Below, piece by piece: positions 1-64,000 of a stretch of DNA of 64,000 nt; the stretch's first letter is position 1; each line of letters opens with the position of its first letter. This DNA is from Comamonas avium (lineage in GTDB: Bacteria; Pseudomonadota; Gammaproteobacteria; Burkholderiales; Burkholderiaceae_C). The stretch spans positions 447,501 to 511,500 of the forward strand of contig NZ_JACSQK010000004.1 of NCBI RefSeq assembly GCF_014836675.1, read 5' to 3'. Under the pieces are notes generated by a model that saw only the letters and a list, made by a program, of their open reading frames with translations, was not told where the DNA came from and did not search any database. The translations under genes were made by a program, and so were the position numbers.

Positions 1-3
1 ACA

Positions 4-36
4 AAACCCGTCTTGTTACCAAGACGGGTTTTTTGT
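4..36 (+). terminator. Intrinsic terminator of a gene upstream of the window
   Basis: A hairpin with arms AACCCGTCTTG and CAAGACGGGTT around a TTAC loop is followed by a run of T on the plus strand. It would end a plus-strand transcript entering from the left. The T/A symmetry means it could also work weakly on the minus strand. Confidence 0.8.
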
Positions 37-50
37 TGTGCGCATTGCAA

Positions 51-143
51 ATATTCATAGCTTGCAGCGCAATATATACAAGCACTTCAGAATGAAAACT
101 ATCTAAAGTTATTAGCTAACCTGCGTTAGAAGCTATATTTTTA
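51..143. repeat. Palindromic intergenic repeat, copy A
   Basis: A diverged copy of a palindromic element found elsewhere in this window (10748-10835, 37556-37652, 62039-62132). The core TTCAGAATGAAAACTATCTAAAG is the reverse complement, with mismatches, of the core at 62072-62097. Outer arms ATAGCTTGCAGCGC and TGCGTTAGAAGCTAT mirror each other. No coding potential is seen. Confidence 0.65.
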
Positions 144-186
144 GACAAACACACATACTCCCCACAACAAATGTGCAGTCCAGACG

Positions 187-217
187 CAAAAAAAACCGGC
201 CAATGGCCGGTTTTTTT
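187..217 (-). terminator. Terminator of the DEAD-box helicase gene
   Basis: Stem AACCGGCC / GGCCGGTT with an AT loop, flanked by A-run on the left and T-run on the right, so it works on either strand. It lies 45-70 bases beyond the stop codon of the minus-strand helicase gene. Confidence 0.85.
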
Positions 218-259
218 ACTGAGCAACTGGCAACGAATCAACGCTGCCAGCTTTGCCCA

Positions 260-2272
260 TTAACGGTCGCGCGAGAAAGTCTTGCGACCACCGCCGAAAC
301 CGCCACGGTCTTCACGAGCACCGCCAAAGGACTTGCCTTCACGACGCTGACCACCACCGAAGCCGCCACGGTCGCGATCACCGCCACCAAAGCCACCGCC
401 AGCAGGGCGCTGCTCACCACCGCCAAAGCGAGGGCGATCACCACCGAAACCACCGCGGTCACCACGGTCTGCAAATGCAGGCTTGCGGTCGCCACCACCA
501 AAACCACCACGATCGCCGAAAGCGGGCTTACGGTCTGCACCGCCAGCAAAACCACCTTCACGACGCTGGCCGCCACCGAAACCGCCACGGTCGCGATCAC
601 CACCACCAAAGCCACCGGCAGGACGCTGCTCACCGCCGCCAAAGCGAGGGCGATCACCGCCACCAAAACCACCTTCGCGGCGCTGACCGCCACCGAAGCC
701 GCCACGGTCACCGCCAAAGCTTGGCTTGCGACCATAACCATCACCGCCACGGCTGTTGCCACCGCCAAAGCTACGGCCACCACCACCGCCGCCGCCACGA
801 CGACCATCACGCTCGCCGGCTGCGGGGAAGCGCTGCTGGGGCTCCAGACCTGGAATCACTTCAGCAGTGAACTGCTGGCGTGTGTAGGCTTCAATATCAA
901 AAATACGGCGACGATCGCGGAACTCACCAAACGTCACAGCAATACCGCTGCGACCAGCACGACCGGTACGGCCGATACGGTGGGTGTAGTCTTCGGCCTT
1001 CATGGGCAGGCCGTAGTTAAACACGTGAGTGATCGTGGGCACGTCAATACCGCGAGCAGCCACGTCAGTCGCTACAAGCACTTGGATTTGACCGTTACGC
1101 AACGCCATCAGACGACGGTTACGCAAGCCCTGGCTCAGCGCGCCATGCAAAGCAGCAGCAGAGAAGCCCGCTTCTTGCAAGTCGGTCGCCAGACCGTCGC
1201 ACTCCACCTGGGTGGATGCAAATACGATGGCCTGGTTGATGGACTCGTCACGCAGCCAGTGGTCCAGCATCTTGCGCTTGTGCTGGGCGTTGTCAGCCCA
1301 GAACAGCACTTGCTTGATGTTGGAGTGCTTTTCCTGGGGCGAGTCGATCGTGATCTTCTTCACGCCAGCGCCGTTGTCGTGCATCACGCGCATGGCCAGC
1401 TGCTGCACGCGGGGTGCAAACGTAGCGCTGAACATCATGGTTTGCTTGCGCTGCGAAGTCATCTGATTGACTTCAGCCAGATCATCCGAGAAGCCCAGAT
1501 CCAGCATGCGGTCAGCCTCATCCACCACCAAGAACTGAACCTTGTCCAGCTTGATTTGCATGGAGCGCTGCAGATCCAGCAAGCGACCTGGCGTTGCCAC
1601 CACCAAGTCAGCGTTTTGCAACTTGGCAATTTGCAGCTGGTAAGGAATACCACCCACCACATTGGCAACACGCAGACCACGGCAGTGCTTGACCAGCTCG
1701 ATGGCGTCATGCGCCACTTGCTGAGCCAGTTCACGTGTCGGGCACAGAATCAAAGCACCGGGTACGGCAGCCTTGAAGTTACGGGAATTGGTAGGGTCCT
1801 TACGCTTGGCACGCTTAGGCAAGGGCTCACCCTTGGCAGCAGCTTCAGCACACTGGCGATCAAACTCAGCCTTGGCTTCAGCTTCTGCCTCAGCGCGCTG
1901 CTGAAGAATCGTGTTCAGCACAGGCAGCAAGAAAGCAGCCGTCTTGCCGGAACCAGTCTGGCTAGACACCATCAGGTCGATAAAACCATTGGCATCTGCA
2001 CCTTCACCCATGGCCAAAGGAATGGCCTTGAGTTGCACAGCAGTTGGCTGGGTGTAGCCTAGATCTGCAACAGCCTGCACCAGCTCAGGCGCCAGGCCCA
2101 GCTCAACAAAGCCGTTAGGTTGTACTTCAACAGCCTCTTGCTCGATTTCAGCAGCGGTGTCGAAAGATTCGATAATTTCAGCAACTGCCTCAGCAGCAAC
2201 ATTCAAAGTGGAAGCGTCCAAAGCAGTATCCGCAGTGGCCAGTTGGCCCTGCTCATTCAAAGAGTCGTTCAT
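260..2272 (-). CDS. DEAD-box ATP-dependent RNA helicase with long RGG tail
   Basis: A 670-residue RNA helicase of the RhlE/CsdA/SrmB group, expected to unwind structured RNA in ribosome assembly, mRNA decay or cold adaptation. Visible motifs: Q motif (about residues 55-80), motif I SSQTGSGKT (103-111), PTRELA (178-183), TPGR (227-230), DEAD (251-254), SAT (282-284) and HRIGRTGRAGR (430-440). An acidic, alanine-rich N-terminal extension of about 50 residues precedes the core, and a charged insert lies at 126-165. Residues from about 485 to the end are a glycine/arginine repeat tail (RGG, GGFGGG units), probably for non-specific RNA binding. Monocistronic, with a 300-base leader and its own terminator. 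Exact orthology (rhlE versus other paralogues) cannot be decided from sequence alone. Confidence 0.95.
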   Translation of the reverse strand: MNDSLNEQGQLATADTALDASTLNVAAEAVAEIIESFDTAAEIEQEAVEVQPNGFVELGLAPELVQAVADLGYTQPTAVQLKAIPLAMGEGADANGFIDLMVSSQTGSGKTAAFLLPVLNTILQQRAEAEAEAKAEFDRQCAEAAAKGEPLPKRAKRKDPTNSRNFKAAVPGALILCPTRELAQQVAHDAIELVKHCRGLRVANVVGGIPYQLQIAKLQNADLVVATPGRLLDLQRSMQIKLDKVQFLVVDEADRMLDLGFSDDLAEVNQMTSQRKQTMMFSATFAPRVQQLAMRVMHDNGAGVKKITIDSPQEKHSNIKQVLFWADNAQHKRKMLDHWLRDESINQAIVFASTQVECDGLATDLQEAGFSAAALHGALSQGLRNRRLMALRNGQIQVLVATDVAARGIDVPTITHVFNYGLPMKAEDYTHRIGRTGRAGRSGIAVTFGEFRDRRRIFDIEAYTRQQFTAEVIPGLEPQQRFPAAGERDGRRGGGGGGGRSFGGGNSRGGDGYGRKPSFGGDRGGFGGGQRREGGFGGGDRPRFGGGEQRPAGGFGGGDRDRGGFGGGQRREGGFAGGADRKPAFGDRGGFGGGDRKPAFADRGDRGGFGGDRPRFGGGEQRPAGGGFGGGDRDRGGFGGGQRREGKSFGGAREDRGGFGGGRKTFSRDR

Positions 2273-2587
2273 GTTTTCTCACGCGAAAAGCGGCCCATGA
2301 AAGCGGGCAACGCTTTTTTGACGGTTATGGAAACATCAACCGTCAAACGATACCAGCGGCGCGCATAAGGGCAGCTGGTGGGCCATTCATTGCTACGGCG
2401 CTAGCGAAAACCTAAGTTTTCGCAATAGCGGGTGGCGGACCCGGTGAGTGATGGGAGATGCACAATTGTTGCATCGCTACGTAAGCGCTAAGGCTTCAAA
2501 CGTGCAAGACGGCAATTATCACACGTTCTTGTTTTTTCTGCTGAGCTGCAGGGTTAATACCACCAGCAAAGCCAAGGCTGCGTGTAT
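2273..2587 (-). promoter_or_regulatory. Long structured leader/promoter region of the helicase gene
   Basis: This 315-base gap separates the helicase start from the 3' end of orn, also on the minus strand. It holds a perfect 8-bp hairpin (GCGAAAAC CTAA GTTTTCGC, 2404-2423) and a shorter GATGCA/TGCATC stem around CAATTGT at 2452-2470. Long structured leaders are common for cold-inducible helicase genes; that role here is inference. No short gene is evident. Confidence 0.45.
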
Positions 2588-3166
2588 TCAGACCACCAAA
2601 AAGCGGCTGCGATAGTGCTGCAGTTCGTCGATGGACTCAATCACATCCGCCAGCGCCGTGTGACGTTGCGCCTTCTTGAAGCTGGTCACCACCTCAGGCT
2701 TCCAGCGGCGCGCCAGCTCCTTGAGCGTGCTGACATCCACATTCCGGTAATGCAGGTAAGCCTCAAGCTTTGGCATGTAACGCGCCAAAAAACGGCGGTC
2801 TTGTCCAATGCTATTGCCGCACAGCGGCACCTTCCCCTTGGGCACATACTTGCTCAGAAACGCAGTCAAAGCAGCTTCTGCCTGCGCCTCAGAGATCTCA
2901 GAAGCCTTGACCCGCTCGATCAAGCCACTGCGGCCATGCGTACCCTTGTTCCAGGCATCCATGCCGTTGAGCAATTCATCGCTTTGGTGAATGGCAAATA
3001 CCGGCCCTTCCACCCGGATGTCGAGGTTGGCATTGGTAATGACCACAGCAATTTCAATGATGCGATCGTGCTCAGGATTCAAACCAGTCATTTCGCAGTC
3101 AAGCCAAACAAGGTTCAAGTCAGACTTGGGCAACACAGGGGTTTCAGAAGAGGGGGCTAAAGACAT
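2588..3166 (-). CDS. orn: Oligoribonuclease
   Basis: DEDDh-family 3'-5' exoribonuclease that degrades 2-5 nucleotide RNAs, including pGpG from cyclic di-GMP breakdown. With the start at the ATG at 3166 the protein has 192 residues, close to the usual 180-200, and opens just before the exonuclease I motif WLDCEMTGL. The C-terminal [14 protein letters not shown] carries the catalytic His and Asp. A longer in-frame start at 3256 would run into the divergent protease gene and adds sequence not found in the family. Only 29 bases separate it from the divergent M48 gene, so the two promoters must overlap. Its product is functionally relevant to the cyclic-dinucleotide features elsewhere in the window, though not linked to them. 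Confidence 0.95.
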
Positions 3167-3195
3167 GCTTAAATTGTCGCCTACACTCGCCGCCA

Positions 3196-4518
3196 ATGCC
3201 GACCACGAATGAACTTTCCCCCTCGATGCTGCTGACACTGGCATTTGCCATTGCATTAGCCCTGCAACTGCTGGTGCAACTGTGGCTCAACACGCGCCAA
3301 GTGCGTTACGTGGCCCAGCACCGCCATGAGGTTCCTCAGAGCTTTGCCTCGCACATCTCCTTAGCAGCCCATCAAAAAGCAGCCGACTACACCCTGGCAA
3401 AAGCCCGCTTTGGCTTGCTGCACATGGCGTGGGGGGCAGTCATTTTGCTGGGCTGGACCCTGCTTGGCGGCTTGAATACCCTGCAAAACACCCTGCTGCA
3501 ATGGATGGAGCCGGGCATGGTGCAGCAGCTGGCCTTGCTTGCCGCGTTTGCAGCTATCTCTGGCTTGCTGGATCTGCCTTTCTCGCTCTACCAGACCTTT
3601 GCGCTTGAAGCGCGCTTTGGTTTCAACAAGAGCACGCCAGGGATATGGCTGGGTGATTTGCTCAAGTCCACTTTGCTCGCTGCCATCATTGGTCTGCCGA
3701 TTGCGTGGATCATCCTCTGGTTCATGGGCGCTACAGGCAGTCTGTGGTGGTTGTGGGCCTGGGGAATCTGGACGGGTTTTCAGCTGCTGCTGATGTGGAT
3801 TTTCCCGACCTATATTGCCCCCCTGTTTAACAAGTTTGAGCCCTTGGCTGATGAGTCCCTCAAAGCCCGTGTCACCAGCCTGATGCAGCGCTGCGGTTTT
3901 GCAGCCAAAGGTTTGTTTGTCATGGATGGAAGCCGCCGCTCCGCCCATGCCAATGCCTACTTCACGGGTTTTGGCGCCTCTAAGCGTGTGGTGTTTTATG
4001 ACACCCTGCTCAAGCAATTGAGCCCTGACGAAGTAGAGGCTGTGCTGGCCCACGAGCTGGGGCACTTCAAGCACAAGCACATTACAAAACGCATGATTGG
4101 CATGTTTGTGCTGAGCCTGATTGGCTTTGCCGTGCTGGGCTGGCTGTCACAGCAGGTTTGGTTCTACACAGGCCTGGGCGTACTCCCCAGCACTGCCCTC
4201 GCTTTTGGTCAGCCTTCGCACGATGACGCACTAGCTCTGCTGCTGTTCATGCTGGCCCTGCCCGTGTTCACCTTCTGGATCTCTCCGGTGATGGCACACT
4301 TTTCACGCCGCGATGAGTTTGAGGCCGATGCCTACGCCATGCAGCAAGCCAGTGGCGCTGCCCTGGCCAGCGCACTGCTCAAACTGTATGAGGACAATGC
4401 CTCCACCCTCACGCCCGACCCGGTGTATGCGCGCTATTACTACTCCCACCCTCCTGCGGTAGAGCGTCTGGCGCGCATGCCCCTGCCTGCAACCTCCAAC
4501 CCTGTGAGTGCCACATGA
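3196..4518 (+). CDS. M48 family zinc metalloprotease (Ste24-like)
   Basis: A 440-residue integral membrane metalloprotease of the Ste24/CAAX protease 1 type. The zinc motif HELGH is at about residues 286-290 and the downstream glutamate ligand in EFEAD at about 376. Several hydrophobic segments (about 10-28, 70-90, 105-130, 155-200, 295-350) fit a polytopic inner-membrane protein. The family cleaves membrane or misfolded proteins; the bacterial substrate is not known. The first ATG (3196) lacks a clear ribosome binding site, and an alternative ATG at 3226 is possible. It overlaps rsgA by 4 bases (ATGA), so the two are probably co-translated. Confidence 0.9.
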
Positions 4519-5498
4519 GCCGCAGACATAGCAAATCCGCTGTCGCCTCGGCAGCGGCCTCCACCGAAGGCCTGATCGTTGGCAGCCACGGCCGCCACTG
4601 CATTGTGGAAACCGATGATGGCGTACGCCGCATCTGCCACCCGCGCGGCAAAAAAAGCCAAGCCGTAGTGGGCGACCGAGTGCTGTGGCAAGCACCGCCC
4701 CCCGGTCAAGGTGAAGAAGGCACCATCGAGAAAGTGCTGGAACGCCGCAACCTGCTGTATCGCCAGGACGAAATACGCACCAAAACCTTTGCAGCCAATC
4801 TGGACCAGGTGCTGATCGTGATTGCGGCTGAGCCCGTGTTCTCTGAAAGCCAACTGGCACGCGCCCTGATTGCGGCTGAAGACGCTGGCATCACCCCCAT
4901 CATCGCGCTCAATAAATACGACCTGCAAGAGCCATTTGCAATGGCTTGGGAGCGCTTAGAGGCCTACCGCAATATCCTGAATGAAGACGGCAGCGACCAC
5001 TACCCCATCATTCCGCTGAACCTGACCAGCGACGACCCTGAGCAAAAAGAAGCCTTGATGGCTTTGCTCGAAGGCAAGCGCACCTTTGTGCTCGGCCCTT
5101 CAGGCGTGGGAAAAAGCACGCTGATCAATCTGCTGGTACCCGGCGCACAGGCGGCCACCAACGAAATTTCGCGCGTTCTCAACACCGGCAAGCACACCAC
5201 CACCACCACCAGCTGGTACTGGATGGATGCAGAGCGCACCACGGCCATCATCGACTCGCCCGGTTTCCAAGAATTTGGCCTCTATCACATCAAGGCCACC
5301 GAGCTACCCAAGTGCATGCCAGACATCGGAGCATTGGCCAACCAGTGCAAGTTCTACAACTGCACGCACCTGCATGAGCCGGGCTGCGCGGTCATGGCAG
5401 AAGTCGATAACGAAGGCAGCCCGCACTACATCCACCCCAATCGCTACCGCATCTACACCGAGCTATTTGAAGAGCTAAACACCGACTTCAAGTACTGA
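4515..5498 (+). CDS. rsgA: Ribosome small-subunit-dependent GTPase A
   Basis: Circularly permuted GTPase that acts late in 30S subunit maturation. The motif order is G4 NKYD (133-136), then G1 GPSGVGKST (194-202), then G3 DSPG (247-250), the signature of RsgA/YjeQ. An N-terminal OB-fold comes first, and a C-terminal zinc cluster is visible as C-x4-C-x-H-x5-C (around 280-296). The length of 327 residues is normal. Its start overlaps the protease stop codon. A strong terminator follows 20 bases after the stop. Confidence 0.96.
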   Translation: MSRRHSKSAVASAAASTEGLIVGSHGRHCIVETDDGVRRICHPRGKKSQAVVGDRVLWQAPPPGQGEEGTIEKVLERRNLLYRQDEIRTKTFAANLDQVLIVIAAEPVFSESQLARALIAAEDAGITPIIALNKYDLQEPFAMAWERLEAYRNILNEDGSDHYPIIPLNLTSDDPEQKEALMALLEGKRTFVLGPSGVGKSTLINLLVPGAQAATNEISRVLNTGKHTTTTTSWYWMDAERTTAIIDSPGFQEFGLYHIKATELPKCMPDIGALANQCKFYNCTHLHEPGCAVMAEVDNEGSPHYIHPNRYRIYTELFEELNTDFKY

Positions 5499-5517
5499 AC
5501 CGAACCAGCCTTGCATA

Positions 5518-5550
5518 AAAAAACCTGCTCGATTACGGCAGGTTTTTTTA
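5518..5550 (+). terminator. Terminator after rsgA
   Basis: Stem AAAACCTGC / GCAGGTTTT around TCGATTACG, followed by T7 on the plus strand. Confidence 0.88.
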
Positions 5551-5600
5551 CATGAAACGGGCTTAAAGCGCTGGTACTGAAAAAGCTAAAAGGTATTCAG

Positions 5601-6587
5601 TTAGCCCAGCAAACGCGCCAAGCTGAGCAGCGCCAGCAGCAGCATCCAGACCACCACACTGCGCCACACCAAGCCCACCACCGAACGCAAATGGCCCAAC
5701 TCTGCCTCTCGCCCTGGCGTTACCCCAGGCTCTTGCCAGGCATCTTCATCGTCATAGATGGGCGCAGTTTTCAGCTCTTGTCGCATCTTCAAAGCACTGC
5801 CGCCCAGCCGTACATTGATAGCACCTGCCGTGGCCGCCAAGATCACGCCATCGTTGTCATTCGGAAAATGCTTGGTGTGAAAGCGCCAGCCATCAATGGC
5901 TTCTTCAAAGCTGCCCACAATGGCAAAGCTCAGCGCAGTCATGCGCGCAGGCAGCCAATCCACCAGCAACCACGCTTGCTTGGCCGATTGCTGCAGACGC
6001 TCACTCACCGGGGCTGCGCCTGCCACCGACTTGCGCGACCAATAGCGCGACAAGTACTCCGTCAATCGGTAGAACACGGCTCCTGCTGGCCCCAGGCCCA
6101 AAGCAGCCAGTACCGCAAACCAGAACAGCACGCCAAACACATGGCGATGGGCGCTGAGAGCGGAGTATTCAATGACATGGCGCACCACTTCGCTGCGTGG
6201 CACTTCGGTGGTTTCAACTTGCTGCCACTCGGCCAACGCTTCGCGGGCAGCATGCTCGTCACCACTTTCCAAGGCATCACGAATCCGGGTGAAGTGGTGG
6301 CTGAACTGGCGAAAGCCCAAAGTGACGTACAGCACCACCACGTTCCACAGCATGGCTGCAGGCCAGCCTACCCAGCGCATCAACAGCCAGTAAACACCCA
6401 CCGTAAAAAGCACTGGGGGCACAATAGCCAGGCCCCAGGCCACCCATCCATGGTGTTCCTTACCTGCGTCAAAATTGCGGCGAACAGACACGGTCCAAGC
6501 CCGAATTCCTGCATGCACAGGGTTGTCCCGCGACAGTGGTCGGGCCTGCTCCAGCAACAGGGCAAGCATGATGGCGAAGAAACTCAT
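5601..6587 (-). CDS. CobD/CbiB-like membrane protein
   Basis: A membrane protein of 328 residues resembling the CobD/CbiB family (adenosylcobinamide-phosphate synthase). Recognisable are an N-terminal hydrophobic start MSFFAIMLALLLEQ, a helix-rich core, and the segment HFPNDNDGVILAATAGAINVRLGG, which corresponds to the conserved CobD region. Comamonadaceae carry this stand-alone form without neighbouring cobalamin genes, so a role in cobamide synthesis is not assured; it has also been compared with AmpE. I chose the ATG at 6587 because the 20 residues upstream are not membrane-like and overlap the Nudix gene. It is the last gene of a minus-strand cluster. Confidence 0.75.
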   Translation of the reverse strand: MSFFAIMLALLLEQARPLSRDNPVHAGIRAWTVSVRRNFDAGKEHHGWVAWGLAIVPPVLFTVGVYWLLMRWVGWPAAMLWNVVVLYVTLGFRQFSHHFTRIRDALESGDEHAAREALAEWQQVETTEVPRSEVVRHVIEYSALSAHRHVFGVLFWFAVLAALGLGPAGAVFYRLTEYLSRYWSRKSVAGAAPVSERLQQSAKQAWLLVDWLPARMTALSFAIVGSFEEAIDGWRFHTKHFPNDNDGVILAATAGAINVRLGGSALKMRQELKTAPIYDDEDAWQEPGVTPGREAELGHLRSVVGLVWRSVVVWMLLLALLSLARLLG

Positions 6588-6643
6588 GTCCAGATGATAC
6601 TGGCAAGCATTCCGAATGCCACACCGATGCCGTGGACTTTGGC

Positions 6644-7357
6644 TCAAGCGACCATAAAACGATAGAAATTGCGCAGCATGCCAGCGGTTGCCCCCCAGAT
6701 GTACCGCTCACGTCCCGCATCGTCATAAGGCATGGAATACCACTGACGCTCCATTCCCTGCCAATGCAGACGATGGCGCAGGTGATTGCGAGGATCCAGC
6801 AAAAACCGCAACGGCACTTCAAACACATCCGCCACCTCATACGGATTGGGCTGAAGCTGCATGTTCGGCTGCACCAAAGCCACCACCGGGGTCACAAAGA
6901 AAGCGGTGCCTGTTTCATAGACAGGCAAGCTGCCCAAGACCTCAACCTGATCAACTGCCAGCCCAATTTCTTCCTGTGCCTCACGCAAGGCAGTGGCAGT
7001 GGCATTGGCATCTTCGGGATCTTGTTTGCCCCCCGGAAATGCGACCTGCCCAGAGTGGGTGGACAGATGCTCGGTACGCTGCGTCAAAAGTACCGTCAGC
7101 TCATCGCGCATCACCAGAGGAATCAACACCGCTGCCTGCGTCGGTGCACGCTCACTGAAACGATCTTCACGCCGCACCTCTGGCTGCCACACAGGTGGTC
7201 GCGCAAACCGTGCGCGCAAGGCTTGCGGCGTTTGATTCGTCAACGCCACTGCAGGCAAAAGCCTGTCAACGCCAATGACTGGCACCTGGCGTGGATCAAA
7301 GTTGGGAATACTGGCGGTCAGAGACCCCGGCCGCAACTGCTCTGAATGGGAAGACAA
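6644..7357 (-). CDS. Nudix hydrolase, CoA pyrophosphatase type
   Basis: A 237-residue Nudix enzyme likely to cleave coenzyme A or related nucleoside diphosphate compounds (NudL/YeaB group). The Nudix box is complete at about residues 110-132: FPGGKQDPEDANATATALRE followed by AQEEIG, with the metal-binding REAQEE glutamates. Upstream, LLTQRTEHLSTHSGQVAFPGG matches the CoA-specific UPF0035 signature (LL-RT--L--H-GQ-AFPGG). The only sensible start is a TTG at 7357, since no in-frame ATG precedes the conserved region. It lies between rplS and the CobD-like gene, on the same strand. Confidence 0.88.
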   Translation of the reverse strand: MSSHSEQLRPGSLTASIPNFDPRQVPVIGVDRLLPAVALTNQTPQALRARFARPPVWQPEVRREDRFSERAPTQAAVLIPLVMRDELTVLLTQRTEHLSTHSGQVAFPGGKQDPEDANATATALREAQEEIGLAVDQVEVLGSLPVYETGTAFFVTPVVALVQPNMQLQPNPYEVADVFEVPLRFLLDPRNHLRHRLHWQGMERQWYSMPYDDAGRERYIWGATAGMLRNFYRFMVA

Positions 7358-7376
7358 ACGACATCTCCGCAGGCAT

Positions 7377-7412
7377 AAAAAAAGCCGCTACAGCGAACTG
7401 TAGCGGCTTTTG
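7377..7412 (-). terminator. Terminator of the rpsP-rimM-trmD-rplS operon
   Basis: Stem AAAGCCGCTACAG / CTGTAGCGGCTTT with a CGAA tetraloop, flanked by A-run and T-run. It sits 20-55 bases downstream of the rplS stop on the minus strand and separates the ribosomal operon from the Nudix gene. Confidence 0.88.
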
Positions 7413-7432
7413 CCTGAAAGGCTGAACGCGAA

Positions 7433-7819
7433 TTACGCAGCTGCGACAGCAGCCTTCTTAACGCGTTGTGGCAGCTTTTCCTTGATACGTGCCGACTTAC
7501 CGCTGCGCTCACGCAGGTAGTACAGCTTGGCACGACGCACGTCACCACGGCGCTTGACTTCAACGCCAGCAATGATGGGCGAGTAAGTCTGGAACGTACG
7601 CTCCACGCCTTCACCCGAAGAGATCTTACGCACTGTAAAAGCGCTGTTCAGACCACGGTTGCGCTTAGCGATCACCACGCCTTCAAAGGCCTGCACACGC
7701 TTGCGTGCGCCTTCAACCACGTTCACAGACACGATCACTGTATCGCCAGGAGCGAAAGCAGGGATGGTCTTGTTCAGGCGAGCAATTTCTTCTTGCTCAA
7801 GAGTCTGGATCAGATTCAT
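7433..7819 (-). CDS. rplS: 50S ribosomal protein L19
   Basis: Bacterial L19, located at the 30S-50S interface. Starting at the ATG at 7819 gives [15 protein letters not shown], the typical family N-terminus, and 128 residues. A TTG 72 bases upstream would add 24 residues absent from the family and is rejected. Conserved blocks are [23 protein letters not shown] and the C-terminal [20 protein letters not shown]. Last gene of the conserved rpsP-rimM-trmD-rplS operon, with a strong terminator just after it. Confidence 0.97.
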
Positions 7820-7931
7820 GATTTCATCCAACTCGATCGTGTCCGCGCCAAAATTGGCAGGCACCGGGATTGGTGCTATGGCTGCATTCAAACCGATGCA
7901 GCGGCCGGATATAGGATCGAAGAACCGGGGA

Positions 7932-8702
7932 TTATAGCTTGCCCGCGTTTTTTGCCAAAAACCCTTCGTCTTTGACGTTCAGCAGCCCCTGCGCACGAGC
8001 CTGATCAATCAGTTCAGGACGGTGACTTGCCGTAATGCGCAAGCGCTGGTCACGACGCCAACGCTCAATGTTGGCATGGTGACCCGACAGCAGCGCGCCG
8101 GGCACCTCCTGCCCCTCCCACACTTCAGGGCGTGTGTAGTGGGGGCAATCGAGCATTCCATCCAGCGCAGGATTAAAGCTGTCCTGCTGAAAGCTGCCCT
8201 CATCGTTGAGCACGCCGGGCTGCAAGCGCGCAATGGCATCGAGCATCACCATGGCGGCCAGCTCTCCGCCAGAAAGCACAAAGTCACCCAAGCTCACCTG
8301 GTGCGTGACATGCTTATCAATAAAGCGCTGGTCAATGCCCTCGTAGCGGCCGCACAGCAAGACGGCACCTTGGCTGTCCGACCATTGCGCCACCACCTCG
8401 TGCTTGAGGGTAACGCCAATGGGTGAAAACAGCAGCACGGGTGCAGGCTGCACCTCGCCAGCTTCTGCGCGCGCAGCACGAATGGCGTCCAAGCAATGCT
8501 GCAACGGCTCCACCATCATCACCATGCCGGGGCCGCCACCAAAGGGGCGGTCATCTACACGGCGATAGTTGCCTTGCGCGTAATCACGCGGATTCCACAA
8601 ATGCACCGCCACCTGCCCCGAGGCATAGGCACGGCGTGTCACGCCGCTTTCAAGGAAAGCAGCAAACATCTCGGGGAACAAGGTGATGATGTCAAAACGC
8701 AT
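7932..8702 (-). CDS. trmD: tRNA (guanine37-N1)-methyltransferase
   Basis: SPOUT-class methyltransferase that adds N1-methyl to G37 of tRNAs reading codons starting with C, preventing +1 frameshifting. The family start [13 protein letters not shown] is used (ATG 8702); another ATG lies 9 bases upstream. The trefoil-knot SAM site is visible as [15 protein letters not shown] and [10 protein letters not shown], and the C-terminal domain has the [11 protein letters not shown] motif. At 256 residues it is of usual length. It follows rimM by 9 bases and precedes rplS. Confidence 0.97.
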
Positions 8703-8711
8703 GCGCTGCAC

Positions 8712-9281
8712 TCAATAGTCCAGCTGCCAGTCAGCAATGATGGTTTTGCCAGCCAGGTCGACCTTGTCGATATACGCATCCACAAAAGGGATCATGCGCT
8801 CGAGTTCTTTGCCATCTACTTCATAGCCCAGCACCAGCGTGGTTTGCGGCCCCGTAGCCAGCAGGTCTTTGACCACACCCAGGTTTTCACCTTCGCGGTT
8901 ATGCACCTGCAAGCCCATCAGGTCGACCCAGTAAAACTCGCCGTCATCTGTCTTGGGAAAGTGCTCGCGCGAGACAAAAACGCGCGAACCGCGCAAAGCT
9001 TCGGCTCCATTACGATCCAGCACCGCTGGTGAGGTAGCCACGATGGTGTCGGAGTGAGGGCGCACCTGCTTGATCGGCAGCAGACGCGTACCCGTGAAAT
9101 TCTTGGCCCCTTTTTCGGCTGGCAACAGAAACCATTGCTTGGCGGCAAACAGGGCCTCAGGGTCTGCGCTGTGCGCAATGACCTTGAACCAACCCTTGAT
9201 GCCCCAAGCGTCCGCAATGCGCCCCACCTCCACGGCATCTTCAGGCAGCGCGGCAGATTCGAGTTCAGGCATGTGACTCAT
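8712..9281 (-). CDS. rimM: Ribosome maturation factor RimM
   Basis: A 189-residue 30S assembly factor that binds ribosomal protein S19 and helps 16S 3' domain maturation. The N-terminal beta-barrel domain starts at VEVGRIADAWGIKGWFKV, and the PRC-barrel domain contains GEFYWVDLMGLQV and the terminal GKTIIADWQLDY. Second gene in the rpsP operon, separated from rpsP by a 91-base spacer that holds a terminator-like hairpin. Confidence 0.96.
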   Translation of the reverse strand: MSHMPELESAALPEDAVEVGRIADAWGIKGWFKVIAHSADPEALFAAKQWFLLPAEKGAKNFTGTRLLPIKQVRPHSDTIVATSPAVLDRNGAEALRGSRVFVSREHFPKTDDGEFYWVDLMGLQVHNREGENLGVVKDLLATGPQTTLVLGYEVDGKELERMIPFVDAYIDKVDLAGKTIIADWQLDY

Positions 9282-9305
9282 GGATATTTACAAATGGCAA
9301 GTGAC

Positions 9306-9360
9306 AGAAGAAAAAGAAAAAACGGGCTCCGTCAGACTAGCCAACGGAACCCGTTTTCAA
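9306..9360 (-). terminator. Terminator/attenuator between rpsP and rimM
   Basis: On the minus strand, stem ACGGGTTCCGT / ACGGAGCCCGT around an 11-base loop is followed by TTTTTTCTTTTTC. It meets the usual criteria for an intrinsic terminator but lies inside the operon, so it probably reduces read-through from rpsP into rimM-trmD-rplS. Confidence 0.8.
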
Positions 9361-9372
9361 TGGGGGTGCTGA

Positions 9373-9627
9373 TTAAGCAGCAGCCTTAGCGGCAGCTTGC
9401 TTGAGCAGGCGTTCGACAGTGTCGGAAGCCTGGGCGCCAACGCCCTTCCAGTAAGCCACGCGGTCCAGCGCAACGCGCAGACCTTCTTCAGCGCCACGGG
9501 CGGTAGGGTTGTAGAAACCCACGCGCTCGATGCAGGCACCGTCGCGGCGAACGCGCTTATCGGCAACAACAATGTTGAAAAACGGACGAGCCTTAGAGCC
9601 GCCGCGGGAGAGTCGAATGACGACCAT
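9373..9627 (-). CDS. rpsP: 30S ribosomal protein S16
   Basis: 84-residue S16, needed for 30S assembly. Starts [20 protein letters not shown], the standard S16 N-terminus, with FYNP at about 43-46 and an alanine/lysine-rich tail. First gene of the ribosomal operon. The upstream gap to the divergent acetyltransferase gene is about 125 bases and must hold both promoters. Confidence 0.97.
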
Positions 9628-9752
9628 GATTTATCCTTCGGGTGGTTGCAGCGAAATTTGCTGCAATATTTTCACGACGTTTGAGACACGCGACATGGCC
9701 ACCCGGCCAGCGACACGTCGAAAAACGTAGATTATATAGGCTTCTGATTTCC

Positions 9753-10277
9753 ATGCCCATTCTTCGCGCCAGCCAGCCTTTGGATATACCGGCCATTACC
9801 GCCATTTACCGCCACCACGTGCTCAATGGCACCGGCACTTTTGAAATCGATCCCCCTTCTGTGGCAGACATGTCAGGCCGCATGCAGGACGTACTGAGCA
9901 AAAACCTGCCCTGGCTGGTGGCCGAGGGAGAAGACGGCACCATTTTGGGCTATGCCTACGCCAACTGGTTCAAACCACGCCCGGCCTACCGGTTTTCGGC
10001 GGAAGACTCGATCTACGTGGCCGAACACGCACGCGGGCAAGGCATTGGCCGCTTGCTGCTGGATGCTTTGTGCCGTGAGTGCGAGGCCCTGGGCGTGCGC
10101 AAACTGATTGCGGTCATTGGCGACAGCACCAATGCGGGTTCTGTGGGCGTGCACCGTGCGGCGGGGTTTGCCGATGTGGGCACCTTGCGCGGAGTGGGTT
10201 GGAAGTTTGACCGCTGGCTGGACGTAGTGATGATGGAGAAGTCCCTAGGTGCAGGCACCAGCACCTCGCCCGAATAA
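9753..10277 (+). CDS. GNAT N-acetyltransferase, phosphinothricin acetyltransferase-like
   Basis: A 174-residue GNAT enzyme resembling phosphinothricin/methionine-sulfoximine acetyltransferases (Pat/Bar, MddA). The start at 9753 gives MPILRASQPLDIPAITAIYRHHV, aligning with the family N-terminus. The acetyl-CoA loop is visible in EHARGQGIGRLLLDAL (about 90-105), followed by GDSTNAGSVGVHRAAGF, typical of the family. An upstream extension of 37 residues in the same frame is ignored because it would overlap the rpsP promoter region. Natural substrate unknown. The next gene starts 7 bases after its stop. Confidence 0.87.
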   Translation: MPILRASQPLDIPAITAIYRHHVLNGTGTFEIDPPSVADMSGRMQDVLSKNLPWLVAEGEDGTILGYAYANWFKPRPAYRFSAEDSIYVAEHARGQGIGRLLLDALCRECEALGVRKLIAVIGDSTNAGSVGVHRAAGFADVGTLRGVGWKFDRWLDVVMMEKSLGAGTSTSPE

Positions 10278-10284
10278 TGGGTGC

Positions 10285-10731
10285 ATGAAAAACAAAACGG
10301 TTGCTGCGTGGCTGGCATTCATCGGCGGGCCTTTGGGCTTGCACCGGTTTTACCTGTATGGTCTGGGTGACACCCTGGGCTGGCTGCTGCCCATCCCTAC
10401 AGCGTTGGGGCTGTATGGCATTCAGCGTGTGCAGCAGTTTGGGCAGGACGACCAGCTCAGCTGGGTGCTGATTCCTTTGCTGGGTTTCACCATCACCGGC
10501 TGCGCCCTGGTGGCTATTCTTTATGGGCTGAGCAGCCCCGAAAGATGGAACAGCCGCTTTAACCCGCAGGCCCCGCAAAATGCAGTCCCCGGCACAACCA
10601 ACTGGTTCACCATTGCTGCGATCGCGGTGTCACTGATGGTGGGTGCAGCGGTGCTGATGGCCAGCCTGGCCTATAGCTTTCAGCATTACTTCGAGTACCA
10701 GATCGAAGAAGCACGCAAGATTTCTCAATGA
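10285..10731 (+). CDS. TM2-domain small membrane protein
   Basis: A 148-residue membrane protein with an N-terminal TM2 domain: KNKTVAAWLAFIGGPLGLHRFYLY carries the GxLGxHRFYLG-like signature, followed by hydrophobic segments at about 30-45, 62-82 and 110-132. The function of bacterial TM2 proteins is unknown. ATG at 10285 is chosen over one 36 bases upstream, which overlaps the preceding gene. It is 7 bases from the acetyltransferase and probably cotranscribed; the repeat-derived hairpin after it would terminate both. Confidence 0.75.
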   Translation: MKNKTVAAWLAFIGGPLGLHRFYLYGLGDTLGWLLPIPTALGLYGIQRVQQFGQDDQLSWVLIPLLGFTITGCALVAILYGLSSPERWNSRFNPQAPQNAVPGTTNWFTIAAIAVSLMVGAAVLMASLAYSFQHYFEYQIEEARKISQ

Positions 10732-10747
10732 AACGCTTTCTTTAATA

Positions 10748-10835
10748 AGTGAGCATCCAGCGCTTAAACAAAAAGGACTTCAAAGTGCTTTCACCTTGAA
10801 GTCCTTTGTTTTCAAGCGCTATGCGCTCATTTATT
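10748..10835. repeat. Palindromic intergenic repeat, copy D, acting as bidirectional terminator
   Basis: Outer arms GAGCATCCAGCGCTT and AAGCGCTATGCGCTC mirror each other. The core CTTCAAAGTGCTTTCACCTTGAAG matches the core of copies B and C at most positions. In this copy the core has become a perfect 12-bp hairpin (10772-10783 / 10796-10807) bordered by A-rich and T-rich runs, so it can terminate both the plus-strand TM2 gene and the minus-strand pit gene. Confidence 0.8.
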
Positions 10836-10845
10836 ACTCAGCGGC

Positions 10846-11856
10846 TTAATACAGCTGCAGGCTCACCCAGTAAGCAACAGCGGCCACAAACGCACTGGCG
10901 GGAATGGTCAAAATCCAGGCCCACACGATATTGCCCGCCACGCCCCAACGCACAGCGCTCATGCGCTGCGTTGAACCGACGCCAACAATGGCACCAGTGA
11001 TGGTGTGCGTGGTTGACACAGGAACGCCCAGAAACGTTGCGAAAAACAGCGTGAACGCACCACCTGACTCGGCGCAGAAACCACCCACCGGCTTGAGCTT
11101 GGTGATCTTCTGGCCCATCGTTTTCACAATGCGCCAGCCACCCATCATGGTGCCCAGACCAATCATGGCGTAGCAGCTGACAATGACCCACATGGGGGGC
11201 GCAGCCTCTTCGCTCGACATGTAGCCAGTGGCCACCAGCAACAGCCAGATGATGCCGATGGTCTTTTGCGCATCGTTACCACCGTGGCCCAGCGAGTAGG
11301 CACCGGCAGACACCAGCTGCAAACGGCGGAACCACTTATCGACCTTACTGGGCCGCGAGCGACGGCAGATCCAGGCGACGATCACCATCATCAGCGAGCC
11401 AAACAGGAAGCCCAGCAAAGGCGAGATCAAAATGAACGCCACCACCTTCAAGATGCCGCTGGCAATCAGCGAGCTGGTGCCTGCCTTGGCAATCACAGCA
11501 CCCACAATGCCGCCAATCAGCGCATGCGACGAGCTCGATGGAATGCCGTAGTACCAGGTGATCAGGTTCCAGACAATCGCGCCGGCCAGTGCGCCGAACA
11601 CCACGTGGGTGTCTACCACCTCAGACTGCACAATCCCCTTGCCCACGGTGGCAGCCACACTCAGGTGAAAGACAAAAATCGCAATGACGTTAAAGAACGC
11701 GGCAAACAAAACGGCTTGCCCGGGCTTGAGCACGCCAGTAGAGACAACAGTAGCGATGGAGTTAGCAGCATCATGAAACCCGTTCATGAAGTCAAACACC
11801 AGCGCCATTGCCACCAGCAAAATGACCACCCACAGGGCGGCTTGTACGGTTTCCAT
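10846..11856 (-). CDS. pit: Inorganic phosphate transporter, PiT family
   Basis: A 336-residue low-affinity, cation-driven phosphate permease with about ten hydrophobic segments. Family signatures: FDFMNGFHDAANSIAT (about 22-37) and its C-terminal repeat ALVGGGNDAQKTIG-like SLGHGGNDAQKTIGII, plus the internal SSSHALIGGIVGA. It follows the DUF47 gene by 25 bases on the same strand, the classical DUF47-pit arrangement in which the DUF47 protein is thought to modulate the transporter. Regulation is probably through the PHO-box-like site at 12764-12781. Confidence 0.95.
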   Translation of the reverse strand: METVQAALWVVILLVAMALVFDFMNGFHDAANSIATVVSTGVLKPGQAVLFAAFFNVIAIFVFHLSVAATVGKGIVQSEVVDTHVVFGALAGAIVWNLITWYYGIPSSSSHALIGGIVGAVIAKAGTSSLIASGILKVVAFILISPLLGFLFGSLMMVIVAWICRRSRPSKVDKWFRRLQLVSAGAYSLGHGGNDAQKTIGIIWLLLVATGYMSSEEAAPPMWVIVSCYAMIGLGTMMGGWRIVKTMGQKITKLKPVGGFCAESGGAFTLFFATFLGVPVSTTHTITGAIVGVGSTQRMSAVRWGVAGNIVWAWILTIPASAFVAAVAYWVSLQLY

Positions 11857-11881
11857 GGTCAGGATTCCCAGTGCTGGTCGA

Positions 11882-12529
11882 TCAGGAGTTCTCGAGGACG
11901 ATGCCCTCGATGATGTTGGCCACGTCTTCGCACTTGTCGGTGATGGTTTCCATCAGCTCGTACACGGCCTTGAGCTTGATCAGCTCACGCACATCGTGCT
12001 CTTCGCGGAACAGCTTGCTCATTGCAGCACGCAGCACACGGTCAGCGTCCGACTCCAGACGGTCGATTTCTTCGCAAGTCTTCAGCGCCGCTTCAGCAGT
12101 GGCTTGGTCGGCAATGTGGTCAAGCAACTTGACGGCATCGCGCAGGCGTTCGCAGCACTTGAGACTCAGGTCGGCCAGACGATGGATTTCATCGTTCATG
12201 CTGCGAATGTCGTACAGGGACATGGCTTCGGCAGAGTCCTGAATCAGGTCGGCCACATCATCCATGCTGTTGATCAGGCTATGGATGTGTTCGCGGTCAA
12301 TCGGCGTGATGAAGGTCTGGTGCAGTGTTTTGCTCACTTCATGCGTAACGCGGTCCGCAGCGCGCTCGGCGTTGTCCACGTCACTGTTGTATTTGTCGCG
12401 CAAGTGCGGGTCGTTGTAGTTCGCCACCAGTTGCGAGAACGCACGGGCTGCTTCAACAATGCGATCCGCGTGTTGATTGAACATTTCGAAAAAATTGCCT
12501 TCGCGCGGCAAGAGCTTGCCAAACAGCAT
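11882..12529 (-). CDS. DUF47 (PhoU-like) accessory protein of phosphate transporter
   Basis: A 215-residue all-helical protein of the TIGR00153/DUF47 family, related in fold to PhoU. The ATG at 12529 gives MLFGKLLPREGNFFEMFNQHAD, the standard start; an upstream ATG at 12577 adds 16 unrelated residues. Characteristic helices include DVDNAERAADRVTHEV, PIDREHIHSLINSMDDVADLI and EIDRLESDADRVLRAAM. It is transcribed together with pit and is likely to regulate its activity. Confidence 0.92.
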   Translation of the reverse strand: MLFGKLLPREGNFFEMFNQHADRIVEAARAFSQLVANYNDPHLRDKYNSDVDNAERAADRVTHEVSKTLHQTFITPIDREHIHSLINSMDDVADLIQDSAEAMSLYDIRSMNDEIHRLADLSLKCCERLRDAVKLLDHIADQATAEAALKTCEEIDRLESDADRVLRAAMSKLFREEHDVRELIKLKAVYELMETITDKCEDVANIIEGIVLENS

Positions 12530-12763
12530 GGGCGCCCCTTCAGAGGATATTGCTTGTGAAAGTTGAACAGCCCACACGCGAACAGCGCGCAGGCAGCAGA
12601 AAATTTTGTTTGCCAGGTCACAGTGCCAAAGCAGATTTCAATCCGCACAGGCTTGGGCTACGTCACGTATCGCCCAGACTTGCACGCAACGGCTGAACAC
12701 ATCAGCCGCCGCTGGCTGCCGCGATTTTCCATGACAACGGCATGAAGATTTAATTAAATTTTT

Positions 12764-12781
12764 ATGACAGTCTCGTGACAT
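12764..12781 (-). promoter_or_regulatory. PHO-box-like PhoB site upstream of DUF47-pit
   Basis: On the minus strand the sequence reads ATGTCAC-GAGA-CTGTCAT: two 7-base direct repeats with a 4-base spacer, as in the PhoB consensus CTGTCAT-N4-CTGTCAT. The second repeat is perfect and the first matches 5 of 7. An AT-rich stretch (AAAAATTTAATTAAAT) follows, where a -10 element would be expected. It is about 235 bases upstream of the DUF47 start. The rest of the 395-base gap 12530-12924 shows no gene, only a small TTGTTGC/GCAACAA hairpin at 12885-12901. Confidence 0.7.
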
Positions 12782-12924
12782 CACTTGTAACAAAACCAAT
12801 GGACGTGAGCGCACGCTCTGAATCTGGACTTTTGCAGTCAATCATCGTAAAAAAACCTTAACGTGCTGCGAACCTGCCTGCGGTTTGTTGCAGCGCAACA
12901 ACAATCACGCCACCCAAAAACCCT

Positions 12925-14289
12925 CTAGGACTTGCGGCGCTCAGCTGCCGCCGCGTTCAACTGCCGCAAGCGCTCAAGCTTTTCTCCGATTTTGATCTCC
13001 ATCCCCCGGGCTACTGGCTGATAGAAATGGGGGTTATCCATGCCATCAGGAAAGTAATCCTCGCCTGCCGCGAAGCCGCCGTCTTCATCGTGGGCGTAAC
13101 GGTAGCCCTTGCCCCAGTCCATATCTTTCATCATCTTGGTGGGTGCATTGCGCAAATGCATGGGCACTGGCTGCGTGCTGCCAGACTTCACCAGGGCCTT
13201 CATCTGGTTGTAGGCCTTGTAGCCGGCATTGCTTTTGGGCGCTACGGCCAGATAAATCACGGCCTGCGCCAGGGCCAGCTCTCCCTCGGGGCTACCCAAT
13301 CGCTCATAGGTGGCGGCGGCATCATTGGCCATTTGCATGGCGCGCGGATCAGCAAGACCAATGTCTTCCCATGCCATGCGCACAATGCGCCGCGCCATGT
13401 AGCGCGGATCAGCTCCACCATCGAGCATGCGCACCAGCCAATAAAGTGCAGCATCGGGGTCTGAGCCGCGCACCGATTTGTGCAGCGCGCTGATGGTGTC
13501 GTAGAACTGCTCGCCCCCTTTGTCATAGCGCCGCATGCGCTCGCCCAGCACTTGCAGCAGCCATGCATCGGTCATCACCTCGATCTTGGCCTGCTCGGCC
13601 GTAATCGACAGCGTCTCCAGCGTATTGAGCAAGCGGCGGGCATCGCCATCGGCATAGGCGATCAAACGCTCAACCGCCTCATCTTCTATCGCTGGAACCG
13701 CATGTATCGCCTGGGCTTTCGCCACAATGTTCTGCAAGTCCTCAGGCGTCAGGCTTTGCAGCACATACACAGCAGCACGAGACAGCAGCGCCGAGTTCAC
13801 CTCAAACGAAGGGTTTTCGGTCGTGGCACCAATAAAGGTGAACAGCCCGCTCTCAACGTGTGGCAAGAAGGCATCTTGCTGACTTTTGTTGAAACGGTGC
13901 ACCTCATCGACAAACACGATCGTGCGCTGCGGCATCAAGCCACTGCGTGCAGCTTCGGCTTTTTCTACTGCTTCACGAATATCTTTGACACCGCCCAGCA
14001 CGGCGCTGATGGCAATGAACTGCGCATCAAACGCATCGGCCATCAGCCGGGCGATGGTGGTTTTGCCCACACCAGGTGGCCCCCAGAGAATGCAGCTGTG
14101 CGGGCGTCCAGACTCAAAAGCCAGCCGCAAAGGCATGCCTTCTCCCAGAACATGCTGCTGCCCAACGACCTCACCCAAAGTGCGTGGACGTAAACGCTCT
14201 GGTAACGGCTGGTGCAGTGCAGCATTGCCACCTGTATTGACGTTGGACAAATCGACTTCGCCTTTCAGGGTTGTTTGAGATTTGGTCAT
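12925..14289 (-). CDS. rarA: Replication-associated recombination protein A (AAA+ ATPase)
   Basis: A 454-residue AAA+ clamp-loader-like ATPase (MgsA/RarA) that acts at stalled replication forks. Walker [10 protein letters not shown] (about 62-70), Walker [17 protein letters not shown], sensor 1 [20 protein letters not shown], and the C-terminal tetramerisation region with [21 protein letters not shown] and [21 protein letters not shown] are all visible. ATG at 14289 is used; an upstream in-frame extension of 64 residues is hydrophobic and unrelated. In E. coli rarA follows lolA directly; here brnQ on the other strand intervenes. Confidence 0.96.
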
Positions 14290-14592
14290 ATAACAGAACT
14301 TCAGATGCGGCAAAATAAGTACTTCAGCGGATCTATGCTCTTCTTGTGCGATGGCTACCCCCATCGCCTTTGAGGACTGCATCACCTGACCAGCAAGCCA
14401 CAAGCTTAACGGTACGATGCCCCACACCGCTTGCCAGCGCTGCAATCCACGCTTGGCAACGCTTCTAAATCCTGATTGCACTGAATTTTGTAATTAGTGA
14501 GCACCCACTAGATTCCGCAATCCCTTGATTTGCAACACACCTACCGCGTGCACTGACCTTGCTGCGGTGAATGAGGTATTTCGGTTTTTCCC
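14290..14592. promoter_or_regulatory. Divergent promoter region rarA/brnQ
   Basis: A 303-base gap between divergently transcribed rarA and brnQ. It must contain both promoters. I see no convincing small gene, riboswitch or strong hairpin in it. Confidence 0.4.
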
Positions 14593-15912
14593 ATGAAGAC
14601 ACTCAAAACGCGGGACATTGTCGCCCTCGGTTTCATGACCTTTGCGCTCTTTTTGGGCGCAGGCAACATCATCTTTCCTCCTAGCGTGGGCCTGGCTGCT
14701 GGTGAATTTCAGTGGTCGGCAGCGCTGGGCTTTTTGCTGACCGGCGTGGGCCTTCCCCTGCTTGGCGTGGTGGCGTTGGCGCGCGTAGGCGGTGGCCTGG
14801 ACACCCTGACCAGCCCCATCGGCCGTGCCGCCGGCACACTGATGGGCTTGTCCATTTACCTGACCATTGGTCCTTTCTTTGCTACGCCGCGCACAGCCAC
14901 GGTTTCTTTTGAAGTGGGCATGGCCCCCTTCACCGGGAACACGCCTGAAGCACTGCTGATTTTCACCATCGGCTACTTCGCTTTAGTGATGATGCTGTCG
15001 CTCTTTCCGGGCAAGCTGATGGACAACATCGGCAAGGTCATAACACCCGCACTCATCGTCGTGCTGGCCGTTCTGGGAGGGGCAGCCGTGGTTGCACCTG
15101 CCGGAGCCATCGCGACACCCGCCGCTGAGTACGCATCATCCGGTGCAGCCTTGGCCCAAGGCTTCTTGCAGGGCTACCAGACCATGGATGCACTTGCCTC
15201 TTTGGTGTTTGGCATTGTGATTGTGGCCTCCATCAAGGCCGCAGGAGTGACCGACACCCGCCTGCACACCCGCTACACCATCATTGCCGGCACTATTGCC
15301 GCTGTCGGGTTGGGATTGGTTTACCTGTCACTGATTTATCTGGGCGCCATGAGCGGCTCCGTGATTGACCCCAACGCCAGTGGCGTGCAAATCTTGACCA
15401 CCTACGTCGAGCACACTTTTGGCACCGGTGGCATTTTGCTGCTGGCCGCCGTCATTTTGCTGGCGTGCTTGACCACAGGCGTAGGCCTGGTCAGCGCCTG
15501 TTCTGCCTATTTCAGCGCGTTGCTGAATGTGCCGTACCGCACCGTGGTGATTGTGATGTCGGTGTTCAGTGCTGCCGTAGCAAACCAGGGCCTGGCACAG
15601 CTGATCGCTGTGGCTGTCCCTGTGCTGGTGTGCATTTATCCGGTAGCGATTGCCTTGATCGCTCTGGGCCTGCTGTCCAAGCTGTGGAAGCATCCATCTC
15701 GCGTATTCATTCCTGTCATGAGCGTGGCCCTGTTATTTGGCATTGTGGATGCCATCAAGGCCACAGGTTTTACCCAGATCGTGCCCGCCATGCTTGATGC
15801 AATGCCTGGCAGCGCCATGGGTCTGGGCTGGCTGCTCCCCGTGAGCATGGTTTTGGTCGTCGCTGGTACGCTGGACCGTATCCGCCCACTGCCGGCTATC
15901 GCACGCGCTTAA
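14593..15912 (+). CDS. brnQ: Branched-chain amino acid transport carrier (LIV-II)
   Basis: A 439-residue Na+ (or H+) coupled permease for leucine, isoleucine and valine. It starts MKTLKTRDIVALGFMTFALFLGAGNIIFPPSVG, the BrnQ signature region, and has about twelve hydrophobic segments, including TIGPFFATPRTATVSFEVG. Monocistronic with its own terminator. It interrupts the usual ftsK-lolA-rarA order on the opposite strand. Confidence 0.95.
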   Translation: MKTLKTRDIVALGFMTFALFLGAGNIIFPPSVGLAAGEFQWSAALGFLLTGVGLPLLGVVALARVGGGLDTLTSPIGRAAGTLMGLSIYLTIGPFFATPRTATVSFEVGMAPFTGNTPEALLIFTIGYFALVMMLSLFPGKLMDNIGKVITPALIVVLAVLGGAAVVAPAGAIATPAAEYASSGAALAQGFLQGYQTMDALASLVFGIVIVASIKAAGVTDTRLHTRYTIIAGTIAAVGLGLVYLSLIYLGAMSGSVIDPNASGVQILTTYVEHTFGTGGILLLAAVILLACLTTGVGLVSACSAYFSALLNVPYRTVVIVMSVFSAAVANQGLAQLIAVAVPVLVCIYPVAIALIALGLLSKLWKHPSRVFIPVMSVALLFGIVDAIKATGFTQIVPAMLDAMPGSAMGLGWLLPVSMVLVVAGTLDRIRPLPAIARA

Positions 15913-15923
15913 ACGCACCTTCA

Positions 15924-15965
15924 TAAAAAAGCCCCACTGACCTACGGCCAGCGGGGCTTTTTTAA
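15924..15965. terminator. Bidirectional terminator between brnQ and lolA
   Basis: Stem AAAAGCCCC / GGGGCTTTT with an inner CTG/CAG extension and T6 on the plus side and A6 on the left, placed between the convergent brnQ and lolA genes. Confidence 0.88.
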
Positions 15966-15981
15966 TGGAGCGCCATCGCGC

Positions 15982-16617
15982 TTATTGCGTCATGACATCT
16001 GCCCCCATGGGCACTTCAAATTTGAAGTTCGCAGCAGGCAGCGCAGGCAGCACTTTCAGATTTTGAAAGCGAATCACCGAACGCTGCCCAAAACCGTCCA
16101 GGATGTCCATCGCAGCCAGGCTCTCACCCTGAAACCCTACGCGTACATTCTTAAGCTGGCCATCGGCTGATTTGGGCGTTGCCTCCACCCACTGCAGACC
16201 GTCGGCATCCGCAGCTGCCTTGAGTGTGAAGTCCTTTTTCAGGCTCGCCAAGTCATTGGCTGACGCCAAAATAGCCGCAGGTGTACTACCCAGCGCCTGC
16301 GCTTGGTTACGTTGCGTCACCTGATTCAAATCCACGTCGTACAGCCACACCGTTTTGCCATCCGCCACAATGGTTTGTTCAAACGGCTTGGTATAGACAA
16401 ACTTGAACTGACCCGGGCGTTGGAACGAAAAATCACCGCTGCTGGTTTTGGAGCGCACAGGCTGCCCCTCTTTGGCTGGCGCTGTTACCGTCTGCGTAAA
16501 TTGCGCCTGACCCGCTTTGGCATTGCGCATGAATTGCTCCAAGCTTTGCAGCCCATCAGCCCATGCAGCCAAGGGCAAGGCCGCCAACACTGCGCAGACA
16601 CCTAAAGTCTTTTTCAT
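15982..16617 (-). CDS. lolA: Outer-membrane lipoprotein carrier protein LolA
   Basis: Periplasmic chaperone that carries lipoproteins from LolCDE to LolB. The 211-residue protein begins with a signal peptide, MKKTLGVCAVLAALPLAAWA (cut after ADG-like region around residue 21). The mature part has the LolA barrel features QFTQTV, GDFSFQRPGQFKFVYTKPFEQTIVADGKTVW split over conserved strands, and DVDLNQVTQRNQ. Lies downstream of ftsK by about 70 bases on the same strand. The partner transporter genes lolD and lolC/E are at the right end of this window. Confidence 0.95.
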   Translation of the reverse strand: MKKTLGVCAVLAALPLAAWADGLQSLEQFMRNAKAGQAQFTQTVTAPAKEGQPVRSKTSSGDFSFQRPGQFKFVYTKPFEQTIVADGKTVWLYDVDLNQVTQRNQAQALGSTPAAILASANDLASLKKDFTLKAAADADGLQWVEATPKSADGQLKNVRVGFQGESLAAMDILDGFGQRSVIRFQNLKVLPALPAANFKFEVPMGADVMTQ

Positions 16618-16688
16618 CCAGATATTCCTTTCAAGGCATGGACTTGCGCCCACCTCATGCTGGAGGCGCGAACTTATGTCCCGCCTCT

Positions 16689-19010
16689 TTACTCCGGACG
16701 CGCAGGAACCAGTACTTCTCGCTGACCACTGCTGGTGAGCGAACTCACCAAACCTGCTGCCTCCATCTGCTCGAGCAGATTGGCCGAGCGGTTGTAGCCG
16801 ATGCGCAATTTGCGCTGCACATACGAAATACTCGCCTTGCGGTCCTTCAAAACAATTTCCACCGCTTGGTCGTACATCGGGTCTTTTTCGCCCCCGTCAC
16901 CACCATCACCATCAGCGCCACCATCTTCCGACGTTGCCGCCTCAAGTACTCCTTCGATGTAATCGGGCTCGCCTTGTTCCTTCAAATAACTCACCACACG
17001 ATGTACTTCATCGTCTGACACAAAGGCACCGTGCACACGGATCGGCAAGCCTGTGCCGCTGGCCATGTAAAGCATGTCCCCCATGCCCAGCAGGCTTTCC
17101 GCCCCCATCTGATCTAGAACGGTTCGGCTATCAATTTTGGATGACACCTGAAAAGCGATTCGTGTCGGAATGTTGGCCTTGATCAGGCCTGTAATCACAT
17201 CCACGCTGGGCCGCTGGGTGGCCAAAATCAGATGAATGCCAGCAGCGCGCGCCTTTTGTGCCAGGCGGGCAATCAGCTCTTCAATCTTCTTGCCAACCAC
17301 CATCATCAGGTCGGCCAGCTCATCAATCACGATAACAATATGCGGCAGGCGATCCAGCGGCTCAGGCGCTTCTGGCGTAAGGCTGAAGGGGTTACCAATA
17401 ATTTCACCCTTGACCTTGGCTTCACCAATCTTCGTGTTGTAGCCCGCCAAGTTGCGCACACCCAGCTTACTCATCAGTTTGTAGCGGCGCTCCATCTCGG
17501 CCACACACCAGTTCAGGCCATTGGCAGCCTGCTTCATATCCGTCACCACAGGGCTCAGCAAGTGCGGAATGCCTTCGTAAACGGACATTTCCAGCATCTT
17601 GGGGTCAATCATCAAGAGGCGCACATCCTTGGCCTCTGCCTTGTACAGCAGCGACAAAATCATGGCGTTGATACCCACCGACTTACCTGAGCCCGTTGTT
17701 CCCGCCACCAGCACGTGGGGCATTTTGGCCAGATCGGCAACCACGGGCTTGCCTTCAATGTCTTTGCCCAGACCCATTGTCAACATGCTCTTGGCCTCGT
17801 GATAGACCTGAGAGCCCAGTACCTCTGACAGCCGGATGGACTGGCGCTTGGCGTTGGGCAATTCCAAGGCCATGTAGTTTTTCCCGGGAATGGTCTCGAT
17901 CACCCGCACCGATATCAGCGACAGTGAACGCGCCAGGTCCTTACCCAGGTTCACTACCTGTGAGCCCTTCACGCCCGTGGCCGGCTCAATCTCATAGCGA
18001 GTGACCACCGGGCCCGGCGTGGCCTGCACCACACGCACTTCCACGCCAAAGTCTTTGAGTTTTTTCTCAATCAGACGGCTGGTCATCTCCAGCGTATCGG
18101 GCGAGACGCTCTCCTGCTTGGCAAGCGGTGCATCCAGCAAATCCACCTGCGGCAGCCCACTTTCGTGCATTTGAGAGTCTTGAAACAAAGGCTTTTGGCG
18201 CTCTTTCAGAACACGCTCACTGGGCACTGCAGGTGCTGCCTGCGGCGTCACGATCAGTACGGGCTCATGGTGGGTCTCTTCAATTTCAATACGCTCTTCT
18301 TCCACCACCTTGGCACGCTCTTGAGCAGCCTTGCGGCCTTGCGCCACATCTTTGCCTTTTTCACGATTTTGCTGACTAAGGCGCACCAGCCCTTCGATAC
18401 GCGCACCCAGTTTTTCGGCCGCTTTGCCCCATGAAAAACGAAACACCAAGGCCATGGCCAGCACCATCAGCACAATGCCAATCAGGCCTGAGCCTGTAAA
18501 GCCCAGCCAGCGGACGCCCCCCAAACCCAGAGAGTAGCCCACCACCCCCCCGGCATGTCCGGGTAAAAACGATTCAAAGCGATACAGGCGCGACCATTCC
18601 AGTGCGCAACTCACACCCACCAGCAAAAAAACACCAGCCCACCACTGCAAGCGCTCTTTCAAAGGAGTGTCCAGCATGCTTTGGCCACGCACCCAGCGCA
18701 AAGATGAGCGCGCCAAGGTGTAGGCAGCCAGCAGCACCAGCCACCAGACAGACAGGCCGAAACCGAAGTAGCAAGCATCGGCTATCAAGGCACCCAGGCG
18801 CCCCATCCAGTTGTTCATCAGCGCCACATCGTTACTACCTGAGGTAGACCATGCAGGATCCATGCTGGAGTAACTGAGCATCGCCAGCAGCCAGAAAAAC
18901 AGGCCAAGCGAGCCAGCGATCAGGCAAATTTCATGACCAAACCGTGCCAAACCATTACGGGGCACTGTTTTAGCGGAATTTGCATTCAAGGCATTCGAGG
19001 AATAAGTCAT
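16689..19010 (-). CDS. ftsK: DNA translocase FtsK
   Basis: A 773-residue divisome protein that couples septation to chromosome dimer resolution. Four N-terminal membrane segments (about 25-230) anchor it, followed by a fairly short charged linker (about 230-330), then the RecA-like motor: Walker A GTTGSGKS near residue 440 and Walker [13 protein letters not shown] near 570. A C-terminal winged-helix gamma domain (about 705-765, [19 protein letters not shown]) reads KOPS sequences and activates XerD. ATG at 19010 fits the family (MTYSSNALN); the 40 residues upstream overlap the trxB promoter region. Confidence 0.96.
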
Positions 19011-19176
19011 ACGCAGGCGGAAGCTTACCTTAGGCCCACCACTCTCCAACAAACGGTTGCAAACACCAATGCAAGCACTTGCAACATCCGATGAGTGACA
19101 AGGGTTCCGCCAGCTTTCTACAATGATCAATCGACCCGTGCAAGCGTCGGCAGTGATTCATTGGCCGACAGAGTAG

Positions 19177-20172
<996 letters not shown>

Positions 20173-20230
20173 ACTGCCACTGCAAGGGGTATTGGAGGCT
20201 AAAACCCTGCCATGCCCCGCCTTTTTTCAC

Positions 20231-20254
20231 AAAGCCCGTATAATCGCGGGCTTT
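20231..20254 (+). promoter_or_regulatory. -10 element inside an inverted repeat ahead of rpmBG
   Basis: A perfect TATAAT (20239-20244) lies between the inverted arms AAAGCCCG (20231-20238) and CGGGCTTT (20247-20254). It is about 160 bases upstream of rpmB and is the best promoter candidate there. The same palindrome may serve as a weak end for trxB. Confidence 0.6.
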
Positions 20255-20402
20255 GCTGCAATTGGACGGTGTTTTTCACTGCGCCTGCTGTAACAAATTT
20301 GGGCTACCGCCACCCTTTATCTGGCGAGGTGAGGTTATCGACACATCTTTGTATCTGCAAAGATCCGGCGTCGGTGACCGTTTCAAATATCGGAGTGTCC
20401 AA

Positions 20403-20636
20403 ATGGCACGCGTATGTGAAGTTACGGGCAAGAAGCCCATGGTGGGCAACAACGTTTCCCACGCCAACAACAAGACCAAGCGTCGTTTCCTGCCTAACCT
20501 GCAGTACCGTCGTTTCTGGGTTGAAACAGAAAACCGCTGGGTGCGTTTGCGCGTTTCCAGCGCTGCTCTGCGTTTGATCGACAAGAACGGCATCGACTCC
20601 GTGCTCGCAGACATGCGCGCCCGTGGCCAAGCTTAA
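20403..20636 (+). CDS. rpmB: 50S ribosomal protein L28
   Basis: A 77-residue L28 starting [23 protein letters not shown], the typical sequence, at the ATG at 20403. The same frame is open upstream but only this start matches the family. The four-cysteine zinc-binding form is absent; a single Cys remains. First gene of the rpmB-rpmG pair, with a leader of roughly 150 bases. Confidence 0.96.
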
Positions 20637-20658
20637 TTTCCACTGAAGGAGAATCAAC

Positions 20659-20829
20659 ATGGCTTCCAAAGGCGGACGCGAAAAGATTAAGCTGGCTTCT
20701 ACTGCCGGTACAGGTCACTTCTACACCACAACCAAGAACAAGAAGACGATGCCTGAAAAGATGTCGATCACCAAGTTCGATCCCAAGGCTCGCAAGCACG
20801 TCGAGTACAAGGAAACCAAGCTGAAGTAA
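20659..20829 (+). CDS. rpmG: 50S ribosomal protein L33
   Basis: A 56-residue L33: begins [20 protein letters not shown] and ends EYKETKLK. It has no cysteines, so it is the zinc-independent form. It follows rpmB by 22 bases with a good ribosome binding site (AAGGAG at 20646-20651) and is followed by a terminator. Confidence 0.96.
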
Positions 20830-20850
20830 TTCAGCCGTTTCTTCGGACAA

Positions 20851-20886
20851 TAAAACCGCCACTGCGCAAGCTCTGGCGGTTTTTTG
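20851..20886 (+). terminator. Terminator of rpmBG
   Basis: Stem AAAACCGCCA / TGGCGGTTTT around a 12-base loop, then T-run on the plus strand. It can also terminate the convergent minus-strand MocR gene. Confidence 0.87.
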
Positions 20887-20907
20887 TTGCTCGCCGTTTA
20901 GCCCCCC

Positions 20908-22413
20908 TCAGGAACGCGGCGCTTGTCCCAACTGTGCGCAAGCCATGCTACCCAGCAGTTGCATGGCTTGCTCCATCACTGCATCGACCGGCTGTGTGCA
21001 GGCCAAACGCAGGCAATGCTCATAGCGTCCGGAGTTGGAAAACATGCTGCCCGGAGCAATCCGGATGCCTTGCTCCAGCGCCTGCCCAAACAAGGCAGCA
21101 CTAGAGAAACCATCTGGCAGCTCAACCCACAGGCACAAACCACCAGCAGGCAAGCTCATACGGGTTCCCACAGGGAAAGTACGCGCAACCAGACGGGCCA
21201 TCGACTCGCGCTGATTTTTCAGCTGCATTTTCAAACGCTCCAAACTGCGCTGGTGCGTGGGTGACCCTAACACCTCGGCCACCACCAGTTGGCCCAATGT
21301 CTGGGTGTTGCGACTTTGCGCAAATTTGAGCATTTGCACCCGGCCATGCCATTGACCACCATTCATCCAGCCCTGACGCAAGCCAGGCGCAAGGCTTTTG
21401 TTAAAGGCTTGGCAGTAAATAACCTGCCCCAGACCACTGTCCCACGCTTTCAACGGCTTGACCGGTTGCGCACCCTCTACAAACAGCCCGTAAGAGTCAT
21501 CCTCAATCAAGGCTGCGCCGTAGCGCGTGCACAGCGCAACCAGCCGCGCCTTGTGCGCATCGGGCATGCGAGTACCCAAAGGCATCTGCAGCTCCGGCAC
21601 CACGACCACGGCCTTCAGCCGGGGCTGGGTTTGAAAAGCCAGCTCCAGGGCCTCGATCGACAGCCCCGTGCGCGGGCTGCATGGAATCTCCAGGGTCTGC
21701 AGCTGGAGCGACTCCACCACCTGCAGCAAACCATAGTAAGTCGGCGATTCCACTGCCACCATATCTCCCGGCACCGCTACCGCAGCCAGCGCCAGGCTCA
21801 CTGCCTCCGAATTGCCAGTGGTTGCCAGTACATCTGCAGGGGCCACCCGAATGCCAGTGGCCAAAGCCCGCCTTGCCATGGCCTGCTGAAACACCGGATG
21901 GTTACCCTGATTGGCCAGCAAGGAGCGCCCCTGCACCAGCAAGGTCGGCTGCTCCCGCAACAGTCGCGCCACCAGCTGGTTCAGATAACGGTGATCAAAC
22001 AGCGCAGCAGGCGGTGTGCAGCCTCCAACATCCAGGTGCACCAGCGCCTGCCGTCCTCGCTCCAGCAGCAACGAAATATGCTCATTGATCCCCACGAAGT
22101 GGGCTTGAGCATTGGGCTGCACGGGCTGACTTAAATCTGGCTCACTGGTCAACGCCAGGCTGCCACTTAACGGCGTGCGTGCATCACGCACAAAGTAGCC
22201 GACTCGGGGTTTGGCCTCCAGATAGCCTTGCTCTTCCAGATAACGCAACACCTGCAAAGCAGTGGAAAGACTGACTTGATGGCGCCGCATCAATTCGCGC
22301 ACCGAGGGCATCTTCTCCCCCAACTGCAGCGTCCCAAGACCCATGGCCTGCACGTATTCAGCCGCCAATCGGCGGTACAGGGGGCGCGAAGCCGTCGATA
22401 CAGAAGTCAACAT
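20908..22413 (-). CDS. MocR-type GntR regulator with aminotransferase domain
   Basis: A 501-residue PLP-dependent transcription factor: an N-terminal GntR winged helix (about 10-75, with KMPSVRELMRRHQVSLSTAL) fused to a fold-type I aminotransferase-like domain. The PLP lysine lies in FNKSLAPGLRQGW (about residue 338) and the upstream aspartate/tyrosine region in EDDSYGLF. Family members sense PLP or amino-acid metabolites. The ATG at 22413 (MLTSVSTASRPLYRRLA) is preferred over starts 9 and 39 bases upstream. The divergent small gene at 22619 and the repeats between them suggest a local target. Confidence 0.88.
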   Translation of the reverse strand: MLTSVSTASRPLYRRLAAEYVQAMGLGTLQLGEKMPSVRELMRRHQVSLSTALQVLRYLEEQGYLEAKPRVGYFVRDARTPLSGSLALTSEPDLSQPVQPNAQAHFVGINEHISLLLERGRQALVHLDVGGCTPPAALFDHRYLNQLVARLLREQPTLLVQGRSLLANQGNHPVFQQAMARRALATGIRVAPADVLATTGNSEAVSLALAAVAVPGDMVAVESPTYYGLLQVVESLQLQTLEIPCSPRTGLSIEALELAFQTQPRLKAVVVVPELQMPLGTRMPDAHKARLVALCTRYGAALIEDDSYGLFVEGAQPVKPLKAWDSGLGQVIYCQAFNKSLAPGLRQGWMNGGQWHGRVQMLKFAQSRNTQTLGQLVVAEVLGSPTHQRSLERLKMQLKNQRESMARLVARTFPVGTRMSLPAGGLCLWVELPDGFSSAALFGQALEQGIRIAPGSMFSNSGRYEHCLRLACTQPVDAVMEQAMQLLGSMACAQLGQAPRS

Positions 22414-22464
22414 GGGTCTCATTGCCAAGCAAACACAGGAGGCGTCCATCATGCCCTAGGCTTC

Positions 22465-22556
22465 TGTTGTGCAACAGATACAGATAGATCACACAGAGAC
22501 CAGAACAGGCTGCCAACTTCTTGCACTGCTGCGGTGCAACAAGGCGATCTCTGTGT
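22465..22556. promoter_or_regulatory. Repeat-rich divergent operator region of the MocR gene
   Basis: Two directly repeated GTGCAACA sites (22469-22476 and 22534-22541) and an inverted pair ACACAGAGA (22491-22499) / TCTCTGTGT (22548-22556) lie between the MocR gene and the divergent gene. MocR regulators usually bind paired repeats in such spacers. Which pair is the operator cannot be told from sequence. Confidence 0.5.
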
Positions 22557-22618
22557 CTGGTGAGACCAAAGGTTCATCCCTAAGCTAATCCGTCTGTTTT
22601 GCCTGATTGCAGCTCTGT

Positions 22619-22987
22619 ATGAACACCCTGACACAGCACCTTCCCCTTTCCACCTCCCTGCGACTGACCACCGGTCACAGCCATGCCTTAATGCTTGCCC
22701 GTGGTGATGAACTGTTCTGCATCCACGGCCCACTACTGCTGAGCACCTCCCCCATGAGTGGCATTGAAGGCACGCCCAACCTGCAGATACGCCTGCACTC
22801 CGGTCAAAGCTGGCGTGCGCCGTGCATGCTGACTGCGCAAGTGACCGCGCTGCAAAGTTCAGGACAACTGCGTTACTACCCAGCTCCAGCAGCGATGAAA
22901 GCGGGTATTGCCAGCACCACAACCCCTTGGTGGCTCCGCCTGCACGCTGGCATCACCCGCGTCTGGCCTCGCCGCTTGTTGCGCTAA
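22619..22987 (+). CDS. Small protein, possibly DUF2917 family
   Basis: A 122-residue protein of unknown function. The N-terminal half (LRLTTGHSHALMLARGDELFCIHGPLLLSTSP) has the alternating hydrophobic pattern of a small beta barrel and resembles DUF2917 proteins, which often sit next to MocR-type regulators; this assignment is by pattern only. The C-terminus is basic (RLHAGITRVWPRRLLR). ATG at 22619; an in-frame ATG 12 bases upstream exists. It ends shortly before the FMN riboswitch. Confidence 0.55.
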   Translation: MNTLTQHLPLSTSLRLTTGHSHALMLARGDELFCIHGPLLLSTSPMSGIEGTPNLQIRLHSGQSWRAPCMLTAQVTALQSSGQLRYYPAPAAMKAGIASTTTPWWLRLHAGITRVWPRRLLR

Positions 22988-23040
22988 CCCTTTTCATCTC
23001 TTGTCAGGCCATGGCGACTGCAGACGCACTGCCATCGTTC

Positions 23041-23078
23041 TACAATCTGTTTTGTCGCCTCATCGAAAGATAGGCGAC
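23041..23078 (+). promoter_or_regulatory. Probable promoter and 5' hairpin of the ribH2 transcript
   Basis: A -10-like TACAAT at 23041-23046 precedes the riboswitch by 35 bases. A hairpin GTCGCCT/AGGCGAC (23054-23060 / 23072-23078) closed by an inner ATC-GAAA-GAT stem-loop sits directly ahead of the aptamer. No good -35 hexamer is visible. Confidence 0.45.
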
Positions 23079-23079
23079 A

Positions 23080-23230
23080 TACGTTCTCAGGGCGGGGTGA
23101 AATTCCCCACCGGCGGTAAGCAGCTTTAGCTGTAAGCCCGCGAGCGCTTGGATGGCTCTGCCATCCAAGGTCAGCAGATCTGGTGCAAATCCAGAGCCGA
23201 CGGTCACAGTCCGGATGAAAGAGAAACGTG
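23080..23230 (+). promoter_or_regulatory. FMN riboswitch (RFN element)
   Basis: All conserved RFN blocks are present in order: ACGTTCTCAGGGCGGGGTGAA, CCCCACCGGCGGTAA, AGCCCGCGAGCG, GGTCAGCAGATCTGGTG, CAAATCCAGAGCCGACGGT, CACAGTCCGGATGAAAGAGAA. The outer P1 stem is ACGTTCTC with GAGAAACGT. It binds FMN and should shut off the downstream lumazine synthase gene when flavin is plentiful. Confidence 0.97.
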
Positions 23231-23243
23231 AAGACCTGTTCTC

Positions 23244-23284
23244 CAGCCCACGGCTGGACGTGCGCCTGCACGTCCTGTTTTGTG
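23244..23284 (+). terminator. Expression-platform terminator of the FMN riboswitch
   Basis: Two hairpins follow the aptamer: CCAGCC/GGCTGG (23243-23257) and GGACGTGC-GCCT-GCACGTCC (23256-23275) followed by TGTTTTGT. They share bases, so they are mutually exclusive, as expected for transcription-termination control. Confidence 0.7.
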
Positions 23285-23343
23285 CTGCGCCTGCCTTCGC
23301 GCGCCCTGATTCATTTGTTGCACGTCTTTGAAAGACACATCCC

Positions 23344-23856
23344 ATGAATCAGACCATGACCAAAACTTCCTCCAATGCCGCATTGGCACAAGCCCGTATC
23401 GCCATCATCAGTGCCAACTGGCACACCGATGTGGTGCACCAGGCCCGTGACGCTGCCGCACTGCGCCTGCAGCAGCTTGGCGCCGCACCTGCCCGTATTC
23501 ACCAGGTTGAAGTGCCTGGTGCCTTCGAGATCCCGCTGATGGCGCAAAAACTGGCCGCCTCCGGCAAGTTTGACGCAGTCATTGGCTGCGCAGTGATCGT
23601 CAACGGAGGCATCTACCACCACGAGTTCGTTTCAGCCGCCGTGGTCGACGGCCTGATGCGCGTGCAACTGGACACCGGTGTGCCTGTTTTCTCGGTGGCC
23701 TTGACACCCCACAACTTCCAGCCTTCCGAGGATTTACTGGGCTTTTTCCACGCGCACTTTGTCAAAAAGGGCGAGGAAGCGGCAGATTCCTGTGCGCAAA
23801 CACTGGCAGCGCATGCAGCGGTAGATGCGCTGCTGGACGAAGCTGTACCCGCTTAA
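23344..23856 (+). CDS. ribH2: Type II 6,7-dimethyl-8-ribityllumazine synthase
   Basis: A 170-residue lumazine synthase that joins 5-amino-6-ribitylamino-uracil and 3,4-dihydroxy-2-butanone 4-phosphate in riboflavin synthesis. GAFEIPL (about 59-65) is the substrate-binding loop. The segment VIVNGGIYHHEFVSAAVVDG followed by MRVQLDTGVPVFSVALTPHNF resembles the Brucella RibH2 type rather than the common RibH1 with its GxTxHF motif. RibH2 enzymes form decamers and are typically stand-alone genes under an FMN riboswitch, exactly the arrangement here. An alternative start is at 23356. Confidence 0.9.
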   Translation: MNQTMTKTSSNAALAQARIAIISANWHTDVVHQARDAAALRLQQLGAAPARIHQVEVPGAFEIPLMAQKLAASGKFDAVIGCAVIVNGGIYHHEFVSAAVVDGLMRVQLDTGVPVFSVALTPHNFQPSEDLLGFFHAHFVKKGEEAADSCAQTLAAHAAVDALLDEAVPA

Positions 23857-24566
23857 GTCTTTGCAGGTTTTAGGGCCCTATTACCTTCAGACGTTGTGTA
23901 AGCAACATTTAAAACCTTCTTATCCACTCTGAGCTGCAACCGAGCAATGGATGGCAGGACTTACGACATTGCTCAAACAGTCGCCAGAGATTCGAAGGTC
24001 ACCCATGGCATATGCAACGCTTGCGTATGCCATGGGCACGCGAATGCGTGGCGCTGAAAAGAGTTTTACGTAATTCCTCTCTGGATACCCCCTTATTCAG
24101 CCTCCAGAGGCAAAGTCAAATCAGCCTCTAACACCCATCTTGAAAGCACTGACAGCTATCAAAAACAAAAGCCTGCTGCTAAAGCATTGCAACAGGCTTT
24201 TCTGCTTTCCAGATACAGCACGGCAGCTACAAGCGCACACGCCTGTCAAAGCAATCGGACAGCGACCACCCCCATCTATGCAGCACGCTGGCGCACCTTG
24301 CAGGCACACCAGCGCAGCGCCAGACGGGGCTGCTGCGCTAGCCGACTAACTCATCGCAGCTGTCTGAGCGAAGCGCCACAGGTGCATAGCAATGTCCATC
24401 GAAGGACTTCCACAGCGCTTCGTTGGCTACTACCTGAGCGCGATAAGAGAGTGATTCTCCAGCGGGTGCGACGAGCCGCCTCCTGCCACACAACTTGCAG
24501 CAGCAAAAAAAGAATTAAATCAACGTCTGACGCCCACTCAACAAACACCAGCAGTTATCGCAATAA
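23857..24566. other. 710-base non-coding stretch with strong hairpins
   Basis: No convincing gene. Contents: a long near-perfect hairpin CCCATGGCATA/TATGCCATGGG (24002-24036) directly followed by CACGC-GAAT-GCGTG (24037-24050); a terminator-like AAAAGCCTG/CAGGCTTTT pair (24167-24201); and a larger fold with outer arms CGAAGCGC/GCGCTTCG (24369-24376 / 24415-24422) enclosing GTCC-ATCGAA-GGAC. A 151-residue open frame at 24187-24642 has no family features and overlaps the next gene. A small RNA is possible. Confidence 0.4.
24167..24201. terminator. Possible terminator hairpin
   Basis: AAAAGCCTG pairs with CAGGCTTTT around a 17-base loop, with A-run left and T-run right. It could end a plus-strand transcript from ribH2 or a short RNA within this gap. 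Confidence 0.55.
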
Positions 24567-25358
24567 TCAATCCAGCCATCCCTTTGGCTTTTTATCTTGC
24601 TTGTTCTCCACCGGATTGGCCAGCATCCAGTTAGCGGGATAGGCCCGCATGAATTCGCGCGCTTTGTCTTGGCGAGCTGTCAACCAAGCGTCGTACGTGC
24701 CCTCACCCAAAATGGCCGGCATGCGCTTTTCACTGCCTTCATGGCCGTAACGGCGCATCAAGGCATGGCTGTTGGCATTAATAGTCAACAGCGCGTAGCT
24801 CATCAGCTCTTGACCTGTTTCAGGATCTTTCCAGCTATTCCACACCCCTGCCACGCCCATCGGCTGGCCATCCACGCGCGCAATACGTGTAGGAATGGCT
24901 TTTTTGCCGCTGCGCATATCGTCTTCATAAAACGCCTGCATGGGAATGATGCATCGCTGCCCCGCCAGCCACGCATCACGAAAAGCTTGCGTGGTGCTCA
25001 CGGTTTCGTTGCGTGCTTCCTGCAGTTTGATGGATCGCAGCCGGGCATCGGAGAGCGATTTGGAGGCGTTCGGCACAAAGCCCCACTGGGCAGGCACCCA
25101 CTCGCGAATCACACGGGGTGCAGCTTTTTTGCCCACGGGAAGCTCTTCAGTGCCCGCGTCGACTGCGGTATCCACGGCAGGCGTTACAGCATTGCTGGGC
25201 TCCAAGCTGGCAGCTTCGGCCACAGGCTCTGCCGTACCGCGGATGAACCCGCTCATGCGGCGTGCGCGCATCTGCCGCTCAGGCAGTTCATGGGGGGTAA
25301 CTTTGAAAAAGTCGGTCCACAAATCCAGTGTGGCGAGGTTTTCGTATTGGGTTGTCAT
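24567..25358 (-). CDS. SRAP-family (HMCES/YedK-like) protein lacking Cys2
   Basis: A 263-residue protein of the SOS-response-associated peptidase family, whose members crosslink to abasic sites through Cys2. The body is recognisable: VPAQWGFVP, EARNETV (equivalent of NARxET), CIIPMQAFYE (catalytic-region Glu), a His before KRMPAIL. The N-terminus, however, reads MTTQYENLA where the family has MC-x-x-Y/F, so the nucleophilic Cys is Thr, and the conserved Asn of NAR appears to be Glu. No in-frame upstream start restores an MC. Residues 40-85 form an insertion rich in Ala/Val/Glu. It may be inactive or use different chemistry. Stands alone. Confidence 0.8.
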   Translation of the reverse strand: MTTQYENLATLDLWTDFFKVTPHELPERQMRARRMSGFIRGTAEPVAEAASLEPSNAVTPAVDTAVDAGTEELPVGKKAAPRVIREWVPAQWGFVPNASKSLSDARLRSIKLQEARNETVSTTQAFRDAWLAGQRCIIPMQAFYEDDMRSGKKAIPTRIARVDGQPMGVAGVWNSWKDPETGQELMSYALLTINANSHALMRRYGHEGSEKRMPAILGEGTYDAWLTARQDKAREFMRAYPANWMLANPVENKQDKKPKGWLD

Positions 25359-25502
25359 GCCGACATGGTACGAAGATGCAAGCCCCCCCGGAGCTTGCCA
25401 AGTATTGCCCGCAGTAAAAATTAAGAAAATGCTGGAAATCCAGGCGAGAAATGCACTTTTAACGCTGAACAGCCCGTTCTTCTTGAGAGTGTCAGCAGCT
25501 AC

Positions 25503-25536
25503 AAAAAAGCCCCATTAGCTTGCGGCTATGGGGCTA
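25503..25536 (-). terminator. Terminator after the RsmB-type methyltransferase gene
   Basis: Stem AGCCCCAT / ATGGGGCT with inner TAGC/GGCTA pairing and T6 on the minus strand, 60-90 bases beyond the stop at 25597. Confidence 0.82.
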
Positions 25537-25596
25537 TGGACTGCTTGCAGCAGTGGCAGCGCCGGTACGCCAGCACTGTCAAAACTTTGGAAAGCC

Positions 25597-26868
25597 TTAC
25601 TTACGTTGCCATGCGGCTGCAAAGAAACCGTCGGTTTGATGAGCATGGGGCCACAGACGCACGTACTGCGTGCCTGTTTCGCCACCGGCGCAAAGGCTGG
25701 CGGCGTTATCGACCTTGAGTTGGGCCAGCGTTTCGCCTGCATCCAGAGGCACGAAGTCGGGGTTCGCTTGCTGAAACGCTTGCGCAATCAGCTCATTTTC
25801 TTCAGGCAGCACGGAGCAGGTGGCGTACACCAAGCGACCGCCGGACTTCACCATGCGCGCAGCGCTGGCCAGGATGGCCGTTTGCTTGGCAGTCAGCTCG
25901 GCAATAGCCGTCTGGTCCTGGCGCCACTTCAAGTCAGGGTTGCGGCGCAAGGTGCCCAGGCCCGAGCAAGGGGCATCCACCAGTACCCGGTCAATCTTGC
26001 CGGACAGGCGTTTGACCCGCTCATCGCGCTCGTGCGCCAGAGCTGCGGGGTGCACGTTCGACAGACCACTGCGTGCCAGACGGGGTTTCAATGCCTCCAG
26101 ACGGTGGGCGGATACGTCAAACGCATACAGGCGACCTGTGTTGCGCATTTGGGCACCAATGGCCAGCGTTTTACCGCCCGCGCCAGCACAAAAATCCACC
26201 ACCATTTCGCCACGCTTGGCATCCAGCAACAAAGCCAGCAGCTGCGAGCCTTCGTCTTGCACCTCGATGCGGCCTTCCTGAAAGGCTTCCAGACGGGTCA
26301 GCGCAGGCTTTTCATCAATGCGCAGGCCCCACGGCGAGTACGGCGTGGGCACAGCCTTGATGCCAGCCTTGGCCAGCTCTTTCTGCACGGCTTCGCGCTT
26401 GGCATTCAAGGCATTGACACGCAGGTCCAGCGGGGCAATTTCCAGCATGCTGGCGGCCAATGCTTCAAATTGGTCACCCACCTGGGCTTGCAGGGCATCG
26501 GCCATCCACTGGGGCAGGTTATGGCGGTGCTGGGGCATCAGCTCTTCGGGCTTGATGGCATCGCACTCGTCCACCCACTTGATTTCTTGCTCGCTCAACG
26601 CGCTTTTCAAGAAATTGCGGGGGCCGTGAAAACCCAAGATGGCCAGACGGCGTTCTTTAGGGCCGGAGCCAGAGCGGGCCAGCGATTCAAACAAGGTCTT
26701 TTTGCGCAGCACCGTGTACGCGGTCTCAGCCAGCGTGGCGCGCTCGCGCGGCCCCAGGTTGCGATGGTCGCGAAAATAACGGGACACCACGGAGTCGGCC
26801 GGGTGTTGGAATTGGAGGGTCAGCTTGACCAGTTCGGAGCAAGCGTCCAGAAGGGCTTTGGGATGCAT
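25597..26868 (-). CDS. RsmB/NOP-family RNA cytosine methyltransferase
   Basis: A 423-residue SAM-dependent m5C RNA methyltransferase of the RsmB/RsmF/NOP2 class, most likely acting on rRNA. An NusB-like N-terminal region is followed by the catalytic fold: VVDFCAGAGGKTLAIG (SAM motif I), DAPCSGLGTLRRNPD (motif IV, catalytic-assist Cys) and YATCSVLPEENE (motif VI, nucleophile Cys). ATG at 26868 precedes MHPKALLDACSELVK. RsmB proper is usually longer in its NusB domain, so I give no symbol. Confidence 0.9.
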   Translation of the reverse strand: MHPKALLDACSELVKLTLQFQHPADSVVSRYFRDHRNLGPRERATLAETAYTVLRKKTLFESLARSGSGPKERRLAILGFHGPRNFLKSALSEQEIKWVDECDAIKPEELMPQHRHNLPQWMADALQAQVGDQFEALAASMLEIAPLDLRVNALNAKREAVQKELAKAGIKAVPTPYSPWGLRIDEKPALTRLEAFQEGRIEVQDEGSQLLALLLDAKRGEMVVDFCAGAGGKTLAIGAQMRNTGRLYAFDVSAHRLEALKPRLARSGLSNVHPAALAHERDERVKRLSGKIDRVLVDAPCSGLGTLRRNPDLKWRQDQTAIAELTAKQTAILASAARMVKSGGRLVYATCSVLPEENELIAQAFQQANPDFVPLDAGETLAQLKVDNAASLCAGGETGTQYVRLWPHAHQTDGFFAAAWQRK

Positions 26869-26960
26869 AGCCTGTATTGTCCCACTGCGCACAAATCCCG
26901 GTGGCGCGCTGGCTGCTGCGGCTGTGCAAAATCATTGCTGACGCACAGTGCAACCCTTGC

Positions 26961-27021
26961 GATCAAAGTCTTTCACGCTGCCAACTCAATGCCAACAAGC
27001 GCTGGCAGCTCTCTTTTTTAC
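26961..27021. repeat. Palindromic intergenic repeat, partial copy E
   Basis: A degraded core (TCAAAGTCTTTCAC) followed by the right arm ACAAGCGCTGGCAGCTCTCTTTTTTA. The left arm is missing. It ends ten bases before the DUF1653 start, so it forms part of that gene's leader. Confidence 0.5.
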
Positions 27022-27030
27022 AAACCCTCT

Positions 27031-27273
27031 ATGCCTGACAAAAATCTACCCCCCTTGATTACCACCCCGCCCGGCCTGTACCGCCACTACAAGGGCATGC
27101 TGTACGAAGTGATCGACACAGTGCGTCACAGCGAAACACTGGAGCCGCTGACGCTGTACCGCGCCCTGTATGGCGAACGCGGGCTGTGGGTGCGCCCGGC
27201 AGCCATGTTCAATGCAACGGTAGTGATAGATGGTGTGGCCCAGCCACGCTTTGCCAAGACAGATATCGCCTGA
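27031..27273 (+). CDS. DUF1653 protein
   Basis: An 80-residue cytoplasmic protein of unknown function. PPGLYRHYKGMLYEVIDTVRHSETLEPLTLYR is split across the family's conserved core (LYRHYKG, TLYRALYGE, GLWVRPAAMF). DUF1653 proteins are small beta-rich proteins. The frame is open far upstream through the antisense of the methyltransferase gene, but the ATG at 27031 matches the family start. Confidence 0.8.
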   Translation: MPDKNLPPLITTPPGLYRHYKGMLYEVIDTVRHSETLEPLTLYRALYGERGLWVRPAAMFNATVVIDGVAQPRFAKTDIA

Positions 27274-27348
27274 CCAAGGTCTGTCTGAGACTGCTGCCAA
27301 CCTGCGCTACTTTGGCATGATGAACCCGCTTGTTACCCACGAACCACT

Positions 27349-27987
27349 ATGTACACACCTGCCCACTTTCATGCCAGCGATGCAGACGCTTTCCATCTGA
27401 TTCGCACCCATCCTCTGGGTGCGCTGGTGCATGCACATGCCAGTGGTCTGGATGCAAATCACATTCCATGGGAGCTGGAAACGCCAGATCAAGCGCCTGC
27501 GCGGCTGATTGGCCATGTCGCCCGCGCCAATCCGCTATGTACACAACTGCAGGACGGTACGCAGGTGCTGGTGATTTTTCAGGCGGAACAAGGCTATATC
27601 TCGCCCAACTGGTACCCCAGCAAACACGAACACCACAAACTGGTGCCCACCTGGAATTACCGCGTGGTGCACATCCACGGAACGGTGCGCCTGCACGATG
27701 ACAAAAAATGGCTACTGGCAGCCATTGGCAAGCTCACACGCACCCACGAGCAGCGCACCCACCATGCACTGCCCCATGCTGCGGGCCCATGGAAGATCAA
27801 AGACACGCCACCCGAGCACCTGGAAAGCCTGATAGCGAACATCGTCGGCATTGAGATTGCCGTGCAGCGCGTTGAGGCCAAGTTCAAACTCAGCCAAAAC
27901 CGCAGTGAAGCAGACATGCACAGCGCAGCTACGCAAGTCAGTGCAGCGGGCAATCCCGCCCTGGGCACCGCCATGGGCCTGGCCTGA
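27349..27987 (+). CDS. PaiB-family FMN-binding protein
   Basis: A 212-residue protein of the PaiB family (FMN-binding split-barrel; annotated as negative transcriptional regulators). It starts MYTPAHFHASDADAFHLI. Diagnostic segments are THPLGALVHAHASGLDANHIPW, FQAEQGYISPNWYPSK and VPTWNYRVVHIHG; the last two hold the conserved W-Y-x-S-K and V-P-T-W-N motifs. The name comes from Bacillus PaiB, but most members are probably flavin enzymes. Confidence 0.9.
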   Translation: MYTPAHFHASDADAFHLIRTHPLGALVHAHASGLDANHIPWELETPDQAPARLIGHVARANPLCTQLQDGTQVLVIFQAEQGYISPNWYPSKHEHHKLVPTWNYRVVHIHGTVRLHDDKKWLLAAIGKLTRTHEQRTHHALPHAAGPWKIKDTPPEHLESLIANIVGIEIAVQRVEAKFKLSQNRSEADMHSAATQVSAAGNPALGTAMGLA

Positions 27988-27996
27988 GCCGCTTAC

Positions 27997-28578
27997 TCAG
28001 TGCTTTTGTAGGAAAGCTGCTACGGCGCGCGGATAGATCACATGCTCTTGTGTAAGCACGCGCGCGGCCAGTGTCTGTGCAGTATCGTCTGGCAAAACAG
28101 GAACGGCGGCCTGATCCAGAATGGGGCCCACATCCAGCTCGGCCGTCACGCCATGCACACTGCAGCCGGCAAACTTGCAGCCCGCATCAATCGCCCGCTG
28201 GTGGGTATGCAAACCAGTAAAGGCTGGCAGCAATGAGGGGTGGATGTTGACCATTCGGCCTTCAAAGTGCTGCACAAAGCCCGGCGTCAGAATACGCATG
28301 AAGCCGGCCAGCACCACCAGCGTGGGGGTGTAACGGTCTACCACCTGCGCCAGTTGGGCATCAAAAGCCTCACGGCTGTCAAACTGCTTGTGGTTCAACA
28401 CCTCGGTGGCAATGCCGTGGTCCTTGGCAAAAACCAAGCCCTGTGCATCCGCCTTGTTACTCACGACAGCCGCCACACGAGCGCCATAGCGGCGCTCCCA
28501 GTCCTGCTGTTTGGCTGCCTTCACAATGGCAGCCATATTGGATCCGCCGCCAGAGATCAAAATCACGATGTTTTTCAT
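27997..28578 (-). CDS. purN: Phosphoribosylglycinamide formyltransferase
   Basis: A 193-residue folate-dependent enzyme that formylates GAR in purine synthesis. The start [19 protein letters not shown] is typical (SGxGSN phosphate loop). The catalytic triad Asn-His-Asp lies in [22 protein letters not shown] and [13 protein letters not shown]. It is divergent from yceH with only 21 bases between start codons, so promoters overlap the coding ends. Frame extends upstream, but that part overlaps yceH. Confidence 0.96.
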
Positions 28579-28599
28579 TGCGCCGCAATTATCCCTGCC

Positions 28600-29259
28600 A
28601 TGACCTTCGACCATCAGAACCATCCCCTGTCTCCGACTGAAGCACGTGTGCTTGCCACCCTCATGGAAAAAGCGCGCACCGTGCCAGACAGCTACCCCAT
28701 GACGCTCAACAGCCTGGCCAGCGGTTGTAACCAGAAAACCAGCCGTGACCCAGTGATGCAGCTGAGCGATGCGGACATTCTGGCCACGCTGGACAGTCTG
28801 CGTGACCGCCATCTGGTGATGGAAGTCAGCGGCCAGCGCGCCATGCGCTGGGAGCACAACTTTGAACGCGTGCTGGGCGTGCCCAGCCAGGCCAGCGCCC
28901 TGCTGGGGCTGCTGATGCTGCGTGGCCCACAAACCGCAGCCGAACTGCGCACCAACGCCGAGCGCTGGCACCGTTTTGCCGACACCGGATCAGTGGAAGC
29001 TTTTCTAGAAGAGCTGCAAGAGCGCAGTGAAGAAAAAGGCGGTGCACTGGTGCAATTGCAGCCCAAGGCCCCCGGTGCCCGGGAAGCACGCTGGGCGCAT
29101 TTGCTGTGCGGCACCCCCGTTGTGCCCGTACACAGTGGTAGCAATGCCACAGTAGGTCCATGCACAGATGCATCGCGCATTGAAACCCTGGAAGCGCGCG
29201 TGACCGCTCTTGAAGCACAGGTACAGCGCCTGTGCACGGCATTGGGTGATTCCGCCTAA
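28600..29259 (+). CDS. yceH: YceH/DUF480 family protein
   Basis: A 219-residue protein with two winged-helix-like repeats. Signatures: [21 protein letters not shown] and [21 protein letters not shown] near the N-terminus, [22 protein letters not shown] in the second repeat, and a C-terminal coiled coil ([17 protein letters not shown]). Function is poorly known; E. coli homologues have been tied to envelope and motility effects. ATG at 28600 is the family start. Confidence 0.9.
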
Positions 29260-29385
29260 CGGAACCAGAGGCACCTAAGCGACAAGTTCTCCGCGTTCCC
29301 CCTGTTGCTGCGCAGCAGCAGGCCGCTGCAAGCTCTCTGTCATGGCGGACTGGATGTCCGTCTTGCTAACTAGGAGAGCACCTGC

Positions 29386-30567
29386 ATGGACTTGGCATAC
29401 ACGCCCGAAGAACAGGCCTTCCGCGAAGAAGTACGCGCTTGGCTCAATGACCACCTCGACCCCGCACTGGCCACCAAGGTGCGCGAAGACCAACGCCTGA
29501 GCCGTGATGACATTCAAGGCTGGGCCAAGGTGCTTGGTAAAAAAGGCTGGCTGGCCTATGGCTGGCCACAGGCATTCGGTGGCCCCGGTTGGGGGGCTGT
29601 GCAAAAGCACGTATTTGCCGAAGAGCTGGCCCGCGCAGGTGCTCCCGCCATCGTGCCGTTTGGCCCCGTGATGGTGGCCCCGGTCATCATGGCATTTGGC
29701 ACCCCTGAGCAGCAAAAGCGCTTCTTGCCCGGAATTGCCAGCGGTGAAGTCTGGTGGAGCCAGGGCTACAGCGAACCCGGTTCGGGCTCTGACCTGGCCA
29801 GCGTCAAAACCCGCGCCGAGCGCGTGGGCGACCACTACATTGTCAACGGCCAAAAGACCTGGACCACACTGGGCCAGCATGGCGACTGGATGTTCAATCT
29901 GGTGCGCACCAGCAACGAAGGCAAGCCGCAAACCGGCATCAGCTTCTTGCTGCTGGACATGAAAAGCCCCGGTGTAACGGTACGCCCCATCAAGTTGCTG
30001 GATGGCGAGTGCGAAGTCAACGAAGTCTTTTTTGACAACGTGAAAGTGCCCGCTGACCAGCTGATTGGCGAAGAAAACAAGGGCTGGACCTACGCCAAGC
30101 ACTTGCTGGCCCACGAACGCACCAACATTGCCGATGTAAACCGCAGCAAGCGCGAGCTGGAGCGCCTCAAACGCATTGCCAAGCAAGAAGGCGTGTGGGA
30201 AGACCAGCGCTTTCGCGACCAGATCGCCCTGCTGGAAGTGGACATCGTGGCGCTGGAAATGCTGGTGCTGCGCGTGCTGTCGGCTGAGAAAAGCGGCAAG
30301 AACTCGCTGGACATTGCAGGCCTGCTCAAGATCAAGGGCAGCGAAATCCAGCAACGTTACACCGAGTTGATGATGCTGGCCGCCGGACCCTACAGCCTGC
30401 CTTTCATCCAAGAGGCCATGGCCGCAGGCTGGCAAGGTGACTTTCCCGGTGGCGAGGTGGCCAACGCGCCGCTGGCCAGCCGCTACTTCAACATGCGCAA
30501 AACCACCATTTACGGTGGCAGCAATGAAGTTCAAAGAAACATCGTCGCTCAGACGCTGCTGGGTTAA
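29386..30567 (+). CDS. Acyl-CoA dehydrogenase, PimC-like large subunit
   Basis: A 393-residue FAD-dependent acyl-CoA dehydrogenase similar to the large subunit of pimeloyl-CoA dehydrogenase. FAD/acyl motifs are visible: WWSQGYSEPGSGSDLASVKT, QKTWTTLGQHGDWMF, RTNIADVNRSKRELER. At the usual catalytic glutamate position (IYEG in MCAD) it reads TIYGGSNEVQRN, so Glu is Gly; this is usual for one subunit of heteromeric enzymes. Followed 17 bases later by the small-subunit gene. Likely acts on CoA-thioesters of dicarboxylic or other bulky acids. Upstream 29260-29385 is a leader without visible features. Confidence 0.88.
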   Translation: MDLAYTPEEQAFREEVRAWLNDHLDPALATKVREDQRLSRDDIQGWAKVLGKKGWLAYGWPQAFGGPGWGAVQKHVFAEELARAGAPAIVPFGPVMVAPVIMAFGTPEQQKRFLPGIASGEVWWSQGYSEPGSGSDLASVKTRAERVGDHYIVNGQKTWTTLGQHGDWMFNLVRTSNEGKPQTGISFLLLDMKSPGVTVRPIKLLDGECEVNEVFFDNVKVPADQLIGEENKGWTYAKHLLAHERTNIADVNRSKRELERLKRIAKQEGVWEDQRFRDQIALLEVDIVALEMLVLRVLSAEKSGKNSLDIAGLLKIKGSEIQQRYTELMMLAAGPYSLPFIQEAMAAGWQGDFPGGEVANAPLASRYFNMRKTTIYGGSNEVQRNIVAQTLLG

Positions 30568-30584
30568 GACAGGGAGACAAGCAC

Positions 30585-31703
30585 ATGGATTTCGATTTTT
30601 CTGACGATCAGCAGCAACTGCGTGATGCTGCCCGCCGCTGGGTAGATAAGGCCTACAGTTTTGAGCACCGCCGTGCAGCGGTAGCCGCTGGCGGTTTTAG
30701 CCGCGATACCTGGAATGCCCTGGCCGAACTGGGCCTGACCGCCTTGAACGTGCCCGAAGAGCACGGTGGCATGGGCATGGGCGCCGTGGAAGCCATGGTG
30801 GTGATGGAAGAGATGGGCCGAGGCATGGTGCTGGAGCCACTGGCGCAAAGCTTGATAGCCGCCAAGGTACTGGCCAATTACGGCACCGATACCGTGCAAG
30901 CCGATTGGCTGCCCCGCATTGCCAGTGGCGAAGCGCTGGTGGTGCTGGCACACCAGGAACGCCGTGCGCGCTATCGCCTTGATAAATGCGAGTCAAAGGC
31001 AACCCAAACGCCCACTGGATATACGCTGACAGCTCACAAAAGCTTAGTTCCTGCAGGCGATCAGGCCGATGCCTTCTTGGTACCAGCCCTGCTCAATGGC
31101 ACACAGGCATTGTTTCTGCTGGAGCGCAGCGCGCCGGGCGTAACCACACGCGGCTATCTCACCCAAGACGGTAGCCGCGCAGCTGAAGTCGAAGCCGAAC
31201 ACAGCCCCGCCACGCTGGTTACACCCGAAGGGCTGGCTGCGCTGGAGCTGGCTGTCGATATCGGCAGCGCCGCAGTCTGTGCCGAGGCTGTGGGGGTGAT
31301 GGACCAGGTGATGACCATCACCGCCGACTACCTGAACCAGCGCAAGCAGTTTGGCGTGGCGATTGCCAGCTTTCAGGCCTTACGCCACCGCCTTGCCGAT
31401 ATGAAGATGCAGCTGGAGCTGGCACGGTCCATGAGCTACTACGCCAGCCTGCAGCTGGAGCAGCCCGCCGAACAGCGCCGCCGCGCCATTGCTCGTGCGC
31501 GCGTGCAGCTAGGCCAATCCATGCGTTTTGTCGGGCAGCAAGCCGTGCAACTGCACGGTGGCATTGGTGTAACGGATGAGTACATCGTTTCGCACCAGTT
31601 CAAAAAGCTGACACAACTGGAGATGACCTACGGTGACAGCCTGCACCATCTGGGCGAAGTCTGCGCACGTATGCAAGCCACCGCAGGCGTAGCTGATACA
31701 TAA
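30585..31703 (+). CDS. Acyl-CoA dehydrogenase, PimD-like small subunit
   Basis: A 372-residue acyl-CoA dehydrogenase family protein similar to the small subunit of pimeloyl-CoA dehydrogenase. N-terminal helical domain with LGLTALNVPEEHGGMGMG; C-terminal domain with YLNQRKQFGVAIASFQALRHRLADM and QLHGGIGVTDEY. It presumably forms a heteromer with the preceding protein. A ribosome binding site (AGGGAGA) lies ahead of the ATG. A terminator follows. Confidence 0.88.
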   Translation: MDFDFSDDQQQLRDAARRWVDKAYSFEHRRAAVAAGGFSRDTWNALAELGLTALNVPEEHGGMGMGAVEAMVVMEEMGRGMVLEPLAQSLIAAKVLANYGTDTVQADWLPRIASGEALVVLAHQERRARYRLDKCESKATQTPTGYTLTAHKSLVPAGDQADAFLVPALLNGTQALFLLERSAPGVTTRGYLTQDGSRAAEVEAEHSPATLVTPEGLAALELAVDIGSAAVCAEAVGVMDQVMTITADYLNQRKQFGVAIASFQALRHRLADMKMQLELARSMSYYASLQLEQPAEQRRRAIARARVQLGQSMRFVGQQAVQLHGGIGVTDEYIVSHQFKKLTQLEMTYGDSLHHLGEVCARMQATAGVADT

Positions 31704-31721
31704 CCTGCACCCACAATGAGC

Positions 31722-31752
31722 AAAAAGGCCACCTTGCGGTGGCCTTTTTTTC
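31722..31752 (+). terminator. Terminator after the acyl-CoA dehydrogenase pair
   Basis: Stem AAAGGCCACC / GGTGGCCTTT with a TTGC loop, then T8 on the plus strand. The A-run on the left lets it also serve the convergent bestrophin gene. Confidence 0.9.
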
Positions 31753-31776
31753 AGCTCCAGTCTGCGCTGTGCGTCT

Positions 31777-32724
31777 TCAGGTCAGCCTGCACTCCACAGG
31801 TTGCATGGGCGCTGGCAAATCTGGGTCGCCCAGTAATTGCAGCAGATTGATTTCCATACTGCGGCACATGGCATCGAGTGGCAGATCGTTGTTCTCTGTA
31901 CCAAAAGGCTCCTCCAGTTCATCGCCCAGCGCATCCAGGCCAAAGAAGGTGTAAGCCACAATGGCCACCACAAAAGGTGTCATGAAACCTGTCACATCCA
32001 CCAGCCCGAAAGGTAGCAAAAAACAGTACAGGTGGGCTGTACGGTGCAACAACAAGGTGTACGAAAACGGAATGGGGGTGTAGCGCAGGCGCTCGCACGA
32101 GGCTGCGGCAAATGTCATGTGCGTCAGCGTTTCATCCATCTTGGTGGCGGTGCAAGGGTCCATCAGCCCTTGACGCAAACACTCTGCCAGGTCATTGGCA
32201 TTCGCTTGCACGATGGCATCACCTCGATAGGGCAAAGGCAGGTTGCGCACTTTGTCCCAATCTGCAGCAGTCAGCCAGCGCTCCACGGAACGGTCATCTA
32301 CGTGGTCACGCAACTGAGCGCGCAAGGCATGGGCATGGGCAATCGCGCGGTGCACGATGCGCACGCGCACGTCCCCTTCGCGGTTACTCGGATCCAGTGG
32401 CTGATCCAGACCAATCAGGCTCAGACACTGGCGCGCCAAAACCCGGGCTCGAATGTTCAGATCCCCCCACAGCTTGCGCCCTTCCCAGTAACGGTCGTAA
32501 GCGGTGTTGTTCCTGAAGCCCAGAAAAATGGCCAGCGGCAAACCAATCAGTGTGAAAGGAATAGGGGTGACCGTGATCTTGATATCGAACAGGTTGCCGT
32601 GAGCCAGAGTCACCAGTGCTGCCAGCAAGATGTTGAGGCTGAGCTTCCAACGGATGCGCTGCAGAACGGACCCTCTCGAGATGAGAAATAAGGTCAGCCC
32701 ATTGGGTCGCTCTTGAACAATCAT
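31777..32724 (-). CDS. Bestrophin-family inner-membrane channel protein
   Basis: A 315-residue protein of the bestrophin/UPF0187 family. It has N-terminal hydrophobic segments (about 25-45 and 55-75), the signature LAIFLGFRNNTAYDRYWEGRKLWG (about 64-87), and two C-terminal segments around 225-262 (LLLHRTAHLYCFLLPFGL, FVVAIVAYTFFGLDALGDELEEPFG). Bacterial members are pentameric anion or cation channels; the physiological role is unknown. Monocistronic. Confidence 0.9.
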   Translation of the reverse strand: MIVQERPNGLTLFLISRGSVLQRIRWKLSLNILLAALVTLAHGNLFDIKITVTPIPFTLIGLPLAIFLGFRNNTAYDRYWEGRKLWGDLNIRARVLARQCLSLIGLDQPLDPSNREGDVRVRIVHRAIAHAHALRAQLRDHVDDRSVERWLTAADWDKVRNLPLPYRGDAIVQANANDLAECLRQGLMDPCTATKMDETLTHMTFAAASCERLRYTPIPFSYTLLLHRTAHLYCFLLPFGLVDVTGFMTPFVVAIVAYTFFGLDALGDELEEPFGTENNDLPLDAMCRSMEINLLQLLGDPDLPAPMQPVECRLT

Positions 32725-32781
32725 GGTGGCATGTGCAATTAAGGGAAAACCCTATATTTCACCACGCAGCCAGAGCTGATT

Positions 32782-33381
32782 TCAGGCATCGCTGCAATTT
32801 TCAAACTCTAAAGCATGGTCTTTGCTCTGTGCCTGCCGCGATGTCTTGGGCACATGCATGCGCAAAAACTCCATTTGATCGGCCAGGATGCGGCGGTTGC
32901 GAAGAATGAAGTCCTCCCAGATGCTGGGTACATAGGGTGCATATAGCAGCGGCATGCGCGCCTGCTCAGGAGTACGAGGGCCTTTGCGGTGATTGCAGCC
33001 TTTACAGGCCGTGACCAGATTCATCCAGGTGTTCTGGCCCTGCTGACAGATGGGCAGGATGTGCTCGCGCGTCAGGTGCTCCACCGCCAGGGTCTTGCCG
33101 CAATAGGCGCACACATTGCAGTCGCGGGCGAAGAGCTTGGTATTGGTCAAGCCCGGTTTCATGCCATGGGGGTTGACACGGGGCACGCCACGCGTGCCGA
33201 TGATGCTGTGCACTTCAATGCACGACTGCTGGCCTGTTGCAGCGTTATGTCCACCGTGAAATACAGCCACAGAGGATCCCATGGTCCAGCGCACATCATC
33301 TGCGGCGTAGTGCAGCACGGCATCTTCCAGCGTGATCCATGACTGGGGCAAGCCATGGGCGGACAGCTTCAAAACTCTCAC
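32782..33381 (-). CDS. HNH endonuclease-domain protein
   Basis: A 199-residue protein with an HNH nuclease fold in its middle: FARDCNVCAYCGKTL gives the first zinc Cys pair, LTREHILPICQQG the first His, and NTWMNLVTACKGCNHRKG the Asn and second Cys pair. Such small genomic HNH proteins are widespread in Burkholderiales and not linked to a mobile element here. The N-terminal 75 residues are not recognised. Start ATG at 33381. Confidence 0.87.
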   Translation of the reverse strand: MRVLKLSAHGLPQSWITLEDAVLHYAADDVRWTMGSSVAVFHGGHNAATGQQSCIEVHSIIGTRGVPRVNPHGMKPGLTNTKLFARDCNVCAYCGKTLAVEHLTREHILPICQQGQNTWMNLVTACKGCNHRKGPRTPEQARMPLLYAPYVPSIWEDFILRNRRILADQMEFLRMHVPKTSRQAQSKDHALEFENCSDA

Positions 33382-33537
33382 GTTCGGCCTCCTTGCATAA
33401 CGGCAGGCAATGCTGTGTCACCCGCAGTCGGGCTAAGCGCGCCGTCCATCTTCAGAGCAATATACTTGCTTTCGGTGACAACCTGCCACCACGACACATA
33501 CGGCAGGTTTTGCAAGCTATAAAAACCCAAGCACACA

Positions 33538-34572
33538 ATGAAGATTTTTCGCGGATTCAAGCACCCGGGATTGGCCCCACATTGCGCCGTCACGATCGGC
33601 AACTTTGACGGCGTACACCGGGGACACCAAGCCATGCTGGCATTGCTGTCCGCCGAAGCTGCGCAGCGCCATATTCCCACTTGCGTCCTGACGTTTGAGC
33701 CGCACCCGCGCGACTACTTCGCTGAAAAATTCAAGAAGCCTGAGCTGGCACCTGCCCGTGTAGGCACGCTGCGCGACAAGCTCTCGCAACTGGAGTTTTG
33801 TGGTGTGGACCAAGTGGTGGTTCTGCCCTTTAACCAAGCCTTGGCCAGCCAGTCACCAGAGGCATTTATTCAGCAAGTCCTTCTGGATGGTCTGGGTGCC
33901 CAATATATTTTGGTGGGCGATGACTTCAAGTTTGGCTCCCAGCGTGCTGGTGACTACGCCATGCTGGATGCCGCCGGTCAAAAGCTGGGGTTTGATGTGG
34001 CGCGCATGAACAGCTACGAGGTACATGGCGAGCGTGTCTCCAGCACCACCGTGCGTGCTGCCCTGGCGCAGGGAAATATGGCTTTGGCCGCGCAGATGCT
34101 GGGACACCCCTACACCATCTCCGGTCATGTGGTTCATGGCCGCAAGCTGGGGCGCCAGTTGGCCGAATCAGCCCCCGGTGCCATGGACGGATTTCGCACC
34201 TTGAACCTGCGCTTTAACCACTGGAAACCCGCTGCCAGCGGCATTTTTGCCGTACTGGTGCATGGCTTGACCGAAGCGCCGCTGCGCGGTGTCGCCAACC
34301 TGGGGGTGCGCCCTTCCATTGACCCCAACGATGTCAATGGCGGGCGCGTCTTGCTAGAGACCCATTGCCTCGATTGGCCGCCTCAACTCGGTGGCGAAGG
34401 GGGCTACGGTAAAATCATCCGCGTGGAACTTTTGCACAAACTGCACGACGAGCTGAAATACGACAGTCTGGCCGCCCTCACTGAAGGCATTGCCAGGGAC
34501 TGCGATGACGCGCGCGCGTTTTTCGCAACCTATACCGAAACGCATCGCCAAACCACGCGCGACCGAATTTGA
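33538..34572 (+). CDS. ribF: Bifunctional riboflavin kinase/FAD synthetase
   Basis: A 344-residue enzyme making FMN from riboflavin and FAD from FMN. The N-terminal adenylyltransferase domain has TIGNFDGVHRGHQAML (about 20-35) and LTFEPHPRDYF; VGDDFKFGSQRAGDY follows. The C-terminal kinase domain has LGHPYTISGHVVHGRKLGR, RTLNLRF and GVANLGVRPSIDP. First gene of ribF-ileS-lspA. No FMN riboswitch is visible upstream of it. Confidence 0.96.
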   Translation: MKIFRGFKHPGLAPHCAVTIGNFDGVHRGHQAMLALLSAEAAQRHIPTCVLTFEPHPRDYFAEKFKKPELAPARVGTLRDKLSQLEFCGVDQVVVLPFNQALASQSPEAFIQQVLLDGLGAQYILVGDDFKFGSQRAGDYAMLDAAGQKLGFDVARMNSYEVHGERVSSTTVRAALAQGNMALAAQMLGHPYTISGHVVHGRKLGRQLAESAPGAMDGFRTLNLRFNHWKPAASGIFAVLVHGLTEAPLRGVANLGVRPSIDPNDVNGGRVLLETHCLDWPPQLGGEGGYGKIIRVELLHKLHDELKYDSLAALTEGIARDCDDARAFFATYTETHRQTTRDRI

Positions 34573-34670
34573 CGCTCGCCTTCGTCAGCTCGGGTGCCGG
34601 CTGCGCCCGGTGCTCCTCCCCCGCTTTTTTAGCCCGGCCCTAAAGCCCGGCATGCCTTCAAGGTTCCCCC

Positions 34671-37526
34671 ATGTCTGAATCGAAATCCAACAAGCCCGAA
34701 GCGTCCGTGTACCGCGCCACGCTGAATATGCCTGACACGCCATTCCCCATGCGCGGCGATTTGCCCAAGCGCGAGCCCCAGTGGGCCAAGGACTGGGATG
34801 AGCAAGGCGTCTACAAGAAATTGCGTGTGGCCCGTGCGGGTGCGCCCAAGTTCATCTTGCACGACGGCCCACCGTACGCCAACGGACAGATCCACATCGG
34901 ACATGCAGTGAACAAGGTGCTCAAGGACATGATCGTCAAGAGCCGCCAGCTGGAAGGCTACGACGCGCTGTACGCACCCGGCTGGGATTGCCACGGCCTG
35001 CCCATCGAAAACGCCATTGAAAAGCTGCATGGCCGCAACCTGCCCCGCGACGAGATGCAGGCCAAGAGCCGCGCTTTTGCCACCGCGCAGATCGCACAGC
35101 AAATGGTGGACTTCAAGCGCCTGGGTGTCCTGGGTGAATGGGATCACCCCTACAAAACCATGAACTACGCCAACGAGGCCGCCGAGTTGCGCGCCTTGAA
35201 GAAGGTGATGGAGCGTGGCTTTGTCTACCGCGGTCTCAAGCCCGTGTACTGGTGCTTTGACTGCGCGTCGTCGCTGGCCGAGTTTGAGATCGAATACGCA
35301 GACAAGCAGTCGCAGACGCTGGATGTGATGTTCCCTGCCGCCGAGCCCGCCAAGCTGGCTGCCGCCTTTGGCCTGCCTTCGCTGAACAAAGAAGCCTTTG
35401 TGGTGATCTGGACCACCACCGCGTGGACCATTCCTGCCAACCAGGCGCTGAACGTCAACCCCGATCTGGAATACAGCCTGGTGGACACCGAACGTGGCCT
35501 GCTGGTGCTGGCCTCTGCGTTGGTTGAAAAGTGCCTGGCACGCTGGAAGATGGAAGGCGCCGTGGTGGCCACAGCCCAGGGCAAACAGCTGGACCACATG
35601 CCCTTCAAGCACCCGCTGGCGCACGTGGACAAGGGCTTTGACCGCATCTCTCCCGTGTATCTGGCCGAATACGCCACCGCCGACGACGGTACCGGTATCG
35701 TGCACTCGGCCCCCGCCTATGGTGTGGATGACTTCAACTCCTGCATCAGCAATGGCATGGAGTACAAGAACATTCTCAACCCCGTGCAAGGCAACGGCGT
35801 GTACGCAGCCGATCTGCCCATGTTTGGCGGCCAGCACATCTGGAAGGCCGTGCCCGTTATTCTTGACGCCCTGAAGGTAGCCAATCGCCTGATGGACACC
35901 ACCAGCCTGACGCACAGTTACCCGCATTGCTGGCGCCACAAGACGCCGGTGATCTACCGCGCCGCTGCGCAGTGGTTCATCCGCATGGACGAAGGCGAAG
36001 GCGTGTTCACCGACCCTGCGCAAAAACCTGCGCAAACGTTGCGTCAGATTGCGCTGGATGCCATCGAGCAAACCAGCTTCTACCCCGAAAATGGCCAGGA
36101 CCGCCTGCGCTCCATGATCGCAGGCCGCCCGGACTGGTGCATCTCGCGTCAGCGAAGCTGGGGTGTGCCCATACCTTTCTTCCTGCATGTGGATACGGGC
36201 GCGTTGCACCCCCGCACCATGGAGATCATCGACCAGGCGGCAGCCATGGTCGAGACCGGCGGTATCGAGGCCTGGAGCCGCGTGACCACCGAAGAAATTC
36301 TGGGCACTGAAGAAGCCAAGCACTACACCAAGAGCACCGACATTCTGGAAGTGTGGTTTGACTCTGGCTCCACCTTCTGGCACGTGCTGCGCGGCACGCA
36401 CCCTGAGCATCACCACGACAAAGGCCCCGAGGCCGACCTGTATCTGGAAGGCCATGACCAGCACCGTGGCTGGTTCCACAGTTCGCTGCTGCTGTCCTCG
36501 GCCATCTTCGGCCGTGCGCCGTATCGCGGTCTGCTAACGCACGGTTTCACCGTGGACGGTCAGGGCAAGAAGATGTCCAAGTCCGTGGGCAACACCGTGG
36601 CCCCGCAGGACGTGTCCAACAAGATGGGCGCAGAAATCATCCGCCTGTGGGTGGCTTCGACCGATTACTCGGGCGATCTGGGTATCGACGACAAAATCTT
36701 GGCCCGCGTGGTGGACAGCTACCGCCGCATTCGCAACACGCTGCGCTTTTTGCTGGCCAATACCAGCGACTTCGATGCCGCCACCGAATCGGTGGCCTAC
36801 GCCGACATGCTGGAGATTGACCAGTACGCACTGGCACGTGCGGCTGAGCTGCAAAAAGACATCCTGGCGCACTACAAGGTGTATGAATTCCACCCCGTGG
36901 TTGCCAAGATTCAGTTGTTCTGCTCGGAAGACCTGGGCGGCTTTTATCTGGACGTGCTAAAGGACCGCCTGTACACCAGCGCACCCAAGAGCCTGGCCCG
37001 CCGCTCGGCACAAACCGCACTGCACCAGATCACCCACGCGCTGCTGCGCTGGATGGCTCCGTTTTTGTCGTTCACCGCTGAAGAAGCGTGGAAGATTTTT
37101 GGTCACAGCGAATCCATCTTCCTGGAGCAATTTACCGATCTGCCCGAAGGCAGCGAGGCCTTGCTGGCCAAGTGGAAGCGTCTGTGCGAAATCCGCAATG
37201 TGGTCAACAAAGACATCGAAGTGGTGCGCGGCACCGGCGCTGTCGGCTCTTCTTTGCAAGCTGAAGTCACTTTGACGGCAGAGCCCGAAGACCTGGCCCT
37301 GCTGCAAAGCCTCAGGGATGACCTGAAGTTTGTCTTCATTACCTCTGCAGCGACTGCCGTGGCCGGCGACGCACTGAGCACAACTGTGAAAGCCAGCGAG
37401 CACGCCAAGTGCGAGCGTTGCTGGCACTACCGCGACGATGTGGGCGTGAACCCCGCACACCCCACACTGTGCGGCCGTTGCGACAGCAACCTGTACGGTG
37501 ACGGCGAAGTGCGCACCAAGGCTTAA
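34671..37526 (+). CDS. ileS: Isoleucyl-tRNA synthetase
   Basis: A 951-residue class I tRNA synthetase. HIGH at about 75-78, KMSKS at about 634-638, the CP1 editing domain between them with [10 protein letters not shown] and [14 protein letters not shown], and a C-terminal zinc finger C-x2-C...C-x2-C ([16 protein letters not shown]) typical of the bacterial type. It follows ribF by about 100 bases and precedes lspA, with a palindromic repeat in the ileS-lspA spacer. Confidence 0.97.
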
Positions 37527-37539
37527 ACATGCTGGCAAA

Positions 37540-37576
37540 CGCTGGGATCGCTCTTACAAAAAGAGCACCCAGCGCT
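37540..37576. other. Strong hairpin between ileS and lspA
   Basis: CGCTGGG-ATC-GCTCTT-ACAAA-AAGAGC-AC-CCAGCG forms a two-segment stem. Its right side is the left arm of repeat copy B. It has no T-run, so it is more likely an RNA processing or stability structure than a terminator. Confidence 0.6.
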
Positions 37577-37652
37577 TGTATTCACTAGATTTCAAATATA
37601 TTTCATATTGAAACCTAGCATTCACGGCGTTAAACGCTATTGTTTTAAAACG
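37556..37652. repeat. Palindromic intergenic repeat, copy B
   Basis: Near-complete copy inside the ileS-lspA spacer. Left arm AGCACCCAGCGCTTGTAT is identical to the reverse complement of the right arm of copy C. The core TTTCAAATATATTTCATATTGAAA matches the core of copy C at 20 of 24 bases. The right arm (CGGCGTTAAACGCTATTGTTTTAAA) is more diverged. Confidence 0.8.
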
Positions 37653-37674
37653 ACTTCACCTTCAAAGGCACGCC

Positions 37675-38196
37675 ATGCGCTCTTCGGCAACTCTCCCCAG
37701 TGGTGCAATCCGCAAGCCTGCTTATTGGCCCTGGCTGTTATGGGCAGCATTGCTCATTGGGGTGGATCAGTTCACCAAACAGTGGATCTTGAGCTTCTAC
37801 CAATACGGTGACTGGACGCCCATCACCAGCTTCTTCAACATTGTGCGCGCGCACAACACCGGGGCAGCCTTTTCATTTCTGGCCAGTGCCGACGGCTGGC
37901 AGCGCTGGCTGTTTGTGGGCATTGGCGCGGTAGCGACCGTGCTTATCGTCTGGCAGCTGCGCAAGCACCCCGAACAAAAGTTCTTTTGCTTTGCCATCTC
38001 GTGCATTCTGGGCGGCGCCTTGGGCAATGTGATTGACCGCCTGCAGCACGGCTATGTGGTGGACTTTCTGGATTTTCACTGGCGCGGTTCGCACTACCCC
38101 GCCTTCAATGTGGCTGACATTGCCATCTGTATCGGGGCCGCCAGCCTGATTCTGGATGAAATTTTGCGCGCCAGACGCGCCAAAGCAGCCCGTTAA
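37675..38196 (+). CDS. lspA: Lipoprotein signal peptidase
   Basis: A 173-residue aspartyl membrane protease that removes signal peptides of diacylated prolipoproteins. Four hydrophobic segments; catalytic aspartates in [18 protein letters not shown] (first) and [13 protein letters not shown] (second). [10 protein letters not shown]-like [14 protein letters not shown] and [18 protein letters not shown] are typical. Third gene of ribF-ileS-lspA. Confidence 0.96.
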
Positions 38197-38222
38197 ACAC
38201 AATTCTGCCCTGCGCACCCTCT

Positions 38223-38262
38223 ACCCGCTGATCCGTTGTGGCAGCGGGTTTTTTCTTTTTTG
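38223..38262 (+). terminator. Terminator after lspA
   Basis: Stem ACCCGCTG / CAGCGGGT around ATCCGTTGTGG, then TTTTTCTTTTTT on the plus strand. The rest of the gap to 38554 shows no gene. Confidence 0.87.
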
Positions 38263-38554
38263 CACTCGACGTGTCGGCGTTTTCATGCGCCCAGCCGTTG
38301 ATCAGGCTTGTGAAGCTCCATGGCTGTCGTGGCTCGTGGCATAGGCCACCGTGCCATTCACTTCGCAACCCGCAGCCGCTGCAAGACTCAGGGTATTCCC
38401 TTTAGCGTATGAAAAATTTTAGATCCAGTCTAAAAAGAACAGAAACGAAAACTATATTCACTCAATCCGCACTGAAATGTGCGTCTTGGAGCGTACCCCA
38501 GAGCCATGCATGGGCGGTCAGGGGTATATTCGATCGCTTCCTCGCTTGCCGCAC

Positions 38555-40207
38555 ATGAAGCACTTACTGAATCTTTTAGCCGCCATCGCCCTGCTTGTCT
38601 GGGGCACCCAACTAGTCCGAACCGGCGTTTTACGCGTCTTCGGGGCTAATTTGCGCCAATTTATTTCGCGCGGGGTCAGCAACCGGCTCAAAGCAGTTCT
38701 GTCCGGCGTTGGCGTGACAGCCATCGTGCAGTCAAGCACCGCCACTGCGCTCATCGTTTCATCGTTTGTCGGCCAGGGCATGATTTCGCTGACGGCTGCA
38801 CTGGCGGTCATGCTGGGCGCCGATGTGGGCACCAGCGTGATGGCCGTGGTGTTCTCGCTGGACCTGTCGTGGCTGTCGCCGCTGTTTATTTTTGTTGGTG
38901 TCGTGATGTTCATCTCGCGCCAGGACAGCACCGTCGGCCGCGTGGGACGCGTATTCATCGGTCTGGGCCTGATGCTGCTGGCGCTGCGCCTGATTACCGA
39001 GTCCACGACGGTGCTGACCCAAAGCCCCACCATGCTGACGCTGCTGGAAGCCTTGACCAGCGACATCACCATGGAAGTGCTTACGGGCGCCATCATCTCC
39101 ATCATTTCGTACTCCAGCCTTGCCACCGTGCTGCTGGTGGCAACCTTGGCTGCATCGGGGGGTATTCCGGTTGACGTAGCGCTGGGCCTGGTGATCGGTG
39201 CCAATCTGGGCAGCGGCTTGCTGGCCGTACTGACCACTTTGAAGGCCAATGTTCAGACCCGCCAGGTGCCTCTGGGCAACCTGATGTTCAAGATGGTGGG
39301 TGTCGTGCTGATGATTCCCTTGGTGACCCCATGGCACCAGCACATGCGCGGTATTGCGCCCGACGTAGGTACGTTGGTAGTCATGTTCCACCTGGCTTTC
39401 AACACGGTGGTTGCACTGGTGTGCATTTTGCTGACCGGCAAGGTGGCATGGCTGGTTGAAAAAATTCTGCCTGTACAAGTGGCCTCCCCGTCCACCTCGC
39501 GGCCGCACCATCTGGATGCTTCAGCCCTGAGCACCCCGTCGCTGGCAATTTCATGCGCTGCGCGCGAGGCACTGCATCAGGCTGACGTGGTGGAATCCAT
39601 GCTCATGGGGTTGCAAAAAGTGTGGATGACGGATGACCAGAAACTGGCCGAGCATTTGCGCAAGCTCGATGACGAAGTGGATGACCTTTACTCCGCCATC
39701 AAGTACTACATGACCAAGATTTCACGTGCTGAGCTCGATGAAACCGAAGGCCGCCGCTGGACAGACATCATCAGCTTCACCATCAATATGGAGCAGGTGG
39801 GCGACTTGATCGAGCGCATCCTGCAGGATGTGGAAGACAAAAAGATCAAAAAAGGCCGCCAGTTCTCGCAAGCGGGCCTGGAAGAAATCAACCTTTTGCA
39901 CGCGCACCTGGTCTCTAACCTGCGTTTGGCCATGAGTGTGTTTCTGAACGGCAATGTCCGTGACGCTCAGAAACTGCTGGAAGAAAAGGCACGTTTTCGC
40001 GACCTGGAGCTGGCCTACTCTGCCACCCACCTGGATCGCCTGTCTGACAACACGGTACAAAGCATTGAGACAAGCTCGCTGCATATTGACCTTATCAGCG
40101 ACCTCAAGCGCATTAACTCGCTGCTGTGCTCGGTGGCCTACCCCATCCTGGAGTCGGCCGGTGCGCTGGCACACAGCCGCCTTCGTGAGCCCTCGGTCAC
40201 TCGCTGA
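38555..40207 (+). CDS. Na/Pi cotransporter family protein with PhoU domain
   Basis: A 550-residue NptA/YjbB-like protein. The membrane half carries two inverted Na/Pi repeats, each with the QSSTATAL-type motif (SGVGVTAIVQSSTATALIV, and the second near ISYSSLATVLLVATLA) and GADVGTS/GANLGSG. The C-terminal 200 residues (about 340-540) are helical and PhoU-like (LRKLDDEVDDLYSAIKYYMTKIS). Such proteins are thought to export phosphate. ATG at 38555 (MKHLLNLLAAIALLVWG) is chosen over 38477 because the upstream residues are not membrane-like. No PHO box was found upstream, unlike DUF47-pit. Confidence 0.92.
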   Translation: MKHLLNLLAAIALLVWGTQLVRTGVLRVFGANLRQFISRGVSNRLKAVLSGVGVTAIVQSSTATALIVSSFVGQGMISLTAALAVMLGADVGTSVMAVVFSLDLSWLSPLFIFVGVVMFISRQDSTVGRVGRVFIGLGLMLLALRLITESTTVLTQSPTMLTLLEALTSDITMEVLTGAIISIISYSSLATVLLVATLAASGGIPVDVALGLVIGANLGSGLLAVLTTLKANVQTRQVPLGNLMFKMVGVVLMIPLVTPWHQHMRGIAPDVGTLVVMFHLAFNTVVALVCILLTGKVAWLVEKILPVQVASPSTSRPHHLDASALSTPSLAISCAAREALHQADVVESMLMGLQKVWMTDDQKLAEHLRKLDDEVDDLYSAIKYYMTKISRAELDETEGRRWTDIISFTINMEQVGDLIERILQDVEDKKIKKGRQFSQAGLEEINLLHAHLVSNLRLAMSVFLNGNVRDAQKLLEEKARFRDLELAYSATHLDRLSDNTVQSIETSSLHIDLISDLKRINSLLCSVAYPILESAGALAHSRLREPSVTR

Positions 40208-40229
40208 GCACGCCAGCTAGCAACACCCA

Positions 40230-40270
40230 CGCACGAAAAAAGCCGCTGATTCAGCGGCTTTTTTCGTGCG
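40230..40270. terminator. Bidirectional terminator
   Basis: A perfect palindrome: GCACGAAAAAAGCCGCTGA and its reverse complement around one T. It lies between the convergent Na/Pi cotransporter and Nudix genes. Confidence 0.9.
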
Positions 40271-40279
40271 CTCGCTTGG

Positions 40280-41086
40280 CTAAAGCTTGAGATAGTCAGC
40301 CAGCACCAAAGAGGCCTCTGGCGTGAACTTGCCCTGCACCAGCCACTCCATCAGCGTGGCCTGGTCAATGCACTGGAACTGCTGCACTTCCCCATCCTGG
40401 TTTTTAGGCTCCATTCCTTGCGGCACAGTGGCTGTGAACCAGTCAATACGCTCGCGCATATAGGCCACGCCACCCGAGACTTCATCGCTAGGGCAGGCAA
40501 ACGTAACCTGCCCCCCATGCTGCAACTGCAGCAGCTGCGTCAAGTCCAGTCCCGCTTCTTCCTGTGTTTCACGCGCCAGCGCTTGCTCCAGCGTATCTGC
40601 GGCGGAGAGCATGCCTCCCATCAGGGTGTCCCACTTATTAGGGTGGTTGGGTTTTTTCTTGCTGCGCTGCTGCACCCACATGCGTCCATCAGGCGTCAAG
40701 CCAATCAGATGCACGGCATGCGTGTTGACGCCCAGCAAACGCACGGCCCCGCGCTCCACCGTAGCTACGCGCTGGCCCTGAGGGGTACACACGGCAATTT
40801 GCTCATTGCGCCAAGGGCCGCTGCGGCCTTTTTCACGCATCAGCTGAGCCAATGCGTTCAGACCAAAGCTGGCATCAGGTGCCGTGAAGCTCCACGTTTC
40901 ACCCAGACCCGGGGTTTTCTTGTGCGTAAAGGTAATGCGTTGTCCGCGCAGAAAATCTACGTCCACACTCTCCAAAAAGCCTGGGGCCACCGTACCGATG
41001 ACCTGCCCGCTCCACAGCAACAGCATGCGCGGTTGTGCGGGTGGGCGCTGTGCTTCGTCACGTAGTTTTTCCAACCAATTCATCAT
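40280..41086 (-). CDS. DUF4743/Nudix hydrolase, thiamine pyrophosphokinase-related
   Basis: A 268-residue protein with an N-terminal DUF4743 domain (about 1-110) and a Nudix domain. The Nudix box is GGMLSAADTLEQALARETQE then EAGLD, with the expected glutamates. This domain pair occurs in plant and bacterial Nudix proteins (Tnr3-like) thought to clean up damaged thiamine pyrophosphate; substrate here is inferred. 14 bases downstream of the quinone reductase gene on the same strand, so possibly cotranscribed. Confidence 0.87.
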   Translation of the reverse strand: MMNWLEKLRDEAQRPPAQPRMLLLWSGQVIGTVAPGFLESVDVDFLRGQRITFTHKKTPGLGETWSFTAPDASFGLNALAQLMREKGRSGPWRNEQIAVCTPQGQRVATVERGAVRLLGVNTHAVHLIGLTPDGRMWVQQRSKKKPNHPNKWDTLMGGMLSAADTLEQALARETQEEAGLDLTQLLQLQHGGQVTFACPSDEVSGGVAYMRERIDWFTATVPQGMEPKNQDGEVQQFQCIDQATLMEWLVQGKFTPEASLVLADYLKL

Positions 41087-41100
41087 CTCTCCTCTGGGGC

Positions 41101-42093
41101 TTACACGGTCAAGATTGTTGACCCCGTGGTTTGCCGTGCTTCCAAGGCCTCGTGCGCTGTGCGCACCTGCTCCAATGCATAGCGCTGGGCAATATGAATA
41201 TTGACCTTACCGCTGGAGACCACATTGAACAAGTCATCAGCCATAGCTTGTGTTGCGCTGCGGCTATGGGCATAGACAAACACGCTGGGGCGTGTCACAT
41301 ATAGACCTTTGGGGGCCAGCGCGGCCAAACTCAGGGGCGGCACCGGACCTGACGCATTGCCAAACGAAACCATCAGACCAAAACGACGCAAGCTGGCAAT
41401 GGAGCCCTCCCAGGTGTCTTTGCCCACACTGTCATACACCACTTTCACGCCTTGCCCGCCCGTAATGGCTTTGACCTTGGCGGCAAAGTCTTCAGTTCTG
41501 TAATTGATCGCGTGTGATGCACCATTAGCTAGAGCTAGCTGACATTTCTCATCAGATCCTGCGGTGGCGATCAACTGCAGTCCCAGTGCTTTGGCCCATT
41601 GGCAGGCAATCAAGCCGACGCCACCGGCAGCGGCGTGAAACAGCACAAAATCACCAGCCTGCAAACCTTCGGCAGGCAGGCATTGCTTGAGCAGATACTG
41701 CACCGTCAGGCCCTTGAGCATCATGGCTGCACCGGTATCAAAGCTGATGCTGTCCGGCAGCTTGCACACGTGCGTGGCGGGCATTACCCGGCGCTCGCAA
41801 TAACTGCCTGGAGGGTTGCTGGCATACGCCACTCGGTCACCTGTTTGGAGATGGGTCACACCGTCTCCTACGGCCTCAACCACACCGGCACCTTCCATGC
41901 CCAGCTGTAAAGGCAACGGCAGGGCATACAAACCAGAGCGCTGGTAAACGTCAATGAAATTCAAACCCACGGCGTGATGGCGCAGCAAGATTTCACCAGC
42001 GCCGGGCTGTCCAACATCCCGTGTAACCAGCTCTAGAACTTCGGTGCCGCCATTGCGTGAAATTTGCACGCATTTACTCGTTGTGGTGACCAT
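41101..42093 (-). CDS. qorA: NADPH:quinone oxidoreductase (zinc-independent MDR)
   Basis: A 330-residue medium-chain reductase of the quinone oxidoreductase class. RHHAVGLNFIDVYQRSGLY and LGMEGAGVVEAVGDGV are in the N-terminal domain; the NADPH fold is in VLFHAAAGGVGLIACQWAKALG. No zinc ligands are visible. ATG at 42093 gives MVTTTSKCVQISRNGG; 12 more residues are possible upstream. Divergent from the EamA transporter gene. Confidence 0.9.
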   Translation of the reverse strand: MVTTTSKCVQISRNGGTEVLELVTRDVGQPGAGEILLRHHAVGLNFIDVYQRSGLYALPLPLQLGMEGAGVVEAVGDGVTHLQTGDRVAYASNPPGSYCERRVMPATHVCKLPDSISFDTGAAMMLKGLTVQYLLKQCLPAEGLQAGDFVLFHAAAGGVGLIACQWAKALGLQLIATAGSDEKCQLALANGASHAINYRTEDFAAKVKAITGGQGVKVVYDSVGKDTWEGSIASLRRFGLMVSFGNASGPVPPLSLAALAPKGLYVTRPSVFVYAHSRSATQAMADDLFNVVSSGKVNIHIAQRYALEQVRTAHEALEARQTTGSTILTV

Positions 42094-42191
42094 GCTTGTC
42101 CGTCTCCTTGTGTGTTTACATGCAGGCAAGTCGTCTATCGTGCCATGTCCGTGCCGCTACACAATGACACAGCCACGCTACCATTCGGGCA

Positions 42192-43103
42192 ATGAGTTCC
42201 CCATTGACATTCGGCACAGCAGCCATGCTGACCGCAGCGCCCCTGCTCTGGGCAGGCAATGCCATTGTTGGCCGCCTAGTCCACGACTTAATCTCGCCCT
42301 TCACTCTCAATCTGATGCGCTGGGGCCTGGCCTTGCTAGTGCTGCTGCCACTGGCTGGCCATGTACTACGCAAAAACAGTGCCATCTGGCAGTGCTGGAA
42401 GCAATACGCCTTGCTGGGCGTGCTGGGCATTGGCAGCTACAACGCACTGCTGTATCTGGCGCTCAAGACCTCGTCGCCCATCAATGTGACGCTGGTGGGC
42501 TCCAGCATGCCGATCTGGATGCTGCTGATTGGCCGCTTCGTGTTTGGCAGCACAATCAGCGGGCGACAGGCAGTGGGTGCTGTGCTGTCTATGCTCGGGG
42601 TGGCCTTGGTACTCAGCCGTGGCAGCCCACAGCAGCTGCTCAGTCTGCAGCTGGTGCCTGGTGACTGGTTTATCTTGATGGCCGCCATTGTCTGGTCGCT
42701 CTACAGCTGGCTGCTGGCGCGCAGCGCGCAAACCATGCCCAGCCAGGCACAGGTACGCAGCAATTGGGCGGCATTTCTGATTGCCCAGCTTATTTTTGGT
42801 ATTGGCTGGTCTGCCGTCTTGGCTGGAGGTGAAGTTGTCACCGGCCATTTTGTCTGGGTGCCCAGCGCAACGCTGGCTGCCGCCATGCTCTTCATTGTGA
42901 TTGGCCCGGCCATTCTGGCCTACCGGTTCTGGGGTGAAGGCGTCAAACGCGCGGGTCCGGCAACAGCGGGCTTCTTTGCCAACCTGATGCCGCTGTTCAC
43001 GGCCTTGCTGTCTATCCCCATCCTGGGTGAGATGCCTCAGCTGTACCACGCGCTGGCGTTTGCACTGATTGTGGGCGGCATTGTGGTGTCGTCACGGCGC
43101 TAA
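42192..43103 (+). CDS. EamA/DMT-superfamily transporter
   Basis: A 303-residue membrane protein with ten predicted hydrophobic segments arranged as two EamA repeats (about 5-140 and 155-300). LLWAGNAIVGRLVHDLISPFTLNLMRW is the typical first repeat start; SSPINVTLVGSSMPIW follows. Substrate unknown; family members export metabolites or amino acids. Its own terminator follows. A second EamA gene lies at 44047-44982. Confidence 0.9.
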   Translation: MSSPLTFGTAAMLTAAPLLWAGNAIVGRLVHDLISPFTLNLMRWGLALLVLLPLAGHVLRKNSAIWQCWKQYALLGVLGIGSYNALLYLALKTSSPINVTLVGSSMPIWMLLIGRFVFGSTISGRQAVGAVLSMLGVALVLSRGSPQQLLSLQLVPGDWFILMAAIVWSLYSWLLARSAQTMPSQAQVRSNWAAFLIAQLIFGIGWSAVLAGGEVVTGHFVWVPSATLAAAMLFIVIGPAILAYRFWGEGVKRAGPATAGFFANLMPLFTALLSIPILGEMPQLYHALAFALIVGGIVVSSRR

Positions 43104-43129
43104 GCACCTGCACACAGTCATCAGCAGAA

Positions 43130-43165
43130 CCATAAAAAAAAGGCAGCCGTGGGCTGCCTTTTTTC
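43130..43165. terminator. Terminator between EamA gene and SDR gene
   Basis: Stem AAAAGGCAGCC / GGCTGCCTTTT with a GTG loop, A-run left and T-run right, between two convergent genes. Confidence 0.9.
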
Positions 43166-43195
43166 TTCAACGATGCGCCTGCTGCAGGCGGCCAC

Positions 43196-44020
43196 TTAGA
43201 ACGTACCGTTGTACAAACCGCCATCGGGCAGGATGTTTTGGCCTGTCATATAGCCTGCGTGCACACTGCACAGGAAGGCGCAAATGGCACCAAACTCATC
43301 GGCATTTCCAAAGCGCTTGGCGGGAATTTGCGCCGCTTGTGCACTTCGGATGTCGGCCACCTCTTTGCCACTTTTACTGGCCGCTGCCTGGTGGGTAGAG
43401 GCCAGACGGTCAGTGTCAAATTTACCGGGCAACAGCGAGTTGATGGTGACGCCATGACCGGCAATACCAGAGCGTGCCAAGCCTGCAACAAAGCCTGTCA
43501 GGCCACTGCGTGCACCGTTGGACAGACCCAGAATGTCGATAGGTGCCTTTACGGCGCTGGATGTGATGTTGACGATGCGGCCAAAACCACGTGCAGCCAT
43601 GCCATCCACCACCGTCTTGATCAGCTCAATGGGGGTGAGCATGTTGGCGTCCACCGCCTTGATCCACGCATCGCGGTCCCAGTCGCGAAAATCGCCGGTG
43701 GGGGGGCCGCCTGCATTGGTCACCAGCATGTCAAAGGCAATGCCGGGGCCACCCGCCACGCCAAACACCGCCTCGCGCCCGGCAGGCGTGGTGATGTCGC
43801 AGGCCACCGCTAGCACTTGCGCAGGCTTTTTACCGCCAGTGCTGGCTGCATCAGCGCTGATAGATCTCAATTGTGCAGCCGCTGCTTGCAAGGCTGCATC
43901 GCCACGCGCATTGATGACCACGTTCACACCTTCCTGCACCAGGGCCTTGGCACAGCCATAACCCAAACCCTTGCTGGCGCCACATACCAGCGCCCACTTG
44001 CCCGCGATTCCCAGATCCAT
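43196..44020 (-). CDS. SDR-family protein lacking the YxxxK motif
   Basis: A 274-residue short-chain dehydrogenase/reductase. The NAD(P) motif GASKGLGYG (about 14-22) and NAGG are intact, and the catalytic Ser occurs in NITSSAVKAP. Where YxxxK is expected the sequence reads GLSNGARSGLTGF, so Tyr and Lys are replaced by Ser and Arg. A sizeable subgroup of bacterial SDRs has this change, so catalysis may differ. Substrate unknown. It lies 26 bases from the end of the second EamA gene, same strand, so they may form a transcription unit. Confidence 0.86.
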   Translation of the reverse strand: MDLGIAGKWALVCGASKGLGYGCAKALVQEGVNVVINARGDAALQAAAAQLRSISADAASTGGKKPAQVLAVACDITTPAGREAVFGVAGGPGIAFDMLVTNAGGPPTGDFRDWDRDAWIKAVDANMLTPIELIKTVVDGMAARGFGRIVNITSSAVKAPIDILGLSNGARSGLTGFVAGLARSGIAGHGVTINSLLPGKFDTDRLASTHQAAASKSGKEVADIRSAQAAQIPAKRFGNADEFGAICAFLCSVHAGYMTGQNILPDGGLYNGTF

Positions 44021-44046
44021 GGTTTCTCTCCTGCTTTTTTAGGTTG

Positions 44047-44982
44047 CTACTTCGCTGCGCCCGGTTTTCTGGCCCAGCGCGTGAATACAAAAATGCCCAC
44101 CATGACCAGACTGGTGCCGGCCACCATCCAGACATTGAGCTGCTCATCGAGCAGCCACACCCCCATCAAGATGGTGGACAGCGGCCCAATCATTCCGGTC
44201 TGTGCCGTCATGCCCGCGCCAATGCGCTCAATGGCCATCATCACCATCAGCACGGGGGCCACAGTGCACGCAGTGGAATTGAGCAGCGACAGCCACAGCA
44301 CCTGCGGTGCAACGTGCATGGCCGACAGCGGATGGGTGATCAGAAACTGCGCAATGCAAAAAAAGCACGCCACGCTGGACGCCAGACCAACCAAGCGCAT
44401 GGAGCCCAGGCGTTTGACCATCTCGCCGCTGTAAACCATGTAGATGGCATAGCTGATAGCGCTGCCAAGCACCAGCAGTGCGCCCCATACGGCGTTACTG
44501 CCTTGCGCACCCACCTCATGGCCAAACACCAGCAACACGCCGCAGTAGCTCACCAGCATGCCCGCAAACTGCCCCCAGGTGATGCCGCGCTTGTAGACCA
44601 CCCAGCCAAAGATCACCACCAAGGTGGGGTTGAGGTACAAGATCAAGCGCTCCAGCGCTGCCGAGATATAGGCCAGCCCGGCAAAGTCCAGATAGCTGGC
44701 AAGGTAGTAGCCCGAAAAGCCCAGCCCCACCACGCCCATCCAGTCCTTGCGTGTCAGCGCCGCTTTGCCGCGCCCCGCCCACCAGGCCATGATGAGAAAC
44801 ACCGGCAAGGCAAACAGCATGCGGTACATCAGCAGCGTGACCGCATCCACGCCATAACGGTAGGCCAGCTTGACAATGATGGCCTTGCCACTAAAAGCGA
44901 TGGCCCCGAGCACGGCCAGCGTCAACCCAATCGCTACACCTTTCTGAGCAGCTTGCGCTGATGAATTCTTAACTTCAGACAC
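44047..44982 (-). CDS. EamA/DMT-superfamily transporter
   Basis: A 311-residue membrane protein with ten hydrophobic segments in two EamA repeats. LAVLGAIAFSGKAIIVKLAYRYGVD opens the first repeat, GVLLVFGHEVGAQGSNAVWGALLVLGSAISYAIYMVY the second (split here only for description). The start codon is GTG at 44982 (VSEVKNSSAQ). Upstream lies repeat copy F, which covers the start codon. Substrate unknown. Confidence 0.85.
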   Translation of the reverse strand: MSEVKNSSAQAAQKGVAIGLTLAVLGAIAFSGKAIIVKLAYRYGVDAVTLLMYRMLFALPVFLIMAWWAGRGKAALTRKDWMGVVGLGFSGYYLASYLDFAGLAYISAALERLILYLNPTLVVIFGWVVYKRGITWGQFAGMLVSYCGVLLVFGHEVGAQGSNAVWGALLVLGSAISYAIYMVYSGEMVKRLGSMRLVGLASSVACFFCIAQFLITHPLSAMHVAPQVLWLSLLNSTACTVAPVLMVMMAIERIGAGMTAQTGMIGPLSTILMGVWLLDEQLNVWMVAGTSLVMVGIFVFTRWARKPGAAK

Positions 44983-45034
44983 TTTTCTCTTTCAAACCCA
45001 GCACACACAAGCGCTATGCGCTCTTATTCTTTAA
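44971..45034. repeat. Palindromic intergenic repeat, partial copy F
   Basis: Core ACTTCAGACACTTTTCTCTTT aligned with the element core and right arm ACAAGCGCTATGCGCTCTTATTCTTTA, identical over AAGCGCTATGCGCTC to copy D. The left arm is replaced by the transporter's coding sequence. The GTG start of the EamA gene lies within the core. Confidence 0.6.
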
Positions 45035-45043
45035 GAAGCTGTT

Positions 45044-46411
45044 TCAATGCTTGTCGCCAAACAAGCGGTGGTGCAGACGGCGCAATGACCACCAGACGCT
45101 GAACGCCACCACCGGAATGGCAATGGCCGCAGTGACTTCTGGCGACAGCGGCCAGCCCACTTTTTGCGCACCTTTGCTCAGGTAGGCAATCAGGCCGGTG
45201 ATGTAGTAAGTAATGGCAGCCACCGACAGGCCTTCCACCGTGGACTGCAATTTCAGCTGCATGCCCTGACGGTCATTCATGGTGGCTAAAATTTCCTGGT
45301 TGCTTTGCTGCTGCTCAATCTCGACACGGGTGCGCAGCAAGTTGCTCACACGCGATACGCGCTGTGACAGCGCATTCTGGCGGTGCGTGGCCCATTCGCA
45401 GGTGCTGCGTGCCGGAGACAGGCGCCGCTCCATGAACTCCTGAATCGTCAGCAGCCCCGACAGGCGCTCTTCGTGCAGATCGTGAATGCGTTTGTCCACC
45501 AGCTCAAAGTAGGCCTTGCTGGCCGAAAAGCGCGAGTGCGTGGCTGCATATTCACTCTCTACCTGCCCGGCCAGACGCGTCAGCCGGTCCAGCAGCACAG
45601 GCTCGTCTTCACGCCCGGCTTCACGAATCGCATGCGCCAGCTCGGCCAGCTCTTTCTCGGCAGAGCCCAGCACCCCGGCCGCTTTGCGCGCTGCAGGCAA
45701 ACCCAGCAACGCAGCCATGCGATAGGTTTCAATCTCCAGTACCCTCTGCACCAGACGCCCCAGACGGCGTGCACTGATGCTGTCCGAGGGCTTGACCAAG
45801 ATGCGCGAGTAACCATCGGCATGGATCGCAAAATCAGTGCACACCTCTGTATGGCCGATATGCACTGTCGAGCCTGCCAGCGTCTCATCATTGAGCATTT
45901 GCTGCACCAGATGCCTGATGCCATGGCCCTCGCACTGCGCGTCTTTGATGATCCACAGGTGCACGCTGCTCAGGCACAGACCGGGCAGATTTTTCAGCCA
46001 CTGCTGGGGCACCTCTTCAATTGCTGTCGCAGGGGAGCGAGCATTCAAAACGCCCTCTGCGGGCAGCGGCACCATGAAAGTCCAGCACACAAACTCAGTG
46101 TGCAGCTCCCAGCGCAGGCGGAATGCGCCAAAGTCCATGCGCAAATGCGTGCAATCAGCATCCGGCCCCGTGCGGTGGTGGTCATGCATCAATGTCGCCA
46201 GATGACGCCGGCTGGCTTCGCGCTCGGCCGGGTCGGTCAGCATCACCAGATGCGTAATGGCGGCGGGCCCTTGGACGGGTTCTGCGGGACGGGCGTGCAC
46301 CTCGTTGTGTAGCAAGGCGCGCAGGGGGTGCTGGGTAGGCTGGGGCAAAACGGGCATGGAGCGGTGCGGAACAACGGCAAATAGGTGCTTATTGTGGGGC
46401 TTTGTCTGCAT
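45044..46411 (-). CDS. DUF3422 family protein
   Basis: A 455-residue protein of the DUF3422 family, common in Burkholderiales. The N-terminal segment HPLRALLHNEVHARPAEPV is the family hallmark, followed by a long helical middle (about 230-400) and two hydrophobic segments near the C-terminus (about 405-450). It is probably membrane-anchored; function unknown. ATG at 46411 fits the family start; the longer frame upstream does not. Confidence 0.88.
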   Translation of the reverse strand: MQTKPHNKHLFAVVPHRSMPVLPQPTQHPLRALLHNEVHARPAEPVQGPAAITHLVMLTDPAEREASRRHLATLMHDHHRTGPDADCTHLRMDFGAFRLRWELHTEFVCWTFMVPLPAEGVLNARSPATAIEEVPQQWLKNLPGLCLSSVHLWIIKDAQCEGHGIRHLVQQMLNDETLAGSTVHIGHTEVCTDFAIHADGYSRILVKPSDSISARRLGRLVQRVLEIETYRMAALLGLPAARKAAGVLGSAEKELAELAHAIREAGREDEPVLLDRLTRLAGQVESEYAATHSRFSASKAYFELVDKRIHDLHEERLSGLLTIQEFMERRLSPARSTCEWATHRQNALSQRVSRVSNLLRTRVEIEQQQSNQEILATMNDRQGMQLKLQSTVEGLSVAAITYYITGLIAYLSKGAQKVGWPLSPEVTAAIAIPVVAFSVWWSLRRLHHRLFGDKH

Positions 46412-46424
46412 GGGCGACAGCACA

Positions 46425-46455
46425 AACAAAGTGGCCCCGCATCGCGGGGCCACAC
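46425..46455 (-). terminator. Terminator between chemoreceptor gene and DUF3422 gene
   Basis: Stem GTGGCCCCG / CGGGGCCAC with a 5-base loop, then TTTGTTTGT on the minus strand. It lies just upstream of the DUF3422 start, so it could also affect that gene's translation. The rest of the 223-base gap shows nothing else. Confidence 0.65.
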
Positions 46456-46634
46456 CAAAGCATGACAGCACCTGCATCCACACTGCCTGACAGCACCATG
46501 CATGCGCCCTTGAAAATGCCCAGCAGCAACCAGCTAATCAGAGCTTGACAGCCAAGACGCTGTGCCAAGCAGCAGCTTGTACGACACTGCAAAGCATCAA
46601 TGCCTCCACACATCAAGGGTGGTGCAGACGTTCC

Positions 46635-48374
46635 TTAGAAAGACTCCCATTCGTCAGTCTGGTGGGCTGCAGGCTTTGAAGCGGCAACGAATGCGGGCGC
46701 AGCCACAGGCTTTGGCACCCTGGCCGCTTGCAGGGTGCGGGTGACTGGGGATGCGGGCAGTTTCACTGAGGCTGCGGTGGGAGGCAAAGCGGGCTCAACA
46801 CCCGCAGCTGCAGCAGAGGTCCATGCTGTCTGCCCCACCTTGAATACCGCCATGGCCTGAATCAGCCGCTGCGCCTGTTCACTCATGGCGTTTGCCGCTG
46901 CGCTGGACTCTTCGACCAAGGCCGCATTTTGCTGGGTCATCTGGTCCAGATTGCTCACGGCCTGATTCACCTGCACAAAACCATCACGCTGCTCATTGGT
47001 TGCCGCAGTGATTTCACCGATCAGATCAGTCACCCGGCGCACACTGGCCACAATCTCATGCATGCTGGCACCTGCTTGGCTGACCTGGGTGGAGCCAGCG
47101 TCCACATTGCTGACACTGGCTTCAATCAGGCCCTTGATTTCCTTGGCTGCTTCTGCACTGCGGCCAGCCAGACTGCGCACCTCGGCGGCCACCACCGCAA
47201 AACCGCGGCCTTGCTCACCGGCACGTGCCGCTTCAACGGCGGCGTTCAGTGCCAGGATGTTGGTCTGAAACGCAATGCCATCAATCACGCCAATGATGTC
47301 GCCTATCTTGCGGCTGGAGGTGTTGATCTGCTCCATGCTGAGCACCACCTGCTGCACCACCTGACCACCGCGCTCTGCTGCCTGCACAGCCGTTGCCGCC
47401 AGCTGATTGGCCTGGCGCGAGGTATCTGCCGACTGATTGACGGTGGCTGTCAGTTGCTCAATGCTGGCCGCTGTCTCTTCCAGATTGGCGGCTGTCTGCT
47501 CTGTGCGCGCCGACAGATCCTGGTTGCCGTTGGCAATTTCAGCAGCTGCCGTAGACACTTCATGCACACCACCACGAACGTTCAGCACCACATCCCGCAA
47601 GCGCTGTGCCATGGCATCCAGGGCCTGCATCAACTGACCAAACTCATCCTTGCGCTGACTGGCTGCGTGAATGGTCAGGTCGCCCCCACCGATGGCTTCC
47701 GTCATCTTCACCGCCTCGCGCAGCGGCACCGTAATGCTGATCACCAGCCAGCGTGCAAGCAACACGCCCAGCAACAGCAGCACTGCTGTGCTGAGCCAGC
47801 CCATCCAGATGCTGCTGCGGCGCGCGGCATCAGAGTTTTGCATCAGTGCACTGAGCTGCTGGCGCTGCGCACCAATGAAGTCTTCGATCTTGCTGCCGTA
47901 AATTTCGGACAGATTGGTGTACTCACCAAACGCATAGTTGCCCCGTGCGTTGTAGTCATCCAGATCCATGGTGTCCAGCGCCGTCTCGCGGCTGTTCTTC
48001 AAATCCTCAAAGGCTTTGAGTACGGATGCAAAGGACGCACGCTCCTGCTCGGACATCAGCGAGTTTTCCATCTCGGCCAACGCTGCCAAGGCAATGTCAT
48101 GCTGCCTTTTAAAGCGCGCTTCAAACTCGTTTTGAAGGCGGTTTTCATTCGTCGCCATCAGTGCTGTTCCAGCCTCAATGCTGCGCAGTATCTTGCCGCG
48201 CATGGTCTCGGCCAGCGCAATCTTGCGCTCAATACGCTGCACGTCTTCCCGGGAAGTTTCCAGCGTCTGCATCGTGCTTTGCTGCACCCAGAAGTTCGAC
48301 AAAGTCATGATGACCAGCAAACCCAAAATAGTAGTCCATAGCTTTGGAGCTACCCGAATGTTCGAAAAATTCAT
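46635..48374 (-). CDS. Transmembrane methyl-accepting chemotaxis protein
   Basis: A 579-residue chemoreceptor. TM1 at about 13-30, a periplasmic four-helix-bundle sensor (about 32-187), TM2 at about 188-212, HAMP, then the signalling domain with hairpin tip [21 protein letters not shown] and [17 protein letters not shown]. The linker near the end is Pro/Ala-rich and the last residues are DEWESF, matching the xWxxF pentapeptide that tethers CheR/CheB. Its ligand is unknown. The leader holds a riboswitch-like structure (48494-48614), so expression probably depends on a cyclic dinucleotide. Confidence 0.95.
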
Positions 48375-48464
48375 GATGGATATAAGACTTCACACAATTT
48401 GGCCATGCGCGCCCATCAGCAGTGGTTGCGCGCGTCAGAGGATGCCAAGATGCCTGCATGGCCT

Positions 48465-48475
48465 AAGCCACGGGC
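48465..48475 (-). promoter_or_regulatory. Anti-aptamer sequence in the chemoreceptor leader
   Basis: On the minus strand this reads GCCCGTGGCTT, an exact 11-base complement of AAGCCACGGGC in the aptamer core (48562-48572). It lies between the terminator and the start codon and could compete with aptamer folding in read-through transcripts. Confidence 0.5.
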
Positions 48476-48493
48476 TCTGTGCTAGACAGGAAA

Positions 48494-48517
48494 CAGCAAA
48501 ACGTCTCCTCCAAGACG
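48494..48517 (-). terminator. Riboswitch-linked terminator in chemoreceptor leader
   Basis: On the minus strand, CGTCT-TGGAGG-AGACG is followed by TTTTGC. The 5' side touches the last base of the aptamer's P1 stem, and CTTGGAG in the hairpin can instead pair with CTCCAAG inside the aptamer (48543-48549), giving two exclusive folds. Confidence 0.65.
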
Positions 48518-48614
48518 CTTACAGGCAACCCGGCGACCATGACTTGGAGAACAAGCGTTAGGCCCGTGGCTTTGCGACGCTGGCTTTCGCGCAGGTGTGC
48601 TTCGGCATAAAGCC
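48517..48614 (-). promoter_or_regulatory. GEMM-I type cyclic dinucleotide riboswitch aptamer
   Basis: On the minus strand the leader contains the GEMM-I hallmarks in order: GCACACC, a short stem closed by a GAAA tetraloop, CGCAAAGCCACGGGCCTAA, a second hairpin, and GGTCGCCGGGTTGCC, enclosed by GCTTTA/TGTAAGC. GEMM-I RNAs sense cyclic di-GMP (some variants 3',3'-cGAMP) and often precede chemotaxis genes. Aligned by eye on the ACC, the base at the ligand-contacting G20 position appears to be A. It ends about 140 bases before the receptor start. Confidence 0.8.
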
Positions 48615-48680
48615 ATTATCCAGTAACTTTTATTTACAAATAATGGTTTACACCAATAACCTTGGTTGGCAACTTTCCAT

Positions 48681-48708
48681 AAAAAAAGCGCCCCGCAGGG
48701 CGCTTTTC
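48681..48708 (-). terminator. Terminator of tctBA
   Basis: Stem AAAAGCGCCC / GGGCGCTTTT with a CGCA loop and T-run on the minus strand, 22 bases past the tctA stop. Confidence 0.9.
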
Positions 48709-48729
48709 ACAGTGCAATAGCAAGCTCTG

Positions 48730-50241
48730 TCACTCTTCAACAAAAGCTTCTTCGCGTTTACTTTTCACTGCTGGCAAGCATACGATCACCAGCAACACCA
48801 CTGCCAGGACCAGCATCACAGCGGAGATAGGACGTGTCACGAACACAGACCAGTCACCACGCGACAGCAGCAGAGCACGGCGCAGGTTTTCTTCCATCAT
48901 TGGGCCCAAGATGAAGCCCAGCAACAACGGTGCGGGTTCGGTGCCCAGCTTGTAGAACACATAGCCAATGAAACCGAAGATACCGACCATCCAGACGTCG
49001 AACTCAGAGTTCTTCGTGCCGTACACGCCCACTGCACAGAACAGCACAATGGCGGGGAACAACCAGCGGTAAGGCACTGACAGCAGCTTGATCCACATGC
49101 CAATCATGGGCAGGTTCAAGATGATCAGCATGGCGTTACCAATCCACATCGATGCGATCAGACCCCAGAACAATTCTGGGTTGCTGGTCATCACCTGAGG
49201 GCCAGGCTGGATGTTGTGAATGGTCATCGCGCCCACCATCAGTGCCATCACGGCATTCGGTGGAATGCCCAGTGTCAGCAAAGGAATGAACGATGTCTGT
49301 GAACCAGCGTTGTTGGCCGATTCAGGAGCCGTCACACCACGGATATTGCCTTGACCGAAAGGAACTTCACCAGGACGCAGCTTGGTCTTCTTTTCCAGTG
49401 TGTAGGAGGCAAAGGCCGACAGCATGGCACCACCACCGGGCAAGATACCCAGTGCAGAACCCAGCAACGTACCGCGCACCATGGCGGGGAACATCAGTTT
49501 GAAGTCCTGCTTGGTGGGCATCAGGCCCGTGACCTTGGCCGTGAACACTTCGCGCTCGTCGTCAGGCTTGGACAGGTTGGCAATGATTTCACCGTAGCCG
49601 AACACACCCATGGCGATCACGACGAAGTCGATACCGTCGGTCAACTCAGGAATGTCAAAGCTGTAACGTGCCACACCGGAGTTCACGTCCGTACCGATCA
49701 TGCCGAACAGCAGACCCAGCACGATCATGCCCACAGCCTTGAGCAAGGAGCCGGAAGCCAGCACCACAGCACCGATCAGGCCCAGAATCATCAGCGAAAA
49801 GTATTCCGCAGGGCCGAACATGAAGGCGACTTCTGTCAGCGGAGGAGCAAAGGCAGCCAAGATGATCGTGCCCACGCAACCTGCAAAGAAAGAGCCAATG
49901 CCCGCAGCGGCCAGCGCAGGGCCAGCCCGCCCCTTTCGCGCCATCTGGTAGCCGTCAATCATGGTCACAACGGACGACGACTCCCCAGGCAAGTTCACCA
50001 AAATGGCCGTGGTCGAACCACCGTATTGCGCACCGTAATAGATACCGGCCAGCATGATCAGCGCAGCCACAGGAGGCAGCGAGTAAGTGGCAGGCAGCAA
50101 CATGGCGATGGTCGCCACTGGGCCCAGGCCAGGCAAGATACCAATCAGCGTGCCCAAGACACAGCCGATCAGGCAGTACATGAGGTTTTGCGCTGTAAAC
50201 GCAACGCCAAACCCCAGCGACAAATGTTCAATCAATTCCAC
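48730..50241 (-). CDS. tctA: Tripartite tricarboxylate transporter, large permease TctA
   Basis: A 503-residue permease with about twelve membrane segments. GTLIGILPGLGPVATIAMLLP and GSTTAILVNLPGESSSVVT are family signatures, repeated in the second half as LGILPGGGAMLSAFASYTLE and GSQTSFIPLLTLGIPPNAV. The start is GTG at 50241 (VELIEHLSLGFG), supported by AGGAGA 9-14 bases upstream; the upstream ATG at 50313 overlaps tctB. It works with TctB and a periplasmic Bug-type receptor, which is not encoded here. Confidence 0.94.
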   Translation of the reverse strand: MELIEHLSLGFGVAFTAQNLMYCLIGCVLGTLIGILPGLGPVATIAMLLPATYSLPPVAALIMLAGIYYGAQYGGSTTAILVNLPGESSSVVTMIDGYQMARKGRAGPALAAAGIGSFFAGCVGTIILAAFAPPLTEVAFMFGPAEYFSLMILGLIGAVVLASGSLLKAVGMIVLGLLFGMIGTDVNSGVARYSFDIPELTDGIDFVVIAMGVFGYGEIIANLSKPDDEREVFTAKVTGLMPTKQDFKLMFPAMVRGTLLGSALGILPGGGAMLSAFASYTLEKKTKLRPGEVPFGQGNIRGVTAPESANNAGSQTSFIPLLTLGIPPNAVMALMVGAMTIHNIQPGPQVMTSNPELFWGLIASMWIGNAMLIILNLPMIGMWIKLLSVPYRWLFPAIVLFCAVGVYGTKNSEFDVWMVGIFGFIGYVFYKLGTEPAPLLLGFILGPMMEENLRRALLLSRGDWSVFVTRPISAVMLVLAVVLLVIVCLPAVKSKREEAFVEE

Positions 50242-50261
50242 GATGCAAGTCTCCTGGGGGA

Positions 50262-50750
50262 TTAGCCAACGATGAAGGTAGGCCAGACGGGGAACTGCAG
50301 GTTCAAGGCCCACACGAACACCGCATAGCTGCCAGCTGCCAAGATCAGGGAAAGCACGAGCACTTCCTTGTAATTGACCTTGCTACCAGCAGTACTGGCG
50401 ATAAACACCAGAGCAATGATGGCAACCATCAGACCCAGGCCAGGAATACCCAGAGCAGGCACGCCAACCAGCAACAGACCAAAAGCGAAGTTGGCAGCCA
50501 AGACAAAGAACACTTGTTTCCAAGCCCACTTGCCCACTGGATCACCATCGCCAGGGCCATTGACCGTTGCCTTGAATGCGATCATCAGACCGATCAGCGA
50601 CAAGATCACACCCAGAATCAACGGAAAGTAACCAGGACCCATACGTGCTGCAGTGCCGACGTTGTAGTCAATAGCACCAATAGCAAAAGCAAGGCCGACA
50701 ACCAGATACATCAATCCGGCGAAGAAGTCTTTTTGACTCTTAATTTTCAC
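50262..50750 (-). CDS. tctB: Tripartite tricarboxylate transporter, small permease TctB
   Basis: A 162-residue protein with four hydrophobic segments. KIKSQKDFFAGLMYLVVGLAFA and MGPGYFPLILGVILSLIGLM are typical (the GPGxFP motif). The start is GTG at 50750, preceded by GGGAG; the frame extends upstream but without family similarity. 20 bases upstream of tctA. Substrate of the system is not predictable without the receptor. Confidence 0.93.
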   Translation of the reverse strand: MKIKSQKDFFAGLMYLVVGLAFAIGAIDYNVGTAARMGPGYFPLILGVILSLIGLMIAFKATVNGPGDGDPVGKWAWKQVFFVLAANFAFGLLLVGVPALGIPGLGLMVAIIALVFIASTAGSKVNYKEVLVLSLILAAGSYAVFVWALNLQFPVWPTFIVG

Positions 50751-50974
50751 GAAACGTCTCCCATCAGAGGATTTGCGACTGGTGGGATTCTGTAAGCAAA
50801 GTGAAGGCAAATTCATGTGGATTCCACCTACTGAGATGCCTTTTACGCACCCTGTCAGCAGGATTACCCAGTGTTTACCCTCGAATAGCGCCCAATGCAG
50901 CGCCATCGCCCACGCATCAGTGGATGCGCGCCTGAGCTGGGCTGCGCAGCATGGATTGCACTGGAGAAAACTCC

Positions 50975-52768
50975 TTAGCGCAGTGGCGGTGTTGCGGCCA
51001 TCACTTCAGCCAAAGTGGTCAGCCCTTCTGCCACGCGCAGTGCACCAGCCAGTCGCAGTGGTCGCATGCCGTCTTTCACGGCCTGGCGGCGCAGCGCGTC
51101 CATCGATGGACTGTGGTTAATGTGCTGCTGCAAACTCTCGCTGCCAAGCAGCAGTTCATACAAGCCCATTCGCCCTTTGTAGCCTGTCATGCGGCAAGCC
51201 TCGCACCCTACGGGCTGATAGGGTTTGAAGCTGCCACTGAATTTCCAGGGGCTCATCACCTCGGCCAGACTTTCTGGCGTCAACTGCGTATCCGGCTGCT
51301 TGCACTGAGGGCACAGCACCCGCACCAGTCGCTGCGCCAGCACCCCCAGCAAAGTTGCATTGAGCAAGTAAGGCGGCACACCCAGCTCCATCAAACGGCT
51401 CACAGCACTGGGCGCGTCATTGGTATGCAGGGTCGAGAACACCAGGTGCCCGGTCAGTGCGGCCTGCACAGCCATCTCTGCCGTGGCCGTATCGCGGATC
51501 TCACCCACCATGATGATGTCCGGGTCTTGTCGCATCAGCGCACGCAGGCCTTCGGTAAAGCCAAAGTCCAGCAACGGCTGCACCTGTGTCTGATTGAAGG
51601 CAGGCTCAATCATTTCGATGGGGTCTTCCACCGTGCTGACGTTCACCTCCTCCGTGGCCACGCGCTTGAGGGTGGAGTACAGCGTGGTGGTCTTGCCCGA
51701 GCCCGTAGGACCTGTCACCAAAATGATGCCGTGGGGGCGCTGCACCAACGCCTCCCAGCGCTGGGCATCGTGCGGCATAAAACCCAGCTGATCGAGCTGC
51801 TTGATGGTGTTGTCGGGATCAAAAATGCGCATCACCATCTTCTCGCCAAAAGCCGTGGGCAAGGTCGACAGGCGCATTTCAATTTCTTCACCACGGGGAT
51901 TACGCGTTTTGATACGGCCATCCAGAGGGCGCCGTTTTTCCACGACATCCATACGCCCCAGCAGTTTGATGCGCGCAATCATGGCGTTGAGCACGCCCAT
52001 AGGCATTCGGTAGACCGAGTGCAGCACACCATCAATGCGAAAACGGATCACACCCTGTTCGCGCCGTGGCTCCAGATGGATGTCGCTGGCGCGCTGGTCA
52101 AAGGCGTATTGCCACAGCCAGTCCACCACACGGATCACACCCGTGTCGTTCGCATCCAGCTGTTTGTTGGTACGCCCCAGCTCCACCAGTTGCTCAAAAC
52201 TGGCGGTTGATGTCCCTCCCAGTTTTTGCGCTGAACGCACAGAATTGGCCAGTGCAAAAAATTCACTGGTGTAGCGCTGAATATCCTGCGGATTGGCCAG
52301 CACACAGCGCACTTTGCGACGAGTCTGGCGCTCAACTTCTCCCACCCATTGCATGACAAATGGCTCAGCAGTAGCCACCACAATGTCGCTGTTGCTGATC
52401 TGTACCGGCAGGACTTTATGGCGCTGTGCGTACTGGACGCTCATGGCGTCGCCCACCCGGCCCACATCGACCTTGAGCGGGTCAATGCGCAGATACGGCA
52501 AGCCCGTGCACTCTGCGACAAAGGCAGTCAATGCTTCAATATCCAGCGTCACGCCATCCGCCAATCGGGTAACGCCCACACTTGCCAGCCTGATCAGCGG
52601 GTGCTGCGTACTGTGCGCAGTAGAGCAGCGTGCGCGAATGCGTGCACATTCGGCCGTATCGACAATACCTTTGGCCTGCAGCCATTGCAGCACCTGCACC
52701 CAGTCCAAAGGGTGATCGATAGAAGCCCCGGCGGGGGAAGAAAAAGGTGCAGTAATTTCTAAAGACAT
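50975..52768 (-). CDS. GspE/PulE-family secretion ATPase
   Basis: A 597-residue type II secretion/type IV pilus assembly ATPase. An N-terminal T2SSE_N region (about 60-170) is followed by the motor: Walker A GPTGSGKTTTLY near 350, Asp box, Walker B DPDIIMVGEIRD, His box, and the tetracysteine zinc site (CPQCKQPD and CEACRMTGYKGR). No secretin, pseudopilin or inner-membrane partner is nearby, so it is an orphan. Start ATG 52768 (MSLEITAPF). Confidence 0.93.
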   Translation of the reverse strand: MSLEITAPFSSPAGASIDHPLDWVQVLQWLQAKGIVDTAECARIRARCSTAHSTQHPLIRLASVGVTRLADGVTLDIEALTAFVAECTGLPYLRIDPLKVDVGRVGDAMSVQYAQRHKVLPVQISNSDIVVATAEPFVMQWVGEVERQTRRKVRCVLANPQDIQRYTSEFFALANSVRSAQKLGGTSTASFEQLVELGRTNKQLDANDTGVIRVVDWLWQYAFDQRASDIHLEPRREQGVIRFRIDGVLHSVYRMPMGVLNAMIARIKLLGRMDVVEKRRPLDGRIKTRNPRGEEIEMRLSTLPTAFGEKMVMRIFDPDNTIKQLDQLGFMPHDAQRWEALVQRPHGIILVTGPTGSGKTTTLYSTLKRVATEEVNVSTVEDPIEMIEPAFNQTQVQPLLDFGFTEGLRALMRQDPDIIMVGEIRDTATAEMAVQAALTGHLVFSTLHTNDAPSAVSRLMELGVPPYLLNATLLGVLAQRLVRVLCPQCKQPDTQLTPESLAEVMSPWKFSGSFKPYQPVGCEACRMTGYKGRMGLYELLLGSESLQQHINHSPSMDALRRQAVKDGMRPLRLAGALRVAEGLTTLAEVMAATPPLR

Positions 52769-52837
52769 AGCAGGCAAAAAAAGTCAGCAAGGCCGGTGCA
52801 TTGTGCAGCTTTGCCCAGATATTGAGCGTGCGCTCAA

Positions 52838-53191
52838 TCAGGCGTAGGTGTCCACCTGGCTACCCAATGTGCTCAGATTGCTGCGGCGCGCAGCAACGCT
52901 CTCTTCACTGCCCAGCACTGCCTTGTTCAGCGCACCGTCTTTGCTTTGGATTTGCTGCTGAGTTTGCTGCTGCTGCAAGGCCTGAATCTGCGACTGAATG
53001 GCTGCAATCTGGGCCTGCAGCATTTGCAGCATCTGGGTCTTCGCCTGCGCTTCCATGTCAGAGTCGCTCGTTGCCTTGAGCTTTTGCGTCAAGTCCTTGA
53101 GCTGGCCCTGCAACTGCGAGATCTGACCCGAAACATTAGGCTTGGAGGAACTGGCAGCGCCAGCGCTGCTGGAAACGGCAGAAATAGACAT
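52838..53191 (-). CDS. FlxA-like coiled-coil protein
   Basis: A 117-residue protein that is almost entirely alpha-helical: a Ser/Ala-rich N-terminus, then heptad-like helices (ISQLQGQLKDLTQKL; LQMLQAQIAAIQSQIQAL) and a poly-Gln stretch. It resembles the FlxA-like family, named for a flagellar-regulon gene of E. coli. Role unknown. Confidence 0.7.
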   Translation of the reverse strand: MSISAVSSSAGAASSSKPNVSGQISQLQGQLKDLTQKLKATSDSDMEAQAKTQMLQMLQAQIAAIQSQIQALQQQQTQQQIQSKDGALNKAVLGSEESVAARRSNLSTLGSQVDTYA

Positions 53192-53258
53192 AAAAGTGCA
53201 GTGCGTTCATTGTCAGAATAAATGCCAGTGTATGCCTGCTTAATGCCGCGGGCCTGTA

Positions 53259-54050
53259 TTAAGTACTGGGTGTAACTTCTACCTGCTTGAACACCTTGAG
53301 CCATTTACTGGCGGGCAAATCCCAGCGGGCCTGCACAGCCTCAGCCCGCACCACCAGCTCATCGCGTGTCAGTGGTGTGGACACACGCTGAGCCAGCACA
53401 ATCGTGTTGCCTTCGCGCGTGGGCTTGAAGGCCCAGACATGGCCTTCACCAAACGCTTGCATGATTTTTTCCAGACTGCGCTGGTAACTGGATGCCCGTC
53501 CAAACAGGTTCACGGTCATTGCGCCTTCCGGCGTGAGCATATTGCGGCAGTCGTTATAGAACTCCACGCTGTCCAGCACAGGCGCTGCAGCATTGTGGTC
53601 ATACAGATCTACCTGCAAGGCATCAACCACACCCTGCCAGCGGCTCTTGAGGATTTCCATGGATGCATCACCCAGCACGACCTCCAGCATGTCATTATCA
53701 GGCGGCAGCTTGAACCAGTTGCGACAGATGTTGACCACCAGCGGATTGATCTCAATGGCGGTGGTGTGCATCTTGAGCTTCTTGTAGTGAAACTTGGTCA
53801 GCGCAGCGGCCCCCAGGCCAAGCTGCACGGCATGCCGTTCGGCCACACTTTCTGGCTCGACAAACAACAGCCACGCCATCATGCGCTGCACGTATTCCAG
53901 ATCAATCTCAAACGGTGCTTTGAGCTTCATCGAGCCTTGCACCCATGGGGTCCCCAGGTGCAGATAGCGTGAGACACCGTCGTCCGAGACACTCACCTGA
54001 GGCATCTCTTCTTCGGTAAAAGCGCTGGAGTTTTTCTTGCGTGCAGCCAC
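53259..54050 (-). CDS. Spermidine-synthase-like methyltransferase-fold protein
   Basis: A 263-residue protein with a spermidine-synthase-type Rossmann fold. HAVQLGLGAAALTKFHYKKL replaces the GGGxG loop, followed by TAIEINPLVVNICRNWF and VVLGDASMEIL. In true spermidine synthases a DxxD catalytic pattern follows; here VDALQVDLYDHNAAAPVLDS is the nearest equivalent. Bacterial genes of this type are annotated as spermidine synthase but often lack the activity. It ends 3 bases before... the next gene's stop side: the glycosylase gene stops at 54054, so the two are adjacent on the same strand. Confidence 0.8.
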   Translation of the reverse strand: MAARKKNSSAFTEEEMPQVSVSDDGVSRYLHLGTPWVQGSMKLKAPFEIDLEYVQRMMAWLLFVEPESVAERHAVQLGLGAAALTKFHYKKLKMHTTAIEINPLVVNICRNWFKLPPDNDMLEVVLGDASMEILKSRWQGVVDALQVDLYDHNAAAPVLDSVEFYNDCRNMLTPEGAMTVNLFGRASSYQRSLEKIMQAFGEGHVWAFKPTREGNTIVLAQRVSTPLTRDELVVRAEAVQARWDLPASKWLKVFKQVEVTPST

Positions 54051-54053
54051 GGT

Positions 54054-54590
54054 TTAATCTTCTTTCTTCAAAAGGCCTGCGGCCTGCATCACATCACGCC
54101 AGGCGGTGAGCTTGCGCTCAAAGCTCCACCCGGCATTGGCCGGGCTGGTCGAGGGAAGCTTGTAAGCCTGCAGACCCAGACCTTGCAGCGCGCTGGCGTG
54201 CTTGTAGCTTTCTGCGCCGTTGTGCGCAACAGCCTGCAGTTGCGGGCAATGTGCTCTCAACGCCTCAAAATTATTGACCTGCGGTGTGCGGATGGCACTG
54301 TCCAGGCTACCTTGACGTTCACAGCTGTCATAGACATCCCACAACCCCAGCCCACGTGCCAGCAGCCATTCGCACCGCGCCGCATAGTCGCTGTGCGCAG
54401 GCTGAGGGTGCTGCGGCCACAGTGTCGCCAAGATGGGCCACAGCTTGTTTTGCGGGTGTGCGTAGTACTGCTGCGCCCGCAGCGAAGCTGCACCAGGAAA
54501 ACTGCCCAAGATGATCAGGCGGGTGCGTGCATCAGCCACGGGCGGCAAGCCTTGCAAACGCAGTGATTCATCCAAGGTTGGCGCAGACAT
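54054..54590 (-). CDS. DNA-deoxyinosine glycosylase (UDG superfamily)
   Basis: A 178-residue glycosylase of the HDG/TIGR04274 family in the uracil-DNA glycosylase superfamily, expected to remove hypoxanthine from DNA. The motif ILGSFPGAASLRAQQYYAHP is followed by QNKLWPIL (motif 1), and the C-terminal STSPANAGWSFERKL is motif 2 like. ATG at 54590 is the family start; the longer frame overlaps the tatD gene. Upstream lies tatD, also minus strand, 94 bases away. Confidence 0.87.
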   Translation of the reverse strand: MSAPTLDESLRLQGLPPVADARTRLIILGSFPGAASLRAQQYYAHPQNKLWPILATLWPQHPQPAHSDYAARCEWLLARGLGLWDVYDSCERQGSLDSAIRTPQVNNFEALRAHCPQLQAVAHNGAESYKHASALQGLGLQAYKLPSTSPANAGWSFERKLTAWRDVMQAAGLLKKED

Positions 54591-54684
54591 GGCTGGGCAT
54601 TGTGCGTGCAAACCTGTGCCGCTTGCCGCAGGTGGAGTTTTAAGAACCATAGCTTCGCCCGCAGTACTGCTGCGCACTGGTACG

Positions 54685-55512
54685 TTAAAGCAATGGAAAT
54701 GCTGGCAGCCCTCGCAATGCGGCGCGCGCATTGCGGCCTGTCGCTTGTGCCAGCTGCTCAGGGGCAATGCCACGCAAAACGGCGATTTCAGCGGCAATAC
54801 GGGGCAACTGGGCAGGGCTGTTGCGGCCCTGCGCTTTACCAGCGGCGCGTGCCTGTGCTGTGGTGTAGAGCCAATGGGGCTGAATGTCTGGCGCATCGGT
54901 TTCCACAACGATGCTCTCCAGGGGCAGCGTCGCAGCCAGTTCACGCAATTTGAGCGCGCGGTCATAGGTGACGGCACCGCCAAAGCCCAATTTAAAGCCC
55001 AGATCCATGAATGCATGAGCCTGCTGCGCGCTGCCATTGAAGGCGTGGGCAATGCCCCCCACAACAGGCCATGCACGCAAGGTTTTCAGCAAACGATCAC
55101 TGCTTTTGCGTACATGCAAGATCACGGGCAGCTTGAATTGACGCGCCAGCATGATTTGCTGCTCGTAGAACCAGATTTGCTGGTCCACATCTAAATCTGG
55201 CACAAAAAAATCCAGTCCGATCTCTCCCACCGCAACCAGATGCGGGTCGTCCTGAACTTCGAGCAATAGCTCACGCAGCGCTGCGATGTCTGCTTCCTGC
55301 GCACGCGGGGTGTACAGGGGATGGATGCCCAGCGCGTAGCTGTCTCCATGGCGGTGCGCCAGCGCGATGACCTCACGCCAATGCGCACGCTGCACAGCGG
55401 GAATGACGATGTGCCCCACACCAGCTTCACTGGCTGCCGCACGCACGGCATCGCGATCCGCATTGAATTCAGCGGCATCCAGATGGCAGTGGGTATCAAT
55501 CCAGCAAGTCAT
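54685..55512 (-). CDS. tatD: TatD-family metal-dependent deoxyribonuclease
   Basis: A 275-residue TIM-barrel hydrolase. [13 protein letters not shown] carries the HxH metal ligands, [10 protein letters not shown] the Glu, [12 protein letters not shown] and GIAHAFNG the further His ligands, and [11 protein letters not shown] the Asp. Proteins of this family act on damaged DNA ends or D-amino-acid tRNAs. ATG at 55512 is preferred; alternatives lie 9 and 39 bases upstream. Confidence 0.92.
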
Positions 55513-55669
55513 GCGGTCCATCATGCCACCGACTGCGCATGAAATGACCAACGGTCTCAGCTCCTTTCAGCCAATCTCCCGCGCTTATGACGACACCCCT
55601 CCTACAAACAATTACTCACACTTAATCACAATTTGTAGAAATTTTTCACCCGGCTGCAAGGAGTTTCCT

Positions 55670-57082
55670 ATGCCGAGCTTCAATTGGTCATGGTTACGAG
55701 CAAGTGGTGGTCAACGCCAAGCCGCAGAACTGGAAGGGCAACTGGCCGCCATTCAAAAATCGCATGCGGTGATTGAGTTCGACCTGCAGGGCAACATCCT
55801 CACAGCCAATCAGAATTTTCTGGACACCATGGGCTATGAGCTGGCAGAAATTCAGGGCCAGCACCACCGCATGTTTGTGGATGAAGAAACGGCAGCTTCT
55901 GCGCAATACGCAGATTTTTGGCAACGCCTCGGACAAGGCTCTCACGATGCAGGCCGCTACAAACGCATCACCCATGACGGCACTGAGGTGTGGCTGCAGG
56001 CCAGCTACAACCCCATATTCGACCGCCGTCACCGTCCCTGCAAAGTCGTGAAGTACGCCACCGACATTACGGAGCAGCAACGTCGCAACGCCGATGCACA
56101 AGGCCAGCTGGCAGCAATTTCCAAGGTTCAGGCCATCATTGAATTTGACCTTGAGGGCTACATCCTGGCTGCCAATGACTTGTTCCTCAATGCCATGGGC
56201 TACCGCATCGATGAAATTTTAGGCAAACACCACAGCATGTTCGTTTTGCCGCAAGAGCGGCAAACCGCCGCCTATGCACAGTTTTGGCAAGCGCTCAGCC
56301 GTGGCATCAACGATTCCGGGCAGTACCTGCGCATTGGCAAAAATGGCCGCCAAGTCTGGATTGAAGCCAGCTACAACCCCATCCTGGATGCAAACGGGCA
56401 CCCCTTCAAGGTCGTGAAATTCGCCACTGACATCACACGCCGCTTCACCGCAGCCCAGACCCTGCGCGTCACCGTGCAAGGGCTGACCGAAAGCGCAGAG
56501 CGTGCTGGCCACGCCAACCAGTTGGCACAAAACGCCTGCCGCGTGGCTGAAACCGGCGGCGATACCGTGCGCGAAGTCATTCACACCATGGAGAACATCT
56601 CCAGCAGCTCACGCAAGATCAGCGAAATTATTGGTGTGATGGACACTATTGCGTTTCAGACCAATATTTTGGCACTCAACGCTGCGGTTGAGGCGGCCCG
56701 CGCGGGCGAGCAAGGTCGGGGCTTTGCCGTGGTGGCTGGCGAGGTGCGCACGCTGGCACAAAACAGCGCATCGGCCGCCAAAGAAATCAAGCAGCTGATT
56801 CAGGCATCCGTCAATCAGGTCTCGCAAGGCGCTGAGCAGGTGCGCAAGGCGGGCACAACCATGGAAGACATTGTCAATTCATCCCACCAGGTGACGACCA
56901 TCATGTCCGAGGTGGTGCAGTCTTCACTGACTCAGTCGGCCGAACTTCAAGCCGTCACCCAAGACCTGACCGCACAGGATGTTGCGGCTTCGCCTGCTGG
57001 CCAGCGCCACGCCACACACTCGCCGGGCCAGACACCTGCGCGTTCCATGCCTTCATTGCACAGTTCGCAGGCCGTTGCATAG
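55670..57082 (+). CDS. Soluble PAS-PAS chemoreceptor, BdlA-like
   Basis: A 470-residue cytoplasmic methyl-accepting protein: PAS 1 (about 20-140), PAS 2 (about 143-265, each with [13 protein letters not shown] or [13 protein letters not shown] at the start and [10 protein letters not shown] or [10 protein letters not shown] at the end), then a signalling domain with tip [20 protein letters not shown]. There is no membrane segment, as in Pseudomonas BdlA (biofilm dispersal). The C-terminal methylation arm is short after [14 protein letters not shown] and ends in a Pro/Ser tail without a CheR pentapeptide. ATG at 55670 has AAGGAG 7 bases upstream. Confidence 0.88.
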
Positions 57083-57132
57083 CTGTTGAGCGACAAGCAG
57101 CGGGACTGTACGTGGCGTGTGCGGCAGCTGTG

Positions 57133-58035
57133 CTAGTCCTCTATTTCTTCAAACACTGCGGCAGATATTTGCTTCAGTATCTTTATGACCGCTTTCATCG
57201 CCGGCGTGATGGGGCGATTGCGTGCAGTGGCCATGACAGAGCGCACCCGAAAGTCATTCCCCAGCACATGCTCCACGATGGCGCCAGAAGCTAGTTCTTT
57301 ATAAATAGATAGCCGGGACACAATCGCCGCCGCACGCTGCGACGCAATAATTTCCTTGGTGATTTCGATGTCGTCGATTTCGTAAACCGTATTCAGAACA
57401 ATCTGCTGCTTGGCCGCCCAGATATCGATCTGCCGGCGCAGTCCCTGTCCAGGACTTGGCAGCCGCAGCGCAACACCGGAGAGTTCAGGTCGAGCCTCTG
57501 AATCAAGCAGCAGCGGAAAATCAGGGTGTCTGGCAAGCACCACTCTGGCTGAACCCAGTTCATCTAGCAGCAGCTGCGAAGACATTCCTATATCGCTCAA
57601 AACTCCAATATCCACCTGCGCATGCAGTACCCACTCGTACACATAGCGTGAATTTCCGCTGATCAGTCGCAGCTGAATGCCTGGATATTCTTTCTGGATA
57701 GCATCTAAAAGACGCAAGCCAACGGCGTGCATGAAAGAGGGAGATAGTGCGAGATCCACAGGGCCTGAAGGTTCCCGGTCTTGATCTCCGACGGTGCTCA
57801 ACGCCTCTTGCAGTTGAATCAGCGCTGGACGCAGCGTGCCATGTAGCCGCTCACCTGCCAGCGTAAGGCTGACGCCTCTGCCATGGCGATAAAGCAAAGG
57901 AGCGCCACAGATTTCCTCTAGCTCCTTGATGTGCCTGCTGACTTGAGACTGAGGAATGCCCAGCACGCTCGCCGCGCTGGACAGGCCACCTGACTCGGCG
58001 ACCATGAGAAATGTGTGCAAAATTTTAGTATTCAT
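57133..58035 (-). CDS. LysR-family transcriptional regulator
   Basis: A 300-residue LysR regulator. N-terminal winged HTH (about 1-60) with SSAASVLGIPQSQVSRHIKELEE; the rest is a periplasmic-binding-like effector domain. The start MNTKILHTFLMVAESGG at 58035 is typical; the frame extends 22 codons upstream. Divergent from the Bug-opine dehydrogenase operon, so that operon is the likely target, with the operator candidate at 58176-58190. Inducer unknown. Confidence 0.93.
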   Translation of the reverse strand: MNTKILHTFLMVAESGGLSSAASVLGIPQSQVSRHIKELEEICGAPLLYRHGRGVSLTLAGERLHGTLRPALIQLQEALSTVGDQDREPSGPVDLALSPSFMHAVGLRLLDAIQKEYPGIQLRLISGNSRYVYEWVLHAQVDIGVLSDIGMSSQLLLDELGSARVVLARHPDFPLLLDSEARPELSGVALRLPSPGQGLRRQIDIWAAKQQIVLNTVYEIDDIEITKEIIASQRAAAIVSRLSIYKELASGAIVEHVLGNDFRVRSVMATARNRPITPAMKAVIKILKQISAAVFEEIED

Positions 58036-58175
58036 ACGACGGGCAAGACAAGTCTGTACCAGCAATCCGCGGGCATGGTCCCCAACTCTTCTAACGCTCA
58101 AGAGTGCAGTATCGGCTGCAGCAGCTTATCTGCAGCAGCACTTGCTGACAGACCGCTTGAACTTGCATTTGGCGG

Positions 58176-58190
58176 ATAGCTGTCATCTAT
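58176..58190. promoter_or_regulatory. Candidate LysR operator (ATA-N9-TAT)
   Basis: ATAGCTGTCATCTAT: inverted ATAG/CTAT arms with 7 bases between, fitting the T-N11-A LysR box and the ATA-N9-TAT form used by Nac/Cbl. It lies about 140 bases from the LysR start and 73 bases from the Bug start. Confidence 0.6.
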
Positions 58191-58262
58191 TTTTCAGGCT
58201 TCATTAAAAGAACTGGCCTTTGAATAATTGCCTCATCAACACACAAAAAGGTGAGGCAAGCC

Positions 58263-59264
58263 ATGAGAGATTTTTCAGCTTTGCGCAGCAATGCTCTGCG
58301 ATATGGCGCATGCATTGCATTGCTTGCACCTGCACTTTCCTCGTGGAGCCCTGCGGCAGCCCAAGAGCCCAGCAAACCCATTCGCCTGCTTGTGCCATTT
58401 GCTCCCGGCGGGGCGCAAGACATCATTGGGCGCTACTTGTCAGCACAGCTAGCGGGGCGACTTTCTGGCCCCATGATCATCGAAAACAAAAGTGGCGCTG
58501 GCGGTGTGATCGCCGCTGAAGCCGTGGCCCGAGCGCCAGCCGACGGGAGCACCTTGCTGCTGGCAACTGGGGGAGCCATATCGATTGCCCCGCATCTGAT
58601 GGCAAAGATGAGCTACAAGCCGCAACAGGATTTGGTGCCAGTTGCTTTGGTAGCCGATACACCCATGGCTATTGCAGTGCGTACGCAAAGCACTTTCAAA
58701 TCGCTGCCCGAGCTGCTCGCAACAGCCAAAGCCCAGCCTGGCAAGTTGACCTATGCATCCACGGGCACAGGAACCGTTTCTCATTTAACGGGAGAGTTGC
58801 TCGCTCAGGGCTCAAAGACGCAGCTCACGCATGTTCCTTACCGCGGCGCGGCCCCGGCCTTGATCGACCTGATCAGTGGCAATGTCGACGCCATCGTGAC
58901 CAGCGCCGCATCACTTGAACCCATGGTTGCCAATGGCAAAGCGCGTGTACTTGGCACTTTTACCAAAGTGCCGTTGAGCAGCCTGCCCAGCACCCCCACC
59001 GTACAAGAAGCCACGGGGCTTTCAGATCTCTCAGTCCCTGTCTGGGTCGGTGTCATGGCTCCGTCCAGAACGCCGCCTTCCGTCGTGAAGCATTTGACGG
59101 ATGAAATTTTGAAAGTCTGCGTACAGGCCAGCACCAAAAAACGCTTGCAAGAAGCTGGTGCGGAAGTCGTTTGCGCGGGTAGCCAGGAGCTGGCCCAGCT
59201 TATCCACGAAGACACCCAGCGCTGGGCTGGTGTGGTCAAACAGGGCAACCTCAAGAGTCAATGA
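58263..59264 (+). CDS. Bug-family periplasmic substrate-binding protein
   Basis: A 333-residue tripartite tricarboxylate transport receptor. A signal peptide (about 1-33, ending SPAAAQ) is followed by PIRLLVPFAPGGAQDIIGR and IIENKSGAGGVIAAEAVAR, the two hallmark loops of Bug proteins, then LTYASTGTGTVSHLTGELL. First gene of a four-gene operon; overlaps the next gene by 4 bases. No TctAB is next to it; the nearest is at 48730-50750. Ligand unknown; the operon suggests an amino-acid or opine-like compound. Confidence 0.93.
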   Translation: MRDFSALRSNALRYGACIALLAPALSSWSPAAAQEPSKPIRLLVPFAPGGAQDIIGRYLSAQLAGRLSGPMIIENKSGAGGVIAAEAVARAPADGSTLLLATGGAISIAPHLMAKMSYKPQQDLVPVALVADTPMAIAVRTQSTFKSLPELLATAKAQPGKLTYASTGTGTVSHLTGELLAQGSKTQLTHVPYRGAAPALIDLISGNVDAIVTSAASLEPMVANGKARVLGTFTKVPLSSLPSTPTVQEATGLSDLSVPVWVGVMAPSRTPPSVVKHLTDEILKVCVQASTKKRLQEAGAEVVCAGSQELAQLIHEDTQRWAGVVKQGNLKSQ

Positions 59265-60340
59265 TGCAGCGTATGAAAGTAGGAATTATTGGAACCGGCG
59301 GCATCGCACTGGCCTGCGCCGCTTGGATATCTCAGCGCCACCATGACGTCTCGGTGTGGTCACCGCGTGGCGGAGGCGCTGAAGCGCTTCGCACCACACC
59401 GTTAACCAGCTCAGGAGTTCTGCAGGCCAGTGTCAAAGTTCATGTAGTGGACAGCCCGGGCGAGCTTGCGCGCGACGCCGACGTCTTGCTGATTGCAGTC
59501 CCCGTCAATTGGCACAAAACGGTCATGGATGCGCTGATCCCTCACCTGAGGGCCGGTCAGTTGGTCATCGTTAGCTCGATGGGCTCTCTGTCAGCGCTTT
59601 ACCTTTATGAATCAGCCCTGGAACATGGCATTGCCATCGCTGTTGCCAGCTTTGGCACGACGGTACTCACGGCCAGGCGTCATGACGCCACGCATGTCAA
59701 AGTCATGACGCGGCGCACATCGCTGGGCGTTTCGTGCCTGCCTCGCTCTAGCCAGAATGCAGCATTAGCTACCTGTGAAGCACTTTTTGGCTCCGGCTTT
59801 ACGATGGATGAGAACGCGCTGGCAACTGCACTGACCAACATTAACCCCGTTGCCCATGGCCCTTTGGCTTTGTTTAACTGGACCCGCATTGAGCGAGGCG
59901 AAAACTGGCCGCAATACCACTTCATGACACCCCGTGTAGCGGCAGTGATTGAGCAGCTGGACAATGAGCGCCGCGCCGTTGCCAATGCCTTTGGCCTGCA
60001 GGTGCGCACGATTGAAAAACACTTTGCCCAATCGTTCAACACAGAGTCAGAACAGCTAGCGGATATCGCTGCAGAGTTGCACCACATGCGTGGTGGCCCT
60101 CCAGGCCCTACAGATACTCAGACCCGCTTTTTATCTGAAGACGTGCCTTACGGCCTCGTTTTCACGCTGGCCCTGAGCCATGTGGCACAAATTCCGACTC
60201 CGGCCACAGAGGCGACTGCCGCAATGGCAGGCCTTATCACCGGCGAAGATTTCACGGCCATCAACAACCTCGTATTTCCCCTGCGTTTGCCAGCGGAGTC
60301 CGTCAGCGGTCTGCTCGCGCGCGTCAATGCCAGCAGATAA
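59261..60340 (+). CDS. Opine dehydrogenase family protein
   Basis: A 359-residue NAD(P)-dependent enzyme of the octopine/nopaline dehydrogenase family. The dinucleotide fold VGIIGTGGIALACAAWI is at the N-terminus; the C-terminal catalytic domain has NINPVAHGPLALFNWTRIER with the conserved His, and GENWPQYHFMTP. The family makes or oxidises N-(carboxyalkyl) amino acids by reductive condensation of an amino acid and a 2-oxo acid. Start ATGA overlaps the Bug stop; an ATG at 59273 is an alternative. Confidence 0.88.
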   Translation: MMQRMKVGIIGTGGIALACAAWISQRHHDVSVWSPRGGGAEALRTTPLTSSGVLQASVKVHVVDSPGELARDADVLLIAVPVNWHKTVMDALIPHLRAGQLVIVSSMGSLSALYLYESALEHGIAIAVASFGTTVLTARRHDATHVKVMTRRTSLGVSCLPRSSQNAALATCEALFGSGFTMDENALATALTNINPVAHGPLALFNWTRIERGENWPQYHFMTPRVAAVIEQLDNERRAVANAFGLQVRTIEKHFAQSFNTESEQLADIAAELHHMRGGPPGPTDTQTRFLSEDVPYGLVFTLALSHVAQIPTPATEATAAMAGLITGEDFTAINNLVFPLRLPAESVSGLLARVNASR

Positions 60341-60440
60341 ACCCACCGGGCTGCACCGCACAAGGCCCGGGGCCCAAAGCCACACCCCAAGCCATCCTTG
60401 TGTGCTACGCACACACCACCACGTTGTGAATGAACACCCC

Positions 60441-60842
60441 ATGAGCACCCACAAGTTTCAAGCCATCTCATCGAGCAATGCCCCGGCTGCAATCGGCCCT
60501 TATTCACAAGCCATCGCAGCAGGTGGTTTTCTGTTTGTCTCTGGGCAACTGCCTTTGAGCGCCGACGGCACAACCATGCCTGATGACATTGGTGCACAAG
60601 CGCAAGCTTCGCTGAGCAACATCGCAGCTATTGCCCAAAGTGCTGGCTGCACGTTGAAAGACGTCGTTAAACTTACCGTCTACATGGCAGACCTCAGTGG
60701 TTTCGCCACAGTCAATGATGTGATGGCTGCCACCTTCACTGCCCCTTACCCTGCTCGTGCCACCGTTGAAGTTGCCGCTTTACCCAAAGCAGCAGGTATC
60801 GAAATCGAGGCAGTTTTAGTCCTCCCAGTCTGCCTAGGATAA
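60441..60842 (+). CDS. RidA-family enamine/imine deaminase
   Basis: A 133-residue RidA (YjgF/YER057c) protein. The signature near the C-terminus, [20 protein letters not shown], contains the conserved Arg that binds the carboxylate and the final Glu; [20 protein letters not shown] is the N-terminal signature. RidA hydrolyses reactive 2-aminoacrylate and related imines to oxo acids and ammonia. It is 100 bases after the opine dehydrogenase and 2 bases before the PLP enzyme, which fits removal of an imine made by either enzyme. Confidence 0.93.
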
Positions 60843-60844
60843 CC

Positions 60845-61906
60845 ATGCATCACTCTAATTCCTGGACCTCTGCCGCTGTTAAGCGCATCTCTCGTGACTT
60901 TCATCGCTCAGCCGATACGCACATGATTCCGCTGGAGTTGCCGGGCTTTGAAGACATTCCGATGTACATCAAAGACGAGTCCACCCACCCCACTGGCAGC
61001 CTCAAGCACCGCCTGGCGCGTTCGCTGTTCTTGTACGCACTGTGCAACGGCTGGGTGCGTGAAGGCTCCACCATCATTGAAGCTTCGTCAGGCAGCACGG
61101 CGGTCTCTGAGGCCTACTTCGCACGCATGCTGGGCTTGCCTTTTATCGCAGTCATGCCACGTTCTACCTCCCCTGCCAAGGTGGACTTGATCAAGTTCTA
61201 TGGCGGCCAGTGCCACTTTGTGGACCGTGGCGACCAGGTGTATGAAGAGGCTGCAAAGCTGGCCATTCAAACCGGGGGCCACTACATGGACCAGTTCACC
61301 TACGCCGAGCGGGCCACCGACTGGCGTGGCAACAACAACATTGCGGAATCCATCTTCAGTCAGCTGCAAGCAGAGCAGTACGCTGTGCCGCGCTGGATTG
61401 TCACGGGCGCTGGTACAGGCGGCACATCGGCCACGATTGGCCGCTACATCCGCTACCACGGTCATGCCACGCAGTTGTGCGTCGTTGACCCCGAGAACTC
61501 CGTTTTCCTGGATTACCACCAGTGCCGGGACAGCTCGCTGTGCAATGCACAGTCGTCAGGCGTGGAAGGCATTGGCCGCCCCCGGGTAGAGCCTTCTTTC
61601 ATCCCCGATGTGATTGACCGCATGCTGCGCGTGCCGACGGTGGACTCGTACGCCGCAATGCGCTATCTGGCCGAACTCACTGGCAAACGCTTTGGGGGCT
61701 CCACGGGCACCGACTTTTACGGCGCACTGCAGCTGGCCAGCGAAATGAAGGCCGCGGGCGAGAAAGGCTCGATCGTATTTCTGGCCTGCGATGGCGGTGA
61801 CCGCTATCTGGACACCTACTACGACGACGCCTGGATGGCTGCGCAAGGGCATGATCTGCAACCGCATATTGCAAAAATTGAGCACCTGTGCGCCACAGGT
61901 CAGTGA
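60845..61906 (+). CDS. PLP-dependent cysteine-synthase-family enzyme (desulfhydrase-like)
   Basis: A 353-residue fold-type II PLP enzyme. The PLP lysine is in [11 protein letters not shown] (about residue 54), [15 protein letters not shown] binds the substrate carboxylate, [17 protein letters not shown] binds the phosphate. Length and sequence look like the Cds1 (cysteine desulfhydrase) group rather than CysK/CysM. It would release 2-aminoacrylate from a 3-substituted alanine, a substrate for the upstream RidA. The true leaving group is unknown. Last gene of the operon. Confidence 0.85.
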
Positions 61907-61941
61907 ATAAAAATACGCAGCCAGGCAGCAAGTGCTGACCG

Positions 61942-61986
61942 CTTCAGGCGCAGTCCCCGGGGGGTGCCTGAAAGCAGCCACCCCGG
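61942..61986 (+). other. Overlapping hairpins after the operon
   Basis: Two exclusive stems: TTCAGGC/GCCTGAA (61943-61949 / 61966-61972) and CCGGGG..TG/CACCCCGG (61957-61986). No T-run follows, so a terminator role is uncertain. The remainder of the 365-base gap to 62271 contains repeat copy C and no gene. Confidence 0.4.
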
Positions 61987-62038
61987 CAAGGCGCTGCATG
62001 CAGGCTTTGGTTGATGGCGTCGCTGAATAATTAATCAA

Positions 62039-62132
62039 TAAAAGTAGCACTTATCGCTTTATATGCAACGCTTTCAAATAGTTTTCACTTTGAAATGCTT
62101 TACATACAAGCGCTGGGTGCTATTTTTTTAAA
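62039..62132. repeat. Palindromic intergenic repeat, copy C
   Basis: Best-preserved copy. Left arm AAAGTAGCACTTATCGCTTTATATG and right arm CATACAAGCGCTGGGTGCTATTTTTTT mirror each other around the core TTTCAAATAGTTTTCACTTTGAAA. The T-run after the right arm lets it end transcripts; it lies between the PLP-enzyme gene and the convergent lolD. Confidence 0.8.
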
Positions 62133-62271
62133 CCACTGCCGATTAAGGCCCCTTTACACAAACCACGCTGCAATCTTTCATTTGCGTTGGAAACGGGGCG
62201 CGAAGCCACTGGCAGTTCAGGTGTACAACAAAACCAAGCAACAGCGTATTGCACCAGGCGTGTGAGTGGGT

Positions 62272-62949
62272 CTAAGTCAGTTGTCCCTTGACCAGGCGCA
62301 CCACGCGGTCGCACTTGGCGGCCAGCGATTCATCGTGCGTCACCATCACAAAAGCGGTACCGTTGGTGCGCGCCAGCTCCAGCATCAAGGCGAACACGGT
62401 GTCAGCGGTGGAGCGGTCCAGATTGCCGGTTGGCTCATCGGCCAGCACACACGCCGGGTGCGTGACCAGCGCACGTGCAATGGCTACGCGCTGGCGCTCG
62501 CCGCCTGACAGCTCCGCAGGGCGGTGCGCCATGCGCTCTTTCAGTCCGACGGACTCAAGCATGTGCGCAGCCTGCTCCAGCGCCTGTTCTTTGCGGTCAC
62601 GGCGAATGCGCAGCGGCATGACCACATTGTCCAGTGCGCTGAACTCGGGCAAAAGATGATGAAACTGGTAGATAAAGCCCAGGTGCTGGTTGCGCAGTTC
62701 GCCCTGGCGTTTGGGACTGAGCGTATGCAGGGGCTCACCCTTCAAGTGCACGCTGCCTTGTGTGGGGGCATCCAGTCCGCCCAGCAAATGCAGCAAGGTG
62801 CTTTTGCCCGAACCCGATGCACCCACAATGGCCAGCGTCTCACCGGCATGCACCTGCAAATCCACATCGTGCAGCACCTGCACATTCAGGTGCCCATCTT
62901 CAAAGCGCTTGGAAATACCGCGCGCCTCCAAAACTACTGGATTACTCAT
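62272..62949 (-). CDS. lolD: Lipoprotein-releasing ABC transporter ATPase LolD
   Basis: A 225-residue ABC ATPase powering release of lipoproteins from the inner membrane to LolA. Walker [10 protein letters not shown] (about 43-51), Q-loop [19 protein letters not shown] (the LolD-typical loop), signature [15 protein letters not shown], Walker [14 protein letters not shown]-loop VTHDE. Overlaps the upstream permease gene by 8 bases. Confidence 0.95.
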
Positions 62950-64000
62950 AACGCAGCGCCTCTGCAGGATTCACGCGGCTGGCACGCCAGCTGGGGTAAA
63001 TGGTGGCCACAAAAGCCAGAATCAAAGAAATGATGGCAATTGGCATGATGTCGCTGTACTGCGGCTCGCTGGGCATCTTGCTGATCAGGTAAATATCCTT
63101 GGGCAGGAAGGTGGCACCCAGTGCGTGCTCGATGGCAGGCACGATGACGTCGATATTCAGCGCCACACCCAAGCCCAGCAGCAACCCGGCGAACGTGCCT
63201 ATAACGCCCACCATGGCGCCTTGCACCATGAAGATGCCCATGATGGACGCGGGCGATGCGCCCAGCGTACGCAAAATGGCAATGTCAGCACGTTTGTCTG
63301 TCACCGTCATCACCAGCGTGGAGACCAGATTGAATGCCGCAACGGCCACGATCAGCGTGAGGATGATGAACATCATGCGTTTTTCCAGCTGCACGGCCGC
63401 AAACCACGTCTTGTTTTGCTGTGTCCAGTCACGCAGGTACAAGAACTCTGTGATCATGCCCGCCAGCTCCTTGGCTACGCGTGGAGCCTCGTGCAAGTCT
63501 TTGAGCTTGAGGCGAATGCCTGTAGGGCCTTCCAGACGGAAGATGCGCTGTGCATCCTCAAAATGCAGCATGACCATGGCCGAGTCGTACTCGTAGTGGC
63601 CCGAGTCAAACGTTCCGGCCACCGTCATCTGCTTAAGGCGCGGCACCACCCCGGCAGGCGTGACCTGCCCACTGGGAGCAATCAGCGTGACCACATCGCC
63701 CACGCCCACGCCCATCTGCCGGGCCAGCTCCTGCCCCAGCACAATGTTGAAAGCACCCGGCGTCAGGCGTTGGAGCACATCGGCATTCGCCGCGGCCAGA
63801 TCGGTCACTTCGCCCTCGCGCGCAGGATCAATGCCGCGCACCAAAGCCCCCTTCATGTCTTCACCGCGCGCAATCAGGCCCTGCGCAGCCACAAAGGGCG
63901 CAGCGCCAATCACTTCAGGGTGCTGCTTGGCCTGCAGCATGGTGGTGTCCACGTCCTGCATGGCCTGACCATTGGGTGCAAAAATTTCAATGTGCGAAAC
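62942..64000 (-). CDS. lolC: Lipoprotein-releasing ABC permease LolC/LolE (5' end outside window)
   Basis: C-terminal 352 codons of a MacB/FtsX-like permease. The periplasmic domain precedes three C-terminal membrane segments (around [20 protein letters not shown], the region [20 protein letters not shown], and [21 protein letters not shown]), and it ends [14 protein letters not shown], the standard LolC/E tail. The frame stays open to the last base of the window ([13 protein letters not shown] before the internal Met). Whether it is LolC, LolE or the combined LolF cannot be decided from one gene; the symbol is provisional. Confidence 0.9.

Follow-up and report, generated by a model that had tools for sequence, protein, structure and literature searches.

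A GEMM-I riboswitch with adenine in place of G20 in the leader of a Comamonas chemoreceptor gene

The window analysed here is a whole stretch of 64,000 nucleotides from Comamonas avium, and our subject is the 5′ leader of a methyl-accepting chemotaxis protein (MCP) gene on its minus strand. The product matches the Pfam families MCPsignal and HAMP, together with a 4HB_MCP_1 match that falls below its cut-off. The leader carries a c-di-GMP-I (GEMM-I) aptamer, of which the 3′ end lies 146 nt and the 5′ end 237 nt from the MCP start codon at 48374. Bases are numbered after Vc2, in a register derived from the Vc2 sequence and the core of the model. The features are as follows.

46635-48374, minus strand: gene for the MCP, 579 aa (open reading frame; Pfam MCPsignal 7.1e-53, HAMP 5.9e-15)
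48465-48475, minus strand: putative anti-aptamer strand, a perfect 11-nt complement of aptamer bases 48572-48562 (AAGCCACGGGC) (complement search)
48499-48520, minus strand: terminator-like hairpin AAGCGTCT TGGAGG AGACGTTT (terminator scan; local fold −10.8 kcal/mol)
48521-48611, minus strand: GEMM-I (c-di-GMP-I, RF01051) aptamer, full length (cmscan 52.8 bits; model R1 71.5 bits)
48525, minus strand: equivalent of C92, kept (C in 150 of 150 aligned aptamers, alignments A2 and A3)
48573, minus strand: equivalent of A47, the intercalating base, kept (CGCAAAG core in the cmscan alignment)
48579-48595, minus strand: first P2 pair, C26 (48595) to C41 (48579), a C-C mismatch ('v' marks in the cmscan alignment; script)
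48601, minus strand: A at the position of Vc2 G20 (cmscan alignment, model position 11)
48615-48619, minus strand: ATAAT, a possible −10 element, with a conserved GTTAC before it (aligned in four of four syntenic leaders)

Scanned against the whole 64-kb window, RF01051 matches at 48611-48521 on the minus strand with 52.8 bits (E 1.7e-7), above the gathering cut-off of 35 bits and across the full model from 1 to 87. In a search of the organism's own genome the aptamer reaches an E value of 2.5e-9, and our own model R1, trained on 22 rows with the window aptamer among them, scores it at 71.5 bits. The alignments recover the GEMM-I core, namely GC(21-22), CGCAAAG with A47, C92 and a GNRA-capped P2, with G21, C22, A47 and C92 all retained. 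A first-pass annotation of this DNA had placed a GEMM-I core in the chemoreceptor leader, with a GAAA-capped stem, CGCAAAGCC and GGTCGCCGGGTTGCC; all of these are there as described, and the covariance search bears out the assignment. The only other match above gathering score in the window is an FMN riboswitch at 23079-23231 on the plus strand (114.9 bits).

The same annotation read an A where Vc2 has G20, a base that contacts one guanine of c-di-GMP, and this reading holds. Model position 11, a conserved and unpaired G that precedes the GC pair closing P2, corresponds to Vc2 G20 and is A in the window, and its placement is fixed by GC(22) and CGCAAAG on both sides, where the alignment carries '*' posterior marks. 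An alignment shift that would bring a G to position 20 was rejected, as the same anchors speak against it. Family membership stands because 15 of the 150 aligned aptamers, the window's included, lack G at this position and still score as family. The element is a real GEMM-I riboswitch with a real A20, in the 5′ leader of a chemoreceptor gene. It is very improbable that the A is an assembly or sequencing error over a true G: the exact aptamer is seen in the window genome only, but that genome is rated 100% complete with 0.18% contamination, A20 recurs elsewhere, and a wrecked copy of the switch in a congener (G012, discussed below) by eye reads A too.

A further change lies in P2, the first pair of which (Vc2 26-41) is C-C in the window, by script the sole consensus pair that is not standard, and by eye C-G in the G20 ortholog L006. 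The mismatch was not adopted as a hallmark of cGAMP switches: C-C at 26-41 also occurs in 3 G20 aptamers of 148 parsed, as well as in 5 A20 aptamers from several phyla. The pair parser reads some rows wrongly (inspection by eye shows errors in its 'CA' class), and no statistics were built on it. With that reservation, positions 24 and 43 covary in the family, reading A-A in 78 and C-T in 62 of the 148 parsed aptamers. A J1/2 shortened by one base relative to the G20 ortholog looks possible by eye but is not required by the MAFFT alignment, and was dropped.

The rest of the leader offers several candidate elements through which the aptamer could act. A promoter scan finds no full sigma-70 site at ATAAT; if ATAAT is nevertheless the −10 element, transcription may start inside the 5′ strand of the proposed P1. 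Directly 3′ of the aptamer, the hairpin at 48520-48499 has 9 pairs, 3 of them G-C, and a poor T tail, and its AAGC could pair with a GCTT 5′ of the aptamer to form this P1. We call the hairpin weak because the terminator scan finds 1 site where shuffles give a mean of 0.5. The terminator that the first-pass annotation saw overlapping the closing stem is borne out as a weak, terminator-like hairpin, the overlap being the AAGC shared with the 3′ strand of the possible P1. The P3 loop of the aptamer, CTCCAAG, is complementary to CTTGGAG within the same hairpin. Further downstream, the 11-nt complement is the longest found and is matched or beaten in 7 of 1,000 dinucleotide shuffles. When transcripts that end at 48462 or 48440 are folded without constraint, this strand is engaged; for the transcript to 48462 the unconstrained fold (−60.3 kcal/mol) lies about 9 kcal/mol below the aptamer-constrained one (−51.0), with no ligand energy included. 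In the same test, the longest downstream complements in L311, L002, L003 and L004 run to 6 to 8 nt.

Ligand binding by the window aptamer would act through these elements, the folding of the aptamer competing with the terminator hairpin or with the 11-nt downstream anti-aptamer and so setting chemoreceptor expression. Competition between P1 and the terminator would give an ON switch, whereas a terminator that forms once the aptamer has sequestered the P3 loop would give an OFF switch; because the elements predict opposite signs, we do not commit to either.

Three congeners carry a syntenic receptor, with identities over the first 270 residues of 54% (G012), 51% (G004) and 45% (G024), and of 35% or less beyond. 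The four syntenic leaders are alike in that the end of the preceding gene, its terminator hairpin, GTTAC and ATAAT are kept, and they differ in the state of the switch. G004 (L006/L311) has a full G20 aptamer before the receptor, which R1 scores at 64.9 bits; by eye, its leader shows no counterpart of the terminator hairpin or of the anti-aptamer, and no downstream complement there exceeds 7 nt. In G012 (L310) a P2-like hairpin remains, the CGCAAAG core is lost, and by eye the copy reads AGC where G004 reads GGC. At the syntenic loci of G012 and G024 (L312), R1 has no match at E 1. The genus can do without the switch. The next relatives of the receptor, at 34-35% identity, follow G20 aptamers (L003, L004 and L007), so that G is the older base at some depth; to judge from these sequences, A20 may have arisen before the window lineage split from G012.

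These losses bear on the main rival to the reading that we favour, namely that the switch is in early decay, its pocket mutations being drift and the leader no longer usefully responsive to any ligand. With the gene order and GTTAC..ATAAT unchanged, two of the three other congeners have lost the switch (a wrecked core in G012, no aptamer found in G024), and the A at position 20 in the G012 remnant suggests that A20 may precede loss. Matches to RF01051 above cut-off occur in only 7 of the 53 genomes of the genus, and the window aptamer combines a changed ligand contact with the C-C pair. The remainder of the aptamer argues the other way. A2 has 40 columns in which at least 85% of its 90 rows agree. 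The window aptamer breaks 3 of them (A20, C41 and a P3 change that leaves a G-C pair), within a range of 0 to 8 over these rows; L002, L003, L004, L006 and L007 from the genus break 4 each and L008 breaks 8, L005 lying outside the listed rows. Because only these 3 columns are broken, and this despite divergence of the receptor to 51% identity with that of G004, the aptamer is not generally decayed. All its consensus pairs other than C-C are standard, and a CCTAA..ATGG stretch, which we take to resemble a GAAA-tetraloop receptor, looks better preserved by eye than its counterpart in the G20 ortholog. We consider decay rather unlikely, although it is the alternative that we take most seriously.

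Our preferred reading, to which we give a probability of about 0.48, is a GEMM-I switch with a pocket loosened by G20A and the C-C first P2 pair, most likely giving a lower-affinity response to c-di-GMP. The RNA would still respond to c-di-GMP, the dinucleotide of this kind for which the genome, with 39 GGDEF and 13 EAL matches, visibly has the means of synthesis, and its affinity would be reduced to match raised c-di-GMP levels in the cell. In favour of this reading is that the aptamer breaks 3 of the 40 conserved columns against 4 in the G20 ortholog L006; against it are the weak terminator, the lack of a counterpart to both terminator and anti-aptamer in that ortholog and, should ATAAT be the −10 element, a possible transcription start within the P1 5′ strand.

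Published values frame what such a pocket could do. Mutation of G20 lowers c-di-GMP binding by Vc2 30,000-fold, and mutation of the same position in Vc1 does not fully abolish binding (PMC4744006); in Cd1 the equivalent base is described as biasing selectivity rather than filtering strictly, and a protonated adenine is what lets cGAMP riboswitches bind c-di-GMP (PMC9262584). As wild-type Vc2 has a value of 0.011 nM for c-di-GMP (PMC9049102), a 30,000-fold loss gives a few hundred nM by arithmetic. Against our preferred reading, the G20A/C92U double mutant of Vc2 stands at 4900 nM (PMC9049102), and the pgcA switch of Geobacter, which has A20, prefers cGAMP by about 1200-fold (PMC6456294); because A20 goes with so strong a cGAMP preference in Geobacter, c-di-GMP affinity could be too low to matter. 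The aptamer may also have dual specificity, binding 3′,3′-cGAMP as well or better in vitro.

That A20 in Geobacter goes with cGAMP, as the first-pass annotation stated, is in print: in the Gmet_0970 switch, A20G moves selectivity from cGAMP to c-di-GMP (PMC6456294). The window could accordingly be read as a true 3′,3′-cGAMP riboswitch of the GEMM-Ib kind, in a cell that makes or meets cGAMP and tunes its receptor by it. In Geobacter the published determinant is A20 combined with an unchanged C92 (PMC6456294), a G20A mutant of GEMM-I has been crystallised with cGAMP (PDB 4YB1, PMC6274999), and point changes in lower P2, where C-C lies here, are reported to affect selectivity between c-di-GMP and cGAMP (PMC9262584). 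We nonetheless find this reading improbable, on grounds of the genome's synthases, its second aptamer and the distribution of A20.

Hypr enzymes are marked by a Ser replacing Asp nine residues after the Asn of FKxxND (Asn339/Ser348 of GacA; PMC6456294, PMC8835794). At this position the script reads Asp in 32 of the 39 GGDEF loci, including L050 (SSDEF) and L066 (GADEF) with altered motifs, and Asn in one (L070), leaving six unparsed. By eye, the unparsed loci include L062 with Asp (AGDEI), L073 and L075 with Asp and a broken motif, L077, unclear and with a broken motif, and L072 with Asn and GGDEF kept. No Hypr Ser with an intact GGDEF motif occurs among the 39 matches, and the SMODS and cGAS-family (NF041078) models give 0 matches each, so that within the Hypr GGDEF, SMODS and cGAS models searched the genome has no cognate cGAMP synthase of the Hypr or DncV/cGAS-like kind. 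Its other GEMM-I aptamer (L002), one of two in the genome, is G20. The idea that this receptor responds to another or a wider range of cyclic dinucleotides therefore goes unsupported by the genome: no synthase match was found, A20 is scattered over phyla, and the congener switches are G20, wrecked or absent.

Some loci met in these searches are worth recording. L002 lies upstream of a CheW-like and then an MCP-like ORF (named by eye), an arrangement similar to that at L005 in G012. L070 (G000:C12:346754-347209) and L072 (G000:C15:324497-324997) combine an intact GGEEF/GGDEF motif with Asn at the base-selecting Asp position, and L074 (G000:C1:52737-53198) is a degenerate GGDEF domain that by eye has Ser at the Hypr position and SPTQF in place of GGDEF. 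In the congener G012, a cGAS-family match (L308, G012:C303:17497-18333) of 80.8 bits, below the cut-off of 150 and with one stop inside, suggests that CBASS-like synthases may occur in the genus. It is conceivable, at low odds, that G20A and the lower-P2 change have shifted the switch to 3′,3′-cGAMP or to both dinucleotides through a cGAMP source unrecognised in the lineage, such as L070 or L072, or phage-defence signalling.

The distribution of A20 was followed through the family and beyond. Of the 399 family genomes sampled, 116 have a match to RF01051, and our 150 aligned aptamers (90 in A2, 60 in A3) comprise 142 of the 150 best-scoring family places and 8 genus places, a best-scoring selection that may underrepresent rare bases. 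Every one of the 150 has C at position 92, and position 20 is G in 135, C in 11 and A in 4 (the window, L078, L137 and L156). The exact A20 pattern occurs at 5 places in 4 of the 399 genomes; the reversed pattern, as control, matches in 3 genomes, so that the pattern alone is not clean, and R1 confirms the four places other than the window as GEMM-I. The family A20 aptamers stand before different genes: one encodes an MCP, another a MASE1/CHASE/PAS/HisKA protein, a third an Lcl_C-domain protein, and a further ORF matches nothing in Pfam.

Over GTDB species genomes the pattern matches at least 119 stretches, of which 80 are listed; by their titles we take 15 of these to be of Desulfobacterota type, 34 of Bacillota type and 31 others, including a Thiobacillus, a Hydrogenophaga and Shewanella fodinae. 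In the 80 listed loci R1 detects 100 aptamers (81 A20, 15 G, 4 C), with A20 in 79 of the 80, an enrichment that the choice of loci builds in. L267, the Hydrogenophaga MAG aptamer, has the same sequence as the G391 aptamer (L342), and the two genomes are probably one. A20 is thus sporadic, scattered over many phyla and upstream of unrelated genes, which, with its 4 in 399 family genomes by exact pattern, argues against a dedicated cGAMP switch.

Four A20 genomes, which do not amount to a survey, were checked for Hypr enzymes; three (the window genome, Pelosinus fermentans and G265) show no intact Hypr GGDEF and one does. The positive control, the Geobacter relative Geomobilimonas luticola, has 20 GGDEF matches in 19 loci (two in one locus), with Ser in 2 (GGDEY, GGDDF), Asp in 15, Thr in 1 and 1 without the motif. 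Pelosinus fermentans, where an A20 aptamer precedes a GGDEF ORF, has Asp in 17 of 20 by script, and no Hypr Ser was found among these or, by eye, in the remaining three (L379, Asp with GGDTF; L407 and L408, without a GGDEF motif). G265, of the same family as the window genome and with two A20 aptamers, has Asp in 23 of 26 and no Hypr Ser found; L366 and L367 are identical fragments that begin past the position, and L369 matches the profile end only. Because A20 recurs across phyla, including three genomes in which no Hypr mark was found, cGAMP signalling should not be deduced from this base alone.

Set beside known systems, the window switch shares with GEMM-I of the Vc2 kind P2 with its GAAA loop, P3, the CGCAAAG core, A47, C92, G21-C46 and a site upstream of a motility or signalling gene, and differs in A for G at position 20 and in the C-C first P2 pair. 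With Geobacter GEMM-Ib (pilM Gmet_0970, Gs1761/pgcA) it shares A20 with C92 kept and, with pilM, possible competition between P1 and a terminator, here the poorly T-tailed hairpin that overlaps AAGC; unlike these, it stands before a chemoreceptor gene, as a sporadic single copy, in a genome where no Hypr synthase was found. The switch of G004 has the same gene order, receptor and GTTAC..ATAAT, and differs in G20, the C-G first P2 pair and the sequence 3′ of the aptamer. If the window aptamer binds cGAMP, this would point to an unknown synthase in the lineage; if it binds only c-di-GMP, it would be a natural low-affinity version, comparable with the G20 cheW switch of the same genome. By title and abstract, we found no paper on this locus (c-di-GMP riboswitch with chemotaxis or Betaproteobacteria; GEMM-I A20), which is not proof of absence.

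The 11 C20 aptamers among the 150 aligned (L032, L081, L082, L088, L099, L101, L105, L106, L107, L133 and L167, from five genera) form a separate observation. All of them are followed, at a distance of 12-43 nt, by the start of a Peptidase_S8 (subtilase) ORF (in the case of L106 the second of the frames listed), and a subtilase motif within 2.6 kb downstream occurs with 17 of 135 G20 and none of 4 A20 aptamers; among the 150 aligned, C20 is confined to subtilase-linked switches. A title and abstract search found no paper on subtilases with c-di-GMP-I, which does not prove absence in print. In Cd1, placing A or C at the equivalent position made no great difference (PMC9262584), so that C20 need not mean a new ligand. 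These aptamers make up a coherent natural group within GEMM-I, tied to one gene and possibly with a distinct pocket.
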